Source: Erwinia sp. ErVv1 (GTDB taxonomy: Bacteria; Pseudomonadota; Gammaproteobacteria; Enterobacterales; Enterobacteriaceae). Taken from it: DNA of 64,000 nt. The number at the start of each line of letters is the position of its first letter. Position 1 is the stretch's first letter. Position numbers and translations under genes: made by a program. The notes beneath the pieces are model-generated. The model worked only from the letters and a program-made list of their open reading frames with translations. It did not search any database and had not been told where the DNA came from. Where the stretch lies: contig NZ_CDPK01000003.1 of the NCBI RefSeq assembly GCF_900068895.1, forward strand, positions 416,456 to 480,455, in the 5' to 3' direction. Positions 1-64,000 of this stretch are shown here, piece by piece.

Positions 1-122
1 CTAGCCGGTAAATGCAGGGCTTACCCACCGGCAAAGCAGAAATTGCAGCCCGCACAACTAGCCGGTAAATGCAGGGCTTACCCACCGGCAGAGCAGAAAT
101 GGCAGCCCATACAACTAGCCGG
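1..122. repeat. 57-bp tandem repeat downstream of mfd
   Basis: Two consecutive 57-bp units (1-57 and 58-114) differ at only a few positions, and a third begins at 115 and breaks off after about 8 bases. Each unit starts with CTAGCCGG and contains a GCAGGGCTTACCCACCGGC core. The array ends close to the 3' end of mfd and may continue to the left of the window. No coding function is apparent. A second, different array lies between pepT and roxA. Confidence 0.8.
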
Positions 123-136
123 AGCATCAGCTCCAA

Positions 137-3100
137 TCAGGCTGCATTCGCCAGAATCTGCCCCATAAACTCCCGCACCCACTTCATTCGTGCCTTACGC
201 TCACCAAGATCGCGGATAAACTTCAGCTTCGACGGGCCATCCAGCTGCCAGTGTTTTGGTTCCTTCTGCAACAGCCCAATAAGCCAGCCGGGATCGGCCC
301 GGTTCTTCTCGGCAAACTCGATGAAACCGCCTTTCTCGCTCGCCTCGATGCGGCGGATACCCAGCTGCTTCGCCACCATACGCAACGCCGCAATGTCCAA
401 CAGATTACGGGCGGCATCCGGCAGCTGACCGAAGCGATCGATCAGCTCCACCTTCAAATCTTCCAGAGCGCCTTCTTCCCCGGCGCTGGCAATGCGCTTA
501 TAGAATGACAGACGGGTACTGACGTCGGGAATGAAATCATCCGGCAGCAGAGACGGCATACGCAACTCGACCTCCGTCTGGCCGTTGGTCAAATCCTCCA
601 GCGAAGGCTCCCGGCCCTCCTTCAACGCATCAACGGCGTTCTCCAGCAGCTCCATATACAGAGAAAAGCCAATGGTTTCCATCTGGCCGCTCTGATCCTC
701 GCCAAGCAGTTCGCCCGCGCCGCGAATTTCCAAATCGTGGGTAGCCAGCGCAAAGCCCGCCCCTAAATCCTCCAGCGAGGCGATGGCTTCCAGCCGCTTC
801 TGAGCATCGCCGGTCATCGCTTTTGGATGCGGCGTCAGCAGCCAGGCATAGGCCTGATGGTGTGAGCGACCTACGCGCCCGCGCAGCTGGTGAAGCTGGG
901 CAAGACCGAAGCGATCGGCGCGCTCGATAATAATGGTATTGGCAGTCGGAATATCAATTCCGGTCTCAATGATGGTCGTACAAACCAGCACGTTAAAACG
1001 CTGATGGTGGAAATCATTCATCACGCGTTCCAAATCCCGCTCGCGCATCTGGCCGTGCCCGATGGCAACGCGAGCTTCAGGCACCAGCTCCGACAGACGG
1101 TTCGCCGCTTTCTCGATATTCTCAACGTCGTTATACAGATAATAAACCTGACCGCCGCGCAGCACCTCACGCAGAATCGCCTCGCGCACGGCTAAATCGT
1201 CATACTGACGCACGAAGGTTTTTACCGCCAGACGACGCGCCGGAGGCGTGGCGATAATCGAGAGGTCACGCATGCCGCTCATCGCCATATTCAGCGTACG
1301 CGGGATCGGCGTGGCCGTCAGCGTCAGAATATCGACATCGGCCCGCATCGCCTTAATGCGCTCCTTGTGGCGCACGCCAAAACGGTGCTCCTCATCGACA
1401 ATCAGCAGCCCTAAATCGCGCCACTTCAGTTCGCTGGCCAGCAGCTTATGGGTGCCAATCAGGATATCGATCTTGCCTTCCCGCGCCTCTTCCAGAATCT
1501 GCGTCTGCTCCTTAGCGGTGCGGAATCGGGACAGCATCTCTATGCGTACCGGCCAGTTGGCGAAGCGATCGCGGAAATTATCATAGTGCTGCTGAGCGAG
1601 CAGGGTGGTGGGGACCAGTACCGCCACCTGCTTGTGGTTTTCAACCGACAGGAAAGCCGCACGCATGGCGACTTCAGTCTTCCCAAAGCCCACGTCGCCG
1701 CAAACCAGCCGATCCATTGCCAGCGGCTGACACATATCACTCAGCACGGCATTGATCGCCTGGGCCTGATCGGGCGTGGTTTCAAACGGGAAGCTCTCGC
1801 AGAACAGCTGATACTGCTCGCGGTCATGTTTGAAGGCAAAACCCGCTTTCGCCGCGCGCAGCGCGTATATGTCCAGCAGCTCTGCCGCCACGTCGCGGAC
1901 TTTTTCCGCCGCCTTTTGCCGTGCGCGTGACCAGGCGTCGCTGCCCAGCTTATGCAGGGGTGCATTTTCATCGGCGCCGCCCGCATAACGGCTGATCAGG
2001 TGCAGCGAATTAACCGGTACATAGAGCTTCGCATCGCCGGCATAGGTCAGAATCAGATACTCGGCGGTAATTCCGCCCGTTTCCAGCGTCGTCAGCCCCA
2101 TATAGCGCCCGACGCCGTGTTCCAGATGCACCACCGGCTGACCGGGATGGAGCTCGGCCAGGTTGCGGATTAGCACGTCTGGATTGATGGTGCGGCGGCT
2201 GTCCTGACGACGGCGACTGACGCGCGCGCCGAGCAGGTCACTTTCGCAGATCACTGCCCGATGGCGCAGGCCGTCAACAAAGCCGTGTTCGCTGGCCCCG
2301 ATCATCAGATAGTGCCCGCCCGGCCCGGTTTCACTCAGCGCAGCGATCGCGCGTGGAGAAATTTTGATACGGGCCAGCAGCTCCTGAAGCGCTTCGCGAC
2401 GTCCTTCGCTCTCCACGGAAAAAATCACCGGGCCGCTAAACGACTCCAGGAACTGACGGAGCGCATCGAGCGGTGCTTTAGCCTGGGCCTGCACCGCGAT
2501 ATCGGGCAGCGTCTGATAGTTCAGGTTCGTATTGGCGGCTTTTTCCGGTAGCGCTTCGCTTTTGAACTGCATGCGCGGCCATTTTTTTAGCTCGCTGAAC
2601 AGCTCATCGGTACGCATCCAGAGCAATTCGGGCGGCAGCAGAGGGCGCATTGGGTCTACGCGACGGTTTTCAAACCGGGCCGTTACCTCATGCCAGAAAC
2701 GGTCCGCACTGCCTTCCAGGTCGCCGGTATTGATCAGCAGCGTCCCGGCGGGGAGATAGCTGAATAACGGCGGCAGCGGCTGCTCGAAAAACAGCGGCTG
2801 CCAGTACTCAATCCCGGCGGGAAGGGTGCCTTTACTGACCTGCTGATAGATATGCTCAGCTTCACGCCTGACGTCAAAATGTTCGCGCCACTGGCTGCGG
2901 AACCGTTCGATGGCCGCTTTGTCCGTGGGGAATTCATGAGCAGGCAGCAGGTTAATCGCCGCGACCTCTTCCAGCGTGCGCTGGCTGTCGACGTCAAACA
3001 GACGCAGGCTGTCGATCTCGTCATCAAAGAAATCAATGCGGTAGGGCTGTTCGCTGCCCATCGGATAGAGGTCGAGCAGTGCGCCACGAATGGCATACTC

Positions 3101-3580
3101 CCCGTGCTCCATCACCTGATCAACATGGCGATAGCCCGCCTGGTCCAGCTGACTGCGCAGCGTATCGCGTGAAAGCTGCTGCCCTTTCTGCATTACCAGC
3201 GCGTGACCGTGCAGAAAACTGTGCGGGCAAACGCGCTGCATCAGCGTATTGATCGGCAGGATCAGAACGCCATGGGTCATGGCAGGCAGGTGGTAAAGGG
3301 TGGAGAGCCGCGAGGAGATAATATCCTGATGCGGAGAGAAACTGTCGAAGGGCAGCGTCTCCCAGTCTGCCAGGCTGATAACCGGCTGGTCGGTGAACTG
3401 TTTGATCTCATCAAGCAGGCGCAGCGCATTTTGCATATCGGGTGCAATCAGCACCACCGGGCCAGCATGACGTTCAATAATTTCTGCGCATTCTACTGCG
3501 CAGGCGGCGCCGGTCAGTTGACCCAGTTGACGCTGGTCACCGGCTTTCTTGGGCAGGGTATATCGACTCTGTTCAGGCAT
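137..3580 (-). CDS. mfd: Transcription-repair coupling factor Mfd
   Basis: Mfd is an ATP-dependent translocase that removes RNA polymerase stalled at lesions and recruits UvrA. At 1147 residues it has the usual family length. The N-terminal third is the UvrB-like region. The RNA polymerase-interaction segment (around LEHGVGRYMGL) is followed by a superfamily 2 helicase core with Walker A CGDVGFGKTE, the DEEH box in IVDEEHRFGV and motif VI QLRGRVGRS. The C-terminal TRCF domain runs to the end (GQILANAA). The start ATG at 3580 matches the family N terminus. It is transcribed leftward, away from lolCDE, as in E. coli. Confidence 0.98.
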   Translation of the reverse strand: MPEQSRYTLPKKAGDQRQLGQLTGAACAVECAEIIERHAGPVVLIAPDMQNALRLLDEIKQFTDQPVISLADWETLPFDSFSPHQDIISSRLSTLYHLPAMTHGVLILPINTLMQRVCPHSFLHGHALVMQKGQQLSRDTLRSQLDQAGYRHVDQVMEHGEYAIRGALLDLYPMGSEQPYRIDFFDDEIDSLRLFDVDSQRTLEEVAAINLLPAHEFPTDKAAIERFRSQWREHFDVRREAEHIYQQVSKGTLPAGIEYWQPLFFEQPLPPLFSYLPAGTLLINTGDLEGSADRFWHEVTARFENRRVDPMRPLLPPELLWMRTDELFSELKKWPRMQFKSEALPEKAANTNLNYQTLPDIAVQAQAKAPLDALRQFLESFSGPVIFSVESEGRREALQELLARIKISPRAIAALSETGPGGHYLMIGASEHGFVDGLRHRAVICESDLLGARVSRRRQDSRRTINPDVLIRNLAELHPGQPVVHLEHGVGRYMGLTTLETGGITAEYLILTYAGDAKLYVPVNSLHLISRYAGGADENAPLHKLGSDAWSRARQKAAEKVRDVAAELLDIYALRAAKAGFAFKHDREQYQLFCESFPFETTPDQAQAINAVLSDMCQPLAMDRLVCGDVGFGKTEVAMRAAFLSVENHKQVAVLVPTTLLAQQHYDNFRDRFANWPVRIEMLSRFRTAKEQTQILEEAREGKIDILIGTHKLLASELKWRDLGLLIVDEEHRFGVRHKERIKAMRADVDILTLTATPIPRTLNMAMSGMRDLSIIATPPARRLAVKTFVRQYDDLAVREAILREVLRGGQVYYLYNDVENIEKAANRLSELVPEARVAIGHGQMRERDLERVMNDFHHQRFNVLVCTTIIETGIDIPTANTIIIERADRFGLAQLHQLRGRVGRSHHQAYAWLLTPHPKAMTGDAQKRLEAIASLEDLGAGFALATHDLEIRGAGELLGEDQSGQMETIGFSLYMELLENAVDALKEGREPSLEDLTNGQTEVELRMPSLLPDDFIPDVSTRLSFYKRIASAGEEGALEDLKVELIDRFGQLPDAARNLLDIAALRMVAKQLGIRRIEASEKGGFIEFAEKNRADPGWLIGLLQKEPKHWQLDGPSKLKFIRDLGERKARMKWVREFMGQILANAA

Positions 3581-3659
3581 AATCTCTCAGGCAGTCTCTT
3601 CGCAGTAGGGAGAGCGGGACACAGGCAGTGTTCCCGATTCAGCTCACCGGAGTATACCT

Positions 3660-3869
3660 CTATTTTGGAGATTGTTGGGTGTAGTGCATTCTGGGTCGGT
3701 CAATATTTGCCCACACCAGTTCATTTTCGGCATGATAGCTGTGATTCCCATCGTCCCATTTAACGTAGTAGCCCGCCGGGGCGGCACCCTGTTCAAAGAC
3801 GTTAACCACCAGTCCCTTAATTTCTCCCGTTTTATGCCTGACGATGCTGCCTTTAGGATATTTTGACAT
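3660..3869 (-). CDS. Small hypothetical protein, beta-rich
   Basis: This 69-residue protein begins MSKYPKGSIVRHKTGEIKG. The KGSIVRHKTGEIKGLVVNV opening followed by GYYVKWDDGNHSYHAENELV suggests a small SH3- or Tudor-like beta barrel, as in other short proteins that start KxGDxVxxKxG. That fold is inferred from the pattern only. The start is supported by an AGGGGTAAAG ribosome site directly upstream. It lies between mfd and lolC, is co-directional with mfd and could share its transcript. Function is unknown. Confidence 0.7.
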   Translation of the reverse strand: MSKYPKGSIVRHKTGEIKGLVVNVFEQGAAPAGYYVKWDDGNHSYHAENELVWANIDRPRMHYTQQSPK

Positions 3870-4142
3870 CTTTACCCCTCACCATTCCGCTCTTCGACCC
3901 CGTTTCCCGCTCGCGTCATACCCTCTCTTTCAGAGGGGTTTTATAAGTTTACGCTGGTTATTGCTGGTTAATCACGCAAATAGCGCATAATTTTTGTTCG
4001 CCTGGCGTGTGCCAGACATCTCTGTTGTTTTTGCTGACAAAACAAAGCAGCCCGCTCAGCGGCTTAGAGGTTCCATAACGCCCGGCTAACCTTTATTATC
4101 TTCGATCACTTTTCGCCATCGATTCGCTAAAAGACGGAATAC

Positions 4143-5342
4143 ATGTATCAACCTGTCGCGTTATTTATTGGCCTGCGCTATATGCGCGGACGAGCTTCAG
4201 ACCGCTTTGGGCGGTTTGTCTCCTGGCTTTCGGCCATCGGCATCACGCTGGGGGTGCTGGCGCTGGTCACCGTACTCTCGGTGATGAACGGATTTGAGCA
4301 CGAGCTGGAAAAAAGCACCCTGAACCTGATGCCGCAGGCGCTCATTGCGTCCGACACGGGATCGATCAATCCCCAGCAAACGCCCGTCAGTGAGCTAAAG
4401 CTACAGGGCGTCAGCCGCATCGCGCCGCTCACCACCGGTGACGTGGTCCTGCAAAGCGCCCGCAGCGTCGGAGTGGGGGTGATGCTCGGTATCAATCCCG
4501 ATGAGCCGGACCCGCTGACGCCCTCGCTGGTTAACGTCAGCCAGACCGTGCTCCAGCCCGGTCAGTACAACGTCATTATGGGTGAGCAGCTGGCGAACCA
4601 GCTCGGCGTGAAGCGCGGTGAGCAGATCCGCCTGATGGTGCCTTCGGCCAGCCAGTTTACGCCAATGGGCCGACTGCCCAGCCAGCGCCTGTTTACGGTT
4701 GCCGGCACCTACGCGGCAAACAGCGAGGTCGATGGCTATCAGATTCTGGTGAACCAGCAGGACGCATCGCGTCTGATGCGCTATCCGGCAGGAAACATCA
4801 CCGGCTGGCGCCTGTGGCTGGATAAACCGCTACAGGTGGATACGCTCAGTCAGCAAACGCTGCCCAAAGGTCTGGTATGGAAAGACTGGCGCGAGCGCAA
4901 AGGCGAGCTGTTCCAGGCCGTGCGGATGGAAAAAAATATGATGGGGCTACTGCTCAGCCTGATTGTCGCCGTGGCCGCCTTTAACATTATCACCTCGCTG
5001 GGGCTGTTAATTATGGAAAAGCAGGGTGAAGTGGCGATCCTGCAGACCCAGGGTCTGACCCGTCGCCAGATTGTGATGGTGTTTATGGTGCAGGGCGCAA
5101 CGGCAGGCATCGTTGGCTCGGTACTTGGCGCGCTGCTTGGCGTGCTGCTGGCCAGCCAGCTGAATAATCTGATGCCGCTAATTGGCGCGTTCCTCGACGG
5201 CGCGGCGCTGCCGGTGGAGATCTCTGTTTCGCAGGTAGTGACCATTGTGATTTCCGCGATGGTGGTTGCCTTGCTTTCAACGCTTTATCCTTCCTGGCGC
5301 GCGGCCGCCGTTCAACCCGCAGAGGCTTTACGTTATGAGTAA
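4143..5342 (+). CDS. lolC: Lipoprotein-releasing ABC transporter permease LolC
   Basis: LolC is an inner-membrane subunit of LolCDE, which extracts outer-membrane lipoproteins and hands them to LolA. The 399-residue protein has the MacB/FtsX-like layout: a transmembrane helix near residues 25-47, a large periplasmic domain, and three helices in the last third, ending in [17 protein letters not shown]. It is the first gene of a tight operon: its stop overlaps the lolD start by eight bases. Confidence 0.97.
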
Positions 5343-6039
5343 CCCGATGTTGTTGCAGTGCAAAAACCTGTGCAAACGCTATCAGGAAGGAACGGTTCAG
5401 ACTGACGTGCTGCGTAACGTTTCATTCAATATGGCTCCCGGTGAGCTGACGGCGATTGTCGGCAGCTCCGGCTCCGGTAAAAGTACGCTGATGCACCTGC
5501 TGGGGGGGCTGGATACGCCCACCTCGGGAGAGGTGGTATTCAATGACCGCTCACTGAATGTGCTCTCATCTGCAGCAAAAGCGGAGTTACGCAATCGCGA
5601 ACTCGGCTTTATCTACCAGTTCCACCATCTGCTGCCGGACTTTAGCGCGCTGGAAAATGTCGCCATGCCGCTGCTGATTGGCAAAGCCAGTCAGAGTGAG
5701 GCCGAGGGTAAGGCGCGCGAAATGCTGGCGGCCGTTGGCCTGGAAAAACGTGCGGCGCATCGCCCCTCTGAGCTCTCCGGCGGCGAACGTCAACGGGTGG
5801 CGATTGCCCGCGCGCTGGTTAATAATCCGCGGCTGGTTCTGGCGGACGAGCCGACGGGTAACCTGGACGCGCGCAATGCCGATGCCATTTTCGACCTGCT
5901 GGGCGAACTGAATGTGCGTCAGGGGACCGCGTTCCTGGTCGTCACCCACGATCTTAACCTGGCGAAACGCCTGACCCGGCAGATGGAAATGCGCGACGGT
6001 GAGCTCAGCGAGCATGTCACGCTGGCAGGAACGCGCTGA
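5335..6039 (+). CDS. lolD: Lipoprotein-releasing ABC transporter ATPase LolD
   Basis: LolD is the cytoplasmic ATPase of LolCDE. The start was placed at [14 protein letters not shown] (234 residues), because the upstream in-frame extension lies inside the lolC coding region and the family begins here. Walker A (GSSGSGKST), the LolD-type Q-loop [18 protein letters not shown], signature LSGGERQR and Walker [10 protein letters not shown] are all present. It overlaps lolC at its start and lolE by one base (TGATG), so translational coupling is likely. Confidence 0.97.
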
Positions 6040-7280
6040 TGGGATCGCTCTCTCTTCTTCTTGGACTGCGCTTTAGCCGTGGTCGCCGCCGTAGCGGCAT
6101 GGTTTCGCTGATATCGGTTATCTCCACGGTCGGTATTGCGCTGGGCGTGGCGGTACTGATTGTCGGGCTGAGCGCGATGAACGGCTTTGAGCGGGAGCTC
6201 AACAACCGCATTCTGGCGGTGGTGCCCCACGGTGAGATCGAGCCGGTGAATCAGCCCTTTACCGGCTGGCAGAGCCTGCTGCCGAAAATCGCTGAGGTGA
6301 ACGGCATTGCCGCCGCAGCGCCCTATATTAACTTTACCGGTCTGATTGAAAGCGGAGCAAAGCTACAGGCGGTGCAGGTTAAAGGCGTCGACCCGCAGCA
6401 GGAGAGCCGGCTGAGTGCGCTGCCCTCGTATGTACAAAATAACGCATGGAGCAGCTTCGCGGCGGGTAAGCAGCAAATTATTCTCGGGCAGGGTGTGGCA
6501 AAAAGCCTGAAGGTCAAACAGGGTGACTGGCTCTCGATTATGATCCCTAATAGCGATCCCGGTCACAAGCTGTTGCAGCCTAAACGCGTGCGTTTACAGG
6601 TCAGCGGTATACTGGCACTCAGCGGCGCGCTCGATCACAGCCTTGCGCTGGTGCCGCTGGCGGATGCCCAGCAGTACCTGGGGATGGGTGACAACGTCAC
6701 GGGCATTGCGCTTAAAATGGATAATCCCTTCAACGCTCAAAAGCTGGTGCGCGACGCGGGGGAGGTGACCCACTCCTACGTCTATATCCGCAGCTGGATT
6801 GGCACCTATGGCTACATGTACCGCGATATTCAGATGATCCGCGCTATTATGTATCTGGCGATGGTGCTGGTAATTGGCGTGGCCTGTTTTAACATCGTCT
6901 CCACGCTGGTGATGGCGGTGAAGGATAAGAGCGGGGATATCGCCGTGCTGCGCACCCTGGGCGCAAAGGATGGTCTTATTCGGGCAATATTTGTCTGGTA
7001 CGGTCTGATGGCCGGGCTGGTGGGCAGCGTAAGCGGCGTGGTGGTCGGCGTGTTGGCCGCGTTTAATCTCACGCCGATTATTCGCGGGCTTGAAACCTTA
7101 ACCGGTTATCACTTTCTGTCGGGCGATATCTATTTTATCGACTTCCTGCCCTCCGAGGTTCACTGGCTGGATGTGGCTATTGTGCTGGTCACCTCGCTGG
7201 TACTCAGCCTGATTGCCAGCTGGTATCCGGCCCGCCGCGCCAGCCGCATCGACCCCGCCCGCGTGCTGAGCGGTCAATAA
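6039..7280 (+). CDS. lolE: Lipoprotein-releasing ABC transporter permease LolE
   Basis: LolE is the second inner-membrane subunit of LolCDE. The 413-residue protein has an N-terminal helix around residues 25-45, a periplasmic domain, three C-terminal helices and the ending [18 protein letters not shown]. It is homologous to LolC but distinct, as expected for the enterobacterial heteromeric complex. It starts in the TGATG overlap with lolD. In E. coli nagK follows; here cobB follows directly and nagK is absent. Confidence 0.97.
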
Positions 7281-7344
7281 ACGGGAATCAGGCCTCAGGC
7301 GTGCGCGGTTGCGCGTACGTCTGCACGTTAAGGATCAAGAAATT

Positions 7345-8181
7345 ATGATGCGAACACCCCGTCGCCGGCTGAGGCTGGCACGTTACAAGAAAACCCGACG
7401 CCAGGTGCACCAGCGCTTTCGCCAGCGCATCTTTGAACGCGATCGCACGCTGGAAATCGCCCGTCATCCTCTGCCTCGCGTGGTGGTTCTGACCGGCGCC
7501 GGGATCTCAGCTGAGTCCGGTATCCGCACCTTTCGCGCTGCCGATGGCCTGTGGGAAGACCACAAGGTGGAAGACGTAGCCACGCCGGAGGGCTTTGCCC
7601 GCGATGCGCAGCAGGTGCAGAATTTCTACAATGCCCGTCGTCGCCAGCTTCAGCAGCCTGAGATCCAGCCCAATGCCGCCCATCTGGCGCTGGCCGAGCT
7701 GGAAGCTGCGCTGGGGGACAATTTCCTGCTGGTTACGCAGAATATCGATAACCTGCATGAGCGGGCGGGCAACCGCAATATCATTCATATGCATGGCGAG
7801 CTGCTTAAAGTGCGCTGCGTCAGCAGCGGCCAGCTGCTGCACTGGGCTGAGGACGTCAAGCCTGATGACCGCTGCCACTGCTGTCAGTTTCCTGCCGTGC
7901 TGCGCCCGCACGTGGTGTGGTTTGGTGAGATGCCGCTGCAGATGGATGAAATTTACGACGCGCTGGGCAAGGCCGATTATTTTATCGCCATTGGCACTTC
8001 CGGTCATGTCTATCCGGCAGCGGGATTTGTGCACGAGGCGAAACTGCAGGGCGCGCACACCGTAGAGCTGAATCTTGAGCCAAGCCAGGTGGGCAGTGAA
8101 TTTCAGGACAAAGAGTATGGCCTGGCCAGCGAGGTCGTACCGGCTTTTGTCCGTAGCCTGCTGGACAAGATCGGCAAATAA
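7345..8181 (+). CDS. cobB: NAD-dependent protein deacylase CobB (sirtuin)
   Basis: CobB removes acetyl and succinyl groups from lysines using NAD. Sirtuin motifs are all present: [14 protein letters not shown] near residue 51, [12 protein letters not shown], the catalytic histidine in HMHGELLKV, a zinc site (RC..., CHCCQF) and [13 protein letters not shown]. The start is one of two adjacent ATGs (7345 or 7348) with AGGA about 10 bases upstream; a longer TTG start at 7309 is less likely. The basic N-terminal extension ([15 protein letters not shown]) is typical of the long enterobacterial isoform. Confidence 0.95.
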
Positions 8182-8199
8182 TTCGGCTTATTATACGCG

Positions 8200-8230
8200 G
8201 CAGGCTGGACTCCCGATAAAGCCAGCCTGC
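8200..8230 (+). terminator. Hairpin downstream of cobB
   Basis: A perfect 9-bp stem (GCAGGCTGG / CCAGCCTGC) with a 13-nt loop lies 18 bases after the cobB stop. No T-run follows, so it may protect the mRNA end rather than act as an intrinsic terminator. The rest of 8182-8396 has no supported gene. Confidence 0.4.
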
Positions 8231-8396
8231 TGCGCTGAAGTTTGAGCGCGTAAAGGCAGGTTGCTGCCTGAGCGCTCACCCGCAGGTTGCCGCGTGCATC
8301 AATGCCCGAACCGGGGCGCCAGTTAGAGGCGTCACGGCTTATCTGCGTGGTATATCAGGGCGTGGTGTATCAGGCAACCCGGTTAAGCAGGGAACC

Positions 8397-8774
8397 TTAG
8401 CGGTCGGGAATACTAATGGTCAGTCCGGCTTCATCGGTATAGGGTTTTGTGACCCAGCGTCTTTTCTTATAGTCATACTCTGTCGTGTTATATTTACGTT
8501 CGGCATAGGGTTCAACGGTAATGTCTGAAGATGAACGCATGGCTTTGTGAGAGAGTAAGTAACATTTTTCCGAACTGATTTTGTCTCCCCGCTTTTCAAT
8601 CTCTTCTGTTATCCTCAGCACCTCAGACCCGGTATTATTTCTTTCGCCCAGGGCGATGCATAAATCAGTTTCTGAGAGTTCGGAGAGCTTTTCCGTTGAT
8701 ACGCTATAGTGGGAACAGCCCGAAAGAAAAAGAAATATAAAAGGGAGAAGGGCGGAGGTTTTTTTATTTTTCAT
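8397..8774 (-). CDS. Hypothetical lipoprotein
   Basis: This 125-residue protein opens with a basic N terminus and hydrophobic stretch ending in the lipobox LSGC, with the lipidated cysteine at position 20. A Ser follows the cysteine, so outer-membrane sorting by the neighbouring Lol system is expected. The remainder is polar and charged (residues 30-115) without a domain I recognise. The start ATG follows AAGGATCATTACG. It stands alone, convergent with cobB, and is more AT-rich than its neighbours, which may indicate recent acquisition. Confidence 0.75.
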   Translation of the reverse strand: MKNKKTSALLPFIFLFLSGCSHYSVSTEKLSELSETDLCIALGERNNTGSEVLRITEEIEKRGDKISSEKCYLLSHKAMRSSSDITVEPYAERKYNTTEYDYKKRRWVTKPYTDEAGLTISIPDR

Positions 8775-9189
8775 CGTAATGATCCTTATTATGATGTCAG
8801 GGGATAAATGCTAATTAACAGTTAACCTCAATGAATTTGATTAATCTGCCGTACAGGCTGAACAACCTCTCAGGCCGATCGCTTACAGCGGGACAGGGCT
8901 TTCCATACGGAGTGTTAGAGTAAATATTCCGCTGTTATGATGCAAAAAAATGCGGCCCTGTGTTTAGCGTGCATATACTCTTTCCGGCAATTTTCTCCCG
9001 CAAAAGAAAGGCAATTAACTGCGGTGCACCCAGGCTTTAGCATGAATTCAGCATTGCTTTGCCACCTATTTACTAAGGATATATTGCTATAAGTCATACG
9101 CTTTCGTTGTTAGACAGGAACGGAGGCGACTCTTATCTTTCGTCATTATTTGTCATTTCAACAGGCAATTATTTGATGAGGGAACAGTT
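8775..9189. other. Intergenic region upstream of the ABC importer
   Basis: This AT-rich stretch separates the divergent lipoprotein gene and the peptide-type ABC operon. It probably carries both promoters. GATGAGGGA at 9174-9182 is a ribosome site for the TTG start at 9190. No supported open reading frame or RNA gene was seen. Confidence 0.5.
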
Positions 9190-10893
9190 TTGAACGGGTT
9201 ACTAACCAGATTAAAAATAAAACCAGCGGGCGTAACGTCAGCAATGAATATCGCGCTGCTCAGCGGCATGATGGCTTTCTCTTCCATTGCAAACGCCGAT
9301 GAGATACTCAGGGAGGGGGTCACGCCTGCAACGGATGCCAGCCAGATCCCGGCGGCGGCAGAGCAGCGTAAAGATACCGTGGTCGCCGGTATCTCCGAAC
9401 CTCAGGGGATTTTTAATCCCTACTTTTTTGTTAACGGCTGGGACGAGAACGTCACCAACGTGATTTTCTCCCGTCTGATTGACTGGGACAGCCAGGGTAA
9501 GCTGGTGCCGGGGCTGGCAGCAAGCTGGACCGTCAGTCCTGATAATAAAGTCTATACCATCAAACTGCGCCCGAACCTGACCTTCAGCGATGGCTCTCCG
9601 CTCACCGCTGCTGACGTCGCCTTTACCCTCACCGTGCTATACGATCCGCACTATGATGGGGATACCGATATCACCCTCGCCAATATTGCCGGTGGCGCCG
9701 GGTATAAAGCCGGTAAGGCCGACAGCGTCAGTGGCCTGAAGGTGATTGACCCGCTGACGTTACAGGTCACTACCACCCAGCCAGGTGCTACCACGCTCGC
9801 AAAGATCGGCGGGCCGGTGCTGTCCAAAGCCTGGTACGGCAAAGGTTATCAGCGCGGTAATCTGGATTATCTGCGGACTCTGCACGGCAAACCGCTGGGC
9901 AACGGGCCTTACGTCTACGATAAATACCTTCCCGGTCAGGAGATCCGCTTTCACGCCAATAGCCATTTTTATCGCGGTACGCCACCCACGCCGCGCTTTA
10001 TCTATCGTGTTACGAATCCCTCTACCAACTTCCAGCTGTTCCAGACTGGCGAAACCGACTACGACGCGTTCACATCGCGTCCGGATGATATAGAGCAGCT
10101 GAAGCTGCTCGGCTTTGCCAATATAAATCTGTACGGCTCAAGTGATTACAGCAAGGTGGAATTCAACGTTCGACGTCCGGCGCTGCAGGAGGTGAAAGTG
10201 CGTCAGGCGCTGATCTACGGGCTGGACCGTCAGAAGCTGATCGATGTGGTGTATCAGGGCTACGGCAGGGTAGCTAATGAACCCATTGCGCCGATCTCCT
10301 GGGCTTATGACACCCAGGGGGTAAATCCCTATAAATACGACCCGGCGCAGGCCAGCAGGCTGCTGGATGAGGCGGGCTGGAAGCCGGGACCCGACGGTAT
10401 TCGCGTTAAAGCGGGTAAGCGGCTGGAACTGACGCTGCTGGTGAGCAAGAAAGTGCTTAATGATGCGCTGATCCCTATTGCTAAAGAGAACTGGCGGCAG
10501 ATTGGCGTGCTGCTGAAGCCGCAGGTGGTGGATTTCAATGCGCTGATGGCGCAGCGCAAAGCGGGTAACTATGACCTGGCCTCTTTCAGTACCAGTACGC
10601 TGAACGACCCCCACGACGGCGTCTGGGACTTCTACAGTACCGAGGCGAAAGAGTCCGGGTATAACAATCCGCAGGTCGACAAGCTTATCGGCGAGGGTAA
10701 TGCGGTGCTGGACGTTGATAAACGTAAACCCATTTATCATCAGCTATACCAGGTGCTGGCAGCCGATCCGCCGGCGATCCTGCTGGGCTACCGGCAGATC
10801 CTCTCGGCAAGCAGCGCCAGGGTCAGCGGCTTTAAACCCGATATCTATAACGGGCTCACCGGCAGCCTGCCGGATGTGAAAATCACCCGATAA
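9190..10893 (+). CDS. ABC transporter substrate-binding protein, family 5 (peptide/nickel type)
   Basis: This 567-residue periplasmic protein binds the substrate of the adjacent importer. A signal peptide (hydrophobic MNIALLSGMMAFSSIA, cleavage after ANA) precedes a family 5 domain: AASWTVSPDNKVYTIKLRPNLTFSDG-type entry, then VRQALIYGLDRQKLIDVVYQG. The TTG start is chosen because GAGGGA lies about 7 bases upstream; an ATG at 9244 would also leave a signal peptide. The ligand cannot be read from the sequence: oligopeptides are the default, but opines, glutathione or nickel complexes are possible. First gene of a five-gene operon. Confidence 0.9.
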   Translation: MNGLLTRLKIKPAGVTSAMNIALLSGMMAFSSIANADEILREGVTPATDASQIPAAAEQRKDTVVAGISEPQGIFNPYFFVNGWDENVTNVIFSRLIDWDSQGKLVPGLAASWTVSPDNKVYTIKLRPNLTFSDGSPLTAADVAFTLTVLYDPHYDGDTDITLANIAGGAGYKAGKADSVSGLKVIDPLTLQVTTTQPGATTLAKIGGPVLSKAWYGKGYQRGNLDYLRTLHGKPLGNGPYVYDKYLPGQEIRFHANSHFYRGTPPTPRFIYRVTNPSTNFQLFQTGETDYDAFTSRPDDIEQLKLLGFANINLYGSSDYSKVEFNVRRPALQEVKVRQALIYGLDRQKLIDVVYQGYGRVANEPIAPISWAYDTQGVNPYKYDPAQASRLLDEAGWKPGPDGIRVKAGKRLELTLLVSKKVLNDALIPIAKENWRQIGVLLKPQVVDFNALMAQRKAGNYDLASFSTSTLNDPHDGVWDFYSTEAKESGYNNPQVDKLIGEGNAVLDVDKRKPIYHQLYQVLAADPPAILLGYRQILSASSARVSGFKPDIYNGLTGSLPDVKITR

Positions 10894-10943
10894 CCCCTCT
10901 CTGTCGCGGCCGCCGGGCGTTCCGGCGGCTGTTGGAAAACGTG

Positions 10944-11903
10944 ATGAGAAATTTTATTCTGCGGCGACTGCTGCAAACGCTGCCGATGCTGCTACTCGCC
11001 TCATTTATTATCTTTATGCTGTTTGCGAAAACCCCCGGCGACTTTATTGATGGCAATATCACGCTTACCGCCGCCCGCGCCGCAGAGCTGAAGGCTATTT
11101 ATGGCCTCGACCAGCCGCTGTTCAGCCGCTATCTGCACTGGCTTGCTCAGCTGGTACGCGGAGATCTGGGCTTCTCGCTGCAATATCAGATCCCGGTCAG
11201 TCAGCTGCTCGATCAGTACATCTGGAACTCCTTCCTGCTGGCGATCGTTGCGCTGGTGCTTTACTGGGGCATCGGGCTTACGGTCGGCGTTGCGTCGGCG
11301 ATGAAACCCAATTCGCTGTTCGACCATCTGGTCAGCATCCTGGTCTTCGCCGCCATGTCGTTCCCCACCTTTTTCCTCTGCCTGCTGCTTATTAAATGGT
11401 TTGCCGTCGATCTGCACTGGCTTCCGGTGGGTGGCATGACGAATACCGGCAGCGACGCGACCGGCTGGGCGTGGGTCATGCAGGTGGCTGCACACCTGGC
11501 GCTGCCGGTGGTAGCGCTGGTGATGCTTCAGGCGGGCAGCCTGACGCGCTATTTTCGCGCCAGCATGCTGGACGTGGTGAAGATGGATTTTATCCGCACC
11601 GCACGCGCCAAAGGACTGCGCGAACGCACGGTGATCTTCCGTCACGCGCTGCGCAATGCGCTATTGCCGGTGATTACCCTGCTCGGGTTTGAACTGCCCG
11701 GACTCTTCTCCGGCGCCATTATTACGGAAAAGGTCTTTAACTGGCCCGGTGCCGGGCATATCCATATCGACTCGCTGGCCGCCCGGGATTACCCGGTGCT
11801 GATGGGCTTCACCCTGTTTCTGGCGGTATTAACCATTCTCGGCAACCTGATTGCCGACGTGCTTTACGCGTGGGCTGACCCGCGCATTCGTGTGAGGTCG
11901 TGA
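10944..11903 (+). CDS. Oligopeptide-type ABC transporter permease (DppB-like)
   Basis: The 319-residue protein has the DppB/OppB pattern: N-terminal helix MRNFILRRLLQTLPMLLLAS, a periplasmic loop with the family motif YGLDQPLFSRYLHWLAQLVRGDLGFS, and the EAA-type loop FIRTARAKGLRERTVIFRHALRNALLPVITL that contacts the ATPase. The ATG at 10944 is preferred over the in-frame TTG at 10932 because the family begins M-x-x-F-I-x-R-R. Its stop overlaps the next start. Confidence 0.92.
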   Translation: MRNFILRRLLQTLPMLLLASFIIFMLFAKTPGDFIDGNITLTAARAAELKAIYGLDQPLFSRYLHWLAQLVRGDLGFSLQYQIPVSQLLDQYIWNSFLLAIVALVLYWGIGLTVGVASAMKPNSLFDHLVSILVFAAMSFPTFFLCLLLIKWFAVDLHWLPVGGMTNTGSDATGWAWVMQVAAHLALPVVALVMLQAGSLTRYFRASMLDVVKMDFIRTARAKGLRERTVIFRHALRNALLPVITLLGFELPGLFSGAIITEKVFNWPGAGHIHIDSLAARDYPVLMGFTLFLAVLTILGNLIADVLYAWADPRIRVRS

Positions 11904-12850
11904 TGCTCAGTTCGTTATTTTCAACCGGTCGCCGCCTGCGTAAAGCGGAATTACCGATGCTGGCACAGGTGACGCCCTCCCCATGGCATCAGGCCTGGCA
12001 CGCGCTGCGCCGGAACCCGCTGGCGATGCTGTGCCTGTTATTACTGACTGTGATGGCCGTCTGGTGCGTACTCGGCCCGCTCTGGTCACCGTGGCAGGAT
12101 GATGCCACCGATGCGCTAATGATCAATAAACCGCCCGGCGCCGCGCACTGGCTTGGGACGGATTTTCTCGGCCGTGACGTGTATACCCGTCTGCTGATGG
12201 CCGGCCGTATCTCGCTGATTATCGGCCTGCTCACCATGCTGCTCTCCGTGACGCTTGGTTATCTGCTCGGTGCGGTATCAGGCTATGCGGGCGGTCTGAC
12301 CGATAAGATCATTATGCGGCTGGCAGACCTGGTGATGACCATTCCCGGGTTGCCGCTGCTGATTGTGGCCGGAGCGATGCTTTCGGAACTCGATTTCTCA
12401 CCGGATTCGCGTATCTATATGGTGGTGGTGATGTTAAGCCTGCTGGAGTGGCCAAAGCTGGCGCGGCTGGTGCGCGGGCAGATCCTCTCCCTGCGCGAGC
12501 GCGATTTTATGCTGGCGACGCGCATCCTTGGCCTCTCATCGCGCCGCCGTCTGTTTGGACATCTGCTGCCCAACACTGTCCCGATTCTGGTGGTCATGGC
12601 AACCATGGCGGTGGCGAATGCCATTCTTAGCGAATCCGCGCTGAGCTATCTGGGGCTTGGCGTCGTGCCGCCGATGCCTTCATGGGGCAATATGATGGAT
12701 GCGGCCAACAGCCTGATCGATTTTCAGCGCCGCCCGTGGCTGTGGATGCCGCCGGGTATCGCCATTTTTATCACCGTCATCGCCATTAATGTGCTGGGCG
12801 ATGGCCTGCGCGATGCGCTGGATCCGAAGATGAAAAGGAGTCTGAAGTGA
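11903..12850 (+). CDS. Oligopeptide-type ABC transporter permease (DppC-like)
   Basis: The 315-residue second permease has the DppC/OppC hallmarks: a cytosolic N terminus, WHQAWHALRRNPLAMLCLLLL as first helix, the loop motif HWLGTDFLGRDVYTRLLMAGRISL, and the EAA loop REFMLATR-like segment (RDFMLATRILGLSSRRRLFGHLLPN). The ATG at 11903 sits in a TGATG overlap with the preceding stop. Its own stop overlaps the next GTG start. Confidence 0.92.
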   Translation: MLSSLFSTGRRLRKAELPMLAQVTPSPWHQAWHALRRNPLAMLCLLLLTVMAVWCVLGPLWSPWQDDATDALMINKPPGAAHWLGTDFLGRDVYTRLLMAGRISLIIGLLTMLLSVTLGYLLGAVSGYAGGLTDKIIMRLADLVMTIPGLPLLIVAGAMLSELDFSPDSRIYMVVVMLSLLEWPKLARLVRGQILSLRERDFMLATRILGLSSRRRLFGHLLPNTVPILVVMATMAVANAILSESALSYLGLGVVPPMPSWGNMMDAANSLIDFQRRPWLWMPPGIAIFITVIAINVLGDGLRDALDPKMKRSLK

Positions 12851-13911
12851 GCGCGCCGCTGATCGCTTTTGACCGGTTATCCGTCTCGTTTGCCGCCGGG
12901 CAGGGCCGCGTACGGGCGGTGCAGGAGGTCTCCTTTTCGCTCAATGCCGGGCAGACTCTCGGCATTGTGGGTGAGTCGGGCTGCGGTAAGAGCGTCACCG
13001 CGTTGTCGCTTATGGGTCTGCTGCCGCCTCAGGCGGCGCGCATCGACGGCGGCGAGATTCGCTTCCAGGGCAGCGATCTGCTGCGGCTCAAATCTACAAA
13101 GATGGCCGATCTGCGTGGCAACGAGCTGGCGATGATTTTTCAGGAGCCGATGAGCGCCCTGAATCCGGTGCTGACGATTGGCGAACAGCTGTGCGAGCCG
13201 CTAATCCGCCACCGCGCAGCGTCGCCCAAAGCCGCCTGGCAGCAGGCGACGCGGCTGATCTCTGAGGTGGGGCTGGCGGGGGCGGAGAAGCTGATGCGCG
13301 ACTACCCACATCAGCTATCCGGCGGTATGCTCCAGCGCATAATGATCGCCATGGCGCTGAGCTGTAAGCCGAAGCTGCTGATTGCCGATGAGCCGACCAC
13401 CGCGCTGGATGTGACCGTACAGGCGCAAATCCTGCAGCTGCTGCGAGACCAGGCGCGGGCACACCGGATGGCGCTGATGCTGATCACCCATGACTTAGGC
13501 GTTATCGCACAGATGGCGGAGCAGGTAGTGGTGATGTATGCCGGACGTATCGTCGAGCAGGGACCCACCGCTGAAGTACTGCGTAACCCGCTGCATCCTT
13601 ATACCCGGGGACTTATCGCCTCGCGTCCGGTGCCGGGAGAACGGCGGCGGCGGCTCTACTCGATCCCCGGTCAGGTGCCGGATCTGGCCGCACTGCCACC
13701 TTACTGCGCCTTCGTGGACCGCTGTGACCGGGCAACCGCGCGCTGTCGTCGCGGCATTCCTCCTTTGGTTGGACAGGCGCCACAGTTGGTCAGACAGGCG
13801 CCACAGTTGCTCAGACAGGCGCGACAGCCGGGCGGAGAGGTGCAGGGGTCGGTCAGACAGGTGCGACAGGCAGCCTGTTTCCACAGTGCGTTAGCGGAGC
13901 CAGCAGAATGA
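12847..13911 (+). CDS. Oligopeptide-type ABC transporter ATPase (DppD-like) with a C-terminal heptad repeat
   Basis: This 354-residue ATPase carries Walker A GESGCGKS, Q-loop MIFQEPMSALNPV, signature LSGGMLQR and Walker B LLIADEPTTALDVT, then the C-terminal oligopeptide-transporter extension with its cysteine cluster (YCAFVDRCDRATARC ... ACFHS). Between the last cysteines it contains about five 7-residue units of the LVRQAPQ type, encoded by 21-bp repeats at 13765-13869. This spacer is longer than usual for DppD. The GTG start overlaps the preceding stop (GTGA). Confidence 0.9.
   Translation: MSAPLIAFDRLSVSFAAGQGRVRAVQEVSFSLNAGQTLGIVGESGCGKSVTALSLMGLLPPQAARIDGGEIRFQGSDLLRLKSTKMADLRGNELAMIFQEPMSALNPVLTIGEQLCEPLIRHRAASPKAAWQQATRLISEVGLAGAEKLMRDYPHQLSGGMLQRIMIAMALSCKPKLLIADEPTTALDVTVQAQILQLLRDQARAHRMALMLITHDLGVIAQMAEQVVVMYAGRIVEQGPTAEVLRNPLHPYTRGLIASRPVPGERRRRLYSIPGQVPDLAALPPYCAFVDRCDRATARCRRGIPPLVGQAPQLVRQAPQLLRQARQPGGEVQGSVRQVRQAACFHSALAEPAE
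13765..13869 (+). repeat. In-frame 21-bp repeats inside the DppD-like ATPase gene
   Basis: Units at 13765-13785, 13786-13806 and 13807-13827 differ from each other at one to three positions. A degenerate 21-bp block (13828-13848) and a further good unit (13849-13869) follow in the same phase. The unit TTGGTCAGACAGGCGCCACAG encodes a heptapeptide (LVRQAPQ). Copy-number change would keep the frame. Confidence 0.85.
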
Positions 13912-14876
13912 ACGCCGAGTATGTTATTGAAGTGGAAGGGCTGAAAAAGCACTTCCCGCTGCGCGACGGGCTGTTTGGCCGGGAAACCGGGCAGCTCCGC
14001 GCGGTAGATGGTGTGAGTTTCCGTATCCGGCAGGGGACGATTTTTGGGCTGGTGGGGGAGTCAGGAAGCGGTAAAACCACGGTTGGCCGCACGCTGCTGG
14101 GGTTGTATGACAAAACGGCGGGCAGCGTGAAATATCGCGGGCAGGAGACAGAGACGCTGTCGCAGGCGGAGCTGCGCGCGCTGCGGCCAAAGATACAGCT
14201 GGTGTTTCAGGATCCTTACAGCTCGCTGAACCCGCGCATTCGCGTCGGCGACGCCATTGGTGAAGCGATGCTGGAGCACAAGCTCTGCACCCGTGCGGCA
14301 CTGTATGACAGGGTGATTGATGTCATGAAAGTTTGCGGCCTCGCCCCCGAACATTACGACCGTTTTCCGCATGAGTTCTCCGGCGGTCAGCGTCAGCGCA
14401 TCGGCATTGCCCGTGCACTGATCCTCAATCCGGATTTTATTGTTGCCGATGAACCCATTTCGGCGCTGGACGTTTCGATTCAGGCGCAGATTATCAATCT
14501 GTTTTCCGATCTGCGCGATGAGCGCGGTGTAACCTTTCTGTTTATCTCCCACGATCTCGGCGTGGTCGAGCATCTGTGCGATGACGTTGCGGTAATGTAT
14601 CTTGGCCAGCTGGTGGAGACCGCCAGCCGTGACGCGCTGTTCAGCCAGCCGCTGCACCCCTACACGCAGGCGCTGCTGGCGGCGGTACCCACGCTGGACC
14701 CGGGCAGTGAACCAACAGCGATAGTCCAGGGCGAGATCCCCGATCCTTCACGTCCTCCCTCCGGGTGTCGCTTCTCTGCCCGCTGCCCACTGGCAACGGC
14801 TCTCTGCCGTCGGGAACCTCCCGTGCTGCGGCAGGTTGCGCGGGAGCACTTTGTTGCGTGTCATTTGGTGGAGTAG
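13908..14876 (+). CDS. Oligopeptide-type ABC transporter ATPase (DppF-like)
   Basis: The 322-residue second ATPase has Walker A GESGSGKTT, Q-loop LVFQDPYSSLNPRIRVGD, signature FSGGQRQR, Walker B FIVADEPISALDVS and the C-terminal extension with RFSARCPLATALCRREPP. It starts in an ATGA overlap with the DppD-like gene and completes the operon. Together the five proteins form a full importer: binding protein, two permeases, two ATPases. Confidence 0.93.
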   Translation: MNAEYVIEVEGLKKHFPLRDGLFGRETGQLRAVDGVSFRIRQGTIFGLVGESGSGKTTVGRTLLGLYDKTAGSVKYRGQETETLSQAELRALRPKIQLVFQDPYSSLNPRIRVGDAIGEAMLEHKLCTRAALYDRVIDVMKVCGLAPEHYDRFPHEFSGGQRQRIGIARALILNPDFIVADEPISALDVSIQAQIINLFSDLRDERGVTFLFISHDLGVVEHLCDDVAVMYLGQLVETASRDALFSQPLHPYTQALLAAVPTLDPGSEPTAIVQGEIPDPSRPPSGCRFSARCPLATALCRREPPVLRQVAREHFVACHLVE

Positions 14877-14900
14877 AAGGCAGGGCATCGAATGGGTGGA

Positions 14901-16091
14901 TTAATTCTGACCTCTCCCGAGGCCGGGGAGGGAGAAGATCAGATGGCACAGCACGCCGCCGACCAGCCCCCAGAAGGCCGCACCTATTCCCAGCATCGTC
15001 AGACCGGAGGCGGTGATCAGAAAGGTAATCACCGCCGCTTCACGCTGTTTCTCATTCGCCACGGCGCGCTGCAGGCTGCCTGCCAGGGTACCCAGCAGCG
15101 CCAGCCCGGCAAGGGTATGAATCAACGCGGGCGGCAGGGCACTAAACAGCTGCCCGATGGCCGCGCCAAATAGCCCGGCCAGCAGATAGAAGAAGCCCGC
15201 GCAGGCGGCAGCCCAGTAGCGGCGCTGCGGATCGGGATGCACATCCGGGCCCATGCAGATTGCTGCGGTAATGGCTGCGATGCAGACGGTAAAGCCGCCA
15301 AACGGGGCCAGGAGCAGGGCGGTCAGGCCGGTCCAGCTCATTAATGAAGAGACGGGAGCCGGATAGCCCGCAGCCTGGAGGGTAGCGATACCGGGCGCAT
15401 TTTGCGAGGCCATGGTGACCAGGAAAAAAGGGATGCCGATACCCAGCAGCGTCGACAGGGTAAAGTGCGGCGCGATAAACTGCGGCATGGCTAAGCGAAT
15501 CGGCTGAGAAGAAAAATGGATCTCGCCGCTCGCCGCCGCGATCGCTAAACCCGCCAGCAGGGTTATCACTATCGCATAGCGGGGCAGGTAGCGTCGTGAC
15601 AGCAGCCAGACCAGGCACATGCTGGCGGTCAGCGTAAAGTTCAGCTTCAGCGCCCCCACGGCGTCCAGCCCAAATCGCAGCAGGATCCCCGCCAGCATGG
15701 CTGCTGAAATGGCCTGTGGGATATGACCGATCAGCCGGGCAAACAGACCGGTGACGCCGCAGAGGAAAATTAATCCGGCAGCAAACACAAACACTCCAAT
15801 GGCCTGGTCGAGTGGCGTTCCCGGCAGACTGGTGACCAGCAGGGCGGCCCCCGGCGTCGACCAGGCGGTAAGGATCGGGGCGCGATACCAGAGTGAAAGC
15901 CCCAGCGACGTTACACCCATTGCCAGCCCCAGCATGGTCAGCCAGCCGCCGGTCTGGAGTTCGCTGGCACCCGCCGCGCCTGCGGCCTGGAAAATAATAG
16001 CGGCGGAACTGGTATAACCCACCAGCACGGCGACAAATCCGGCACTCATCGCCGGTATCGTCAGATGGCGAAGCGACAACTCTGGGCGCAT
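14901..16091 (-). CDS. ydcO: BenE-family transporter YdcO
   Basis: This 396-residue integral membrane protein has about 12 hydrophobic segments and opens LSLRHLTIPAMSAGFVAVLVGY, typical of the BenE (benzoate/proton symporter-like) family. In E. coli ydcO lies divergent to sutR (ydcN), a cupin-containing XRE regulator; the same pairing here strongly supports the name. The substrate is not established. Its upstream region carries a 20-bp palindrome 42 bases before the start. It converges on the ABC operon. Confidence 0.88.
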   Translation of the reverse strand: MRPELSLRHLTIPAMSAGFVAVLVGYTSSAAIIFQAAGAAGASELQTGGWLTMLGLAMGVTSLGLSLWYRAPILTAWSTPGAALLVTSLPGTPLDQAIGVFVFAAGLIFLCGVTGLFARLIGHIPQAISAAMLAGILLRFGLDAVGALKLNFTLTASMCLVWLLSRRYLPRYAIVITLLAGLAIAAASGEIHFSSQPIRLAMPQFIAPHFTLSTLLGIGIPFFLVTMASQNAPGIATLQAAGYPAPVSSLMSWTGLTALLLAPFGGFTVCIAAITAAICMGPDVHPDPQRRYWAAACAGFFYLLAGLFGAAIGQLFSALPPALIHTLAGLALLGTLAGSLQRAVANEKQREAAVITFLITASGLTMLGIGAAFWGLVGGVLCHLIFSLPGLGRGQN

Positions 16092-16132
16092 GTTGACCTC
16101 GGATTAGCACTGGGATGAGACACAAGCTATCA

Positions 16133-16152
16133 TTGTGCGTTATAACGCACAA
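16133..16152. promoter_or_regulatory. Perfect 20-bp palindrome between ydcO and sutR (candidate operator)
   Basis: The sequence TTGTGCGTTATAACGCACAA equals its own reverse complement over all 20 bases. It lies 42-61 bases upstream of the ydcO start, where an operator for the divergent XRE-cupin regulator would be expected. The right half-site (AACGCACAA) also opens each unit of the adjacent tandem array. Assignment to SutR is inference. Confidence 0.65.
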
Positions 16153-16200
16153 GATTAACGCACAAGATTAACGCACAAGATTAACGCACAAGATTAACGC
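16144..16200. repeat. 13-bp tandem repeat of the palindrome half-site
   Basis: Four identical 13-bp units AACGCACAAGATT (16144-16156, 16157-16169, 16170-16182, 16183-16195) are followed by the first five bases of a fifth. The first unit overlaps the right arm of the 20-bp palindrome. The array looks like iterated half-operators and lies in the shared ydcO/sutR control region. Confidence 0.9.
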
Positions 16201-16431
16201 TCATTCAGGTCATTGCGGCGCGGGTGGCTTGACCGAAAAAATTTTTGACCTGCAATAAAATCATTTCCCTCAGAGCGGCGTCCCCTTTAGTCTCAGGTAA
16301 AATAAAGAGGCCGTGACAGCTTAACCGTGCGGGCGAGACCGCTTAATCGGGAAGGCGACGTGCGCCAGCTCCGGGAAGCCGTTATGCTTTTGCCCGATCT
16401 GGAAGAGATGTGGAAGAGTTGTGGAGGAGAA

Positions 16432-17013
16432 ATGGACGAGGGCTACCCTGAACCCGGTCAGACGCTAAAATCCCTGCGCACAGAACGTGCATGGAGTCTC
16501 AGCGAAGCCGCGCTGCGCACCGGCGTCAGTAAAGCCATGCTGGGCCAGATAGAGCGGGGTGAATCCAGCCCCACGGTGGCAACCCTGTGGAAAATTGCTA
16601 CCGGCTTTAATGCGCCTTTTTCGCTGTTTATTTCAGGCATCGGGCCCTGCGCACCTCCCGCGACGGTGCTGCGCAGTGAGAAATTACCGTTGTGGCAGCA
16701 GCGCAGCGCTACCATGCAGGCTGCCTCCCTGTTTCCTTACGACAAAACCCTGGGATTAGACATGCTGACCGTTGAGCTGGCACCGGGCGGGATCAGTGAA
16801 TCGGCGGCTCACGAAAGGGGGGTGATTGAGCATGTGGTGGTGACGGAAGGGACGCTGATGCTTAACGTTGATGACCACGGGTACAGGCTGGTGGCCGGTG
16901 AGGCGCTGCGCTTTGCGGCTGACCGACCCCACCGTTATCATAATCAGACGCAGGCAAGGGTGCGCTTTTACAGCCTGATACACTATCCGCTGCGCTTAGA
17001 TCGCCCGGAATAA
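16432..17013 (+). CDS. sutR: XRE-cupin transcriptional regulator SutR (YdcN)
   Basis: The 193-residue protein has an N-terminal XRE helix-turn-helix (LRTERAWSLSEAALRTGVSKAMLGQIERGESSPTV region) and a C-terminal cupin domain (ERGVIEHVVVTEGTLMLNV, GEALRFAADRPHRYHN). The HTH motif SKAMLGQIERxESSPTVATLWKIATG is nearly that of E. coli SutR, a regulator of sulfur-utilisation genes. ATG 16432 is preferred over upstream in-frame starts because GGAGGA lies just before it and the length then matches the family. It is divergent to ydcO. Confidence 0.85.
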   Translation: MDEGYPEPGQTLKSLRTERAWSLSEAALRTGVSKAMLGQIERGESSPTVATLWKIATGFNAPFSLFISGIGPCAPPATVLRSEKLPLWQQRSATMQAASLFPYDKTLGLDMLTVELAPGGISESAAHERGVIEHVVVTEGTLMLNVDDHGYRLVAGEALRFAADRPHRYHNQTQARVRFYSLIHYPLRLDRPE

Positions 17014-17142
17014 GGGTTTAACCGGCAAAGGTGTTACAGCAGGCGTGAATATGAAGAAATAAACTCACACCCGACTGACCTGACGCAATACTTTGTAAAA
17101 TAAGTTTCCGATAATAAGCACTGGCATTCAGAGGGACGGCAG

Positions 17143-18378
17143 ATGAACAGATTACTCGATCGCTTTTTAAATTATGTATCCTGTGACACCCAGTCAAAGA
17201 GTCACGTGCGGCAGGTTCCCAGCACGGAGGGGCAGTGGACGCTGGCGAGGGTACTGAAGGATGAGCTGGAGGCGCTGGGCCTGAGCAATGTCACCCTTAG
17301 CGAACACGGCATTGTTATGGCCACTCTGCCGTCTACCGTTTCCTGGCCCGTTCCGGCCATTGGCTTTATCGCGCATATGGACACCTCACCGGATTTCACG
17401 GCTAAGAACGTTAATCCGCAGATTGTTGAGAACTATCGCGGGGGCGACATTGCGCTGGGTAACGGCGAAGAATCCCTTTCGCCGGTGATGTTCCCCGTGC
17501 TGCACAGCCTGATCGGGCATACGTTAATCACCACGGACGGTAAAACGCTCCTCGGTGCCGACGATAAAGCCGGCGTGGCAGAGATTATGACCGCGCTGGC
17601 ACGCCTGCAGGATGAGAATATTCCCCACGGTGATATCTGCGTGGCCTTTACCCCGGATGAAGAAATCGGGAAGGGCACCCGCTGTTTCGACGTGAATGCC
17701 TTTGGTGCGCGATGGGCCTATACCGTCGACGGCAGCGGTATAGGTGAATTTGAATATGAGAATTTCAACGCCGCTTCTGCCACGGTAAAAATTACTGGTA
17801 ACAACGTCCATCCCGGTACGGCAAAGGGCGTGATGGTCAATGCGCTGGATTTAGCGATGCGTTTTCATGCCGCCATGCCGGAGAAAGAGGTTCCCGAGCA
17901 TACCTCAGGCTATGAAGGTTTTTACCATCTCCACGGCATTAAAGGGGGCGTGGATAAAGCCGAAATGAACTACATCATCCGTGATTTCAGTCGCGACACG
18001 TTTAAGGCGCGTAAAGCGGTGATGAAGGAAATTGCGGACAGATTAACGCAAACGCTGCATCAGCCCTGTCATATTGAAGTGTCATTTGACGACAGCTATT
18101 TCAATATGCGGGAAAAGGTGGAGGCGCATCATCATATTATTGATATCGCGCTACAGGCGATACGCGATTGTGATATCGAACCCGATGTTAAGCCCATTCG
18201 CGGAGGAACCGACGGTGCAGCCCTCTCTTTTATGGGCTTACCCTGCCCGAATCTGTTTACCGGTGGCTATAACTATCATGGCAAACATGAGTTTGCCTCG
18301 CTGAATAATATGGAGAAGGCGGTAACGGTCATTACCCGTATCGCCGCGCTGACCGCAGAAAAGTATGCCGGGCAGTAG
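17143..18378 (+). CDS. pepT: Peptidase T (tripeptidase)
   Basis: PepT is a cytoplasmic zinc aminopeptidase that cleaves tripeptides at the N terminus. The 411-residue protein shows M20 metal-ligand motifs: [53 protein letters not shown] and, near the end, [19 protein letters not shown]. The start has an upstream GAGGGACGGCAG. It is the flank shared with E. coli, where pepT adjoins potABCD; here the DppBCDF-like operon and ydcO/sutR occupy that position. Confidence 0.97.
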
Positions 18379-18458
18379 CGCCCGACCTGTTTTACGCTTC
18401 CCGTTTACCGACGGTGCTGTGTTGCGCCGTCGTTAAATCGGTGCTTATACGCTGAGAG

Positions 18459-18600
18459 CGCCATTATGGCCGGGATGATAATACAACGGGACGGGTACCC
18501 ATACCGCCTTTATGGCCGGGATGCTTAATACAACGCGGCGGGTACCCAGACCGGCGTTTTAGCCGGAAGGCGTGATATCAACGCGGCGGGTACCCCAAAC
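18459..18600. repeat. Imperfect 46-48 bp tandem repeat between pepT and roxA
   Basis: Three imperfect units begin near 18459, 18505 and 18551. They share TATGGCCGGGATG (or TTAGCCGGAAGG), an ATACAACGCGGCGGGTACCC block and a spacer with CCGCC. Each unit contains the palindrome GGGTACCC. The array ends five bases before the roxA stop, in the convergent pepT-roxA intergenic space. Confidence 0.75.
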
Positions 18601-18605
18601 TGCCG

Positions 18606-19733
18606 TTACTCTTCTTCGCCAAAGTACCAGTAGCCGCAGTTGACCAGTGCGGAAAGCTGGGCCAGGAAAGAGGGATCGTCGAGTGCGGTTCCGAGCGCTT
18701 CAGCGCTAAGGGTATGCTGACTGGCCAGTACCTTTAGCGCCTCGCGGTGCGGCGATTCAACCTTTTCACCGTTCACAAAGACCGCATGCCCAATCTGTAC
18801 GACGCGCAGTCCACCCAGGCGTGAGAGAGAATCACCCTGCTGCAGCGCATCATAAATTTCATCAGGCTGATACGGCGGCTCCGGCGGGGCGAAATCCAGT
18901 TCGTGGCGCGACTGGGAGATAAACTCGCCAAACCACTGATTGAACTGATCCGGCTGATTCACCACATCCAGCATCATTTTACGGATACCATCAATCTCTT
19001 CCGGCAGGATCTCTGCCTGGTTATCACGTGCCGGGACGTCAGGATCGGTAAAGCGATAGCTGCCAAGCTCATTTGACAACACATAGTCCGCGAAACCGCT
19101 GATCAGCTCACGGCCACTGGGGGCGCGAAAGCCAACGGAGTAGTTGATGGCATTTTCGAGTGAGTAACCTTCATGCGGGAATCCTGGTGGGATATAGAGG
19201 ATATCACCCGGCTCCATCTCTTCATCAATAATGGCGTCGAAAGGCTCGACCTGGAGCAGATCGGGATGCGGGCAGTGCTGTTTCATCGCCACCTTCTCGC
19301 CCACGCGCCAGCGACGGCGGCCGGTGCCCTGAATAATAAACACATCGTACTGGTCAAGATGGGGACCCACACCGCCGCCGGGGACGGAGAACGAAATCAT
19401 CAGATCGTCGATGCGCCAGTCGGGCAGGAAGCGGAACGGCCGCATCAGGGCGGCAGAAGGCTCATGCCAGTGGTCAACGGCCTGTACCAGCAGCGACCAG
19501 TTGTTTTCACCCAGATGATCGTAGCTTTCAAATGGACCGTGACCCACCTGCCATTTCCCGTCCTGATGACTGACCAGACGGCTGTCAACGTCACTTTCCA
19601 TCGCCAGGCCTGCCAGTTCATCCGGAGAAATCGGGTCGACAAAGTTTTTGAAGCCGCGCTTAAGCACAACCGGGCGTTTCTGCCAGTAGCGTGCAATAAA
19701 ATCGGGCCAGTTGAGGTCGAGCTGATACGCCAT
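18606..19733 (-). CDS. roxA: Ribosomal protein uL16 arginine hydroxylase RoxA (YcfD)
   Basis: RoxA is a JmjC/cupin-type 2-oxoglutarate and Fe(II)-dependent oxygenase that hydroxylates an arginine of ribosomal protein L16. The 375-residue protein begins MAYQLDLNWPDFIARYWQKR; an upstream in-frame extension to 19826 lacks family similarity and was dropped. The metal-binding HxD is in GGGVGPHLDQYDVF, with the distal histidine in YIPPGFPHEGY. The C-terminal region includes the winged-helix-like part. It lies 93 bases downstream of phoQ, as in E. coli. Confidence 0.96.
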   Translation of the reverse strand: MAYQLDLNWPDFIARYWQKRPVVLKRGFKNFVDPISPDELAGLAMESDVDSRLVSHQDGKWQVGHGPFESYDHLGENNWSLLVQAVDHWHEPSAALMRPFRFLPDWRIDDLMISFSVPGGGVGPHLDQYDVFIIQGTGRRRWRVGEKVAMKQHCPHPDLLQVEPFDAIIDEEMEPGDILYIPPGFPHEGYSLENAINYSVGFRAPSGRELISGFADYVLSNELGSYRFTDPDVPARDNQAEILPEEIDGIRKMMLDVVNQPDQFNQWFGEFISQSRHELDFAPPEPPYQPDEIYDALQQGDSLSRLGGLRVVQIGHAVFVNGEKVESPHREALKVLASQHTLSAEALGTALDDPSFLAQLSALVNCGYWYFGEEE

Positions 19734-19826
19734 AATGACATTTCCTGAAAGCTGAATTTGTTCGATTATAACAGCCCCGGGCAGGGGCGGGGAAACGCAT
19801 TTGCCACCGCGCGGGGAGAGCAGCAA

Positions 19827-21281
19827 CTATTCATCATCATGCAGCACTTCCTGCCGCTTGAAGATCACTTCCATGCGCGCGCCACCCAGTTCACTGGTGG
19901 TCGCGATGATGTCTCCGGCATACTGCTCCAGTATATCCCGGGCGACCGAGAGGCCCAGCCCCTGGCCGGGACGCAGGGTATCCGCCCGCTGGCCGCGAAT
20001 AAAGATCAGCGAGCGCTTGCTTTCGGGGATCCCTGGCCCGTCATCGTCGACAATCAGATGCAGCTGGTCCTCGGTTTGCATCACGCTGATTTCCACAAAC
20101 TCCAGACAATATTTGCAGGCGTTATCAAGGATATTGCCCATCACTTCCATAAAGTCATTTTGTTCGCCAACGAACGTGACCTCGGGGGAGATATCCAGCG
20201 TTAGCGACACGCCCTTGCGCTGATAAACTTTATTCAGTGCAGAGCAGAGGCTGTCCAGCAGGGCGGGCACCGAGTGCAGTTCACGCTTCAGCACGTTGTG
20301 GTCGGCCTGCATGCTGGCGCGGTGCAGGTAGTAACCAATCTGCTGGGAAATACGGCTGATTTGTTCCAGCATAATAGGTTCGGCCTGCTCAATCGTCAGG
20401 TTGCCGCGCAGCGAACGCAGCGTGGTTTGCAGCACCGCCAGCGGGGTTTTAAGGCTGTGCGTCAGGTCGCTTAGCGTGGTGCGATAGCGCGTGTAGCGCT
20501 GATGCTCATTGTCCAGCAGCAGGTTCAGGTTCCTCACCAGGCTTTTGAGCTCCTGCGGCGGCAGTGGGTCAAGCGTATCCCGATTGCCGCTCTCCAGCTC
20601 CCGAACCTGACTGGCAAGCGTGCCAATAGGGCGCAGGCTCCAGTGGGCGGCCAGCCACAGCAGGGGAATAACCAGCAGCAGGTTGACCAGCAGCACATAG
20701 CTGAACCAGGACCAGACGACGTCGGAATGCTGAAGCTCCTGTGGAATCGAGTCCACCACCACGATGGTCAGTGCGGGCAGGGTCGGCGTCGCCTCATAGC
20801 GGTTAACCGCCACGGAGTGGGTAAAGGTGTCGTTATTATCGTCATCATAGGCGGTCAGTTTGTTCTGCGCTTCCTGGTTATCGCCTAATGCCTGACGGCT
20901 GGTGCTGTTATCGGTATCAATTTCATAAAAGTCCGCGCGCTTCAGCCATTCACGTTTGATTTTATCGCGGATTTCAGGCACGTCGCGCAGCTGCCAGAGC
21001 AGCTTGCCCTTCTCATTGTAGATAAACACCAGAGTGGGAAAATTAAGAGAGAGGGTCTCCGGCTTAGCGATGGTCAGTTTGCCATCGTGCCACTGCGCCA
21101 GGGTGAAAAAGAGATTACTTTCACCGCGCATCACCCGATAGGTATTTTTATCGAAGCTCACCACATAGCCAAATACCGCCACCATCCCGTAGGAGAGCGA
21201 GAGGATCAGCACCACCGCTGCGGTAGCCATCAGAAAGCGCGCCCGCAGTGAGAAAGGTTTTTTAGGACGAAAGTGGGTCAT
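19827..21281 (-). CDS. phoQ: Sensor histidine kinase PhoQ
   Basis: PhoQ senses low Mg, acid pH and cationic peptides and phosphorylates PhoP. The 484-residue protein has a first helix (residues about 18-40), a periplasmic PAS-like sensor with an acidic cluster (DDDNND), a second helix near 190-212, HAMP, the phospho-accepting His in [13 protein letters not shown] and ATP-binding boxes [18 protein letters not shown] and GQGLGLSVA. It starts four bases after phoP stops, so the two are co-transcribed. Confidence 0.97.
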
Positions 21282-21285
21282 CGGC

Positions 21286-21954
21286 TTAGAGATCGAACCG
21301 GTAGCCCTGGCCCCGGACGGTAGTTATCACGTCGGTCGGATGCTCTGCCTGCATCTTCTTACGCAATCTTCCCATCAGAACGTCGATCGTATGACTCTCA
21401 CGCAGTTCGGCATCAGGATAGAGCTGGAGCATCAGCGAGTCTTTGCTGACCACCTTGCCCGCATTCCGGATCAGCGTTTCAATAATGGTATATTCAAAGG
21501 CGGTCAGCTTAATGTACCGATCGTTTATGGTCAGTTCACGACGCGAGAGGTCGACCTGGAAAGGGGCGATGGTAATAATCTGCGACGCCAGCCCACTGTT
21601 ACGACGCATCAGCGCCTGCATGCGGGCGACCACCTCTTCAATATGGAAGGGCTTGGTCACGTAGTCATCGGCACCGGCTTCCAGCGCTTCAACCTTCGCC
21701 TGCCAGCCGTCACGCGCGGTCAGTACCAGAATCGGCTGCTTCACCTCTTCTCCCCGCCAGCGGCGAATCAGCGTCATGCCGTCTTCGTCAGGTAATCCTA
21801 AATCCACCAGCGTGATATCAGGCGTGTGTTCACTGAGGAAATAGTCCGCCTCTTTGGCATCTTCTGCTGCATCAACCTGATGACCTAACTCCCGCAGCTG
21901 GACGGCAAGATGATGACGGAGCAGAGGGTTATCTTCCACGACCAGTACGCGCAT
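21286..21954 (-). CDS. phoP: Response regulator PhoP
   Basis: PhoP is an OmpR-type regulator controlling Mg transport, envelope modification and virulence functions. The 222-residue protein begins [16 protein letters not shown], has the phospho-acceptor Asp51 in [12 protein letters not shown], the Lys of [10 protein letters not shown], and a C-terminal winged helix ([15 protein letters not shown]). It is followed directly by phoQ. The upstream region contains a PhoP box and a -10 element, consistent with autoregulation. Confidence 0.98.
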
Positions 21955-22013
21955 AACGGATATCCTTTATATATGATGTGAGCGGCCCCAGAGCCTTATT
22001 TTATTCTTTGAAG

Positions 22014-22048
22014 AGTATAGGTGAAAGCGAATAAACAGCAGGTTAACG
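22014..22048 (-). promoter_or_regulatory. phoP promoter with PhoP box
   Basis: Read on the minus strand, CGTTAA-CCTGC-TGTTTA (22048-22032) matches the PhoP box, two (T/G)GTTTA half-sites separated by 5 bases, with one exact and one partial half-site. The -10-like hexamer TATACT (22019-22014) follows after a 12-base gap, which is the standard PhoP box to -10 distance. The hairpin-forming GGGCCGC/GCGGCCC (22050-22069) just upstream may terminate purB. Confidence 0.65.
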
Positions 22049-22080
22049 TGGGCCGCCCTGAAGCGGCCCGAAGAGCAGAC

Positions 22081-24125
<2,045 letters not shown>

Positions 24126-24195
24126 CAGGGTCACTCCTGTTTGTACCCGGCTGCCCGGTCAACGCGTCGGGCAGCATATTGTCGCCGCAAAGCCG

Positions 24196-25299
24196 TTATA
24201 GCAGCGGCAGGCGCGCTTCGATAATACCGCCGCCCAGGCAAATTTCATCAAGATAAAATACGGCTGACTGGCCTGGCGTCACCGCGGCGACCGGCTGGTC
24301 GAAGCGAACTTCCAGACGATCGTCACCCAGCGGGGTGACCGTACAGGCAATATCGGCCTGACGATAACGCGTTTTCACCGTGCAGCGCAGCGGCGCGCGT
24401 AACGTCTCGCGGTCAACCCAGTGCAGCTGCTGTGCGACAAGCCCCAGCGACATCAGGCGGGGATGCTCATGGCCCTGCGCAACCACCAGCAGGTTATTCG
24501 CCACGTCTTTGTCCACCACATACCAGGGATCTTCGCTGCCCTCGCGGGTGCCGCCAATCCCCAGGCCTTTACGCTGACCGAGGGTATGGTACATCAGTCC
24601 CTGATGCTCGCCGACCGTTTCGCCTTCGGTGGTGACAATGGCACCCGGCTGTGCGGGCAGATAGCGGCCGAGGAAATCGCGGAATTTACGCTCCCCGATA
24701 AAGCAGATGCCGGTAGAGTCTTTTTTCGCCGCTGTCACCAGCTCCAGCTGTTCCGCCAGACGGCGCACCTCCGGCTTGGAGAGTTCGCCTACCGGGAACA
24801 GGCTCTGCGCAATCTGCTGGTGGCTAAGCGTGTAGAGGAAGTAGCTCTGGTCTTTATTGTCGTCCAGCCCCCGCAGCAGGCGGCTTTTACCGTCAACGTC
24901 CTGACGCCGCACGTAGTGACCGGTGGCGATGTAGTCCGCACCCAAATCTTCTGCGGCATGCTCGAGGAAGGCTTTAAATTTGATCTCTTTATTGCAGAGA
25001 ATGTCGGGGTTAGGGGTGCGGCCCGCCTTATACTCCTCCAGGAAGAGTTCAAAAACGTTGTCCCAGTACTCTGCGGCAAAGTTTACGGTGTGCAGCACCA
25101 TGCCCAGTTTGTCACAGACCGCCTGTGCATCAGCCAGATCCTCTGCGGCGGTGCAGTATTCCTCACCGTCGTCCTCCTCCCAGTTTTTCATAAACAGGCC
25201 TTCGACCTGGTAACCCTGCTGTTGCAGTAACCAGGCAGAAACGGAGGAGTCGACGCCGCCGGACATGCCGACGATCACTTTTTTCTGGCTTTGAGACAT
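24196..25299 (-). CDS. mnmA: tRNA 2-thiouridylase MnmA
   Basis: MnmA adds sulfur to uridine 34 of tRNA(Lys, Glu, Gln) using sulfur relayed from the Tus proteins. The 367-residue protein has the PP-loop [15 protein letters not shown], the first catalytic cysteine in [12 protein letters not shown] and the second in [13 protein letters not shown]. The C-terminal beta barrel ends [12 protein letters not shown]. It is in the conserved nudJ-mnmA-hflD-purB series. Confidence 0.97.
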
Positions 25300-25356
25300 G
25301 AGAAATACCTGACGTTAGTGGCGATGGAAAAGCGCCCCGTAAAATTGCGGCGTAGT

Positions 25357-25833
25357 TTACCACGCGTCCGGGGCGGGCGCATCCTCGCTAAACGGCCACT
25401 GGAAGGCGCTCAGCACCTCTAGCGGATAGCGCGTACCCTGCTGATAAATAAGAATGCTTTCTGCAACCAGCGGAGAACGCAGCTTTTTCGCGCTCAGAAT
25501 TTCTTCGGCAGGCAGCCACCAGCAGCGGTCAATATCGCGATCCTGCGGATAGGTGGGCAGCACTTTCGGTAAATCCAGCGCGAATAAAAAACGTAAAAAC
25601 GGCGTATTATCGGGCGCGATCCACTGATGCAGACGGAGAAAAGCCTGAGGAACGCCCTCAATGCCGGTTTCCTCATAGAGTTCGCGCGCGGCAGCCTGAA
25701 GCAGCGTCTCATTAGCTTCGAGATGGCCTGCCGGCTGGTTCCAGGTGGCGCGACCGCGCACCATCTCTTCCACCACCAGATACTGACCTTCAGCCTGCAC
25801 CACGGTGGCTACGGTAACGTGCGGTTTAAACAT
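25357..25833 (-). CDS. nudJ: Nudix hydrolase NudJ (phosphatase acting on HMP-PP)
   Basis: NudJ hydrolyses thiamine precursors such as hydroxymethylpyrimidine diphosphate and nucleoside diphosphates and triphosphates. The 158-residue protein carries a complete Nudix box, [20 protein letters not shown] followed by TGI. The start [12 protein letters not shown] matches the family. It lies 27 bases downstream of the rluE stop-proximal end and 57 bases upstream of mnmA, consistent with one operon. Confidence 0.94.
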
Positions 25834-25860
25834 GCCTGCCTCCTTGAAAAGAGTGATAAC

Positions 25861-26481
25861 TCACAGCGAACACGCGTCGGTGATATCGCGCCATTCGCCG
25901 GGAGCAAGGTCCTGCAACTGTAGCGGGCCCATGGCAAAACGTATCAGACGCAGCGTCGGGAAGCCAATATGCGCCGTCATTCTCCGGACCTGACGGTTAC
26001 GCCCTTCAAAAAGGGTAATCTTAAGCCAGCGGGTGGGGATTGCTTTGCGCTCGCGAATGGGCGGATTGCGCGGCCACAGCCACTCTGGCTCCTGCACCCG
26101 CGCCACCTGAGCAGGCAGCGTGGGGCCATCTTTCAGCAGCACGCCATTTCGCAGCGGCCGGAGATCGTCATCGCTGGGATCGCCTTCGACCTGGACAAAA
26201 TAAATTTTACCGGTTCGTTTTCCCGGCTGTGTTAGCCTGGCCTGAAGCGGCCCGTCGTTAGTCAGCACCATCAGGCCCTCGCTGTCACGATCCAGGCGAC
26301 CCGCCGCGTAGACGTCAGCCACCGGAATAAAATCCTTTAGCGTGCCGCGGCCCGCTTCGTCGGTGAACTGAGGCAGCACGTCGAAGGGTTTGTTAAAAAT
26401 TATGATACGTCGGGGCCCCTTAGCGGCAGCGGGCGCGGAGGGGCGTTTAACGCGGTGATTCATAAGGGAAGATTTACGCAT
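25861..26481 (-). CDS. rluE: 23S rRNA pseudouridine 2457 synthase RluE
   Basis: RluE makes pseudouridine 2457 in 23S rRNA. The RsuA-family catalytic motif [15 protein letters not shown] contains the nucleophilic Asp, and [21 protein letters not shown] is the conserved C-terminal block. The start is placed at [13 protein letters not shown] (206 residues), close to the family N terminus; no clear ribosome site is visible, and a longer start at 26547 is possible. It is divergent from icd. Confidence 0.93.
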
Positions 26482-26612
26482 AGTCTTTGCACTGAGTGAT
26501 AATGAGCGCATTATACCGCAAACCCGAGATGATTGGCGCGACGTCAATATTCAAGTAGTATTGACGCGCATCTTACAAATCATTAACAAAAAAGCGTTCG
26601 AAGGAGAGGTTA

Positions 26613-27863
26613 ATGGAAAGCAAAGTAGTTGTTCCGGCGGAAGGTCAGAAAATCACCCTGGATCAGGGAAAACTGAACGTACCAAACAACCCAATCATCC
26701 CGTTTATTGAAGGTGATGGTATTGGCATTGATGTGTCACCCGTAATGATCAAAGTGGTCGATGCCGCTGTACAGAAAGCTTATAACGGTGACCGTAAAAT
26801 CTCCTGGATGGAAATTTACACCGGCGAAAAATCGGTCGCGCTCTATGGCCAGGACGTCTGGCTGCCGGAAGAGACGCTGGATCTGATTAAAGAGTATCGC
26901 GTGGCAATCAAAGGCCCTCTGACCACCCCGGTCGGCGGCGGTATTCGTTCACTGAACGTGGCACTGCGCCAGCAGCTTGATCTCTACATCTGCCTGCGTC
27001 CGGTGCGCTATTACACCGGTACGCCAAGCCCGGTTAAACGCCCGGAAGACACGGATATGGTGATTTTCCGCGAGAACGCTGAAGATATTTATGCCGGTAT
27101 CGAGTGGAAGGCGGGTTCTGCCGAAGCGGATAAAGTGATCAAGTTCCTGCGCGACGAAATGGGCGTTAACAAAATTCGCTTCCCAGAACAGTGTGGTATC
27201 GGCGTGAAGCCGTGCTCAGAAGAGGGGACTAAGCGCCTGGTGCGTGCGGCGATCGAGTACGCGATCGCTAACGATCGCGACTCCGTGACGCTGGTGCACA
27301 AGGGCAACATCATGAAGTTCACCGAAGGCGCTTTCAAAGACTGGGGATACCAGCTGGCGAAAGAAGCATTCGGCGGCGAGCTGATTGACGGTGGTCCGTG
27401 GATGAAAATTAAGAATCCAAACACCGGTAAAGAGATCGTTGTTAAAGACGTGATCGCCGATGCGTTCCTGCAGCAGATCCTGTTACGCCCGGCCGAGTAC
27501 GATGTGATTGCCTGTATGAACCTGAACGGTGACTACATTTCTGATGCCCTGGCGGCGCAGGTAGGCGGCATCGGTATTGCGCCTGGTGCGAACATTGGCG
27601 ACGAATGCGCGCTGTTTGAAGCGACCCACGGCACGGCACCTAAGTATGCCGGTCAGGATAAAGTGAACCCAGGTTCCGTTATTCTGTCAGCGGAAATGAT
27701 GCTGCGTCATATGGGCTGGACCGAAGCCGCAGACCTGATTATCAAAGGTATGGAAGGGGCTATTGCCGCCAAAACCGTCACCTACGATTTTGAGCGTCTG
27801 ATGGACGGCGCTAAGCTGCTGAAATCGTCAGAGTTCGGCGATGCTATGATTCAGCACATGTAA
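26613..27863 (+). CDS. icd: NADP-dependent isocitrate dehydrogenase
   Basis: Icd converts isocitrate to 2-oxoglutarate in the TCA cycle. The 416-residue protein has the regulatory phosphorylation site Ser113 in GGGIRSLN, substrate residues around it ([23 protein letters not shown]) and the NADP-binding C-terminal region. The start follows AAGGAGAGG. The 3' end of icd is an integration site for phage 21 and the e14 element in E. coli, and accessory DNA follows here too, but no duplicated icd end was found within this window. Confidence 0.98.
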
Positions 27864-28015
27864 GTGTGCCGATCGGCGGGGGCGTTCTGCTCCCGCTATC
27901 CATTAAGCCGGATCAAAGTCTTCTGTACAACTCCGGCTAAACCCCTTCTGAATTTCTTACCCTCATGTTTCTTATCAACCAGCCTGTCGGCTATAACGGA
28001 TTGCCTTGATGGATA

Positions 28016-29174
28016 CTAAATAACTGCGCTTAATAGTAGATCACTGAAGGGAACTCAATCCGGTTTGAGCGATCTGATCAATCGCCAAACATCACAAATC
28101 ATCACAACCGGACTGAGTTATGCCGATCATAGCACCGATACCCAATAATGAAAGACGCCAGATGGAAAAAATTGTCCATAAAACAACAGATAAAAACCAT
28201 TCCAGACGCCTTATGGCCATGCTGATGTTGCATCGTGGTGAATCGCTCAGTTATGTCGCTAAAACCCTGTGTGCAGCGCGTTCCTCTGTCGGTCGCTGGA
28301 TTAACTGGTTCACATTATTTGGTATCGAAGGTCTAAAAAGTCTTCCGGCCGGACGTCAAAAAAAGTGGCCAGTGGAAGCGATGTTGCGCATGCTTGATTT
28401 ACTGATTCAGCGCTCTCCTCAGGACTTCGGGTATCTGCGGTCACGGTGGAGCACCGAGATGTTAACGATTGGACTTAATAAGTTATTTAACTCAACGTTG
28501 CATCCTGGCTCAGTTCGCCGTTGGTTACCCGGGGCGGGAATTGTCTGGCGAAGAGCGGCTCCGACACTGCATATTCGCGATCCTCACAAAGAGGAAAAAC
28601 TGGCAGCGATTGATGAAGCATTAGAAAAAAACTGCGCTGACCATCCGGTCTTTTACGAGGATGAAGTGGATATCGATTTGAATCCCAAAATCGGCGCTGA
28701 CTGGCAGAAAAAAGGGCAGCAAAAACGTATACCTACGCCGGGAAAAAATGAAAAGCATTACCTTGCAGGAGCCCTTCATGCGGGAACTGGCCGGGTGGAC
28801 TACGTCAGCGGGACAAGTAAGAACTCAGGTTTATTTATCAATATTTTACGTAAGTTGAAAAGCACATACCGCAGTGCAAAAACAATTACGCTAATCGTTG
28901 ATAATTACATCATTCACAAGAGCAAAAAAACGTTGAAATGGTTGAAGGATAATCCGAAATTTATTGTTATTTATCAGCCAATTTACTCTCCGTGGATAAA
29001 CAAAATAGAGCTCTTATGGTTGGCCTTGCACGAAACCGTCACGCGCAATCATCGCTGCAAAACAATGTGGCAATTATTGAATAATGTCAGACAATTTATG
29101 GAAGTCGCTTCACCTTTCCCTGGCAACAAACACGGGCTAACGAAAGTGAAGCGGTATTAAGCGCAGTTATTTAG
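28016..29174 (+). mobile_element. Complete IS630-family insertion sequence
   Basis: Perfect 20-bp inverted repeats, CTAAATAACTGCGCTTAATA at 28016-28035 and its complement at 29155-29174, bound an element of 1159 bp. It is flanked on each side by TA (28014-28015 and 29175-29176), the target duplication typical of IS630/Tc1-type elements. It contains one full-length transposase gene. It lies about 150 bases downstream of icd. Confidence 0.93.
28120..29160 (+). CDS. IS630-family transposase
   Basis: The 346-residue protein has an N-terminal helix-turn-helix (LSYVAKTLCAARSSVGRWI) and a DDE domain: first acidic residue in FYEDEVDIDLNP, second in TLIVDNYIIHKSKK, third in SPWINKIELLW, with 35 residues between the last two, as expected for IS630. 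No frameshift is seen and both inverted repeats are intact, so the element may be active. Its stop codon lies within the right inverted repeat. Confidence 0.93.
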   Translation: MPIIAPIPNNERRQMEKIVHKTTDKNHSRRLMAMLMLHRGESLSYVAKTLCAARSSVGRWINWFTLFGIEGLKSLPAGRQKKWPVEAMLRMLDLLIQRSPQDFGYLRSRWSTEMLTIGLNKLFNSTLHPGSVRRWLPGAGIVWRRAAPTLHIRDPHKEEKLAAIDEALEKNCADHPVFYEDEVDIDLNPKIGADWQKKGQQKRIPTPGKNEKHYLAGALHAGTGRVDYVSGTSKNSGLFINILRKLKSTYRSAKTITLIVDNYIIHKSKKTLKWLKDNPKFIVIYQPIYSPWINKIELLWLALHETVTRNHRCKTMWQLLNNVRQFMEVASPFPGNKHGLTKVKRY

Positions 29175-29176
29175 TA

Positions 29177-29928
29177 TGCGCCAGATATTCAGCGGCTAAG
29201 AGGTCATAACGACTATACGAGTCGCTGGTGACATGAGTCATCAAGACAGCTGCGTAATCAAAAGCGTTTTGTTAAGTACATAGCGCCACTGCGTACTGGT
29301 AAGCCATCGAAACCTTGCTTTCCTCAGGTTGCTTTGGCTACTGTGTTGTAACATATCTTTGATAATGCCATTTGAACAGGAGTGATTTTTTCACGTTTCA
29401 AATGCTTTTATAGAACCATGAAAATCTGCCAGCAGGAAATACTTTTAATAGCCTTTGATTTTTTCAAATCAAAAAGAGGGGATGCCGCTTGAAGTCACTC
29501 ATAAATTTGAGTAAATCTGCTTATGCCTTAGAGGCATGGAATGTCAGGTGAGCATATATGGGGTTCAGGTTGATAAAAAGGAATTTAGTATGTCTGTGAG
29601 AGAAATTACTCGTTAAGAATGAACGCGCCTGGGAGTGAAAGACAACCTGCAAGTATGCGCCTTTCTGTTGTACTACTCATGATAACCGGGGTCGAAACCC
29701 TTGAGTTTGGGGCATTTCAAAAGACCGGGACTCACTTCGTTTGCACTGAATGCAAATTGAGTGATGAAATTCTGGATATAAAGAAGTAATATTCGTGTGT
29801 AGCAGAAAGTTATGATGTTCGGCTCGGATCCCTTTCAGGGAAAATCGAACCCTTCCATAGGCGATGCTTCACTGCTCTTTACGTAATGTTATATATCCAG
29901 CACTTTGTTCAATCAGGCCGGGATTTAA
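29177..29928. other. AT-rich gap between the IS630 element and the glycosyltransferase
   Basis: About 750 bases without a well-supported gene. Visible structures are the inverted repeat CGACT-ATACG-AGTCG near 29210, the hairpin TTTGATTT-TTTC-AAATCAAA at 29454-29473 and a short open frame at 29619-29789 (listed separately). The composition is clearly AT-richer than the backbone. It may contain remnants of a mobile element. Confidence 0.5.
29619..29789 (+). CDS. Possible small ORF (56 residues), unknown
   Basis: An open frame begins MNAPGSERQPASMRLSVV, has a short hydrophobic patch (SVVLLMITG) and ends with a CTEC motif and the tail LSDEILDIKK. No strong ribosome site precedes the ATG. The frame is open for 67 codons. 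It could be a real small protein, a degraded remnant or chance; I do not recognise it. Confidence 0.25.
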   Translation: MNAPGSERQPASMRLSVVLLMITGVETLEFGAFQKTGTHFVCTECKLSDEILDIKK

Positions 29929-31017
29929 ATGTCAAGTTTTGAGAAAAAAATGGTGGTTTTAGGTTGGGTTCTAAACCTGGTCCGGAAAAAACCCAGGTCT
30001 ATTATCACTGAGAGAGAAGCAGCAATGGCTCAAAGTATTGTGATAATAAATAATAAAAGGCTGGGTGACTTTCTCTTTTGTACGCCTGCAATCAGAGCAT
30101 TGCGTGAAAAGAATCCATCCGCTAAAATAACTGTAATAACCAGTCAGCAAAACTCAGACTTGATAGGTGATAATCCCTATATAGATGAAGTTCTTTTCAT
30201 GGGAGACTCATTCAAAGAAGCTATAAGAATGGGTAAAATTTTACGCACAATGAAACCTGATCTGGGGATCATTTTTCACTCAAAATTACCTTATGATATC
30301 ATAGCATTAACAGTGGCCGATACTAAATGCATACTCAAACACTATTTCGGTAATGAAAAAAAAGTACTGATTGATGTTTGTGATGCAGTCGTTATAGGGG
30401 GGGAGAAGCCGCCAGTAATGAACGATCTCGAACTGATAGAGAAAATTGGCATTACTAATAATAATACAGAAATGTTTTTTCCTTATCCATTGCCGCCGAA
30501 GAAAACAGAGAGCCTTTCCGTGGGGATTCAGTTAGGTGCTTCTGGTAAAAATAGATTTTTTCCAGAGGAAGTTGCTGTTGATATGGTATCGGAAATAAAT
30601 GCAACGTATCCTGGTTGTGAATTCCATCTTATCGGGTCCACTCAGGAGAAGTCATTAGGTGAAAGTTTCACTCAGAAAATAAACGAGAATTGTAAAGCCA
30701 GATTAACTAATCATATTGGTGCGACTAGTATTTCGCAGTTAGCCGAAATTATCAATAATTTCACTGTACTGGTCACACCCGATACGGGGTGTTTACATAT
30801 CGCCACTGCATTGAAAACAAAAACAGTTAGCCTATTTCTAATAAGGTCGCCAGGTGCAAGTATCCCTCAGCAGGATAATGCCAATCATCATGTTTTGTAT
30901 GCATCGGATTATGCTGATTTCAGTAATATTAAAGAAGGTGAAAGTGCACTTAAGTGTATTCCCACTCGTGAGATTATCGATGGCGTATTGTACATGATGA
31001 CTTCAGGGTTGTCATAA
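29929..31017 (+). CDS. Glycosyltransferase family 9 (heptosyltransferase-like)
   Basis: This 362-residue protein resembles ADP-heptose:LPS heptosyltransferases. The N-terminal Rossmann part holds IINNKRLGDFLFCTPAIRAL, the GT9 opening with a conserved Gly-Asp. The C-terminal part has the nucleotide-sugar motif LVTPDTGCLHIATAL and SVGIQLGASGKNRFFP. The acceptor is unknown; modification of LPS core or a surface glycan is inferred. About 30 residues precede the usual family start, so an internal start (M at 30025, AMAQSIVIINNK) is possible. The gene is AT-rich, isolated and inside the accessory block after icd, which suggests transfer. Confidence 0.82.
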   Translation: MSSFEKKMVVLGWVLNLVRKKPRSIITEREAAMAQSIVIINNKRLGDFLFCTPAIRALREKNPSAKITVITSQQNSDLIGDNPYIDEVLFMGDSFKEAIRMGKILRTMKPDLGIIFHSKLPYDIIALTVADTKCILKHYFGNEKKVLIDVCDAVVIGGEKPPVMNDLELIEKIGITNNNTEMFFPYPLPPKKTESLSVGIQLGASGKNRFFPEEVAVDMVSEINATYPGCEFHLIGSTQEKSLGESFTQKINENCKARLTNHIGATSISQLAEIINNFTVLVTPDTGCLHIATALKTKTVSLFLIRSPGASIPQQDNANHHVLYASDYADFSNIKEGESALKCIPTREIIDGVLYMMTSGLS

Positions 31018-31892
31018 GCACTTCAAGAGGGTAGTCATAAGCGTATTCAGGAGGGGGGAGCCTGTTTTTGCGCTTATCGCTTAAATCCGCTTTGCTGAGT
31101 TCACAGGCTGTACTTCCATGAGGCGCTTTGAGCGGATTTGATGTACCTTTCAGCTCTCTTTAGAAATTAAGCCTTAAATAGCTATCCTTTAACTATTTGT
31201 ATAAATACTTTTATAATGCAGAGACCCCCTGAGCCTGCTTACGGATCAGTTAGTAGTTGCTCCCTTAAGCTGTACAGCATTCCTCCATGTGGTATTAGTT
31301 CTCATTTCTAGTAGTAGTCTCAAAAAATCTCCCCGGAAACTCTCCATAATCGACCTCCTCAACACCCAGGCTATATGCAGAACGGTTTACTTCTTATTTG
31401 TTTAACTAATTTTCGCACTCACTTTGAAATGATATAAGTCACGGTGTTGACTATATCACTAATAAATCTCAGGCCATTTTAAAATATAGTGCCAGGCAGT
31501 GTTTAGGTTAAAAAACTTATTAGGTGAGTTATTTAGATTTTATAGGGTTTTATGGTGTCAATGGCGCTTCCAGGCAGCTTTTTTTAGCATATTACACTGA
31601 TGAAAGCCACTTTATCGGGATCTTGCTGTATTGTTGCTCAAATTGGGAGCGGGTAAGGATTGCTAAGGCGGGGTGTAGTATATAGTCTACAGGTTCTCCT
31701 GTGATGGGTTGAAAGTGATTACATGTCTGTCATAAAAAGGGACCGTCACTAAAAAATAAACCTTAGTGATAAACTCCATGTTTACCATCTGTATAACGCA
31801 TAATAAAGTAACCAGTAAATACAGTACCACTTATTATTAATTTCTTTATAAGGAAATTCTCAAATAATATCTCAAGTCGTCTGGGGGCTGAA
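31018..31892. other. Long AT-rich gap
   Basis: About 875 bases without a supported gene. AAATCCGCT (31083-31091) and AGCGGATTT (31131-31139) form a 9-bp stem with a 39-nt loop just after the glycosyltransferase. At 31788-31800 TCTGT-ATA-ACGCA resembles the phage-type operators found near 37.5 kb. The remainder shows only AT-rich sequence with short frames. Confidence 0.5.
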
Positions 31893-32234
31893 ATGGAAAA
31901 AATGCAGTTTTTCTCACTTTTATCACGCTGGCCTTTGGTTGAATTTAACCATATTAAGGTTGTTGAATATTATGAAGAAGAGAGCGTTCTACCTAAAAAG
32001 GATTTGTATATTCATCACTTAACGAAGCATGATGCTCAGCTCTTTCTTTGCCATGTCCCGCCGCACAGGGATGTTGATGATTTGCTGGCCGTCTACACGG
32101 ATTGGCTGAAAGACTATGGTAAAGTCAGGCGGGCAAGTACCGATCCGGGCAAGCCATATCACTATCATACTGTGCAAGCTGAATCAGAGGAGCGGGTTTC
32201 AGAAAAGCGGTTCAGTAATATTCTGGAGGGTTAA
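31893..32234 (+). CDS. Hypothetical protein, 113 residues
   Basis: The protein begins MEKMQFFSLLSRWPLVEF and has a mixed alpha/beta composition with several His (YIHHLTKHDAQLFLCHVPPHRD) and an acidic DVDDLLAVYTDWLKDYGKV segment. No signal peptide or membrane helix is visible. GGGGGCTGAA immediately before the ATG serves as ribosome site. I do not recognise the family. It lies between two non-coding stretches in the accessory block and has an operator-like site about 93 bases upstream. Confidence 0.6.
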   Translation: MEKMQFFSLLSRWPLVEFNHIKVVEYYEEESVLPKKDLYIHHLTKHDAQLFLCHVPPHRDVDDLLAVYTDWLKDYGKVRRASTDPGKPYHYHTVQAESEERVSEKRFSNILEG

Positions 32235-32382
32235 TCTTCTTCCAGACTCCCTGTCGTTAATTGCGACCCGTTATCACTTTGATTTGGCTTGCTGTAATAG
32301 CGATTTGATTGATTAAAGATTGTCGTACTTAATCAGGTTTTGCCTTAAATATTCTCAGTGAATGTTAAATTTGGAAAACCCT

Positions 32383-32598
32383 ATGTACAAATCTCTGCTG
32401 CTGAGAGTGGGCGTGATGATACGTCAGCTCAGGCGACGAAAAGGGCTGAGTCAGCTGGACCTCAGCCACCTGGCACATATGGACAGAAGCTATCTGAGTG
32501 AGGTTGAGAACGGCAAGCGTAATATTAGCCTTTCGAGCCTTGTGCGCATCGCGCAGGCGCTGGACGTATCTGCGGAAATCCTGATTGACAAAGGCTAG
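32383..32598 (+). CDS. Small XRE-family regulator (controller-protein-like)
   Basis: A single helix-turn-helix protein of 71 residues: GVMIRQLRRRKGLSQLDLSHLAHMDRSYLSEVENGKRNISLSSLVRIAQALDVSAEILI. The size and motif resemble restriction-modification controller (C) proteins and small SinR-like regulators, but no restriction or methylation gene lies nearby. ATG 32383 (MYKSLLLRVG) is preferred; ATG 32362 is possible. It is followed by a strong terminator about 165 bases on. Likely an orphan regulator from a mobile element. Confidence 0.78.
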   Translation: MYKSLLLRVGVMIRQLRRRKGLSQLDLSHLAHMDRSYLSEVENGKRNISLSSLVRIAQALDVSAEILIDKG

Positions 32599-32764
32599 TG
32601 AGAAAACAAAGCTTTCAAATCATTTTCACAAAAATCATGTCGTTCATGCTATAGAAATTTTTGGCCTGAACTTAAACGCGTTGACCGGCTTATTAGGTTG
32701 TTAAATAACGTCTGACATTCTGTCTTTATGCATTTTCTTATCACGATTATCGTGGGAAGTTCAG

Positions 32765-32798
32765 CTGCTGGGTCTTTACCCTCCCGGCAGTTTTTTTT
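32765..32798 (+). terminator. Intrinsic terminator
   Basis: CTGCTGGG (32765-32772) pairs with CCCGGCAG (32783-32790) around a 10-nt loop and is followed directly by eight T. It would end the transcript of the small XRE regulator. Confidence 0.75.
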
Positions 32799-33303
32799 AT
32801 TACTCTTTTCTCCTTTTTTCACATCCGTCCTCTTCTGGTTGAGCCCGCACGACAAGGTTAACGTAGCCCGCTTCAGGCCTTTTCCCTTCAAAAAGGGGAT
32901 AGCTGCGTCAGCTATCCATTCCACCTGACCCGCGCAGCAGCAGCAGGCATCGGGCTGAATTGCAGTCCAGAATAGAAATATCACCGCTGTTTGGCTGTAT
33001 TCCCCCAGGCCATATCTTGCGTGCTTCACCGGCGTGAAAAGGGTCTGGCTGCGGCTTTTCTACCCAGCTGTTAAGCCGCAGGCCGTGCCCAGGCATTGCG
33101 GATAACAATGCAATCGTCGTGGTGACGTGGGCGCGATCGCTCAGCTGCAGGCAGTTGCGACGTAAAACCTCAATTACCGGTCCGTGGTGATAAACAGGGC
33201 AGCGAATACAGGTTCCTGAAATGACTTTCCTGTCACGATAGCCGTACGTCCTGCGTGTTGATTGCGCCGCTGATGTTAACTCTTTTTTGGAGACGGTAAG
33301 CAA
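32799..33303. other. Gap upstream of the ParB-like gene
   Basis: About 500 bases. Minus-strand frames cross this region but run into the terminator or across the 5' part of the ParB-like gene, so I do not accept them. TTTTTTGGAGACGGTAAGCAA just before 33304 supplies the ribosome site of the next gene. Nothing else is supported. Confidence 0.5.
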
Positions 33304-34611
33304 ATGACAACACTTTCTCAGCTGTATAAATCTTCTGACCCGCATGGTCTGAAAGCCAGTGCGGTCCCAACCTGGCTGGTGCCCATTGCCGAACTCTATG
33401 CTGAGCCGGGTTATAACATTCGTGACATTGACTGGGATCAGATTCAGGTTTTTCGCGACGCTTTTCTTGCCGGGGAACCTGTGCCGCCATTGTCCGTACA
33501 GGCTACTGCAAAAGGGGTGAAGATCGTTGATGGGCATCATCGCTATTATGGGGCAGTAATGGCCATTGAGGCGGGCTTCAATATAACGCATCTTGCCTGT
33601 GAAGACCTGAGCGGGACGGAAGCCGATCGTCTGGTCCTGATGCTGTCCCGCATCCAGAGTAAACCATTGAGCGTACTGGAGCGGGCGGTCGCTTACCTAA
33701 GGCTGCATAACCTTGGTCTGAGCAACACGGAAATAGCCAGGCGCGTTAACCGCTCCAGGAGCGATATCAGTCGGCATCTCACGCTTTTAGCCTGTGATGA
33801 AGAGTTGTTAGCCATGGTGCGAACGGGCGATATTGCCGCGACAACCGCCCTGGCACTTTCGCATGAGTACGGTAACCTCGCGGTAAGCATTGTCAGGGCG
33901 CGACTAAAAGCCGTAAAGGCGATGGGTAAAAAAAAACTTACCCGTAATGATTCCATTCTCAGGTTTGACGCTACCCGGGCCCGACGGTTGATGGAGCTGA
34001 TTGCTGAGGCTGAGGTTAAGCAAAACTCCGCTGGCTCCAGGACGCTGGTGGTTTCTGAGGAAAAACTCAGGGAGATCCTGATCATCGTTGGACAGTACCG
34101 GATGGCCGCCGGAAAGGGCAGCACGTCAGGCGCGCACGCTGTGCAGCCTTATCCGGCTTCTGAATACCCTGTAGCCAAGGCCGACATGATCAGAAGCAGC
34201 GGCATTAAAGTATGGGCCTGCGCCGCAGCGGCTTTCGGCGATAAGGCTGAATATACCCTGCTGGAGTCGAAGTATGCCCATCTGTGGGCTGCGGATGACG
34301 TGGAACAGCCGGAAGTTGTGGTGGTACTTCCGCCTAAGCGGGCTCGAGTCGTGCAGAAAAGAGCCAGCGGCGATTCAAAATCGCTGCGGCGATGGCTGGA
34401 TGGCTGGTTTGGCGATGCGGACGTTAAGGAAGAGATGTTTGAGCGTTTTAGTACCGTGGCGGCCGAAACCCGTGAGGAGCGGGGGATGAGCATGGATGAG
34501 TTTTTAGCTGTCGCTGGGCGCACCCGAAGTGAGAGCTGGGGAAATATCAGGCTGTTGCGCACTGAGATTCGGGAGGTATTAACGCTTGAGGATAAGGGTA
34601 AGCAGGAATAA
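33304..34611 (+). CDS. ParB-like protein (ParB nuclease-fold domain plus HTH)
   Basis: The 435-residue protein has an N-terminal ParB/Srx-type fold with the phosphate-binding box as IVDGHHRYYGAVMA (residues about 75-86), a helix-turn-helix LSNTEIARRVNRSRSDISRHLTLL (about 139-163), and a long C-terminal region of unknown fold (GDSKSLRRWLDGWFGDADVKEEMF). The usual ParB box has Arg where GHHR is seen here, a variant common in phage and plasmid ParB-like proteins. No ParA gene is near. Two palindromic repeats follow its stop and are candidate binding sites. It could act in segregation or transcription control of a former plasmid or prophage. Confidence 0.8.
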   Translation: MTTLSQLYKSSDPHGLKASAVPTWLVPIAELYAEPGYNIRDIDWDQIQVFRDAFLAGEPVPPLSVQATAKGVKIVDGHHRYYGAVMAIEAGFNITHLACEDLSGTEADRLVLMLSRIQSKPLSVLERAVAYLRLHNLGLSNTEIARRVNRSRSDISRHLTLLACDEELLAMVRTGDIAATTALALSHEYGNLAVSIVRARLKAVKAMGKKKLTRNDSILRFDATRARRLMELIAEAEVKQNSAGSRTLVVSEEKLREILIIVGQYRMAAGKGSTSGAHAVQPYPASEYPVAKADMIRSSGIKVWACAAAAFGDKAEYTLLESKYAHLWAADDVEQPEVVVVLPPKRARVVQKRASGDSKSLRRWLDGWFGDADVKEEMFERFSTVAAETREERGMSMDEFLAVAGRTRSESWGNIRLLRTEIREVLTLEDKGKQE

Positions 34612-34638
34612 CAGAGCCATGGTTAATCAAGTGAAACC

Positions 34639-34674
34639 ACGGATATCCGTTACGGTTGAGTCACGGATATCCGC
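34639..34674. repeat. Two CGGATATCCG palindromic repeats after the ParB-like gene
   Basis: ACGGATATCCGT at 34639-34650 is a perfect 12-bp palindrome. ACGGATATCCGC at 34663-34674 matches 11 of 12 bases, exactly 24 bases downstream, about two helical turns. They lie 27 bases beyond the ParB-like stop, a plausible place for parS-like sites. The rest of 34612-34895 is non-coding. Confidence 0.6.
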
Positions 34675-34895
34675 TATTACGCCTGTCAGCGCGATATAAT
34701 CCCCACTCAGCCTTTATCTGATTACCAGAACCATGAGGACATGGCAAAGCAGTAGACCAGAGTGAGGGTAAGCAGAGCGAACTCGATGGGTTTGATGAAA
34801 TACACAGCATCATGTCAGCGTTAAGGATAAGTAGAATCTACATCGGTTTGAATTACGGAAACTTTAATCTAAATTTTTATCCTGCTGCTAACGCC

Positions 34896-35372
34896 TCACT
34901 CCGTCAGGTCGCACGCCATCTCCACGCTGCTCAATTCGCCTGCCGTCGGAGAGTGATAGATACCTTCACGCACCACGCGAAACCCATGCCGCTGATAAAA
35001 AGTACAGGCATTCGGCGTTGAATCGAGCGTCAGCCTGCGTATTCCCCTTTTCAGGGCTTCATCTTTGATCGCCTGCAAAATGCGACCGGCCAGCCCTCGG
35101 CCCATAAAGTCCGGCAGCGTAAAAATCGCTTCCACGCTCTGCTGTTTCAGATCCAGAAAGCCGGTGGCAACCGGAATCCGCCCCCCGGGCGCATCGATGA
35201 CATAGAAGGGATTGTCTGCAATGGTGCGTGGGAAACCGGCGGGCATGGCATCGGGCGTCCAGGCACCGATCGTTGATGCGCCGTAAACGTCTTTGCATCC
35301 ATAACGGATGGCAAGGTTACGGATGCGCCAGAGCGCGTTTGCCTCATCGGGTGAGGCCAGTCTTATCTCCAT
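34896..35372 (-). CDS. GNAT-family N-acetyltransferase
   Basis: This 158-residue protein has the GNAT fold: MEIRLASPDEANALWRIRN (beta 1/alpha 1), beta 4 EAIFTLPDFMG, the acetyl-CoA pyrophosphate loop MGRGLAGRIL (R/Q-x-x-G-x-G/A type) and the C-terminal NACTFYQRHGFRVV block. The acceptor is unknown; small molecules such as amines or antibiotics, or protein N termini, are all possible. It runs opposite to the neighbouring phage-like genes and looks like chromosomal cargo or backbone. Confidence 0.88.
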   Translation of the reverse strand: MEIRLASPDEANALWRIRNLAIRYGCKDVYGASTIGAWTPDAMPAGFPRTIADNPFYVIDAPGGRIPVATGFLDLKQQSVEAIFTLPDFMGRGLAGRILQAIKDEALKRGIRRLTLDSTPNACTFYQRHGFRVVREGIYHSPTAGELSSVEMACDLTE

Positions 35373-35835
35373 CTCCTCTCCTTATTTTCTCAATCCGTAC
35401 GTTTCATCCTTCAGATTGTGGATATACCCCCCCGCGTGGTGGGGCAGGGGAACCGGTTGATGACTCATCCATTCTTAATCGCCGGATGCGACATCACAAT
35501 GATCCCCGGTCTGAGTTTCAGGGCATGATTTCAAGCGGGAACAACGGGTTAAAATTATCAGTTTCTCACGCTCACGCGTACGCAATTATCGATCTACATT
35601 AAAAGCATGCTAATTAAGAACGCGCAGGCCACTCACCTGACGCTTACTTTATATACCACATCTGGCCTTATTACACATTTCCTAACCATTCGTCGAACTG
35701 ATAAAGCTGGCGTAGCGTGACGTTCCTGTCCCGTAAGCGTTTTGTCAGATGACAGCCTTAAGTCGTTACCATAACGACGCCGAACGGGGTACTTATCTCT
35801 GGCAACCAGGGCATTGCAGTAACAAGGGGGGCAGT
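35373..35835. other. Gap upstream of the holin-like pair
   Basis: About 460 bases between the divergent GNAT and holin-like genes, probably with promoters for both. CCCCCCGCG-TGG-TGGGG near 35430 could form a short stem. AAGGGGGG at 35824-35831 is the ribosome site of the holin-like gene. No supported gene is present. Confidence 0.45.
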
Positions 35836-36216
35836 ATGATCGGGCATTTGATAGCAGTTGGTACTGGCGCGGCTGCGGTCGCGGGAACGGGCCTGGAAAG
35901 TCATCCGGGGTTGGTCAACTACAGCGTGCTGTTTGGCGCTTTTGCGGGCGCGGTTTTTTATGTCGCCAGCGCATCTGATATGCGACTTCTGGTGCGTGCC
36001 GCCTACTTTTTGGTTTCAATGATCGTAGGGGTGTTTGGGTCAGGGCTGGCGGGCGCAAAGCTGGCACAGATCCTGGGTTACAGCGATCGTCCGCTGGATG
36101 GGCTGGGGGCCATTCTGCTCTCGGCACTGGCGATTAAAACCCTGACCTTTATTAATCAACAGAATCCGGTTATCTGGCTGGCTCGCTGGCGAGGAGGATA
36201 TCATGGTAATAAGTGA
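35836..36216 (+). CDS. Putative phage holin, small membrane protein
   Basis: The 126-residue protein begins MIGHLIAVGTGAAAVAGTGLE and has three predicted membrane segments (about 38-55, 62-84, 93-110) separated by short loops, ending in a charged tail (ARWRGGYHGNK). This layout fits class I/HP1-type holins, which form inner-membrane lesions that release endolysin. The ATG at 35836 has a strong ribosome site AAGGGGGGCAGT; an upstream in-frame start lacks one. It overlaps the next gene by 14 bases. Confidence 0.65.
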   Translation: MIGHLIAVGTGAAAVAGTGLESHPGLVNYSVLFGAFAGAVFYVASASDMRLLVRAAYFLVSMIVGVFGSGLAGAKLAQILGYSDRPLDGLGAILLSALAIKTLTFINQQNPVIWLARWRGGYHGNK

Positions 36217-36490
36217 TCCGTTGGTCATTGCCAATGTGGCGATCTGTATGGCGATTGTGCTACGGCTAATGTCCTTCCGCAGAGAGGGGTCTTCATACCA
36301 AAAATGGGCATCCTGGCTCGCTTATCTGATGATTCTGGCCTACGCGTCGGTGCCTTTCCGCTTCTTTTTCGATCATTATGAACATACGTCATGGGCAATT
36401 ATCACCATTAATTTGCTGATCTGCGCCGCGGTATACCGCGCCAGCGGCAACGTTGCGGTGGTATTTGCCGTATTCAGGCAGCATAAATAG
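36203..36490 (+). CDS. Putative second holin or antiholin
   Basis: The 95-residue protein has three hydrophobic segments (about 7-25, 36-54, 65-92) and a polar loop (FRREGSSYQKW). Tandem small membrane proteins of this size in phage lysis modules are usually a holin and an antiholin or paired holins (P1 LydA-type). It starts in a different frame inside the end of the first gene, GAGGAGGATATC serving as ribosome site. A strong terminator follows. Confidence 0.6.
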   Translation: MVISDPLVIANVAICMAIVLRLMSFRREGSSYQKWASWLAYLMILAYASVPFRFFFDHYEHTSWAIITINLLICAAVYRASGNVAVVFAVFRQHK

Positions 36491-36508
36491 CCCTGATTAA
36501 AACCTTAT

Positions 36509-36544
36509 CCTGTCGCCGCAGCCTGCTGGCGACAGGTTTTTTTT
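36509..36544 (+). terminator. Intrinsic terminator after the holin-like pair
   Basis: CCTGTCGCC (36509-36517) pairs with GGCGACAGG (36528-36536), followed by eight T. It ends the holin-like transcript before the repressor region. Confidence 0.85.
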
Positions 36545-36677
36545 ATTTTTCCGGCGGAGGCAGAGACAGGGCTTTATAAACCCGGGGCGAGCATCCGGTT
36601 AGCGCCTGCGTCATTTTTCTGTCGAGCCGTTTACAATTTTCTTTGTAGCGCAGTGCGCGGCGTTGGCGTGAGTTCAT
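36543..36677 (-). CDS. Small basic protein, 44 residues, possible
   Basis: Reading from ATG 36677 on the minus strand gives MNSRQRRALRYKENCKRLDR and a further 24 residues ending LSLPPPEK, with stop TAA at 36545-36543. The N-terminal half is strongly basic. Its stop overlaps the T-run of the terminator of the opposite strand. It is in line with the repressor gene 118 bases upstream and may be in the same transcript. The ribosome site (AGAGAG) is weak. Function unknown. Confidence 0.45.
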   Translation of the reverse strand: MNSRQRRALRYKENCKRLDRKMTQALTGCSPRVYKALSLPPPEK

Positions 36678-36795
36678 CGGCAAGCTCTCTTTTAGGGTGA
36701 AGGTAAGATAAGCCTGGAAGCTGAATTGATATGCGTCAAGCGCATATGTTGGTGGGAATATAAAGAGGCCCGTTTACCGGGACCTCTGTGGGGGG

Positions 36796-37485
36796 TTAAC
36801 CATGGCGCCGGAACTGCTGTGACTGACTCAGCAACACGCGACCCGCTACGTTCAACATCGCCATTTCGTGATGAGATATGGTCCACTCTTTATAACGGGG
36901 ATTGTCGGATATGACATAAAGTTCCGTTTTAACTTTCTGTAAACGCTTAACAAAAGTGTCTCCGTTGAAGTCGAAAACGTATATGCCATCCCCGTCAAAG
37001 GATGACACGCTGACATCAACAAAAATCAGATCGCCTGGCTCAATAGTGCCTTCCATACTGTCGCCACGAACATTGATTAATTTAACGTACGCTTCCGGTT
37101 TATTGCCAAAAATTACGCTTGCCTCATTTCTGACATATTCAATGGATTTAATGACTTCTACCACTTCTCTGGCGGGTGGATCCACGCCTTCGCTGGCGGC
37201 AAAATCAAGAACATCAACACGATACACATCACCTCTCCTCACGCTGGTTAACGAATCAACACTGGATAAAACCCCAGTATTGTTTAGTTCTCCTGATGAG
37301 AATAGCTCAGAAACGGGCACGGTGAGGGCATCGGCAATTTTTTGTAGCAACGCATCACTGTAACCCTGCCGGCCACGCTCAAGGCGGGACAGGTTACCCA
37401 CGTCACTTTCAACCCGCAGGGCAAGCTCATGCAGGGTCATGTTATTAGCTTTACGAAGCTGTCTGATTCTTTCTCCAGGTTTCAT
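36796..37485 (-). CDS. Phage-type repressor, XRE HTH plus S24 peptidase domain, altered cleavage site
   Basis: This 229-residue CI/C2-like repressor has an N-terminal helix-turn-helix (MTLHELALRVESDVGNLSRLERGRQG) and a C-terminal S24 domain with catalytic Ser143 in VRGDSMEGTIEPGD and Lys180 in DTFVKRLQ. In inducible relatives the linker contains an Ala-Gly cleavage bond; here the corresponding place reads FAASEG, Glu99-Gly100, with no other Ala-Gly or Cys-Gly in the linker. Self-cleavage may therefore be lost. Divergent to the lysozyme gene, with two TGCGT-N3-ACGCA operators between them. Confidence 0.88.
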   Translation of the reverse strand: MKPGERIRQLRKANNMTLHELALRVESDVGNLSRLERGRQGYSDALLQKIADALTVPVSELFSSGELNNTGVLSSVDSLTSVRRGDVYRVDVLDFAASEGVDPPAREVVEVIKSIEYVRNEASVIFGNKPEAYVKLINVRGDSMEGTIEPGDLIFVDVSVSSFDGDGIYVFDFNGDTFVKRLQKVKTELYVISDNPRYKEWTISHHEMAMLNVAGRVLLSQSQQFRRHG

Positions 37486-37506
37486 CGGGTTATTACACCT
37501 TTTTTA

Positions 37507-37567
37507 TGCGTATCACGCAAAGCGCCTTGCGCATTTTTAAGGGGCATCCTAATATGCGTATAACGCA
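37507..37567. promoter_or_regulatory. Paired operators for the S24 repressor
   Basis: TGCGT-ATC-ACGCA at 37507-37519 and TGCGT-ATA-ACGCA at 37555-37567 are near-perfect inverted repeats with centres 48 bp apart, located between the repressor start (37485) and the lysozyme gene. This is the classic place for operators governing both divergent promoters. Binding by this repressor is inferred. Confidence 0.7.
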
Positions 37568-37689
37568 TTATTTTTCTTGCCCGTAAAATGATGCGCCGTA
37601 TTATCCCGCTCTTTAACAGCCTGAACGCGCCGATACAGGTGCCCGAAAAATGCTACCGGTTATCTTTCACGTTAAAGAGGGGGTTCATC

Positions 37690-38157
37690 ATGAGCCAGAT
37701 TGTCTCCATTTTGAAGTATGAAGAGGGCTACCGGGACGAACCGTTTATCGATTCGTTAGGCTATCCCACCGTAGGTTGTGGCATCAAAATCGGTCCGAAA
37801 GGCGCCTCTCTGACCAGCTATATCTTCAAGGTTCCCCGACAGGTCGGTGAACTGTGGATGCAAACGCTGGTTGAGGGGAAGATTTTTGCGATGCAGCAAC
37901 GTCCCCTGCTGGCCAGTGCGCTGGATCAGTGTAACGACGCGCGTTCAGACATTCTTTACAGTATGGCTTATCAGATGGGAGTGGAGGGCCTGAGCGGCTT
38001 CAGTAATACGCTTGCCGCCATTGCCCGAGGAGACTTTTCGTCCGCTGCTGATGGTATGTTAAACAGCCTGTGGGCCAGGCAGACACCCGCCAGAGCGAAG
38101 CGACACGCGGACGTGATGCGCAGCGGCAGCTATGAAAGCTATCGGGGGCTGCTATGA
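37690..38157 (+). CDS. Phage endolysin, T4-type lysozyme (GH24)
   Basis: The 155-residue enzyme would cleave the beta-1,4 MurNAc-GlcNAc bond of peptidoglycan. The N terminus ILKYEEGYRDEPFIDSLGYP then TVGCGIKIG carries the catalytic Glu12, Asp21 and Thr27 in T4 lysozyme spacing, so the active site is intact. There is no signal peptide, so export would depend on a holin. ATG 37690 is chosen because upstream in-frame codons do not fit the family; AGAGGGGG precedes it. It overlaps the next gene by four bases. Confidence 0.87.
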   Translation: MSQIVSILKYEEGYRDEPFIDSLGYPTVGCGIKIGPKGASLTSYIFKVPRQVGELWMQTLVEGKIFAMQQRPLLASALDQCNDARSDILYSMAYQMGVEGLSGFSNTLAAIARGDFSSAADGMLNSLWARQTPARAKRHADVMRSGSYESYRGLL

Positions 38158-38498
38158 AATTTTCCCTTTATCTGAGCGGCGTAGTGATTGCGCTGCTGCT
38201 GCTGTTGGTGATTCGTCGCTACAGCTCAGTGGAGTTTGTACTGCATGCCAGGCTGCTGTTTAAAACCTGGTCGGTGTGGCTGGCTTCACTTGGCTCCGCG
38301 ATAAGCGCATGGGTTCACTCATTTCCCGATTCTGCCATGCAGGCCTGGCAGATGCTGCCCGCTGACGTTAAGAGCGTTATCCCCCCAAATTATCTTGGCC
38401 TGATTGGCGCGTTTATGGTCGCCATGGCGGTGATGGCGCAGTTTGTTCGCCAGCGCACGCTGGCTGATGAGCGTCAAAAGCTCGACTGTCATCACTGA
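38154..38498 (+). CDS. Small membrane protein of a phage lysis module
   Basis: The 114-residue protein has an N-terminal helix (residues about 4-20, YLSGVVIALLLLLVI), a central amphipathic region (WLASLGSAISAWVHSFPDSAMQAWQMLPADVKSVIPP) and a C-terminal helix (YLGLIGAFMVAMAVMAQFV). Small two-helix proteins of this type lie next to lysozymes in podovirus-like lysis modules; holin, pinholin or accessory roles are possible. It starts in an ATGA overlap with the lysozyme stop, so translation is coupled. Confidence 0.6.
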   Translation: MKFSLYLSGVVIALLLLLVIRRYSSVEFVLHARLLFKTWSVWLASLGSAISAWVHSFPDSAMQAWQMLPADVKSVIPPNYLGLIGAFMVAMAVMAQFVRQRTLADERQKLDCHH

Positions 38499-38588
38499 TA
38501 CTCCTCGTTTCACCGCGTTCCATCTGTTCCCAAAACCTGCCCCCGTGGGCACCCCTTGCACGACTATTCCTTTTATCTGGAGGTTTTT

Positions 38589-40340
38589 ATGATCGAAGTG
38601 AACTGCTTTGCCGATCTGCGCACCACTGCACCGACGAAAGCTGGCGACATCGCCGCCCTGAAACGCTATTACGACAAAGACTCGTCATTTCACGGCGGCG
38701 GCGACTTTGTCGGCTTTCTGGGCACCACCACGCTGACTGATGACGGCGGAACGGTGGCGAAGGGCAGCAGCTTTTACTGGAAGCGTATTATTAACGATCC
38801 CGTGCAGGTGAATCTCTATCACTTTGGCGCACGCGGCGACGGCGTAACCGATGACGGCGACGCCTTCAGGCGGATGTTTAGCTGGTCGCAGAGCTACGAT
38901 ATCAACGCAAAAGATATTGGCGTGCGTTTTCCGCCGGGGAAATTTTTGATTTCGCCCATCGACCTTTCGGCCAGCGAAATACCTTATTTTGCGCTTTATG
39001 GTGACGACAGCCCTTACGGCGTGTCTCCGGGCACGGTAATTATCTCTGATAAGTCGATCAATACGGTGTTTAAGGTCAATGCCCGGCGCACCGTTATTCG
39101 CGGTATCAGCTGGAACGGGCAGGCCAGCGCGGATATCACCGCTACCAGCGGGGCCATTACCGCCGATATGCTCTCCAACGTGCAGCCATTTTTTGAAAAC
39201 ACCACTATCGAGGGCGAGTTCGTGCATATCCGCTGCTTTCGCGTGCAGTATAACGGCGGCACCGTCATCAAGCTGCTGGACACCCTGGATACCCGCTTTG
39301 ATCAAATCTACAGCCAGAATACCTATGCGCGGGTTTTTGAAGTGGGCTGGTCTAACTCGCCCAACGGCGTCTGGGATCACGCAACGGCAATTGAGCTGAG
39401 TAATGCCAACTTCCAGACCGGCTATGGCGATGCCACCCTGTATATGCCACGCATGACCCAGGGGATCATTCACAACGTCTGGATTGAGCATACGCGGTTC
39501 CCCGGCGATCTCACTAACGGGCAGTGGATTGTCGATGCATTAAGCGTGGAGGATTGCGCTAATCCGCTGTTAATGAACAACAGTCGGGTGCAGTTTCGTC
39601 AGCTTAATTTGCAGGCGGGTGCAAAGGTCAGCATAGATACCACCAGCGACCGCTGGCTGTCAGGCTACGAATCCGGCTGGCGCCGGGAGGAGAACTTTGG
39701 CACCACGATGACCGGCTCCATGAAGGCCGGCTGGTACAGCGGCTACCGGCTGAATAATATTTCGGACAGTGATAAATGGTTCCGCATTGGCAAATTCGTC
39801 TTCCCGAAAGTCAATCAGCAGTGGACGCTGGAGTTCGTGGGTAAACTGACGAATACTAACCCGGCGGGCACGGCAGCCAGCCCGGTGCAGGCTGTTTCAT
39901 CCGGGGTGACCTGGCTGAACCTCCAGCGATGCGTCAGTTCAGTCTGGGCGGATATGTTTCATCGCGGCTCGACGTCGGTGATTGATGTCAAATATAAGCG
40001 CAGCTATGAAAACATCGTTGAGGTATGGGTAAAACTCAAAGCCGGCAGCGGGGATACCATGTTTAATCTTCGTTCCACCGGCCCCACGCGGTTTGATTCC
40101 GGTGAATGCTCCTTGTTTACCCCGGACCTGAGTGAGGTGACCGATCTCACTACGTTGGGTACCGTGACCCCCAGTGCAAGACTCAGCCTGCATAATGGTT
40201 TAGCAGGGATAGGGGCTAATGAAAATGGCGTAGTGACCTTAGCGACTGCGGATGCAGCGGTACCTGCCAGCACCGCACCGGGCGGTTACATTACGCTCAA
40301 CATTAACGGTACCGATCGCAAGTTCCCTTACTATAACTGA
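38589..40340 (+). CDS. Leaderless beta-helix protein, tailspike/AmsF-like polysaccharide depolymerase
   Basis: This 583-residue protein starts MIEVNCFADLRTTAPTKAGD after GGAGG; there is no signal peptide. An N-terminal segment (about 1-68, GGGDFVGFLGT, DDGGTV, WKR) leads into FGARGDGVTDDGDAF (79-93), the signature of pectate-lyase-3-like right-handed beta helices. Rung-like repeats continue to about 380, then a jelly-roll-like C-terminal region (WFRIGKFVFPKVNQQWTLEF). The family includes phage tailspikes and the Erwinia/Pantoea EPS glycosidases AmsF/WceF, which normally carry signal peptides. Export here would need lysis or a holin, and holin, lysozyme and this gene are neighbours. A Rho-independent terminator follows. 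Confidence 0.78.
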   Translation: MIEVNCFADLRTTAPTKAGDIAALKRYYDKDSSFHGGGDFVGFLGTTTLTDDGGTVAKGSSFYWKRIINDPVQVNLYHFGARGDGVTDDGDAFRRMFSWSQSYDINAKDIGVRFPPGKFLISPIDLSASEIPYFALYGDDSPYGVSPGTVIISDKSINTVFKVNARRTVIRGISWNGQASADITATSGAITADMLSNVQPFFENTTIEGEFVHIRCFRVQYNGGTVIKLLDTLDTRFDQIYSQNTYARVFEVGWSNSPNGVWDHATAIELSNANFQTGYGDATLYMPRMTQGIIHNVWIEHTRFPGDLTNGQWIVDALSVEDCANPLLMNNSRVQFRQLNLQAGAKVSIDTTSDRWLSGYESGWRREENFGTTMTGSMKAGWYSGYRLNNISDSDKWFRIGKFVFPKVNQQWTLEFVGKLTNTNPAGTAASPVQAVSSGVTWLNLQRCVSSVWADMFHRGSTSVIDVKYKRSYENIVEVWVKLKAGSGDTMFNLRSTGPTRFDSGECSLFTPDLSEVTDLTTLGTVTPSARLSLHNGLAGIGANENGVVTLATADAAVPASTAPGGYITLNINGTDRKFPYYN

Positions 40341-40358
40341 GTGCTACAGCCTGAACCT

Positions 40359-40386
40359 AACCGCCCCTCCAGGGCGGTTTTTTTTT
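40359..40386 (+). terminator. Intrinsic terminator after the beta-helix gene
   Basis: AACCGCCC (40359-40366) pairs with GGGCGGTT (40372-40379) around a 5-nt loop, with T continuing to 40386. It closes the lysozyme-membrane protein-beta-helix transcript. Confidence 0.9.
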
Positions 40387-40633
40387 GCAGCAAATAAAGC
40401 CGCGGTGCGCAAAAAGTGTTGGCGAACATAGCAGAAGAGTGAAATAGTACGGAATCACCCTCCAGGAATAATCCGTTTTTAGTGGACGAAATTTCTGTTT
40501 CAGGGGGAAATTGTGTGGTTTTTCTGCCAGAGGCGTTTATAAAAGTGGCAGCCTGGCCATTAGAATAAATCAGGGGTTGAGCCAGATGAAAAGGGTCGTA
40601 AAATAGGACCATTACTTAAATCAGGAGAATGAT

Positions 40634-40843
40634 GTGTCAGAAGCTGCGTCTGTTGAAAACCACCCCGATCGGCTGGAAGAGGCAAAAAATATCGCGCTGG
40701 GATGGCGTATTGTCGGCCAGATGGAACCGCATACCTTAGAGGATGCGATTCAGATGCTTCGTGACAGCTCGGCCCATGCGGCAAAAGTCTATGACCTGAT
40801 CTATGCGGAAATCGCTGAGCGTAACAAAGACCAACCGCGCTGA
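40634..40843 (+). CDS. Small acidic hypothetical protein
   Basis: The 69-residue protein (MSEAASVENHPDRLEEAKNI...) is largely helical, acidic and cytosolic, with no recognised domain. GTG at 40634 is the start, supported by AGGAG six bases upstream. It stands alone between the phage-type module and the DinI-like gene and marks the end of the accessory block or the start of the backbone. I do not recognise it. Confidence 0.65.
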   Translation: MSEAASVENHPDRLEEAKNIALGWRIVGQMEPHTLEDAIQMLRDSSAHAAKVYDLIYAEIAERNKDQPR

Positions 40844-40950
40844 GCGGAGTGCTAAGACTCACTGCACTCAATGAAATCAGGTAACCGGGCTGCTGCATGC
40901 TGAAGGGCAGGCCGGGTCAGTTAGCTGTCGTCGCGCACCTCTTCTGCTCG

Positions 40951-41196
40951 TTAATATTCGCCTGTTACCAGCCACTGATCGGCTTCTTCAAACATCTCTT
41001 CAATGACTCTCATCATGACAGCCTTATCGCTTTTGCTGGCATCGGTTTTCACGCTGTTAGCCTGCATCGGCTTGACCCGGACGTCCGCCTCCGGAAAAAC
41101 CCGCTGGATGCGTTTTTCAAGCTCGTCCAGAATCATCTGTTGAGCATTAGGTAAACCCGCTACGTTGCGCTTATCGTAAATCAGTTCAACAAACAT
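40951..41196 (-). CDS. DinI-like SOS protein (MsgA type)
   Basis: The 81-residue protein, MFVELIYDKRNVAGLPNAQQ onward, belongs to the DinI family, which modulates RecA filaments and UmuD/LexA cleavage. The C-terminal EEMFEEADQWLVTGEY is the acidic helix characteristic of the family. ATG 41196 is preferred over the upstream in-frame ATG because the family begins MFVEL. A consensus LexA box 23 bases upstream indicates SOS control. Confidence 0.88.
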   Translation of the reverse strand: MFVELIYDKRNVAGLPNAQQMILDELEKRIQRVFPEADVRVKPMQANSVKTDASKSDKAVMMRVIEEMFEEADQWLVTGEY

Positions 41197-41218
41197 GTAC
41201 TTATCCTGGTTAACTGTG

Positions 41219-41234
41219 CTGTATAAAAATACAG
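41219..41234 (-). promoter_or_regulatory. LexA box of the DinI-like gene
   Basis: CTGT-ATAAAAAT-ACAG is a perfect CTGT-N8-ACAG SOS box with an AT-only spacer. Its position just upstream of the DinI-like start fits LexA repression of that gene. Confidence 0.85.
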
Positions 41235-41300
41235 TTATTTTAACCATCCTTCAATCAAATTATGATACAGGTGGGATAACGCATAAACAGGAAATGAAAA

Positions 41301-41525
41301 ATGAAAAAAATGCTGTTAATGGCCAGCGTTCTGATGGCCGGCACGCTGCTTGCAGGCTGTACGAACAATCATATTCTGCATATGAACGACGGGCGCACGC
41401 TGGTGGTACAGGGTAAACCGCAGGTCGATAAAGCGACCGGTATGGTGCTGTACACCGATGAAAACGGCAAGCAGCAGGCGGTAAATCAGGCTGATATCAA
41501 AGAGATGAGCGCGCTGGACAAGTAG
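41301..41525 (+). CDS. YgdI/YgdR-family lipoprotein
   Basis: The 74-residue protein has a signal sequence ending in lipobox LAGC (Cys19) and the small SH3-like YgdI/YgdR domain (DGRTLVVQGKPQVDKATGMVLYTDENGKQQAVNQADI). These are outer-membrane lipoproteins of unclear function. The start follows AGGAAATGAAAA. A 13-bp stem terminator follows the stop. Confidence 0.88.
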   Translation: MKKMLLMASVLMAGTLLAGCTNNHILHMNDGRTLVVQGKPQVDKATGMVLYTDENGKQQAVNQADIKEMSALDK

Positions 41526-41532
41526 AGGGTGC

Positions 41533-41567
41533 GGACAAACCAGGAACACTCCTGGTTTGTCCCTTTT
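41533..41567 (+). terminator. Intrinsic terminator after the YgdI-like gene
   Basis: GGACAAACCAGGA (41533-41545) pairs perfectly with TCCTGGTTTGTCC (41550-41562) around the loop ACAC, followed by CTTTT. Confidence 0.8.
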
Positions 41568-41649
41568 CACGAAGGGGACAGTGTCATGTGACGGACTTTT
41601 CCCTCATAGTATTTGCGTTAAGTGAGAAAATTTCCGGAGAACGCTGATC

Positions 41650-42054
41650 ATGTTTCGCATTTTCGCCGCGGGCTGTCTGCTGGTCAGTGCCACCTTTGCG
41701 GCGCGGGCCACGCCAGATGCCCAACCGATGAACGCTGAGTTTCAAATTACCTGCCCTGGTCGTCAGACCATGACCGTCACCGAAGCACAATATGGCCTGA
41801 CCACCCTGATGTGGCCGGGTAATCATTTCCAGATTGCCGCAGGGCAGCAGCAGTCGAGCACCGACAGCGGTACGCGGGTGTCGATTGTGCTGTTTCGAAA
41901 CGGCGATCAGATGATCGTTAATAAAGCGGATCAGGAGACATTTTTCTCCTTCGAAGGGGCCAAAAAGCTGGTGCCCTGCAGCCGCAGCAGTGAACGGGAG
42001 AACAGTGCAGTCACCCTGCAGCGCACCGATGCGACCGGAAACGTAGAATCCTGA
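41650..42054 (+). CDS. Hypothetical exported protein
   Basis: The 134-residue protein has a signal peptide (MFRIFAAGCLLVSATFAARA, cleavage near ARA-TP) and a soluble domain with two cysteines (ITCPGRQ and LVPCSRSS) that could form a disulfide in the periplasm. No family was recognised with confidence; weak resemblance to small inhibitor-like beta proteins is not enough for a name. GGAGAACGCTGATC precedes the start. It converges on the MBL-like gene. Confidence 0.7.
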   Translation: MFRIFAAGCLLVSATFAARATPDAQPMNAEFQITCPGRQTMTVTEAQYGLTTLMWPGNHFQIAAGQQQSSTDSGTRVSIVLFRNGDQMIVNKADQETFFSFEGAKKLVPCSRSSERENSAVTLQRTDATGNVES

Positions 42055-42083
42055 CCCCTCAGTCAGTTAAAAAACCTGCCCGG

Positions 42084-42746
42084 CTACTCGATAACCCGCT
42101 GGCGACAATCCCGCGGCTGGTGCTCGGCTTCATCGAGCAGTGCCAGCCACTCACGTACGGTCACCTCGCACCAGCCCGGATGACCCCGTGTCACGCTCAT
42201 CAACACCACGTCTGGCCGCAGCGCCCGGTAGAACTCCAGCGATTTATGCAAATCGGCCTCGTTACTCTCGGGTAACTGCAGCGTCACCCAGCGATTGCCA
42301 TCCCGTACCAGCGTGCCCCCGACAAACAGATAGGTTTTGCCGAAGGGGGAGGCATAAAGATAGGTGGTACTGCCTGGCGTATGGCCCGGCGTCGGAACCA
42401 GGTGGAAGCTGCCGCAGTGTACCTCTGCCAGGTTGAAGGTATCATCGGCTTCAACAAAGGCGCTTACTGGACCGAGCGCCCGGGTATGGCAGTAGAGGGC
42501 GGAATTAAACCGCTGTTGCAGCTGTCGCGCACCGGGGCCGGCCTCCTGCCAGCCACTCAGATAATGACGGATTATCCCGCCAAGACCGGCAATCGTCTGG
42601 TGATCGTCAGCATTCTCAACGCGGGAGATCAGCATGTTGCCTCGCTCATGCTGCAACAGAAACCCATGCATCATCCACTCTGATTCTGTCTCACAGGCCG
42701 ACAACTCCGGCGTGGAAACCCAGAGGTCCTCATATAACTGCTTCAT
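42084..42746 (-). CDS. Metallo-beta-lactamase-fold protein with degenerate metal site
   Basis: The 220-residue protein has an MBL-fold signature in the second half (GSFHLVPTPGHTPGSTTYLY, KTYLFVGGTLV). The first metal motif, normally HxHxDH, is absent; the matching place reads NADDHQTI. It is therefore likely a weak metal binder or non-catalytic relative. The sequence begins MKQLYEDLWVSTPELSACETE. It shares its orientation with ldcA, 15 bases upstream, and may be co-transcribed. Confidence 0.7.
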   Translation of the reverse strand: MKQLYEDLWVSTPELSACETESEWMMHGFLLQHERGNMLISRVENADDHQTIAGLGGIIRHYLSGWQEAGPGARQLQQRFNSALYCHTRALGPVSAFVEADDTFNLAEVHCGSFHLVPTPGHTPGSTTYLYASPFGKTYLFVGGTLVRDGNRWVTLQLPESNEADLHKSLEFYRALRPDVVLMSVTRGHPGWCEVTVREWLALLDEAEHQPRDCRQRVIE

Positions 42747-42761
42747 AGGGGCTCCGGGAAG

Positions 42762-43691
42762 TTAACGCAGCGTAGGGTGCCCTGATAACCTTAACGAAGC
42801 CTGGTTACCTTCTACTTTCAAATTGCCATGGGCGCCTAAGGGTAGCGTGACGGTATCGCGATCGTGGCCAAAAGAGAGGCCGGTAACCAGCGGCAGGCCG
42901 GTTATCTGCCGGATTAACGTCCAGACGCTGTCAAAGTCGTAGCCATTATCGTATGCGCTCAGGTTTGCAGCGGTAAAACTGCCGGTCACTATGGCTTTCT
43001 GTCGGGCCAGAATGCCGCTCTGGGCCAGCTGTAGCAGCATGCGTTCAATCTTGTAGGGATGCTCATTTACATCTTCAATGACCAGGATGCCGTCAGAGAG
43101 GGCAGGTAGCCAGGGGGTGCCCACGAGGGAGGTTATCATCGCCAGATTTCCGCCCCATACCGTCCCGCTAACGTCAACGTCCTGCGGTGGCGTTTGCCAG
43201 CTCAGGGTGAATTCTGGCGAGGTCAGCGCCCGCCAGAAGTGATCGAGGGTGAAATCAGAGAGCACCTCCGCACCAAAATTACCCGCCAGCAGCGGGCCGC
43301 TAAAGCTCTTTACGCCGTGGGTCAGCAGGGCCAGCTGGATCGCGGTGAAATCGCTATGGCCGCAAAGCGCAACGGGCTGCTCCCGAAGACGTGCGGCCAG
43401 ACCCTGATAATCGAGGTGGGGCAGAAGCCGTGACGCGCCATAGCCACCGCGCACCGCCAGCACAATATCCGGCAGCGTCGCCAGCGCTGCCAGAGCGTTC
43501 ACATCCTGCAGGCGCTCTTCGTCAGTCCCGGCAAAACGGCGATCGCGTCGGGGAATAATCTCCGTCTGGCTCACCTGATGCCCCTGGGCACGCAGCCGAT
43601 CGACGGCCAGATGGGCGGCATCCTGATTAAGGCAATAGCCGGAAGGGGCAATCAGATGAAAAGAACGCGGAGTAACGGACATAATCTTCAC
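42762..43691 (-). CDS. ldcA: LD-carboxypeptidase A (muramoyltetrapeptide carboxypeptidase)
   Basis: LdcA removes the terminal D-Ala of muropeptide tetrapeptides in cytosolic recycling of murein. The 309-residue protein has the nucleophile Ser in CGHSDFTAIQ, the acidic residue in VIEDVNEHPYKIERML and the histidine near the end in GLSFGHDRDTVTLPLGAH. The GTG at 43691 is preferred over ATG 43682 because GAGGA lies five bases before it. It is adjacent to emtA, divergent, as in E. coli. Confidence 0.94.
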   Translation of the reverse strand: MKIMSVTPRSFHLIAPSGYCLNQDAAHLAVDRLRAQGHQVSQTEIIPRRDRRFAGTDEERLQDVNALAALATLPDIVLAVRGGYGASRLLPHLDYQGLAARLREQPVALCGHSDFTAIQLALLTHGVKSFSGPLLAGNFGAEVLSDFTLDHFWRALTSPEFTLSWQTPPQDVDVSGTVWGGNLAMITSLVGTPWLPALSDGILVIEDVNEHPYKIERMLLQLAQSGILARQKAIVTGSFTAANLSAYDNGYDFDSVWTLIRQITGLPLVTGLSFGHDRDTVTLPLGAHGNLKVEGNQASLRLSGHPTLR

Positions 43692-43963
43692 TTTAATCCT
43701 CTAACGGGTGGAATAAATGGCGCATTTCAGTGTGCTACGCTTACCGCTGGCGGTCGGTTTGAGCCTTGCGCTGCATAATGTTTGCTTTTTATACTGACTC
43801 CAGTGGATTTTTTTGGCAGACCGGGGGTCCAATAACCCGATAATGACTAAAAGCCTGTCCTAAGTCACCCTCTGACCCGGCAAATTCAGAGTTACGGTAA
43901 TTTTCCACAGGTCAGCGGCGGGTATGATAGGTCGCAGGCTAAGGCGCAAAGGATAATAAAAAC

Positions 43964-44596
43964 GTGAGAAGCGTTAACTACGTTGCAATCGCAGGGGTGC
44001 TCCTGCTGGCAGGCTGTGCCAGCAAACCCCATAAACAGACCGTCACCGTACAGCAAACACCATTAACCAAGGCCCCACCGCAAAAGGTGGCGCAGGCGTG
44101 GTCGATCTTTACGGAGAATGCGGCCCACAGCTACGGAATCGATCAGAAGCTGGTAGATGCCATCATTTCAGTGGAATCGGGCGGCAATCCAACGGTAGTC
44201 AGTAAGTCGAATGCCATTGGATTGATGCAGATTAAAGCCTCCACGGCCGGCCGTGAAGTCTATCGCGTCCAGGGGCGTCGCGGTCAGCCAAGCAGTTCGG
44301 AGCTGCGCGATCCGGTGAAAAATATTGATATCGGTACCGCCTATCTGAAAATTTTGCAGGATCAGTCGCTGGCGGGCATTCGCGACCCTGAAACGCTGCG
44401 TTACGCGACGATCGTTTCCTATGCCAACGGGGCTGGCGCGCTGCTGCGCACCTTCTCTCCCGATCGCGACCGGGCAATAGCCATGATCAACGCGATGACG
44501 CCGGAAGCGTTCTATCATCACGTTCAGAGCAAGCATCCCGCTGCGCAGGCACCGCGTTATTTGTGGAAAGTCACCACCGCCTACCGGACTATTTGA
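43964..44596 (+). CDS. emtA: Membrane-bound endolytic lytic transglycosylase EmtA (MltE)
   Basis: EmtA cleaves glycan strands endolytically to form 1,6-anhydroMurNAc. The 210-residue protein starts with GTG (MRSVNYVAIAGVLLLAGCASK), has lipobox LAGC, and the lysozyme-like SLT domain with catalytic Glu in AIISVESGGNPTVVSKSNAIGLMQIK. The C-terminal SYANGAGALLRTF and AYRTI ends are typical. The upstream GGGTATGATAGG contains a -10-like TATGAT (43922-43927). Confidence 0.95.
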   Translation: MRSVNYVAIAGVLLLAGCASKPHKQTVTVQQTPLTKAPPQKVAQAWSIFTENAAHSYGIDQKLVDAIISVESGGNPTVVSKSNAIGLMQIKASTAGREVYRVQGRRGQPSSSELRDPVKNIDIGTAYLKILQDQSLAGIRDPETLRYATIVSYANGAGALLRTFSPDRDRAIAMINAMTPEAFYHHVQSKHPAAQAPRYLWKVTTAYRTI

Positions 44597-44607
44597 ACCC
44601 TGTGTTG

Positions 44608-44636
44608 ACCGGCGGGAAGGGGATCCTCTCGCCGGT
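44608..44636. terminator. Hairpin between emtA and ycgR
   Basis: ACCGGCG (44608-44614) pairs with CGCCGGT (44630-44636) around a 15-nt purine-rich loop, in the convergent space between emtA and ycgR. Only TTT follows, so bidirectional termination is uncertain. Confidence 0.4.
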
Positions 44637-44660
44637 TTAACTCTGACAGAGTGATAACAG

Positions 44661-45398
44661 CTACTGAAAGCGGGTCGCTTTATCGCGCGCCAGGCGCTCA
44701 AGTGAGAAAATGACCTGCTGGAGCTGACGTTCCTGGTCGGCGCTAAGTTTCTGGAAGCGAAAGCTTAAACGTGGCGTGATAACGGTTTGATTTTTGCTGC
44801 CGACCACGCTGCGCTGTCCAATGTTCACTAATCGGGCATCCACCTCGAAGCGACCATATTCCCCCATCTCCAGACGCATGTTCTTAAACAGCTCACCTTC
44901 TGCCAGACCTGGCGGCAGCGGGCATTCTGCCAGTACGCTAATTCCCCCCAGCGAGATATCCTGCAGGCGGAGGCGTCCCTGTCCCCTACCGTCGGGCCAG
45001 CCCACGTAACAGATGAACAGCGGCGAGAGCGGTGCGGTTACGCGAAAAAACTCTCTGCGCTGAATCATCATCAGGTCATCAGGCAGGCCGGAGGTAAAGG
45101 CGGGCAGGCCGGTATGGCTGGTGATACTTAGTTGAGAAACGGCAAATTCAACTTTCGCCCCGGCGGTTTCCGCCGTCATATTCAGCAGCCGGGCCTCAGC
45201 GGCGAGCTGATTGTCATAATCATTACTGCCATAATCGACAATAAACCTTTCGCGATCCGCACACAGCAACCGGGTAATAAACTGGCCGCGTTGATGAGTC
45301 ACCATTACCGGGGTCTGATTTTTGACCAGATCTTTCAGGACGCCCAGCACGGCCAGCGGGCCGCGTTTGAGGTACTGCTCGTTATCTTCCTCTTTCAC
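44661..45398 (-). CDS. ycgR: Flagellar brake protein YcgR
   Basis: YcgR binds cyclic di-GMP through a PilZ domain and slows the flagellar motor by contacting MotA and FliG/FliM. The 245-residue protein has an N-terminal YcgR domain (LKRGPLAVLGVLKDLVKNQ), the RxxxR motif QRREFFRV, and the D-x-S-x-x-G motif LQDISLGGI, then a C-terminal helix. All residues for di-GMP binding are present. Adjacent to emtA, as in E. coli. Confidence 0.95.
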   Translation of the reverse strand: MKEEDNEQYLKRGPLAVLGVLKDLVKNQTPVMVTHQRGQFITRLLCADRERFIVDYGSNDYDNQLAAEARLLNMTAETAGAKVEFAVSQLSITSHTGLPAFTSGLPDDLMMIQRREFFRVTAPLSPLFICYVGWPDGRGQGRLRLQDISLGGISVLAECPLPPGLAEGELFKNMRLEMGEYGRFEVDARLVNIGQRSVVGSKNQTVITPRLSFRFQKLSADQERQLQQVIFSLERLARDKATRFQ

Positions 45399-45538
45399 AT
45401 CCCTCTCCTGATGAATGTTGAAACCAGATTTGAATAGTTCTGCGGCAATTTATCGGCAGATTCTGATGACTTCTTAACACCTGTTATAAAAAAGTTGAAA
45501 AAAACTTTAGATTTAAATCACAAGGTTAGAATCTTAGC

Positions 45539-45546
45539 CTATACTT
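45539..45546 (+). promoter_or_regulatory. -10 element upstream of ymgE
   Basis: CTATACTT, with the extended -10 features favoured by sigma S (C at -13, TATACT), lies 36 bases before the ymgE start. The gene belongs to a stress-response family, so sigma S control is plausible. Confidence 0.4.
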
Positions 45547-45581
45547 ACGCGGTCTAAATGTAGCAAGGGAAGGAGTAGGGA

Positions 45582-45833
45582 ATGGGTATTATATCGTGGA
45601 TCATTTTTGGTCTGATCGCAGGTATCATTGCTAAATGGATTATGCCGGGTAAAGACGGCGGTGGTTTCATCATGACCGTTATCCTGGGCATCGTGGGTGC
45701 AGTGGTCGGCGGCTGGATCAGCACCACGCTGTTCCATATGGGCAAGGTTGACGGTTTCAACTTTGGTAGCTTTGCCGTGGCGGTGGTAGGCGCGATTGTC
45801 GTGCTGTGGATCTACCGCAAAGTCAAAAGCTGA
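45582..45833 (+). CDS. ymgE: YmgE/YeaQ (GlsB) family stress membrane protein
   Basis: The 83-residue protein has three hydrophobic segments (about 3-20, 27-46, 62-80) with glycine-rich motifs (GLIAGIIAKWIMPGKDGGG, ILGIVGAVVGGW) typical of the transglycosylase-associated GlsB/YeaQ/YmgE family. AAGGAGTAGGG precedes the start. Its position next to ycgR and emtA matches E. coli ymgE. A strong terminator follows. Confidence 0.88.
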   Translation: MGIISWIIFGLIAGIIAKWIMPGKDGGGFIMTVILGIVGAVVGGWISTTLFHMGKVDGFNFGSFAVAVVGAIVVLWIYRKVKS

Positions 45834-45851
45834 CGCATACGCAATTGAATG

Positions 45852-45883
45852 AAAAAGGGAGACGGAAACGTCTCCCTTTTTTT
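45852..45883 (+). terminator. Intrinsic terminator after ymgE
   Basis: AAAAAGGGAGACG (45852-45864) pairs with CGTCTCCCTTTTT (45869-45881) around a GAAA loop, ending in T. It also lies 17 bases beyond the stop of the convergent MFS transporter and may serve both directions. Confidence 0.9.
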
Positions 45884-45899
45884 GTCTGTCTGCGACGGA

Positions 45900-47177
45900 T
45901 CAGGTTTCCAGTGGCTTCAGATGATCGTCGGCGCGCAGGGTCATAATGGCGATGGCGCTGATAATACAGGTCAGCGTCACGTACCAGGCGGGGATAAACA
46001 CATTGCCCGTCCGGGCTATCAGACCGGTAATAATCAGCCCGGCACAGCCGGAAAACACCGCGTTAGAGAGCGAATAAGCCAGCCCCAGTCCGGTATAGCG
46101 TACCCGGCCAGGAAACATCTCTGCAAGCATGGCAGGCCCCGGCCCGGCAATGATACCGACCACCCCGCCCGCCATCATCACTGCCAGGGCTTTCAGCCAG
46201 ACTGACGTGGTGGGCTGCTGGAGCAGCGCCAGCAGCGGAAAGCTGAATACAATCACCGTTACCATCGCCAGCAGCATTATGCGGCGCCGACCAAAGCGAT
46301 CGCTCAGCCGTCCGGCGGGCAGGATGGTGAGGGCAAAGCCCAGATTACCCAGTACGGTCGCCGCCAGCGCCTGCTGAAAGCTGGCGTGTAATGACGTCTG
46401 CAGCCACGAGGGCATAATCACCAGGAAGGTATAGCCCGCCGCCGACCAGCCCATCATTCTGCCAATGCCCAGCACGATGGCTTTTACCACCACCGGTAAG
46501 GGCGCAGGAAGAGTATGCTGCGCGGCAGCAAAGGCCGGCGGTTCCTCCAGCTGAGTGCGCAGCCAGAGCGCCACCACGCCAAGCGGCAGGGCAAGCAGAA
46601 ACGGCACCCGCCAGCCCCAGCGCGTGAGCTGATCGCCGGTAAGCACGGCGGCCAGAACCGCCACCGTCGCCGCGCCCGCCAGCAGACCCAGCGCCACGGT
46701 AAAGGACTGCCATGCGCCGTAGCGCCCACGCTTACCCGGTGGGGCGAGCTCGGTCATCAGGGCCACCGCGCCACCAAATTCACCTCCGGCGAACAGGCCC
46801 TGAAGCATCCTCAGCAGGGTAAGCAGCAGCGGGGCGGCAACGCCTGCAACGGCGTAGGTGGGCATCAGGCCAATCAGGAAGGTGGCAGAGGTCATCAACA
46901 GCAGCACGGCAATCAGCGTCGGTTTTCGACCAATGCGATCGCCAATACGACCAAAAATCATGGCGCCGATGGGACGGCAGAAAAAGGCCAGTGCAAAGGC
47001 GGCATAGGTCAGGATCAGGCCGGTCAGTTCACTTTCTCCCTCAAGCTGGAAAAAGTTTTTGGCAATAATGGTCGCCAGAAAGCCATAAACAGCAAATTCA
47101 TACCACTCAATAAAATTGCCCGTTGAGGCGGCAATCAACATTTTCTTATCCGGAACGGGGGCAGTTGCGTTATGCAT
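45900..47177 (-). CDS. MFS transporter of the metabolite:H+ symporter (MHS) family
   Basis: The 425-residue protein has 12 predicted helices. It opens AASTGNFIEWYEFAVYGFLATII, the MHS signature, and has GDRIGRKPTLI in loop 2-3, LLRMLQGLFAGGEFGGAVALMTELAPPGKRGRYGAWQ and SDRFGRRRIM in loop 8-9. Relatives include ShiA, KgtP and ProP, which import organic acids or osmolytes; the substrate here cannot be read. It is convergent with ymgE and downstream of treA in the same direction. Confidence 0.88.
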   Translation of the reverse strand: MHNATAPVPDKKMLIAASTGNFIEWYEFAVYGFLATIIAKNFFQLEGESELTGLILTYAAFALAFFCRPIGAMIFGRIGDRIGRKPTLIAVLLLMTSATFLIGLMPTYAVAGVAAPLLLTLLRMLQGLFAGGEFGGAVALMTELAPPGKRGRYGAWQSFTVALGLLAGAATVAVLAAVLTGDQLTRWGWRVPFLLALPLGVVALWLRTQLEEPPAFAAAQHTLPAPLPVVVKAIVLGIGRMMGWSAAGYTFLVIMPSWLQTSLHASFQQALAATVLGNLGFALTILPAGRLSDRFGRRRIMLLAMVTVIVFSFPLLALLQQPTTSVWLKALAVMMAGGVVGIIAGPGPAMLAEMFPGRVRYTGLGLAYSLSNAVFSGCAGLIITGLIARTGNVFIPAWYVTLTCIISAIAIMTLRADDHLKPLET

Positions 47178-47252
47178 GGTTAATGCCTGGGAAGGTGAAA
47201 AGAGAAAGAGTGACAGAAAAAAACGCTGTTGGGTAACAGGAAGCCGTTATGA

Positions 47253-47279
47253 CGGCAGCGCGTGAGGTACGCGCTGCCG
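47253..47279 (-). terminator. Hairpin between treA and the MFS gene
   Basis: An 11-bp perfect stem (CGGCAGCGCGT at 47253-47263, ACGCGCTGCCG at 47269-47279) with a 5-nt loop lies eight bases beyond the treA stop. No T-run follows on the minus strand, so it may stabilise the treA transcript or attenuate readthrough. Confidence 0.45.
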
Positions 47280-47286
47280 AACCTGC

Positions 47287-48948
47287 TTATTTTATATCAC
47301 CCACGTTGTTGCAGGTGATGCCTTTTGGACAGTAGAGATCCATCAGTTTCAGCGTGACGCCGTTGGTCCAGCCGAAGCCGTCCTGCAGCGGATATTCACC
47401 GCCGCCCCCGCCGCCGAGCCCTTTTCCTTCCACCACGTATTTCTCAACCAGCTTGTGCTCTTTGTCATAGGTGGTCTGAACATTTTTCAGGAAGCGAATG
47501 CCGATATCCTTCGCCAGCGCCTGCTGACCATAGTTGTTCAACCCCTCTACGGCCGCCCACTGAAGCGGTGCCCAGCCGTTCGGCGCATCCCACTGCTGGC
47601 CGTTGTTAACGGTGGTCGTGACCAGTCCACCCTCTTTCAGCAGCCGACTCTTCACCACGGCTGCCGTGCGGCTGGCCTGCTTATCGGTCGCGACCTGAAG
47701 GTAGAGAGGAAAGAGCGTCGCGGCGGTTAACTGCGGACGTACGGCACCTTTCTGCCAGTCGTAGTCCGCGTAAAAGCCCTGTTTCTCATCCCACAGATAG
47801 CGATTGATCGCCTGCTGACGTTTTTTCGCCAGCGCGTCGTAATGCCTGCTGGCGTCAGCCTGTTTCGCGACCTGATTTGCTTTCGCCAGGGTCTTTTCGA
47901 GATGGAACATCAGGGCATTCAGGTCGACCGGTACAATGCGCGTGGTCTGAATGGTGGAGATATCGTTCTGGGTGCCGAACCAGCGGGAGCTGAAATCCCA
48001 GCCGGAGGCCGCGCCCGTGCGCAAATCGCGATAAAGGCCCGCTTTCTCACGATGGTTAGCTTTCTCCGCCGTGTTGACGTCATCCAGCCAGGATTCGGTG
48101 CGCGGTACGTCGCGGGCATCCCAGTAGCGGTTAAGCAGCGTGCCGTCCTTCAGCTTCACCACGTTTTTACTCGCGTCTCCCGCCTTAAGGTTGTCCGCGC
48201 CCGCCATCCAGTAGTCGTACTCTTTCTGTAGCTGCGGCAGGTATTGAGTGTAAACGCCGTCGCCCTGATGCTGCGCCAGCAGATCGACCATCAGGCTGAA
48301 GAAGGGCGGCTGTGAGCGGCTGAGATAGTAGCTGCGGTTACCATTAGGGATATGACCATATTTATCCAGCAGGGAGGCGAAGTTATTCACCATATCCTCG
48401 ACCCGATCCCAGTGTCCGCTCTCTGCCAGGCCCAGCATGGTGAAATAGCTGTCCCAGTAATAGATCTCGCGGAAGCGGCCGCCGGGCACCACGTAGGGTT
48501 TTGGCAGCGGCAGCAGGGAATCCCAGCGCGCGGGCTGGCTGGCGGAGCGGGTCAGTACCGGCCACAGGCCATTAATATGTTCGCGCAGGCTCTGCCCGGC
48601 GGGCGGGACATATTTATCGCCGTCGACGGGAAGGGTGAAGTTGGTGTCAACAAAATGGCGTAAATCGAAATTACGCTGCTTCTTCTGCATCTGCCAGTCA
48701 GCAAGAATGGTCGAGGGATCGCTCTTTGGGATCGCATCCGCAAAAGTTTTCTGATCGGAAAAAAGCTTCGCCGACTGCACGGCCTGAAACAGCGGGCCCA
48801 GGCGGATATCCGGCGGCTGGGGGGACTGACTCAGCATAGATTGCTGCGCGTCGCTTTGCTTTGCAAAAGCGGTATCGGCCAGCGTGGAAGAGAGAAGCAG
48901 TGGCAGTACCAGCATGGCCCGCCATTGACGTTTTTCGACTTGTTGCAT
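47287..48948 (-). CDS. treA: Periplasmic trehalase
   Basis: TreA splits trehalose to two glucose in the periplasm, allowing use of trehalose at high osmolarity. The 553-residue protein has a signal peptide (cleavage near AFA-K), the family 37 signature 1 [15 protein letters not shown] (about 155-169) and signature 2 [13 protein letters not shown], with a glycine-rich [19 protein letters not shown] near the end. The catalytic Asp (in [12 protein letters not shown]-type segment [13 protein letters not shown]) and Glu ([10 protein letters not shown]) regions are present. GGAG precedes the start. Confidence 0.96.
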
Positions 48949-49191
48949 TGGTTGTTCTCCATGTCCAGACCAAATCCAGTCTGTAAGTAGTTGACCCTGA
49001 AAAGAACTTTAGTCGATTTTTCGCATTCCTTCCGCCACGAAGCCGGGAAGTGTGAAGCCGTACGGCTTTTCGTCAGGTGCAGTACCAGCAGGTCATACGG
49101 TCAGCGGGCAGATGGACTATCCCGGGCGCTGTTTTTTCTTTAATCTGAAACCATTCATCAGCATATTACCGAAAATAATGAGGGTTCTGTC

Positions 49192-50382
49192 ATGACGAAT
49201 TCCGCCTTTCCCCTGACGACGGGTGTTCCCCCGGCAAACCTGGTTGACCGCGTTCGCGGCGTCGTGCAGCAGGCGCTGGACGAGCGACGGCTGGTTGGCG
49301 CGGTGGTGCTGGTCGCCCACAATGGCGAGCTGATCCACCAACAGGCCGCGGGCCTTGCCGATCGCGAAAGCGCGCGACCCATGACCCTGGAGACGGTATT
49401 TCGGCTGGCGTCAGTCAGTAAGCCGATTGTCTCTACCGCGGCAATGGTGCTGGTGGCGCAGGCGCGTCTGGATCTGGACGCCGGCATTGAACGCTGGCTC
49501 CCTGAATTCCAGCCACGTCTGGCCGATGGCGCACCGGCCTCCATCACTCTGCGACAGCTGCTGTGCCATATGGCCGGGCTAAGCTACCGCTTTTCCGAGC
49601 CTGATAACCAGGGCCCCTGCGCGCGCGCAGGGGTGTCCGACGGCCTGGATGCCTCCGGCATTAGCCTTGATGAGAACCTCCGCCGGCTGGCCAGCGTACC
49701 GCTGCTGTTCAGGCCGGGTACGGACTGGCGTTACTCACTGGCGACCGACGTACTGGGTGCGCTGATCGCCCGCGTTCAGGGTACGACGCTGGATGTGGCG
49801 GTACGGGATCTGGTGACGGGTCCACTGGGTATGACCGATAGCGGATTTGTGATGCACGACACCCAATCTGTCGCCACCCCTTACGTAAACGATACGCCGC
49901 AGCCGCACCGGCTGGCAGAGGGGGAAACCGTTCCTTTTGACGATGAAACCCTCGGCGTGCACTTCAGCCCGGGGCGGATCTTCGATCCGTCCGCTTTCCC
50001 CTCGGGTGGAGCGGGTATGGCGGGCACCGCAGGCGATGTTATGCGCCTGCTGGAAACGCTGCGCCAGCAGGGCGGAGAGCTATTGCCCGCCGATCTGGTT
50101 GCAGAAATGGGCCGCGATCAGACCGGCGGCATAAACCTCCCCGACAATCCGGGCTTCGGCTTCGGCCTGGGGTTTGCCGTTCTGCGTGATCCTCAGCAGG
50201 CCGCCTCGCCGCAGTCAGCCGGTACCTGGCGCTGGGGAGGCGTTTATGGTCATTCGTGGTTTGTGGATAAGGAGCAGGGCCTAAGCGTGGTGGCATTAAC
50301 CAATACGCTGTACGAAGGGATGTCCGGCAGTTTTGTCACCGAGCTACGGGATGCCGTTTATGCCGGGCTGGAGCCGGGGTAA
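49192..50382 (+). CDS. Serine hydrolase of the class C beta-lactamase/EstB fold
   Basis: The 396-residue protein has the SxxK motif S74-V-S-K77 in VFRLASVSKPIVS, a Tyr at YSLATDVLGALIARVQG (the YxN position reads YSL) and a HSW motif near the C terminus (YGHSWFVDKEQG), as in EstB-type esterases rather than true beta-lactamases. No signal peptide is visible, arguing for a cytosolic esterase or peptidase-like role. The stop lies within a G-rich quadruplex-type motif. Confidence 0.85.
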   Translation: MTNSAFPLTTGVPPANLVDRVRGVVQQALDERRLVGAVVLVAHNGELIHQQAAGLADRESARPMTLETVFRLASVSKPIVSTAAMVLVAQARLDLDAGIERWLPEFQPRLADGAPASITLRQLLCHMAGLSYRFSEPDNQGPCARAGVSDGLDASGISLDENLRRLASVPLLFRPGTDWRYSLATDVLGALIARVQGTTLDVAVRDLVTGPLGMTDSGFVMHDTQSVATPYVNDTPQPHRLAEGETVPFDDETLGVHFSPGRIFDPSAFPSGGAGMAGTAGDVMRLLETLRQQGGELLPADLVAEMGRDQTGGINLPDNPGFGFGLGFAVLRDPQQAASPQSAGTWRWGGVYGHSWFVDKEQGLSVVALTNTLYEGMSGSFVTELRDAVYAGLEPG

Positions 50383-50412
50383 GGCTGGGGTTTGGTTGGG
50401 GTAAGGCTGGGG
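50376..50412 (+). other. G-quadruplex-type motif at the stop codon of the serine hydrolase
   Basis: Four GGGG runs (50376-50379, 50387-50390, 50398-50401, 50409-50412) are separated by spacers of exactly 7 bases (TAAGGCT, TTTGGTT, TAAGGCT), an 11-base period. The stop TAA is inside the first spacer. G-rich, C-poor sequence continues to about 50515. It could form a stable quadruplex on the sense DNA or mRNA. Confidence 0.75.
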
Positions 50413-50529
50413 TTGTGGAGGGCTGGAGTTGGTGTTTGGCGGGAAGTGGGATGGGAACGGCGTGGGTGAGAAGAGGCGGGTGGATGGGGCGAAGGGAGGG
50501 ACGCTTCGGGGGAAATAAACCTTACTAAG

Positions 50530-50570
50530 ATCCACGCATGCGCGTGGATTTTATAGGTTTTTTTTGATGT
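50530..50570. repeat. Left 41-bp direct repeat of the fimbrial island (candidate attachment site)
   Basis: ATCCACGCATG-C-GCGTGGATTTT, then ATAGGTTTTTTTTGATGT. It matches the copy at 59050-59090 at 38 of 41 positions. It forms a hairpin (ATCCACGC/GCGTGGAT) with a T-run, so it also resembles a terminator for the serine hydrolase. The integrase remnant lies next to the other copy. Confidence 0.75.
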
Positions 50571-50588
50571 CATCTTACCCGCCAATAA

Positions 50589-50766
50589 TGGACACGCGAC
50601 TAAGTGAGTAAACTCTTAACCAGAGGTCGCTCACATGACAAAGCCAGCATCAACCAGTAAGAAGCCACGTAAGCAACATACGCCTGAGTTCCGCAACGAA
50701 GCCCTTAAGCTTGCAGAACGCATCCTCCAAAAGGCCGCGACATACTTCGCGAAGCGCCTGAAATGA
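50589..50766 (+). pseudogene. IS3-family remnant: left end and internally deleted OrfA
   Basis: TGGACACGCGACTAAGTGAG at 50589 looks like an IS3-type left end. From ATG 50635 the frame reads MTKPASTSKKPRKQHTPEFR, continues ALKLAERI and joins directly to LQKAATYFAKRLK and stop at 50766. The ends match the start and end of an OrfA of the IS3 group, with the middle removed in frame. No OrfB or right end is visible, so it is a remnant at the island's left end. Confidence 0.7.
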
Positions 50767-50780
50767 AGTAAATTTGCCCC

Positions 50781-51635
50781 TCAGATCGTTTGACTCTGGG
50801 GCAAACCTCGCAATCCATGCTCGATCATCGCCATGTAAACCGCAAAGTAGTTCAGCACCATTTGCATGAAGGTCAGGTGCAGGATGATGGTGTTGTTCTC
50901 TGTATCGAGCGTCAGTAATCCGCCAACCTCTGCGGCTTTCAGGCATCGTCTGATGTGCGAACGTGACACACCACACTTGAGCGAGGCTTTCAGGTAGTTG
51001 TACTTGATCACCGCCGTCTGCTGTTTGATGCTCTCGATATAGAGATCCATCAGCAGCATATGCCCGGCATCTCTGAAAATGAACGCCTTACAATCCGGCA
51101 CCATATCGAAGATATACACCTGACTGAGGGTGATTTCGGCATATTTTTGGAAATAAGCAGCGGTGAAATTTTCCATTTTCAGACATCCGGATACATCGAA
51201 ATCAGGATAAAGCATCCCATAGGGGATCATCATGGTATTAATTAACGCACGGGTTTCATCAAGCGCTTTTGACGTCACCTGATAGTTTAACTTTCGTTTA
51301 TCCTGGGGATCCTTTTTGACGTCCATACGGCCACCTACCCGGATAAAGAGCAGAAAGGAATCGATCGTATTGTCACTGATTAACCCCGTTTTTTTACAAA
51401 AATCTTTTACGTGGCGAAGCGTCGGTTTTTCTGTCGTAAAAAAATACGCCATGATGGCCGAACCGATAATAAAACGGTTTGCTTTAAAAATAACCTTAAA
51501 ATAGAGAGGCTTAGTCAGATAAAGTCTAAACAGAAGTTTATAGTGCTTCTGTATGGCTGCCTCAATATCTTTATGATATTTAATTACTTCTGCACGGAGG
51601 AAAATTAATTCTGTGAGTTTTTGTTTGCTCTTCAT
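50781..51635 (-). CDS. Putative winged-helix regulator beside the fimbrial operon
   Basis: The 284-residue protein (MKSKQKLTELIFLRAEVIKY...) contains two helix-turn-helix-like segments: TLRHVKDFCKKTGLISDNTIDSFLLFIRVGGRMDV, resembling a MarR-like winged helix with the wing DKRKLNYQVTSKA, and near the C terminus YLKASLKCGVSRSHIRRCLKAAEVGGLL. No signal peptide or membrane segment is evident. An upstream in-frame ATG (51662) exists. It is AT-rich and divergent to the fimbrial genes, so regulation of that operon is plausible but only inferred. Confidence 0.65.
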   Translation of the reverse strand: MKSKQKLTELIFLRAEVIKYHKDIEAAIQKHYKLLFRLYLTKPLYFKVIFKANRFIIGSAIMAYFFTTEKPTLRHVKDFCKKTGLISDNTIDSFLLFIRVGGRMDVKKDPQDKRKLNYQVTSKALDETRALINTMMIPYGMLYPDFDVSGCLKMENFTAAYFQKYAEITLSQVYIFDMVPDCKAFIFRDAGHMLLMDLYIESIKQQTAVIKYNYLKASLKCGVSRSHIRRCLKAAEVGGLLTLDTENNTIILHLTFMQMVLNYFAVYMAMIEHGLRGLPQSQTI

Positions 51636-52136
51636 ATTGATGCTTACTTTGCCTGGTTCCATAATACAAATAAAAAAATATCGCCATTGTTTTTTAGTGT
51701 TAATTTAAAATCCGTTGAGAAATGGTTAGTTGCACTATATGGCGACAGTGGGTGTTTAGCGATTTCTGTTAAAATTAATAAGGGTCTTTATTGCCCTTCT
51801 CAGGATAATCCTAGCACTAAAGTGTCTATTTCTCATAAACCCTGATTTCATTCTTACCGGTTAAAATAGTTTAAAAATCCATTACCCATACTTTCATTGT
51901 GGGTATTTTAATTAACTATTTCATTGAGTTAGGTGATTTTTATTACAGCATGGATCTTTCTGCCCTTTCTCTTAAAAAATTAACCACAAAAATGGACAGT
52001 GACATATCAGAGGCTGTGTGAGAATTTTCTTATCGCCAGGTTATACCCGTGAGCTCAGATGTCCGGGTTAACAGGGGTACTCTCAGGAGGGGAAATTACC
52101 GGCACGTTTTTTTAATGGATCTTATAAGGATTTATC
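51636..52136. other. AT-rich control region of the fimbrial operon
   Basis: About 500 AT-rich bases lie between the regulator and the fimbrial chaperone. AAGGG-TCTTTATTG-CCCTT near 51780 forms a small hairpin. AAGGA before 52137 is the ribosome site of the chaperone. No gene is supported; silencing by H-NS would be typical for such DNA. Confidence 0.5.
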
Positions 52137-52934
52137 ATGGAAGAGTCACGTCATCAGACCCTGCGTTACGGCAATTCTTTTGCGTTCTTTTGTAAAAAGA
52201 AGTGCGCCACGCTACGGTGTTTCTTACTGATAATAATGACTTTTTTATCCATGCCTGCTGCATTGGCAAATATGAGCGTTTATCCCATGGAGGTGACGCT
52301 AAATAGCCAGGGCGCAGCGCAGGTACAGACTTTGTCGCAAAGCGGCGAGGCGCAGTTTATTAAAGTCAGCATTAAGCGAATTGATCACCCTGCCACACAA
52401 TCTGAAAAAGAAATATTGATAGAAGATGCGGTTTCACGCTCGCTAATTGCTACCCCGGATAAATTCGCGCTGGCATCGGGTTCGCAACGTATCATTCGTC
52501 TTATTTCGTTAAAACCCCCGGAGAAAGAGACTGCCTGGCGTGTTTACTTCGAGGCCGTCGGTGCGCCGGAGGAATTGAAGGATAACACTGGTAAGGAGAA
52601 TAAAATCAGCAACCAGGTGGGCATCAATTTAGTCTGGGGCGTGCTGGTTCATATTCCGCCGAAACACGCTGTGTTATCACTCATTCCATTATCGTCGAGC
52701 GACGTTAAAAACAATGGCACCGTGCGAGTGGTGATCCGTGAAGTCGCTCTCTGCTTGCAAAAAAATAACAGCGGCAGCTGCCGGTGGAAACAAGAACACG
52801 CCACGGTATATCCGGATGAGACATTGCGGCTCAAATCATGGGCGCCAGCCGAAATAAACGCTGCACGGGAAATAAAAATTAAATATGTTGATCAGAAAAC
52901 GAGAAGCATGAACGAATACGTTCTCGGGAAATAA
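52137..52934 (+). CDS. Class 5 (CS1/CFA-I type) fimbrial periplasmic chaperone
   Basis: The 265-residue protein has a long basic N terminus and signal segment (LLIIMTFLSMPAALAN) followed by an Ig-like chaperone body: NMSVYPMEVTLNSQGAAQVQTL, FIKVSIKRIDHP, SGSQRIIRLISLKPPEKETAWRVYFEAV. It resembles CfaA/CooB of the alternate chaperone-usher pathway more than classic FimC/PapD. It is first in the order chaperone-pilin-usher-tip, as in coo and cfa. The two C-terminal cysteines (ALCLQ, GSCRW) may form a disulfide. Confidence 0.85.
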   Translation: MEESRHQTLRYGNSFAFFCKKKCATLRCFLLIIMTFLSMPAALANMSVYPMEVTLNSQGAAQVQTLSQSGEAQFIKVSIKRIDHPATQSEKEILIEDAVSRSLIATPDKFALASGSQRIIRLISLKPPEKETAWRVYFEAVGAPEELKDNTGKENKISNQVGINLVWGVLVHIPPKHAVLSLIPLSSSDVKNNGTVRVVIREVALCLQKNNSGSCRWKQEHATVYPDETLRLKSWAPAEINAAREIKIKYVDQKTRSMNEYVLGK

Positions 52935-53112
52935 TCAACTTATTCTAAAAGAATAACAACCTGTTTGTTATTAAGCAGTTCATTATCAATAAAACGGTCA
53001 TGGATGCGCGGCATTCTTCAAGCCGCAGGTGAGTTGGCTGTATTAAGTCACCTTCCTGCAGCTCGAACTCTTTAGCGTTATGACCATTACATGGATTTTC
53101 ATGGAGCTACAA

Positions 53113-53616
53113 ATGCAAAAATTAATCAAACCTCTTTTAATCGCTGCCGCGTTAACGGCTGCATTTAATGCACAGGCTGTGCAGAAAGATATTACTGTCA
53201 ATGCCAACGTTGATTCGACGGTCGATATGACTCAGGCAGATGGTACTGCACTGCCGGGCACCATTAATATGCAATATATTCCTGGCCTTGGTTTATCTAC
53301 TTATTCACTGGATACCAAAATCTGGTCGAATTCTTCTACCGCCAATATCAACGTGGCGCTGGTGAACACTGCCCAGTTAAACGAAACCGTAACCGGTACC
53401 GCCGTTCCGTTGAAAGTCACGCTGGGTGCAGATCTGAAACCGATCACCACCACGGCGACTTCCCTGACTTACGCATCCCTGTTTCCGGCGGGCACTGAGA
53501 ACGGTTCTTCCGTTCTGCCATTGAAAATCTCCCCGGCAACCGTAGCGCCTCTGACGACCGGCACCTATTCCGGCGTGGTCAGCCTGTTAATCACACAGGC
53601 AACGACGTCGAGCTGA
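53113..53616 (+). CDS. Class 5 fimbrial major pilin (CfaB/CooA type)
   Basis: The 167-residue protein has a signal peptide ending AFNAQA, and a mature N terminus VQKDITVNANVDSTVDMTQA that matches the donor strand and start of CFA/I-type pilins (V-K-N-I-T-V-T-A-x-V-D-type). The C terminus TGTYSGVVSLLITQ is also family-typical. The pilin has no cysteines, as usual for class 5. ATG 53113 is chosen because GGAG lies six bases upstream and a clean signal peptide results. About 180 bases separate it from the chaperone. Confidence 0.88.
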   Translation: MQKLIKPLLIAAALTAAFNAQAVQKDITVNANVDSTVDMTQADGTALPGTINMQYIPGLGLSTYSLDTKIWSNSSTANINVALVNTAQLNETVTGTAVPLKVTLGADLKPITTTATSLTYASLFPAGTENGSSVLPLKISPATVAPLTTGTYSGVVSLLITQATTSS

Positions 53617-53692
53617 TTTGCCTGAGTTGACTGATCGATTATTTTGGGGGGCAGTTTGCCCCCTTGTTATTCTTTTTCAGCAGGACGCTGTA

Positions 53693-56431
53693 ATGAAGGT
53701 CAATTTCCGCATCGTTATAATCGCCTCTTTCATTACCCTGACCCCCTTTCTTTCAGCCCGTGCTGCCACCCAGGTTCCGCCTGGTTTTGAATCGCTGGTC
53801 ACCGGCCAGACGCTGTGGCTCAATCTTTCTGTCTACGGGCAATCGCTCGGACTTTTTGAAGCTTCCGTTAACCTCGATACTGTCACTTTCCTCAAACCGG
53901 AAGACGTGGCGCAGGCAGTGATGGCGCATTATCAAAAGAGTTCTCAGCAGCAAGTGGTACTGGACCGTCTGATCGGCAAGCCTATGGCACGTAATGGAAA
54001 TCTGGCGTGCAGCAGTAACGGCGGCGCGGCAGGGTGTGACTATCTGGCAACGGACTCGGTTGCGCTTATCTATGATGAAAATAATGCCAAAGTCGCGCTG
54101 TTCCTCGGCCCTGAGTTTGTGCCGCTTGCCGCAGACAAGAGCTCGCCATACTTCGAACAGACGGCAGAAACGGAAGCGGCGTTTATCCATCAGCAGAATA
54201 TTAACTTCGTTACCAACAACGATGACCAGACGTTATCCGTGCAGGGCGCGGGCGCGCTCGGGCTGACGGAAAATAGTTATGCCGGTATTGACTGGGATTA
54301 TCTGGCGCAGAAATATCGCCAGCAAAATCATCAGGATGTGCATTTTAACAACGTTTTCCTGCGCCGTGACGTCGGCAAACGCTATTACGTTCAGGCGGGG
54401 CGTATGGACTCGCGAGATATTTTCAGCAACGCAGGCGGAAATATTACCCTCAGCCAGTTGCCGCTCAGCACCATCGAAGGTGCGCGTGTTGGTTCCACGC
54501 TCGCCTGGATGAACAACTCACAGGCCGCGCAGGGCACGCCGGTGACGGTGTTTATCACCCGCCCGTCGCGCATTGATGCCTATCGCGATCGGCAGTTGCT
54601 CGGCACCTTTTACCTGAATGAGGGGACGCAGAACCTCAATACCACCGCGTTCCCTAACGGCAGCTACACCGTGACGTTGCGCGTTTACGAAGATAACCAG
54701 TTGTCGCGCACCGAGCAGGTGCTTTTTAGCCGTACGGGCAATGCCACCAGCCAGAACATCGAATGGTTTGTGCAGGGCGGTGCCATTCCTGACCACGAGG
54801 TACAGGGCAATGGTGCAGAATCAAAAAACGGTACCGATCGCCGCGTGATGCAGGCGGGGATCAAAGTGCCGCTCACCCGTGAAGCCGCGCTCACCGGTGG
54901 TGTGGCCGCGACCAATCGCCACCATTTTATCGAAAGCGCACTCGATTGGAGTCACGGATTTGATAACCCGCTGCTCGACGGCATTCTCACCACCCGCTTC
55001 AGTTACCTGAAGGGCAGCGAAGGCTCGCGCGGCAACATTCAGCAGGTCACCTATAACGACGGTTTTTCCCTCAGCTTTTACCGGAGCGCGCTGTATGCGC
55101 AGGATTGTTACAGCAACAACGGCGGCCAATACGGTTTTAGCGGTTGCTATCAGAGCAGCAGCCTGATGTTCAGCGTGCCGGTGAAAAGCTGGTATGTGAA
55201 CGCCGGTTACAGCGCCAGCAAAAATCAAGGCCGCAACGTGATCCCGGCGCAGCTCGATGATAAAGACGTGGTGCCGGTGTGGACACGCCGCAGCAGCTAT
55301 AACAAAACGCAGACAGCCACCTGGCAGGCCGGGCTGGGGCGCGGTTACAGCGTCGGCGGCATCAATATCAATACCAGCGCCAACCTTTTTACGCGTACCA
55401 ACAGCACCGGCATGAAGCGCGATAACGGCGGATTTCTCTCCGTTTCGCTCTCGAGGGTCAGCACGCCGACGATTAATGCGCGCTCGAACTACAGCTCGGT
55501 GGGCATGACTTATCAGACTGACCGCAGCAGTAAAGATCAGGTTAGCTATAGCGTCGCGCAAAACTGGTATTTCGATGCGCAGAACCAGCAGGAGATCGGC
55601 GTGAATCTCAACGGAAATCAGGACAATACGCTGAATGCTTCGGTCTACGGCAAAACCAGCGGCGAGTACGGCAGCGGCAGTCTGGCGTTCAGTTCAGCCT
55701 CTTCGGGCGCGTCAAGCCAGCGTTTAAGCAGTAGCGGCAGCTATAACTCCTCAATGGCGGTAGCAAAATCTGGTCTGTACTGGGGGAAATGGGGTAACGG
55801 CCTGCCCGGTGCTGCCGTCGGGCTGAACGTCGAGAGCACCGATGACAGCAGGGATACCCGCGTGGATGTCTCCGTTGACGGCGCGGGCAGCGCCAGTCTG
55901 CACGGTACCGGCCGAACGTTGTTCAGCGTGCCGGCGTATACGCAAAGTAATATCAGCATCAATGACTCCATCGAATCCACCGCCGGTATGCGCAGTGAAA
56001 TCACGCAGGGTGCCGGACGCCGGACGCTGTTTATCGCGCCGGGACGGATGCTGGTCAGCAAGGTGAATATCGTCTCGCGCTACACCTATCTCGGCAGACT
56101 GATGATCAATCAGCAAACGCCGCTGGAAGGCGCTACGCCGCTAAATGTCGCCAGCTGGTCGGGATTAGGGCAGGGCGGATTCACGGCGGAAACCGATCGC
56201 CGCATGAAAAATTTATATATGGCACGTGGCATGCAGATTTACCGCTGCGAACTGAAGGTGAAAAGCACGCATGACGTCGTGCGTTATGTCGGCGACAGCG
56301 ATTGTAAAACGGTCGAACTCGCGTCTGTGCCGCAGGGCGTTCAGCAGCAGGCAAAAATGCTGATCGCTACCCGCCGGACGGATGAAGGTCCTCTTGCGCG
56401 GGCAGAGTTTTCCTCGCAGGAACAACAATAG
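53693..56431 (+). CDS. Class 5 fimbrial outer-membrane usher (CfaC/CooC type)
   Basis: The usher forms the outer-membrane pore through which pilins are assembled. The 912-residue protein has a signal peptide ending SARAA, an N-terminal periplasmic domain, a long beta barrel with a plug, and C-terminal domains. Segments such as QVPPGFESLVTGQTLWLNLSVYG and NGSYTVTLRVYEDNQLSRTEQVLFSR fit alternate-pathway ushers. The start ATG 53693 follows AGGACGCTGTA; an upstream ATG in frame is unlikely. It is intact and in the expected place after the pilin. Confidence 0.88.
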   Translation: MKVNFRIVIIASFITLTPFLSARAATQVPPGFESLVTGQTLWLNLSVYGQSLGLFEASVNLDTVTFLKPEDVAQAVMAHYQKSSQQQVVLDRLIGKPMARNGNLACSSNGGAAGCDYLATDSVALIYDENNAKVALFLGPEFVPLAADKSSPYFEQTAETEAAFIHQQNINFVTNNDDQTLSVQGAGALGLTENSYAGIDWDYLAQKYRQQNHQDVHFNNVFLRRDVGKRYYVQAGRMDSRDIFSNAGGNITLSQLPLSTIEGARVGSTLAWMNNSQAAQGTPVTVFITRPSRIDAYRDRQLLGTFYLNEGTQNLNTTAFPNGSYTVTLRVYEDNQLSRTEQVLFSRTGNATSQNIEWFVQGGAIPDHEVQGNGAESKNGTDRRVMQAGIKVPLTREAALTGGVAATNRHHFIESALDWSHGFDNPLLDGILTTRFSYLKGSEGSRGNIQQVTYNDGFSLSFYRSALYAQDCYSNNGGQYGFSGCYQSSSLMFSVPVKSWYVNAGYSASKNQGRNVIPAQLDDKDVVPVWTRRSSYNKTQTATWQAGLGRGYSVGGININTSANLFTRTNSTGMKRDNGGFLSVSLSRVSTPTINARSNYSSVGMTYQTDRSSKDQVSYSVAQNWYFDAQNQQEIGVNLNGNQDNTLNASVYGKTSGEYGSGSLAFSSASSGASSQRLSSSGSYNSSMAVAKSGLYWGKWGNGLPGAAVGLNVESTDDSRDTRVDVSVDGAGSASLHGTGRTLFSVPAYTQSNISINDSIESTAGMRSEITQGAGRRTLFIAPGRMLVSKVNIVSRYTYLGRLMINQQTPLEGATPLNVASWSGLGQGGFTAETDRRMKNLYMARGMQIYRCELKVKSTHDVVRYVGDSDCKTVELASVPQGVQQQAKMLIATRRTDEGPLARAEFSSQEQQ

Positions 56432-56440
56432 GGATTTTGT

Positions 56441-57598
56441 ATGAAAAGTAGATTTCTCGCCTGTCTGGCGCTGATATGCCTGATGGCTGGCGCGCAGGCG
56501 GCTTCGCTCACGCCGTCAGGACGCAATACCAGCATCGCCGTGTCCTTTGACCGGATGTCTGTACCGGCGCAGTTGCCCATCTGGACCAACGAAAACGGCG
56601 GTTATGACACCAACGATGCACCAAAATGGGGGCGGAACACGCTGGTTTGTCAGTCAGGAACCAGCAATCAGTACGGTGCCTGCCTGACGTTTCCGGTCTG
56701 GCTGGAAGCGTCCCCCGCGCCATATCCCGTGCCGGTCTTGTTTACCGAAAGCACCACTAAACAGACGCTGGTGCTCAATGTCTATATGACCAAACGTAGA
56801 TCGCTAAATAATGTGGTAGTGGCAACCAATCTGGTTCCGCTGAATGCCTTTGGCGGCGAGGTTACGCCGAGGAGCGACGGTACGGATTATTCGGCGTATG
56901 TAACTTCGTCGGAACTGAGTAAATTTCCCGCCGCCGGAACCTGGAGCGGAACGCTCAAAATGTCGCTGATGCAATGGCCCGTAACCTGTACCGGGAATCC
57001 GCAGAACGTGAACGTGGGCTGTACCAACGCGATCAAGCTGGCTGACTGGATCGCCAGCATGGCGTTTAAGGTGACGGATTACGGTAATCAGCAGGTCTAT
57101 CTGCCCGAGTTTGGCAATGCGGCGGCGAATGTGGATCTCGGGCTGAAAATCCTCCCCGGCGCGCGTGCCACCACCACCGTAAGCGGCAGTCGTTCGCTGG
57201 ATATGTGTCTTTATGATGGCAATAATTCGGACAGCAACCGCGTAAGCCTGATATTTCAGGACGAAGGTTCTGCCGCGCCCTCCAGAGCCACCGGGTTGTT
57301 TTCGTTATATCTCATTGGTGGGAATAAAAATCTGGCGCAAGATCGTCTGGATTATTCGATAGAGGTGATTAACCCGCTGACCAAAGCGCGGCAGGCAGTG
57401 CAAAACGGCACCGAGGTCATCTGGAGCGGCACCAATAAAGGCGTATTACGACGCGTCGTATTACCGGGACAGCGCAATTCTGTGCTGTGCGTTCCCGCAC
57501 CGATGGAGTTGATTACGCCGTCTTTCACTTTGTCGTCAAAAACGGCCGGGCGATATCGCGGTACCCTGAGGATTATTTATACCCCGACCACGCAATAA
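56441..57598 (+). CDS. Class 5 fimbrial tip protein/adhesin (CfaE/CooD type)
   Basis: The 385-residue protein has a signal peptide (cleavage near AQA-A) and a two-domain adhesin layout: an N-terminal receptor-binding part with paired cysteines (TLVCQSGTSNQYGACLTFP, VTCTGNPQNVNVGCTN) and a C-terminal pilin-like domain (VDLGLKILPGARATTTVSGS) ending RYRGTLRIIYTPT. It starts nine bases after the usher stop. The receptor on plant, insect or other surfaces is unknown. Confidence 0.85.
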   Translation: MKSRFLACLALICLMAGAQAASLTPSGRNTSIAVSFDRMSVPAQLPIWTNENGGYDTNDAPKWGRNTLVCQSGTSNQYGACLTFPVWLEASPAPYPVPVLFTESTTKQTLVLNVYMTKRRSLNNVVVATNLVPLNAFGGEVTPRSDGTDYSAYVTSSELSKFPAAGTWSGTLKMSLMQWPVTCTGNPQNVNVGCTNAIKLADWIASMAFKVTDYGNQQVYLPEFGNAAANVDLGLKILPGARATTTVSGSRSLDMCLYDGNNSDSNRVSLIFQDEGSAAPSRATGLFSLYLIGGNKNLAQDRLDYSIEVINPLTKARQAVQNGTEVIWSGTNKGVLRRVVLPGQRNSVLCVPAPMELITPSFTLSSKTAGRYRGTLRIIYTPTTQ

Positions 57599-57639
57599 TT
57601 CCCCGAAAGATTTATTTGCTACTGAATAAAATTGTTGGA

Positions 57640-58233
57640 TTAATAGTGATGAATAAGACGCTTATACAGATGAAGGCTGTTTTTGAGGTTGAGTTTTTTA
57701 ACCACATTCGCCTGATAACTGTAGAGCGTTTTTTTGTTTTTACCGGTTATTTTCGCCACACCATCAATTGAACCTTGGGTGAATAAAGAACACAGGAAAC
57801 TGAATTCGCGTTTTGTTAAATCATTACTCATCACGGATGAGGGAAATGACAGGCCGTTTTTGTGAAGTAACAGCATCTCCGCAAGTTTACTAATAATCAT
57901 GTCTGTGGAGGATTTTTTATCGATAAAAAAGTCGGCTTTGATGCCGTGCTCACTATAGCTAAAAATATTTCTCTCAAAGTCGGAGAAGAAAATCAGCGTT
58001 GCGTTTAGATTGATTTTGATTCGTGTCAGATAATCGATGTATGTCAGCGTAGTGCGGAAATTGGCTGGTAAATCAAAAATAATCAACGGCGACGATATGG
58101 ATTGACTTTTTCGGTCATTAAGCCTGTTTTTTATTTCACGAATATCGCTGCAACAGCATAACAGTGATTCACCGATCAACGCAGTCAGGCCCTGCTGGTG
58201 AAAGTAGGACTGATCCAAATAAATAGCATCCAT
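57640..58233 (-). CDS. LuxR-type regulator, putative fimbrial switch
   Basis: The 197-residue protein ends in a LuxR/GerE helix-turn-helix (LTKREFSFLCSLFTQG ... IAKITGKNKKTLYSYQANVVKKLN-like). The N-terminal part is receiver-like in shape but lacks a clear acidic phosphorylation pocket. Orphan regulators of this type (EcpR/MatA, FimW) control fimbriae in enterics. It is convergent with the tip gene, 41 bases away, and AT-rich. Confidence 0.78.
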   Translation of the reverse strand: MDAIYLDQSYFHQQGLTALIGESLLCCCSDIREIKNRLNDRKSQSISSPLIIFDLPANFRTTLTYIDYLTRIKINLNATLIFFSDFERNIFSYSEHGIKADFFIDKKSSTDMIISKLAEMLLLHKNGLSFPSSVMSNDLTKREFSFLCSLFTQGSIDGVAKITGKNKKTLYSYQANVVKKLNLKNSLHLYKRLIHHY

Positions 58234-58468
58234 TTTAATTTCCGATGAGGTTTTCCTTATTCTCCGAATAATATCGGTTTCATGGTAAAAGTTAACTGTC
58301 CATTTTTGGTGCTAAGTTTTTCTGCTACCTCCAAGCCGGTTATTCCTGATTATGGCTTGATCACATACGGGGAGCGGGTCAACATATATTGTAGGTTGAA
58401 TTTTAAGTTTAAAAGGGCAGTTATAAAAACATATATTAATCAATGATAAAACATCAATACATCATAGT

Positions 58469-58917
58469 TTACGAAACATCAGCACTGTTGCTAGTACTGT
58501 TTATCCATGCATCAAGTTTATCAGCCCAATCCTGCATCATCACTTTACGTTCATCAAGATAGGTCGCATGGTTATAGGTGCGGCGAACATTGTTGCTATC
58601 GGCGTGCGCAAGCTGAGTTTCGATAGCATCAGGTCGATAGCCCATTTCGTTTAAACGCACACCTGACGAGCCTTCGTCGGCTTAACTCCATCCGCGACTT
58701 ACATTCGCGCTTGCTCGCACACTTCCCGCGAGCTTCGGCAAGTTTGACCGTCGGGTACTCACCCAGCGCAAACATGCTGGATTTACCGTTAAGTTTAAAC
58801 CGATAGCGCCAGGCCTTTTTGCCATTGGGTTTCACTTCGATATAGACCGTAGAAATCATTGAGCCGATAGAATTTTTCTTTCGGCCTGGCAGTGCGGCAT
58901 TGCGTATCGGTGAGCAT
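58469..58917 (-). pseudogene. Decayed P4-type tyrosine integrase
   Basis: From ATG 58917 the frame reads MLTDTQCRTARPKEKFYRLN then DFYGLY, then shifts to IEVKPNGKKAWRYRFKLNGKSSMFALGEYP, shifts again near ADGVKPTKARQ, and after a large deletion continues as RLNEMGYRPDAIETQLAHAD and onward to a stop at 58469. These are the N-terminal DUF4102-type and the C-terminal catalytic end of P4-like integrases, without the middle (Arg-His-Arg core). It is non-functional and lies close to the right direct repeat, as expected for an island integrase. Confidence 0.85.
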
Positions 58918-59049
58918 AACGGGCCTTGTTTATTTATTATACCGTTATTGAGCTCACTTAAAATGAAGATGGAAGAATGTTGTACTCATCCACGTACTTA
59001 TTTTTGACTGCGTTGTTACGAAATGAGGTGAGCCTTTATGAAATGAAAA

Positions 59050-59090
59050 ATCCACGCATGTGCGTGGATTTTGAAGGTTTTTTTTGATGT
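59050..59090. repeat. Right 41-bp direct repeat of the fimbrial island (candidate attachment site)
   Basis: ATCCACGCATG-T-GCGTGGATTTT followed by GAAGGTTTTTTTTGATGT; 38 of 41 positions equal the left copy at 50530-50570. It forms the hairpin downstream of ychF. The segment between the two copies is about 8.5 kb and contains the fimbrial operon and the integrase remnant. Confidence 0.75.
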
Positions 59091-59131
59091 GCATGAGGTG
59101 CAGTGAAACCTCATAAGACAACAGAAGCTAT

Positions 59132-60223
59132 TTAGACGTTGAACAGGAAGTTCATCACGTCGCCATCTTTAACGATGTACTCTTTGCCTTCGGAGCGCAT
59201 CTTACCGGCTTCTTTCGCGCCCTGTTCACCCTTGTAGGTGATGAAATCTTCATAGGCGATGGTCTGGGCGCGGATAAAGCCCTTCTCGAAGTCGGTGTGG
59301 ATTTTACCGGCGGCCTGTGGAGCGGTAGCGCCGACCGGGATGGTCCAGGCACGTACTTCCTTCACGCCTGCGGTAAAGTAGGTTTGCAGATTCAGCAGGG
59401 CATAGCCCGCGCGGATCACGCGGTTCAGGCCTGGCTCTTCAATGCCCAGCTCGGCCATAAACTCTTCGCGGTCGGCGTCGTCCAGCTCGGCGATATCGGA
59501 TTCAACTGCCGCACACACGGCAACCACCACTGAGCCTTCGGCATCGGCGATTTCACGCACTTTGTCGAGGTAAGGATTGTTCTCGAAGCCGTCTTCGTTA
59601 ACGTTGGCAATATACATGGTGGGCTTCAGGGTCAGGAAGCTCAGGTGGCGGATGGCCGCTTTATCATCGTCGTTAAGATCCAGCGAGCGCAGCATACCGG
59701 CATTGGAAAGGTGCGGCAGACACTTCTCCAGTGCGGCCTGCTCGGCCTTAGCGTCCTTGTCGCCGCCCTTGGCTTTTTTCTGCACGCGCTGGAGCGCACG
59801 TTCGCAGGTATCCAGGTCAGAAAGCGCCAGCTCGGTATTGATAACGTCAATATCGTCAGCCGGATCGACCTTGTTATTCACGTGGATGATGTTGTCATTC
59901 TCGAAGCAGCGTACCACGTGGCCGATAGCTTCGGTTTCGCGGATATTGGTCAGGAACTGGTTACCCAGACCTTCACCTTTCGAGGCACCTTTCACCAGGC
60001 CAGCGATATCCACGAATTCCATGGTGGTCGGCAGGATACGCTGCGGCTTAACGATTTCAGCCAGCTTATCCAGGCGGGAATCAGGCATTGGCACCACGCC
60101 GGTGTTTGGCTCAATGGTACAGAACGGGAAGTTAGCTGCTTCGATGCCCGCTTTGGTTAACGCATTGAACAGAGTCGATTTTCCGACGTTCGGCAGGCCC
60201 ACAATACCGCATTTGAATCCCAT
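59132..60223 (-). CDS. ychF: Redox-regulated ATPase YchF (OLA1/Obg-like)
   Basis: YchF is a conserved P-loop ATPase that binds ribosomes and, in E. coli, modulates catalase and stress responses. The 363-residue protein has the P-loop [12 protein letters not shown], the switch [19 protein letters not shown], a coiled insertion and the C-terminal TGS domain ([25 protein letters not shown]). It is complete and ends MNFLFNV. Its 3' side carries the right island repeat. Confidence 0.97.
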
Positions 60224-60565
60224 GTTTGAATCACCTTAATTGCTTGATCGCCCGGCAGATATAACCGATTCCGGACGGTCGATGTTGAGTAACACTAAAA
60301 GTTTCCGCGCATTATACACGTAATTATCGCTGCGATGGGGGCGATTTCTCTCCGGCCCGTCAGGAAATGAGTTGAGATCCACTTCACATTTCCTGATACT
60401 GACCGGACTTTACAATTAACGGAGACGCAAGCGGATGCCGGGCTTCCTGCTTACGCCATCCTGAGTGCTTCCTTTCACCGCACGGCTCTCCCCAAATGTG
60501 ATATTTCTCACCGTAATGTTTAAGGCGGTGCAGGCGTGGCATAACTTAATAATATTGGAAAAAGT
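60224..60565. other. Divergent promoter region of ychF and the SulP gene
   Basis: About 340 bases between two divergent starts. TTAATAATATTGG and nearby AT-rich blocks may hold promoters. The SulP start follows a weak GGAAAAAGT ribosome site. No RNA gene or small gene was supported. Confidence 0.45.
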
Positions 60566-62047
60566 ATGTTTAATTTCAGCAACCTTAAGGCAACGGACGT
60601 TAAAAACGACGTGCTGGCCGGTGCCGTTGTCTCGGTGGCGCTAATCCCGGAAGCGACGGCCTTCTCGCTGCTGGCCGGTCTGTCGCCCACGATCGGTCTG
60701 CACACCGCGTTTATCCTCGGGCTGGTCACCGCCTTCTTTGGCGGTAAGCCGGGCATGATTTCAGGCGCAGCCGGATCGATAATCGTTGTACTGATCGGTC
60801 TGATCCAAACCCATGGCTATCAGTATGTGCTGCTGGCAACGATTTTCGCCGGTGTTATCCAGCTGGCAATTGGTCTGTTCCGGCTGGGCAAGTTTATCCG
60901 GCTGGTGCCGCAGCCCGCGATTTACGGTTTCGTGAACGGGCTGGCGATTGTTATCGCTCTGGCGCAAATCCCGATGATTAAACATCAGGGACCCGTGATG
61001 TACGGCCTGGTCGCGCTGGCGATGCTGATTGTCTGGCTGTTTCCAAAGTTCACCCGCGTCATCCCCGGTTCGCTGGCCGCGCTGATCGCTATCAGCGCCA
61101 TTGCCATCGGTTTTGGCCTGGATACCAAACGCGTCGGAGACCTGGCCGATATCTCTGGCACGCTGCCTTTTTTCCACCTGCCGGAAGCACCGCTGAGCTG
61201 GGCCACGCTGAAAGTGGTGCTGCCCTATTCGGTGATTATTGCGCTGGTGGGGCTGATTGAGTCGCTGCTGACCCTCGCGGTACTGGACGATATGGGCAGT
61301 AAAAAGGGCAACGGTAACCGGGAGTGCGTCGCACAGGGCATTGGCAATACCCTTTGCGGCTTCTTCGGCAGCTTCGCCGGCTGTGCGATGATCGGTCAGT
61401 CGATTATTAACTTTACCTCCGGCGGTCGCGGACGGATATCCAATCTGGTTGGGGCCGTTCTGCTGATCCTGTTTGTTATCAGCCTGTCGAAATATATCGC
61501 GCTGCTGCCGGTGGCCGCGCTGGCGGGTATTATGTTTGTGGTCTGCATCAATACCTTTGAATGGACATCGCTGCGTCGCCTTAAGCGCATGCCAAAGCCG
61601 GACGCGGTAATTATGGTGGCCGTTACCCTGGTGACCATCTATACCGACCTGGCCATGGCGGTTATCTGCGGCGTGATTATCTCGGCGCTGGTGTTTGCCT
61701 GGCAGCATGCACGCATTACCATCGTAGAGCAGCGGGAAGAAGAGGGCGTGAAGACGTACCGGCTTGAAGGGCCGCTATTCTTTGGTTCGGCTGCCAGCTT
61801 TAACGAATTGTTTCACCCGGAGCAGGATTGCGAGGCGGTGGTGATTGATTTTGCCCATACACGCGTGATGGATTCGAGCGGCGTGGAGGCGATTGATAAA
61901 CTCACCAGCCGCTACGTGGAGGCGGGACGCAGCGTCAGGCTGCGTCATCTCAGCCGTGACTGCATCAGCCTACTGAAGAAAGCGGGCCCGTTCTGCAGCC
62001 ATGAGCTGGATGACCCCAACTATCAGGTGGCCGCAGACAGCGACTAA
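60566..62047 (+). CDS. SulP-family inorganic anion transporter
   Basis: The 493-residue protein has 12-14 hydrophobic segments, the SulP motif AVVSVALIPEATAFSLLAGLSPTIGLHTAF near the N terminus and a C-terminal STAS domain (YRLEGPLFFGSAASFNELF, VVIDFAHTRVMDSSGVEAIDKL, with the DSSG phosphorylation-type loop). E. coli has another SulP protein, DauA, in this neighbourhood, but this protein is shorter and closer to the sulfate/bicarbonate-permease branch. The anion is not determinable. It converges with pth. Confidence 0.88.
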   Translation: MFNFSNLKATDVKNDVLAGAVVSVALIPEATAFSLLAGLSPTIGLHTAFILGLVTAFFGGKPGMISGAAGSIIVVLIGLIQTHGYQYVLLATIFAGVIQLAIGLFRLGKFIRLVPQPAIYGFVNGLAIVIALAQIPMIKHQGPVMYGLVALAMLIVWLFPKFTRVIPGSLAALIAISAIAIGFGLDTKRVGDLADISGTLPFFHLPEAPLSWATLKVVLPYSVIIALVGLIESLLTLAVLDDMGSKKGNGNRECVAQGIGNTLCGFFGSFAGCAMIGQSIINFTSGGRGRISNLVGAVLLILFVISLSKYIALLPVAALAGIMFVVCINTFEWTSLRRLKRMPKPDAVIMVAVTLVTIYTDLAMAVICGVIISALVFAWQHARITIVEQREEEGVKTYRLEGPLFFGSAASFNELFHPEQDCEAVVIDFAHTRVMDSSGVEAIDKLTSRYVEAGRSVRLRHLSRDCISLLKKAGPFCSHELDDPNYQVAADSD

Positions 62048-62054
62048 TATTGCA

Positions 62055-62639
62055 TCAGGCTTTAAACGCGTGAAGGCGATTCATCGCCTTCAGCTTATCT
62101 TCCTTCAGCCAGAGCTCGGTACAGCGGGCAGCCTCATCTATCGCACTGTCGATGAGCGTCTGCTCGGCGGCCTGAGGTTTCCCCAGTACAAATCCCACCA
62201 CTTTATTACGATCGCCAGGATGCCCGATGCCAATGCGCAGGCGGTGGAAGTCCTGGCTGTTCCCCAGCTTGCTGATGATATCCTTCAGACCGTTGTGCCC
62301 GCCATGGCCGCCACCCTGTTTGAACTTTGCGATGCCGGGAAGCAGGTCCAGCTCATCGTGCGCTACCAGAATCTCTTCCGGCACGATACGGTAAAAGGCT
62401 GCCATCGCGGCGACGGCTTTACCGCTCAGGTTCATAAAGGTGGTGGGCACCAGCAGGCGGACATCGTTGCCACTCAGGTTCAGGCGGGCGGTGTAGCCGT
62501 AGAATTTGCTCTCTTCCTTTAGGGACTGGTTGTGTCGTTCAGCCAGGAGATCAACGTACCAGGCTCCGGCGTTGTGGCGGGTTGCGGCATATTCGGCGCC
62601 GGGATTGGCAAGGCCCACAATCAGTTTAATGCTGCTCAC
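62055..62639 (-). CDS. pth: Peptidyl-tRNA hydrolase
   Basis: Pth releases peptides from dropped peptidyl-tRNAs and is essential. The 194-residue protein has the catalytic His22 in [10 protein letters not shown], Asn12 in [11 protein letters not shown], and [13 protein letters not shown] and HDELDLLPG blocks. Its stop is eight bases from that of the convergent SulP gene. It is upstream of ychF in the E. coli order, here separated by the SulP gene. Confidence 0.97.
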
Positions 62640-62720
62640 TTGTCTCTGTTCCTGAAGAATGCGTTATCAGGGGGCTAGTGTACCTGGCAGAACGGCAGAA
62701 CTCAAAGTAACGCGCAGTGA

Positions 62721-62736
62721 TGTGACGAAAGCCACA
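62721..62736 (+). promoter_or_regulatory. Candidate CRP site upstream of ychH
   Basis: TGTGA-CGAAAG-CCACA matches the CRP consensus TGTGA-N6-TCACA at 9 of 10 positions. E. coli ychH is known to be CRP-controlled, which supports the assignment. It lies about 176 bases before the ychH start in the divergent pth/ychH region. Confidence 0.5.
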
Positions 62737-62911
62737 CTAATCGCCCTGCGTGATAATAAGTTTTCTATAGTAAAACAACCCTTTAGACGTAAAGTTATGT
62801 CAAACTTTAAGCAATAAATGTGATCGGACCCGCACCAGACTGCATATCCATTAGGTAAACTTATCTTACTTTGGGGTGGATTCTGCCCCGCTTTGCTTCT
62901 GGAGGTGGATT

Positions 62912-63199
62912 ATGAAACGTAAACATGCACATTACGCGGGTAACGCGCTGATGGTATTGGGTTTGGTAGTGATGCTGGCTGGCATTGCTTTTGCCGTACT
63001 GAACCAGCTTCCTCAGCTCCAGATGCCGCAGCTGATGATCCAGGGTTCAATTCTTAGCATTTTCATCGGCGCGCTGCTGTGGCTGGTTGGCGCGCGCATT
63101 AGCGGACGTGAAAAGATAACCGATCACTACTACTGGGTACGCCACTATGGCGATGAGCGCTGCCGTCGCCCTTCCGGCAACCATCACGGACATCAGTAA
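62912..63199 (+). CDS. ychH: Stress-induced membrane protein YchH
   Basis: The 95-residue protein has two helices (about 10-29 and 45-62) and a polar, His- and Arg-rich tail (DERCRRPSGNHHGHQ). MKRKHAHYAGNALMVLG and the WVRHY tail match E. coli YchH, an inner-membrane protein linked to oxidative and general stress. ATG 62912 follows GGAGG; the in-frame upstream extension is not needed. It is between pth and prs, as in E. coli. Confidence 0.92.
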   Translation: MKRKHAHYAGNALMVLGLVVMLAGIAFAVLNQLPQLQMPQLMIQGSILSIFIGALLWLVGARISGREKITDHYYWVRHYGDERCRRPSGNHHGHQ

Positions 63200-63375
63200 T
63201 TCTGCCCCCACAGCTTCGTTTTTATGGAACTGTCGTGATAGCTCACCGTAAAAGTGGCGCTGTAAATCACGTCCTGGAAGGAGGGCATAAAAGCCAGCGT
63301 TTGAAGGGGATTAGTATTCGCCGGTGGGAACCGGGTGGCAGGGACGATCAGTGTTTGCTGTTCAGCTAGTGCGAA

Positions 63376-63403
63376 AGAAGTGGGACGGGCGAACCCGTCC
63401 CAC
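63376..63403 (-). terminator. prs terminator hairpin
   Basis: On the minus strand a 10-bp stem (GTGGGACGGG/CCCGTCCCAC, 63403-63380) with a UUCG loop follows the prs stop by five bases and is followed by TTCTTTC. UUCG loops are highly stable. It probably ends prs. Confidence 0.7.
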
Positions 63404-63408
63404 GTTTA

Positions 63409-64000
<592 letters not shown>

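Follow-up and report, generated by a model that had tools for sequence, protein, structure and literature searches.

Results

Gene content and flanks of the block beside ychF

The window, the whole 64-kb stretch of DNA analysed here, contains an approximately 8.5-kb block that adjoins ychF and is bounded by a 44-bp direct repeat (40/44 identities). As the first-pass annotation had described, the block holds an IS3 remnant, a regulator gene, a four-gene class 5 (CS1/Tcf-like) fimbrial operon, a LuxR-like gene and a broken integrase gene beside ychF, with the calls of the regulator and the LuxR-like gene resting on weak matches. The chromosomal left flank is a serine hydrolase gene (49192-50382, plus strand; PF00144 family, E 2e-68), which was not found in the DNA beside ychF of 35 other species of the genus over up to 20 kb (less than 5 kb for G003, G008, G009, G024 and G034); an exact empty site adjoining this gene was likewise not found there. 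To the right lies ychF (59132-60223, minus strand), the host gene of the attachment site, identified by its ORF and by ychF homologues in relatives; of the named loci used for comparison, the nearest has a ychF with 86% identity. No tRNA or tmRNA gene was found in the 64-kb window, in agreement with the earlier proposal that the island integrated at ychF rather than at a tRNA gene.

The fimbrial operon, on the plus strand, comprises genes for a TcfA-like chaperone (52137-52934; NCBIfam NF011836, 121 bits, below the cut-off of 500), a CS1-type major pilin (53113-53616; PF04449, E 1.5e-21), a TcfC-type usher (53693-56431; PF17271, PF16967 and PF15976) and a CblD-type tip protein or initiator (56441-57598; PF07434, E 4e-82). 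The pilin, the usher domains and the tip protein match above the Pfam cut-offs, and the genes of a class 5 (CS1/Tcf) set lie side by side. The island is predicted to specify a class 5 surface fibre, the assembly of which is likewise a prediction from the genes. As in Tcf, CS1 and cable pili, there are a chaperone, a major pilin, an usher and a tip protein; unlike in these systems, the operon is flanked by a LuxR-like gene (57640-58233, minus strand; GerE E 0.0019, below cut-off) and a gene for a probable 293-residue regulator that has no family match above cut-off (50781-51662, minus strand; HTH match only, E 0.029). Regulators of CS1 fimbriae are of the AraC family; a Pfam scan of nine proteins gave no AraC-family match. 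Two putative 27-nt regulator sites, upstream of the fimbrial operon (51974-52000) and of the luxR-like gene (58295-58321), are inverted counterparts that agree at 23/27 positions, and none of 300 shuffles gave a pair as good.

In another species of the genus (G021), a continuous 7.5-kb block corresponding to 50799-58335 is 92.6% identical and lies 2.9 Mb from ychF. The gene for the 293-residue regulator forms the left end of this common block, and the island's integrase fragments have no match in the 19 kb around it. Because the module occurs in another species away from ychF, it is, to judge from this copy, separable from the ychF site.

Repeats, IS remnant and integrase remnant

The direct repeats (50527-50570 and 59047-59090) are 44 nt long with 40 identities, and the previously noted 41-bp repeats with 38 identities form their inner part. 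A 20-nt palindrome within them, allowing up to three mismatches, is expected 0.02 times in the shuffled window and was detected at two locations, on both strands in each case; in the whole 4.7-Mb genome, it occurs only at the two repeats. Both repeats are hairpins, as had been proposed, but the T-runs ascribed to them hold for the right copy only: in the direction of ychF transcription, its stem is followed by a T-run, whereas the left copy reads ATCTTAG. By comparison of repeats and junctions, the right repeat is an element-borne hairpin that now acts as the ychF terminator, and repeat comparison identifies the left one as a ychF-type terminator hairpin with the start of its UTR, truncated. 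Leaving aside the second genome of the species (G060), the closest copy of the left repeat among 51 matches scanned is the right repeat (40/44), followed by one at 35/44.

The left repeat runs up to the start of the IS remnant. This remnant of an IS3-family orfA with an internal deletion (50572-50770, plus strand), delimited by matches to IS elsewhere, begins about where the repeat identity stops; most of these matches begin at query base 8, i.e. at 50572, and a few at bases 1-5. It is a piece of an IS present in 12/37 genomes of the genus.

At the other end lies the remnant of a ychF-type integrase gene (58519-58917, minus strand). Compared with intact integrases, it has an ATG at 58917, a frameshifted N-terminal part and then the C-terminal end. 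The pieces correspond to the N-terminal arm domain (Pfam) and the C-terminal end (Pfam match below cut-off), and approximately 750 bp between them, or some 250 central residues, are missing. The frameshift and this gap distinguish the gene from the intact integrases of other elements at the ychF end; they agree with the earlier description of a decayed P4-type integrase and of an island that, with its integrase broken, is apparently immobile now. The surviving pieces are 86.9% (481 bp, partly upstream of the gene) and 88.5% (139 bp) identical in DNA to the integrase gene at the ychF site of E. coli, and so lie above the level of at least 50% integrase identity used below. The element's arm region between integrase and hairpin (58918-59046, minus strand) falls inside the 481-bp match to the E. 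coli ychF-integrase junction. The start codon at 58917 and the ychF stop codon at 59132-59134, with the hairpin between them, have the spacing of approximately 200-220 bp that marks elements at this site. In a phage collection, no record was more than 60% identical to the integrase fragment used.

Empty and occupied sites in E. coli place the crossover core in ychF

In E. coli strains with an empty site (MS8324 and JCM 20135), the sequence runs ychF-TTCAACGTCTAA-TTCCGC, with dhaR 400 bp further. In the occupied strain SK1144, the ychF core is followed by the element's UTR, the hairpin and the integrase gene, and the core is repeated before TTCCGC 27 kb away, adjoining dhaR. In S1-IND-02-A, the far piece begins at the first core base, and in three other two-place genomes listed the ychF piece ends at the last core base. 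Comparison of empty and occupied sites defines a core of 12-13 bp at the ychF end, GTTCAACGTCTAA, which encodes F-N-V-stop; in the window, it corresponds to the final 13 bp of ychF with its stop codon (59132-59144, minus strand). The hairpin is carried by the element on the integrase side and bears no relation to the native terminator, which lies at the empty site and at the far junction of SK1144. No significant integrase remnant was found in the ychF-ycgV gap of K-12. Two E. coli islands examined at the ychF site encode proteins matching anti-phage models.

One integrase clade at the ychF end

Among 79 loci with an integrase match, ychF lies directly 5' of the match in 60. All of these belong to the 62 loci with at least 50% integrase identity, whereas below this level ychF is just upstream in 0/17. 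In the tree, from which 11 loci were left out, the ychF-associated integrases form one branch (support 100/99) that spans Enterobacterales, Pseudomonas and Betaproteobacteria. One of the loci left out, L128, at a contig start, has a 91% identical integrase without ychF or core. The strict core pattern occurs in 54/62 loci, and seven of the remaining eight have ychF with a variant core. Six far cores were found within 11.3 kb of the ychF stop codon against 0.46 expected at equal base frequencies. The four far junctions found outside Enterobacterales have the core in common and lack this hairpin. Within 120 nt of the ychF stop codon, a terminator-like structure is present in 50/60 loci, compared with 35/1200 shuffles. 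The same ychF site is used by one integrase family in many other bacteria, including E. coli, and one integrase clade appears to be dedicated to the ychF end in Gamma- and Betaproteobacteria.

Far junctions and stacked islands in the genus

Five far junctions were found in the genus, with an exact core in G060 and G033, one difference in G012 and G030, and two in G013; AAATATCAAT precedes the far core in G060, G033, G012 and G013, not in G030. One-mismatch core matches in G017 and G019, which lack UTR and hairpin, were set aside as probable chance. G060 carries the same island at 99% identity and a further 3.8-kb unit stacked between the island and ychF.

No second core is present in the window, and the best match there to the distal element end motif of G060, G033, G012 and G013 (19/30) is not convincing. 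Since the distal core is missing and an IS remnant lies in its place, we take the block to be the relic of an element that had integrated, not a complete member of the ychF-end integrase elements. The left junction of the window itself lacks a core and is identified by its hairpin, by the IS boundary and by analogy, and the left repeat is probably the remainder of the distal junction. As a separate observation, the two window hairpins agree with each other (40/44) better than with any other listed copy, those of G060 apart, which core-only recombination alone does not explain.

Discussion

The block is very probably what is left, after decay, of a site-specific genomic island that used the 12-13-nt ychF core. 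A P4-type tyrosine recombinase would have recombined the core common to the element and the last ychF codons. Integration would have kept ychF intact, but with a stop codon, 3' UTR and terminator hairpin derived from the element and followed closely by the arm sites and the integrase gene; the former 3' end of ychF and its terminator would have been displaced to the far end of the insert. At the level of sequence, the allelic comparison in E. coli shows recombination at the core with displacement of the old end, and the five far junctions in the genus support it. Hairpins can flank both sides because the stop codon, 3' UTR and terminator of ychF are supplied anew by the element. In the window, the loss of the distal core may then be due to an IS3 insertion with an adjacent deletion, which would have spared the 44-nt left repeat; the integrase may have been inactivated by a frameshift and the loss of 750 bp; and the fimbrial module (~50.8-58.3 kb) may have been cargo or a later insertion. 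Later elements would enter the rebuilt ychF end and form a stack with the youngest adjoining ychF, an arrangement seen in G060.

The first-pass annotation had suggested the hairpin terminator itself as a possible attachment site. Hairpins do bound the window island, and several genomes of the genus have a second hairpin to the left of ychF, which in G002, G004 and G019 has no accompanying core; however, insertion in E. coli is at the ychF core although the native terminator is unrelated to the hairpin, and the far junctions outside Enterobacterales have the core without it. The empty and occupied E. coli sites, with both kinds of junction, lead us to reject the hairpin as crossover core for this integrase family, and we regard such a role as highly improbable. 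The repeats might instead be a common bidirectional terminator that bounds the block by coincidence, the fimbrial operon having arrived otherwise. The hairpin type lies near ychF in 31/37 genus genomes, more than half of these without a listed integrase piece, and far from ychF in G006, G010 and G011, while G021 has the fimbrial module elsewhere. Against this, the palindrome's restriction to two places rejects a common terminator family in the source genome, a possibility raised at the outset, the two copies are mutually closest among the listed matches (those of G060 apart), and the integrase remnant lies at the usual distance from ychF, so that coincidence is just as improbable. Genomes without the island but with both repeats, earlier named as evidence against an insertion, do exist in the literal sense: G002, G004, G012, G013, G019, G030 and G033 have a second hairpin left of ychF. 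However, other DNA lies between their copies, and in G012, G013, G030 and G033 the far copy has the ychF core, so that we take these for different islands at this site; the outer hairpins of G002, G004 and G019 lack a core.

A further possibility, compatible with a decayed site-specific island, is that a genuine element did integrate here, but that the fimbrial module never travelled as cargo of a mobile ychF element and entered its remains only afterwards, through homologous or IS-driven recombination. The continuous G021 copy far from ychF and from island integrase fragments fits such an insertion, as does the IS remnant that abuts the left end of the block, whereas the G021 copy could also derive from a ychF element that inserted at another place, and no known transposon end was recognised on either side of the fimbrial block; we give this history a little less than an even chance.

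P4-type islands (Arm-DNA-bind_3 plus Phage_integrase) at tRNA genes have the integrase gene beside the target, a rebuilt target 3' end and direct repeats at both ends, and several islands can occupy one site. The ychF elements resemble them in integrase family and in all these respects, but they target the last codons of a protein-coding gene, also supply its terminator and have one integrase clade dedicated to ychF across two bacterial classes. Among protein-coding genes, icd and guaA are targets rebuilt by islands; these islands likewise insert within the coding end with reconstitution, but use other genes and are not known to use the same integrases. The class of islands that rebuild a protein-coding gene is mentioned in PMC12884075, the main text of which does not name ychF. 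Pneumococcal prophages also adjoin ychF with the integrase gene beside it, and their insertion is reported to affect ychF expression; they differ in inserting upstream of ychF, in intergenic DNA, and not at its 3' end (PMC10383233, PMC8637289, PMC6375853). Searches of an open-licence library gave no description of a ychF-end integration site in Proteobacteria, although integrase databases may list it; ychF is not named in the main text of a paper on defence islands of E. coli (PMC10121019).

At the ychF end, one integrase clade of Gamma- and Betaproteobacteria uses a protein-coding sequence as an integration hotspot, the core of which is defined to 12-13 nt; this helps to account for the variability of the ychF neighbourhood between species. 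Intact integrases of this clade offer potential site-specific tools for a conserved position in the chromosome. Since an insertion exchanges the terminator of ychF, every island may be regarded as a natural experiment on the 3' control of this gene, and the order of islands within a stack allows it to be dated. Tentatively, and at somewhat less than even confidence, we propose that ychF has a mobile 3' UTR and terminator: in many extant ychF genes, among them those of E. coli K-12 and of most sequenced E. coli strains, both would stem from an element since lost, and repeated insertion would build an age-ordered stack of islands, each time resetting the 3' control of a conserved ATPase.

The window carries an island relic between two hairpin repeats

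The island beside the host gene ychF (59132-60223, minus strand) is bounded by a direct repeat of 44 nt with 40 identities (50527-50570 versus 59047-59090), the palindrome of which is expected 0.02 times in the shuffled window. Thus, the bounding repeats reported in the first-pass annotation are real. Moreover, with up to three mismatches allowed, the palindrome was found at two places only in the 4.7-Mb genome, which argues against a common terminator family in this genome. As that annotation had listed, an IS3 orfA remnant (about 50572-50770), a four-gene class 5 fimbrial operon and a broken integrase all lie between the two copies; of its two regulators, the luxR-like gene (minus strand) matches below the cut-off, and the 293-aa protein is a probable regulator. 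A G-rich low-complexity stretch with 11-bp spaced repeats (50376-50470) directly follows the serine hydrolase gene.

By DNA comparison with an intact relative, 58663-59140 matches the integrase start, the arm region and the ychF end, while 58519-58657 matches a second part of the integrase; the DNA that joined these two pieces, some 750 bp coding for approximately residues 86-335, has been lost, and the first piece is frameshifted.

The fimbrial operon and the luxR-like gene each have a 27-nt site upstream (51974-52000 and 58295-58321, respectively). The two sites are near-identical and inverted relative to each other, a match as good as this was obtained in 0 of 300 shuffles, and both sites are kept in genome G021; they are candidate shared sites for the LuxR-like protein. 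In G021, the block 50799-58335 is continuous at 92.6% identity but lies at 4.97 Mb, away from its ychF (L204 5578-13111), and the usher is present in 4 of the 37 genomes of the genus set (the window genome, the same-species genome G060 and 35 others), in one of these at 45%. We conclude that the fimbrial block is separable; it may or may not have moved with the ychF element.

The attachment core is the end of the ychF coding sequence

In records of E. coli and Salmonella, ychF is followed by an intact integrase relative, and 627 of 5426 E. coli genomes contain a locus that covers a query of the ychF end plus integrase to at least 80%; an empty-site query matched in one place at 80% or more in 683 of 5426. 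At the empty sites of MS8324 and JCM 20135, the ychF end TTCAACGTCTAA is followed by TTCCGCG, a terminator unrelated to the hairpin, and dhaR. In the occupied strain SK1144, the core is followed by the element UTR, the ATCCACGC hairpin, TGAGTAC repeats, taken to be arm sites, and the integrase; about 27 kb further along, a second copy of the core is followed by TTCCGC, a native UTR similar but not identical to the empty-site UTR, and dhaR. Among the 30 of 5375 records listed, S1-IND-02-A has its far piece some 40 kb away from ychF, beginning at query base 188, and the ychF piece ends at query base 200 in three other two-place genomes. The overlap, bases 188-200, is GTTCAACGTCTAA. Therefore, the core is the final stretch of the ychF coding sequence, and the hairpin is carried by the element. 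The terminator hairpin, previously proposed as the attachment site, does not fit these junctions, nor the unrelated native terminator at empty sites.

In the window, the core lies at 59132-59144. The right repeat is the hairpin that the element brought in and that ychF now uses; the left repeat is best taken as the terminator that ychF had before and that the insertion pushed away. Beyond 50570, next to the start of the IS remnant, the left repeat no longer matches the right copy, which would explain the absence of a core at the left end. The two hairpins match each other at 40 of 44 positions and copies outside the species at 35 or fewer (among the matches listed); this closeness may reflect an element that came from a close relative or sequence exchange between the copies.

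The SK1144 island encodes proteins matching LmuA, LmuB and LmuC as well as an RT-Toprim reverse transcriptase annotated as retron Ec67. E. coli ychF islands (L108, L191 and L209) had anti-phage model matches, i.e. LmuABC and the retron-type RT in SK1144 and a PDC-S06-like ATPase in S1-IND-02-A.

A second element is stacked in a genome of the same species

In G060, the window island is present at 99% identity, and there are three hairpins versus two in the window genome. Between ychF of G060 and the counterpart of the window's right repeat lies a unit of 3.8 kb that holds a further broken integrase (L107 and L106, G060:C1:2043001-2083000, where a second element is stacked between ychF and the window island). 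The displaced copy starts with GTTCAACGTCTAA, followed by the UTR of the window genome's own ychF, while ychF of G060 carries a new UTR. Thus, the window genome represents the empty state for the second unit, and the younger element in G060 is the one nearer ychF.

ychF plus its terminator matched in 58 of 60 genomes searched (the window's own included), among them all 35 other genus genomes. The DNA past the ychF stop (up to 20 kb) is highly variable in the genus, with small groups of species having genes in common there. Of the 37 genus genomes, 14 have pieces of an integrase no more than 2.5 kb from the ychF stop; among the near matches to the partial-integrase query, no open frame exceeds 314 aa, versus 391 aa in the intact protein. 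A hairpin of the window type (two substitutions allowed) lies within 110 nt of the ychF end in 31 of 37, and the hairpin by itself is therefore no marker of an insert. A second ychF 3' end with hairpin, 3.8-22.5 kb off, was found in G060, G033, G012 and G030. The far core is exact in G060 and G033, and has CTTA (G012) or CTGA (G030) instead of CTAA; G013 has a version with two mismatches 1.6 kb away. AAATATCAAT upstream of the far core is common to G060, G033, G012 and G013 and is lacking in G030. Core-like matches lacking UTR and hairpin in G017 and G019 were discounted as probable chance hits, and no core was found with the outer hairpins in G002, G004 and G019.

The ychF 3' UTR as a possible scar of lost elements

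A UTR signature of 30 nt, trained on 27 loci with an integrase, had a median score of 39.6 in training and 37.8 in leave-one-out (lowest -8.2); shuffles had a 99th percentile of -2.9 and a maximum of 6.3. Native sites scored low (MS8324 and JCM 20135, -12.3 each; SK1144 far end, -20.8; L132, -2.2; L133, -18.9). The threshold used, 2.0, was exceeded by 13 of the 14 genus genomes with integrase pieces and by 9 of the 23 without; G018, which has integrase pieces, scored 0.0, and the scores of G008 and G003 differ from the threshold by no more than 0.5. The E. coli K-12 ychF 3' UTR (L109 6275-6400) scored 41.6, like element-bearing loci, and has no integrase; 4056 of 5426 E. coli genomes have K-12-type DNA past ychF with a cover of at least 80%. 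It is plausible that these integrase-free, high-scoring UTRs are scars of lost elements; alternatively, this UTR may be ancestral and have been replaced in strains such as MS8324.

A clade of integrases uses the ychF site

Genomes from 84,980 species were scanned with three integrases as queries, the third, at 60%, being a Pseudomonas plasmid integrase that does not adjoin ychF. The best 80 of 306 relatives represent 79 distinct loci, and in 60 of these the end of ychF lies 94-270 bp upstream of the integrase match. These 60 are among the 62 loci with at least 50% identity to the E. coli protein, versus 0 of 17 below. Of the two exceptions, L141 has a visible core on a contig that begins inside ychF, and L128 has neither ychF nor core in just 276 bp of upstream contig. 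In a tree of the 68 loci that reach 340 residues or more before a stop, a branch with support 100/99 separates the 51 ychF-site rows (L141 counted among them) from the rest; the 11 loci too short for the tree are ten ychF-site loci and L128, on which the tree is uninformative. The hosts include Enterobacterales, Pseudomonas and several Betaproteobacteria, together with a Desulfuromonadaceae MAG that may be contaminated; in an Aeromonas caviae record outside the tree, ychF is followed by a related integrase split into two pieces. In 50 of 60 loci, a structure resembling a terminator is found no more than 120 nt from the ychF stop, versus 35 of 1200 shuffles. Six downstream cores were found versus 0.46 expected, and the four outside Enterobacterales repeat a few extra ychF bases (TTCCTG).

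A 60% identical integrase (L111 5419-6687) lies on a conjugative Pseudomonas veronii plasmid, with no ychF in the 12 kb fetched. Two plasmid-labelled records (L104 and L105) contain the gene run known from the chromosome around ychF and are possibly misassembled or chromosome-derived.

In total, we conclude that the window contains a real, well-explained island relic. The kind of element is already known; the interest lies in the integration site and in the replacement of the terminator.
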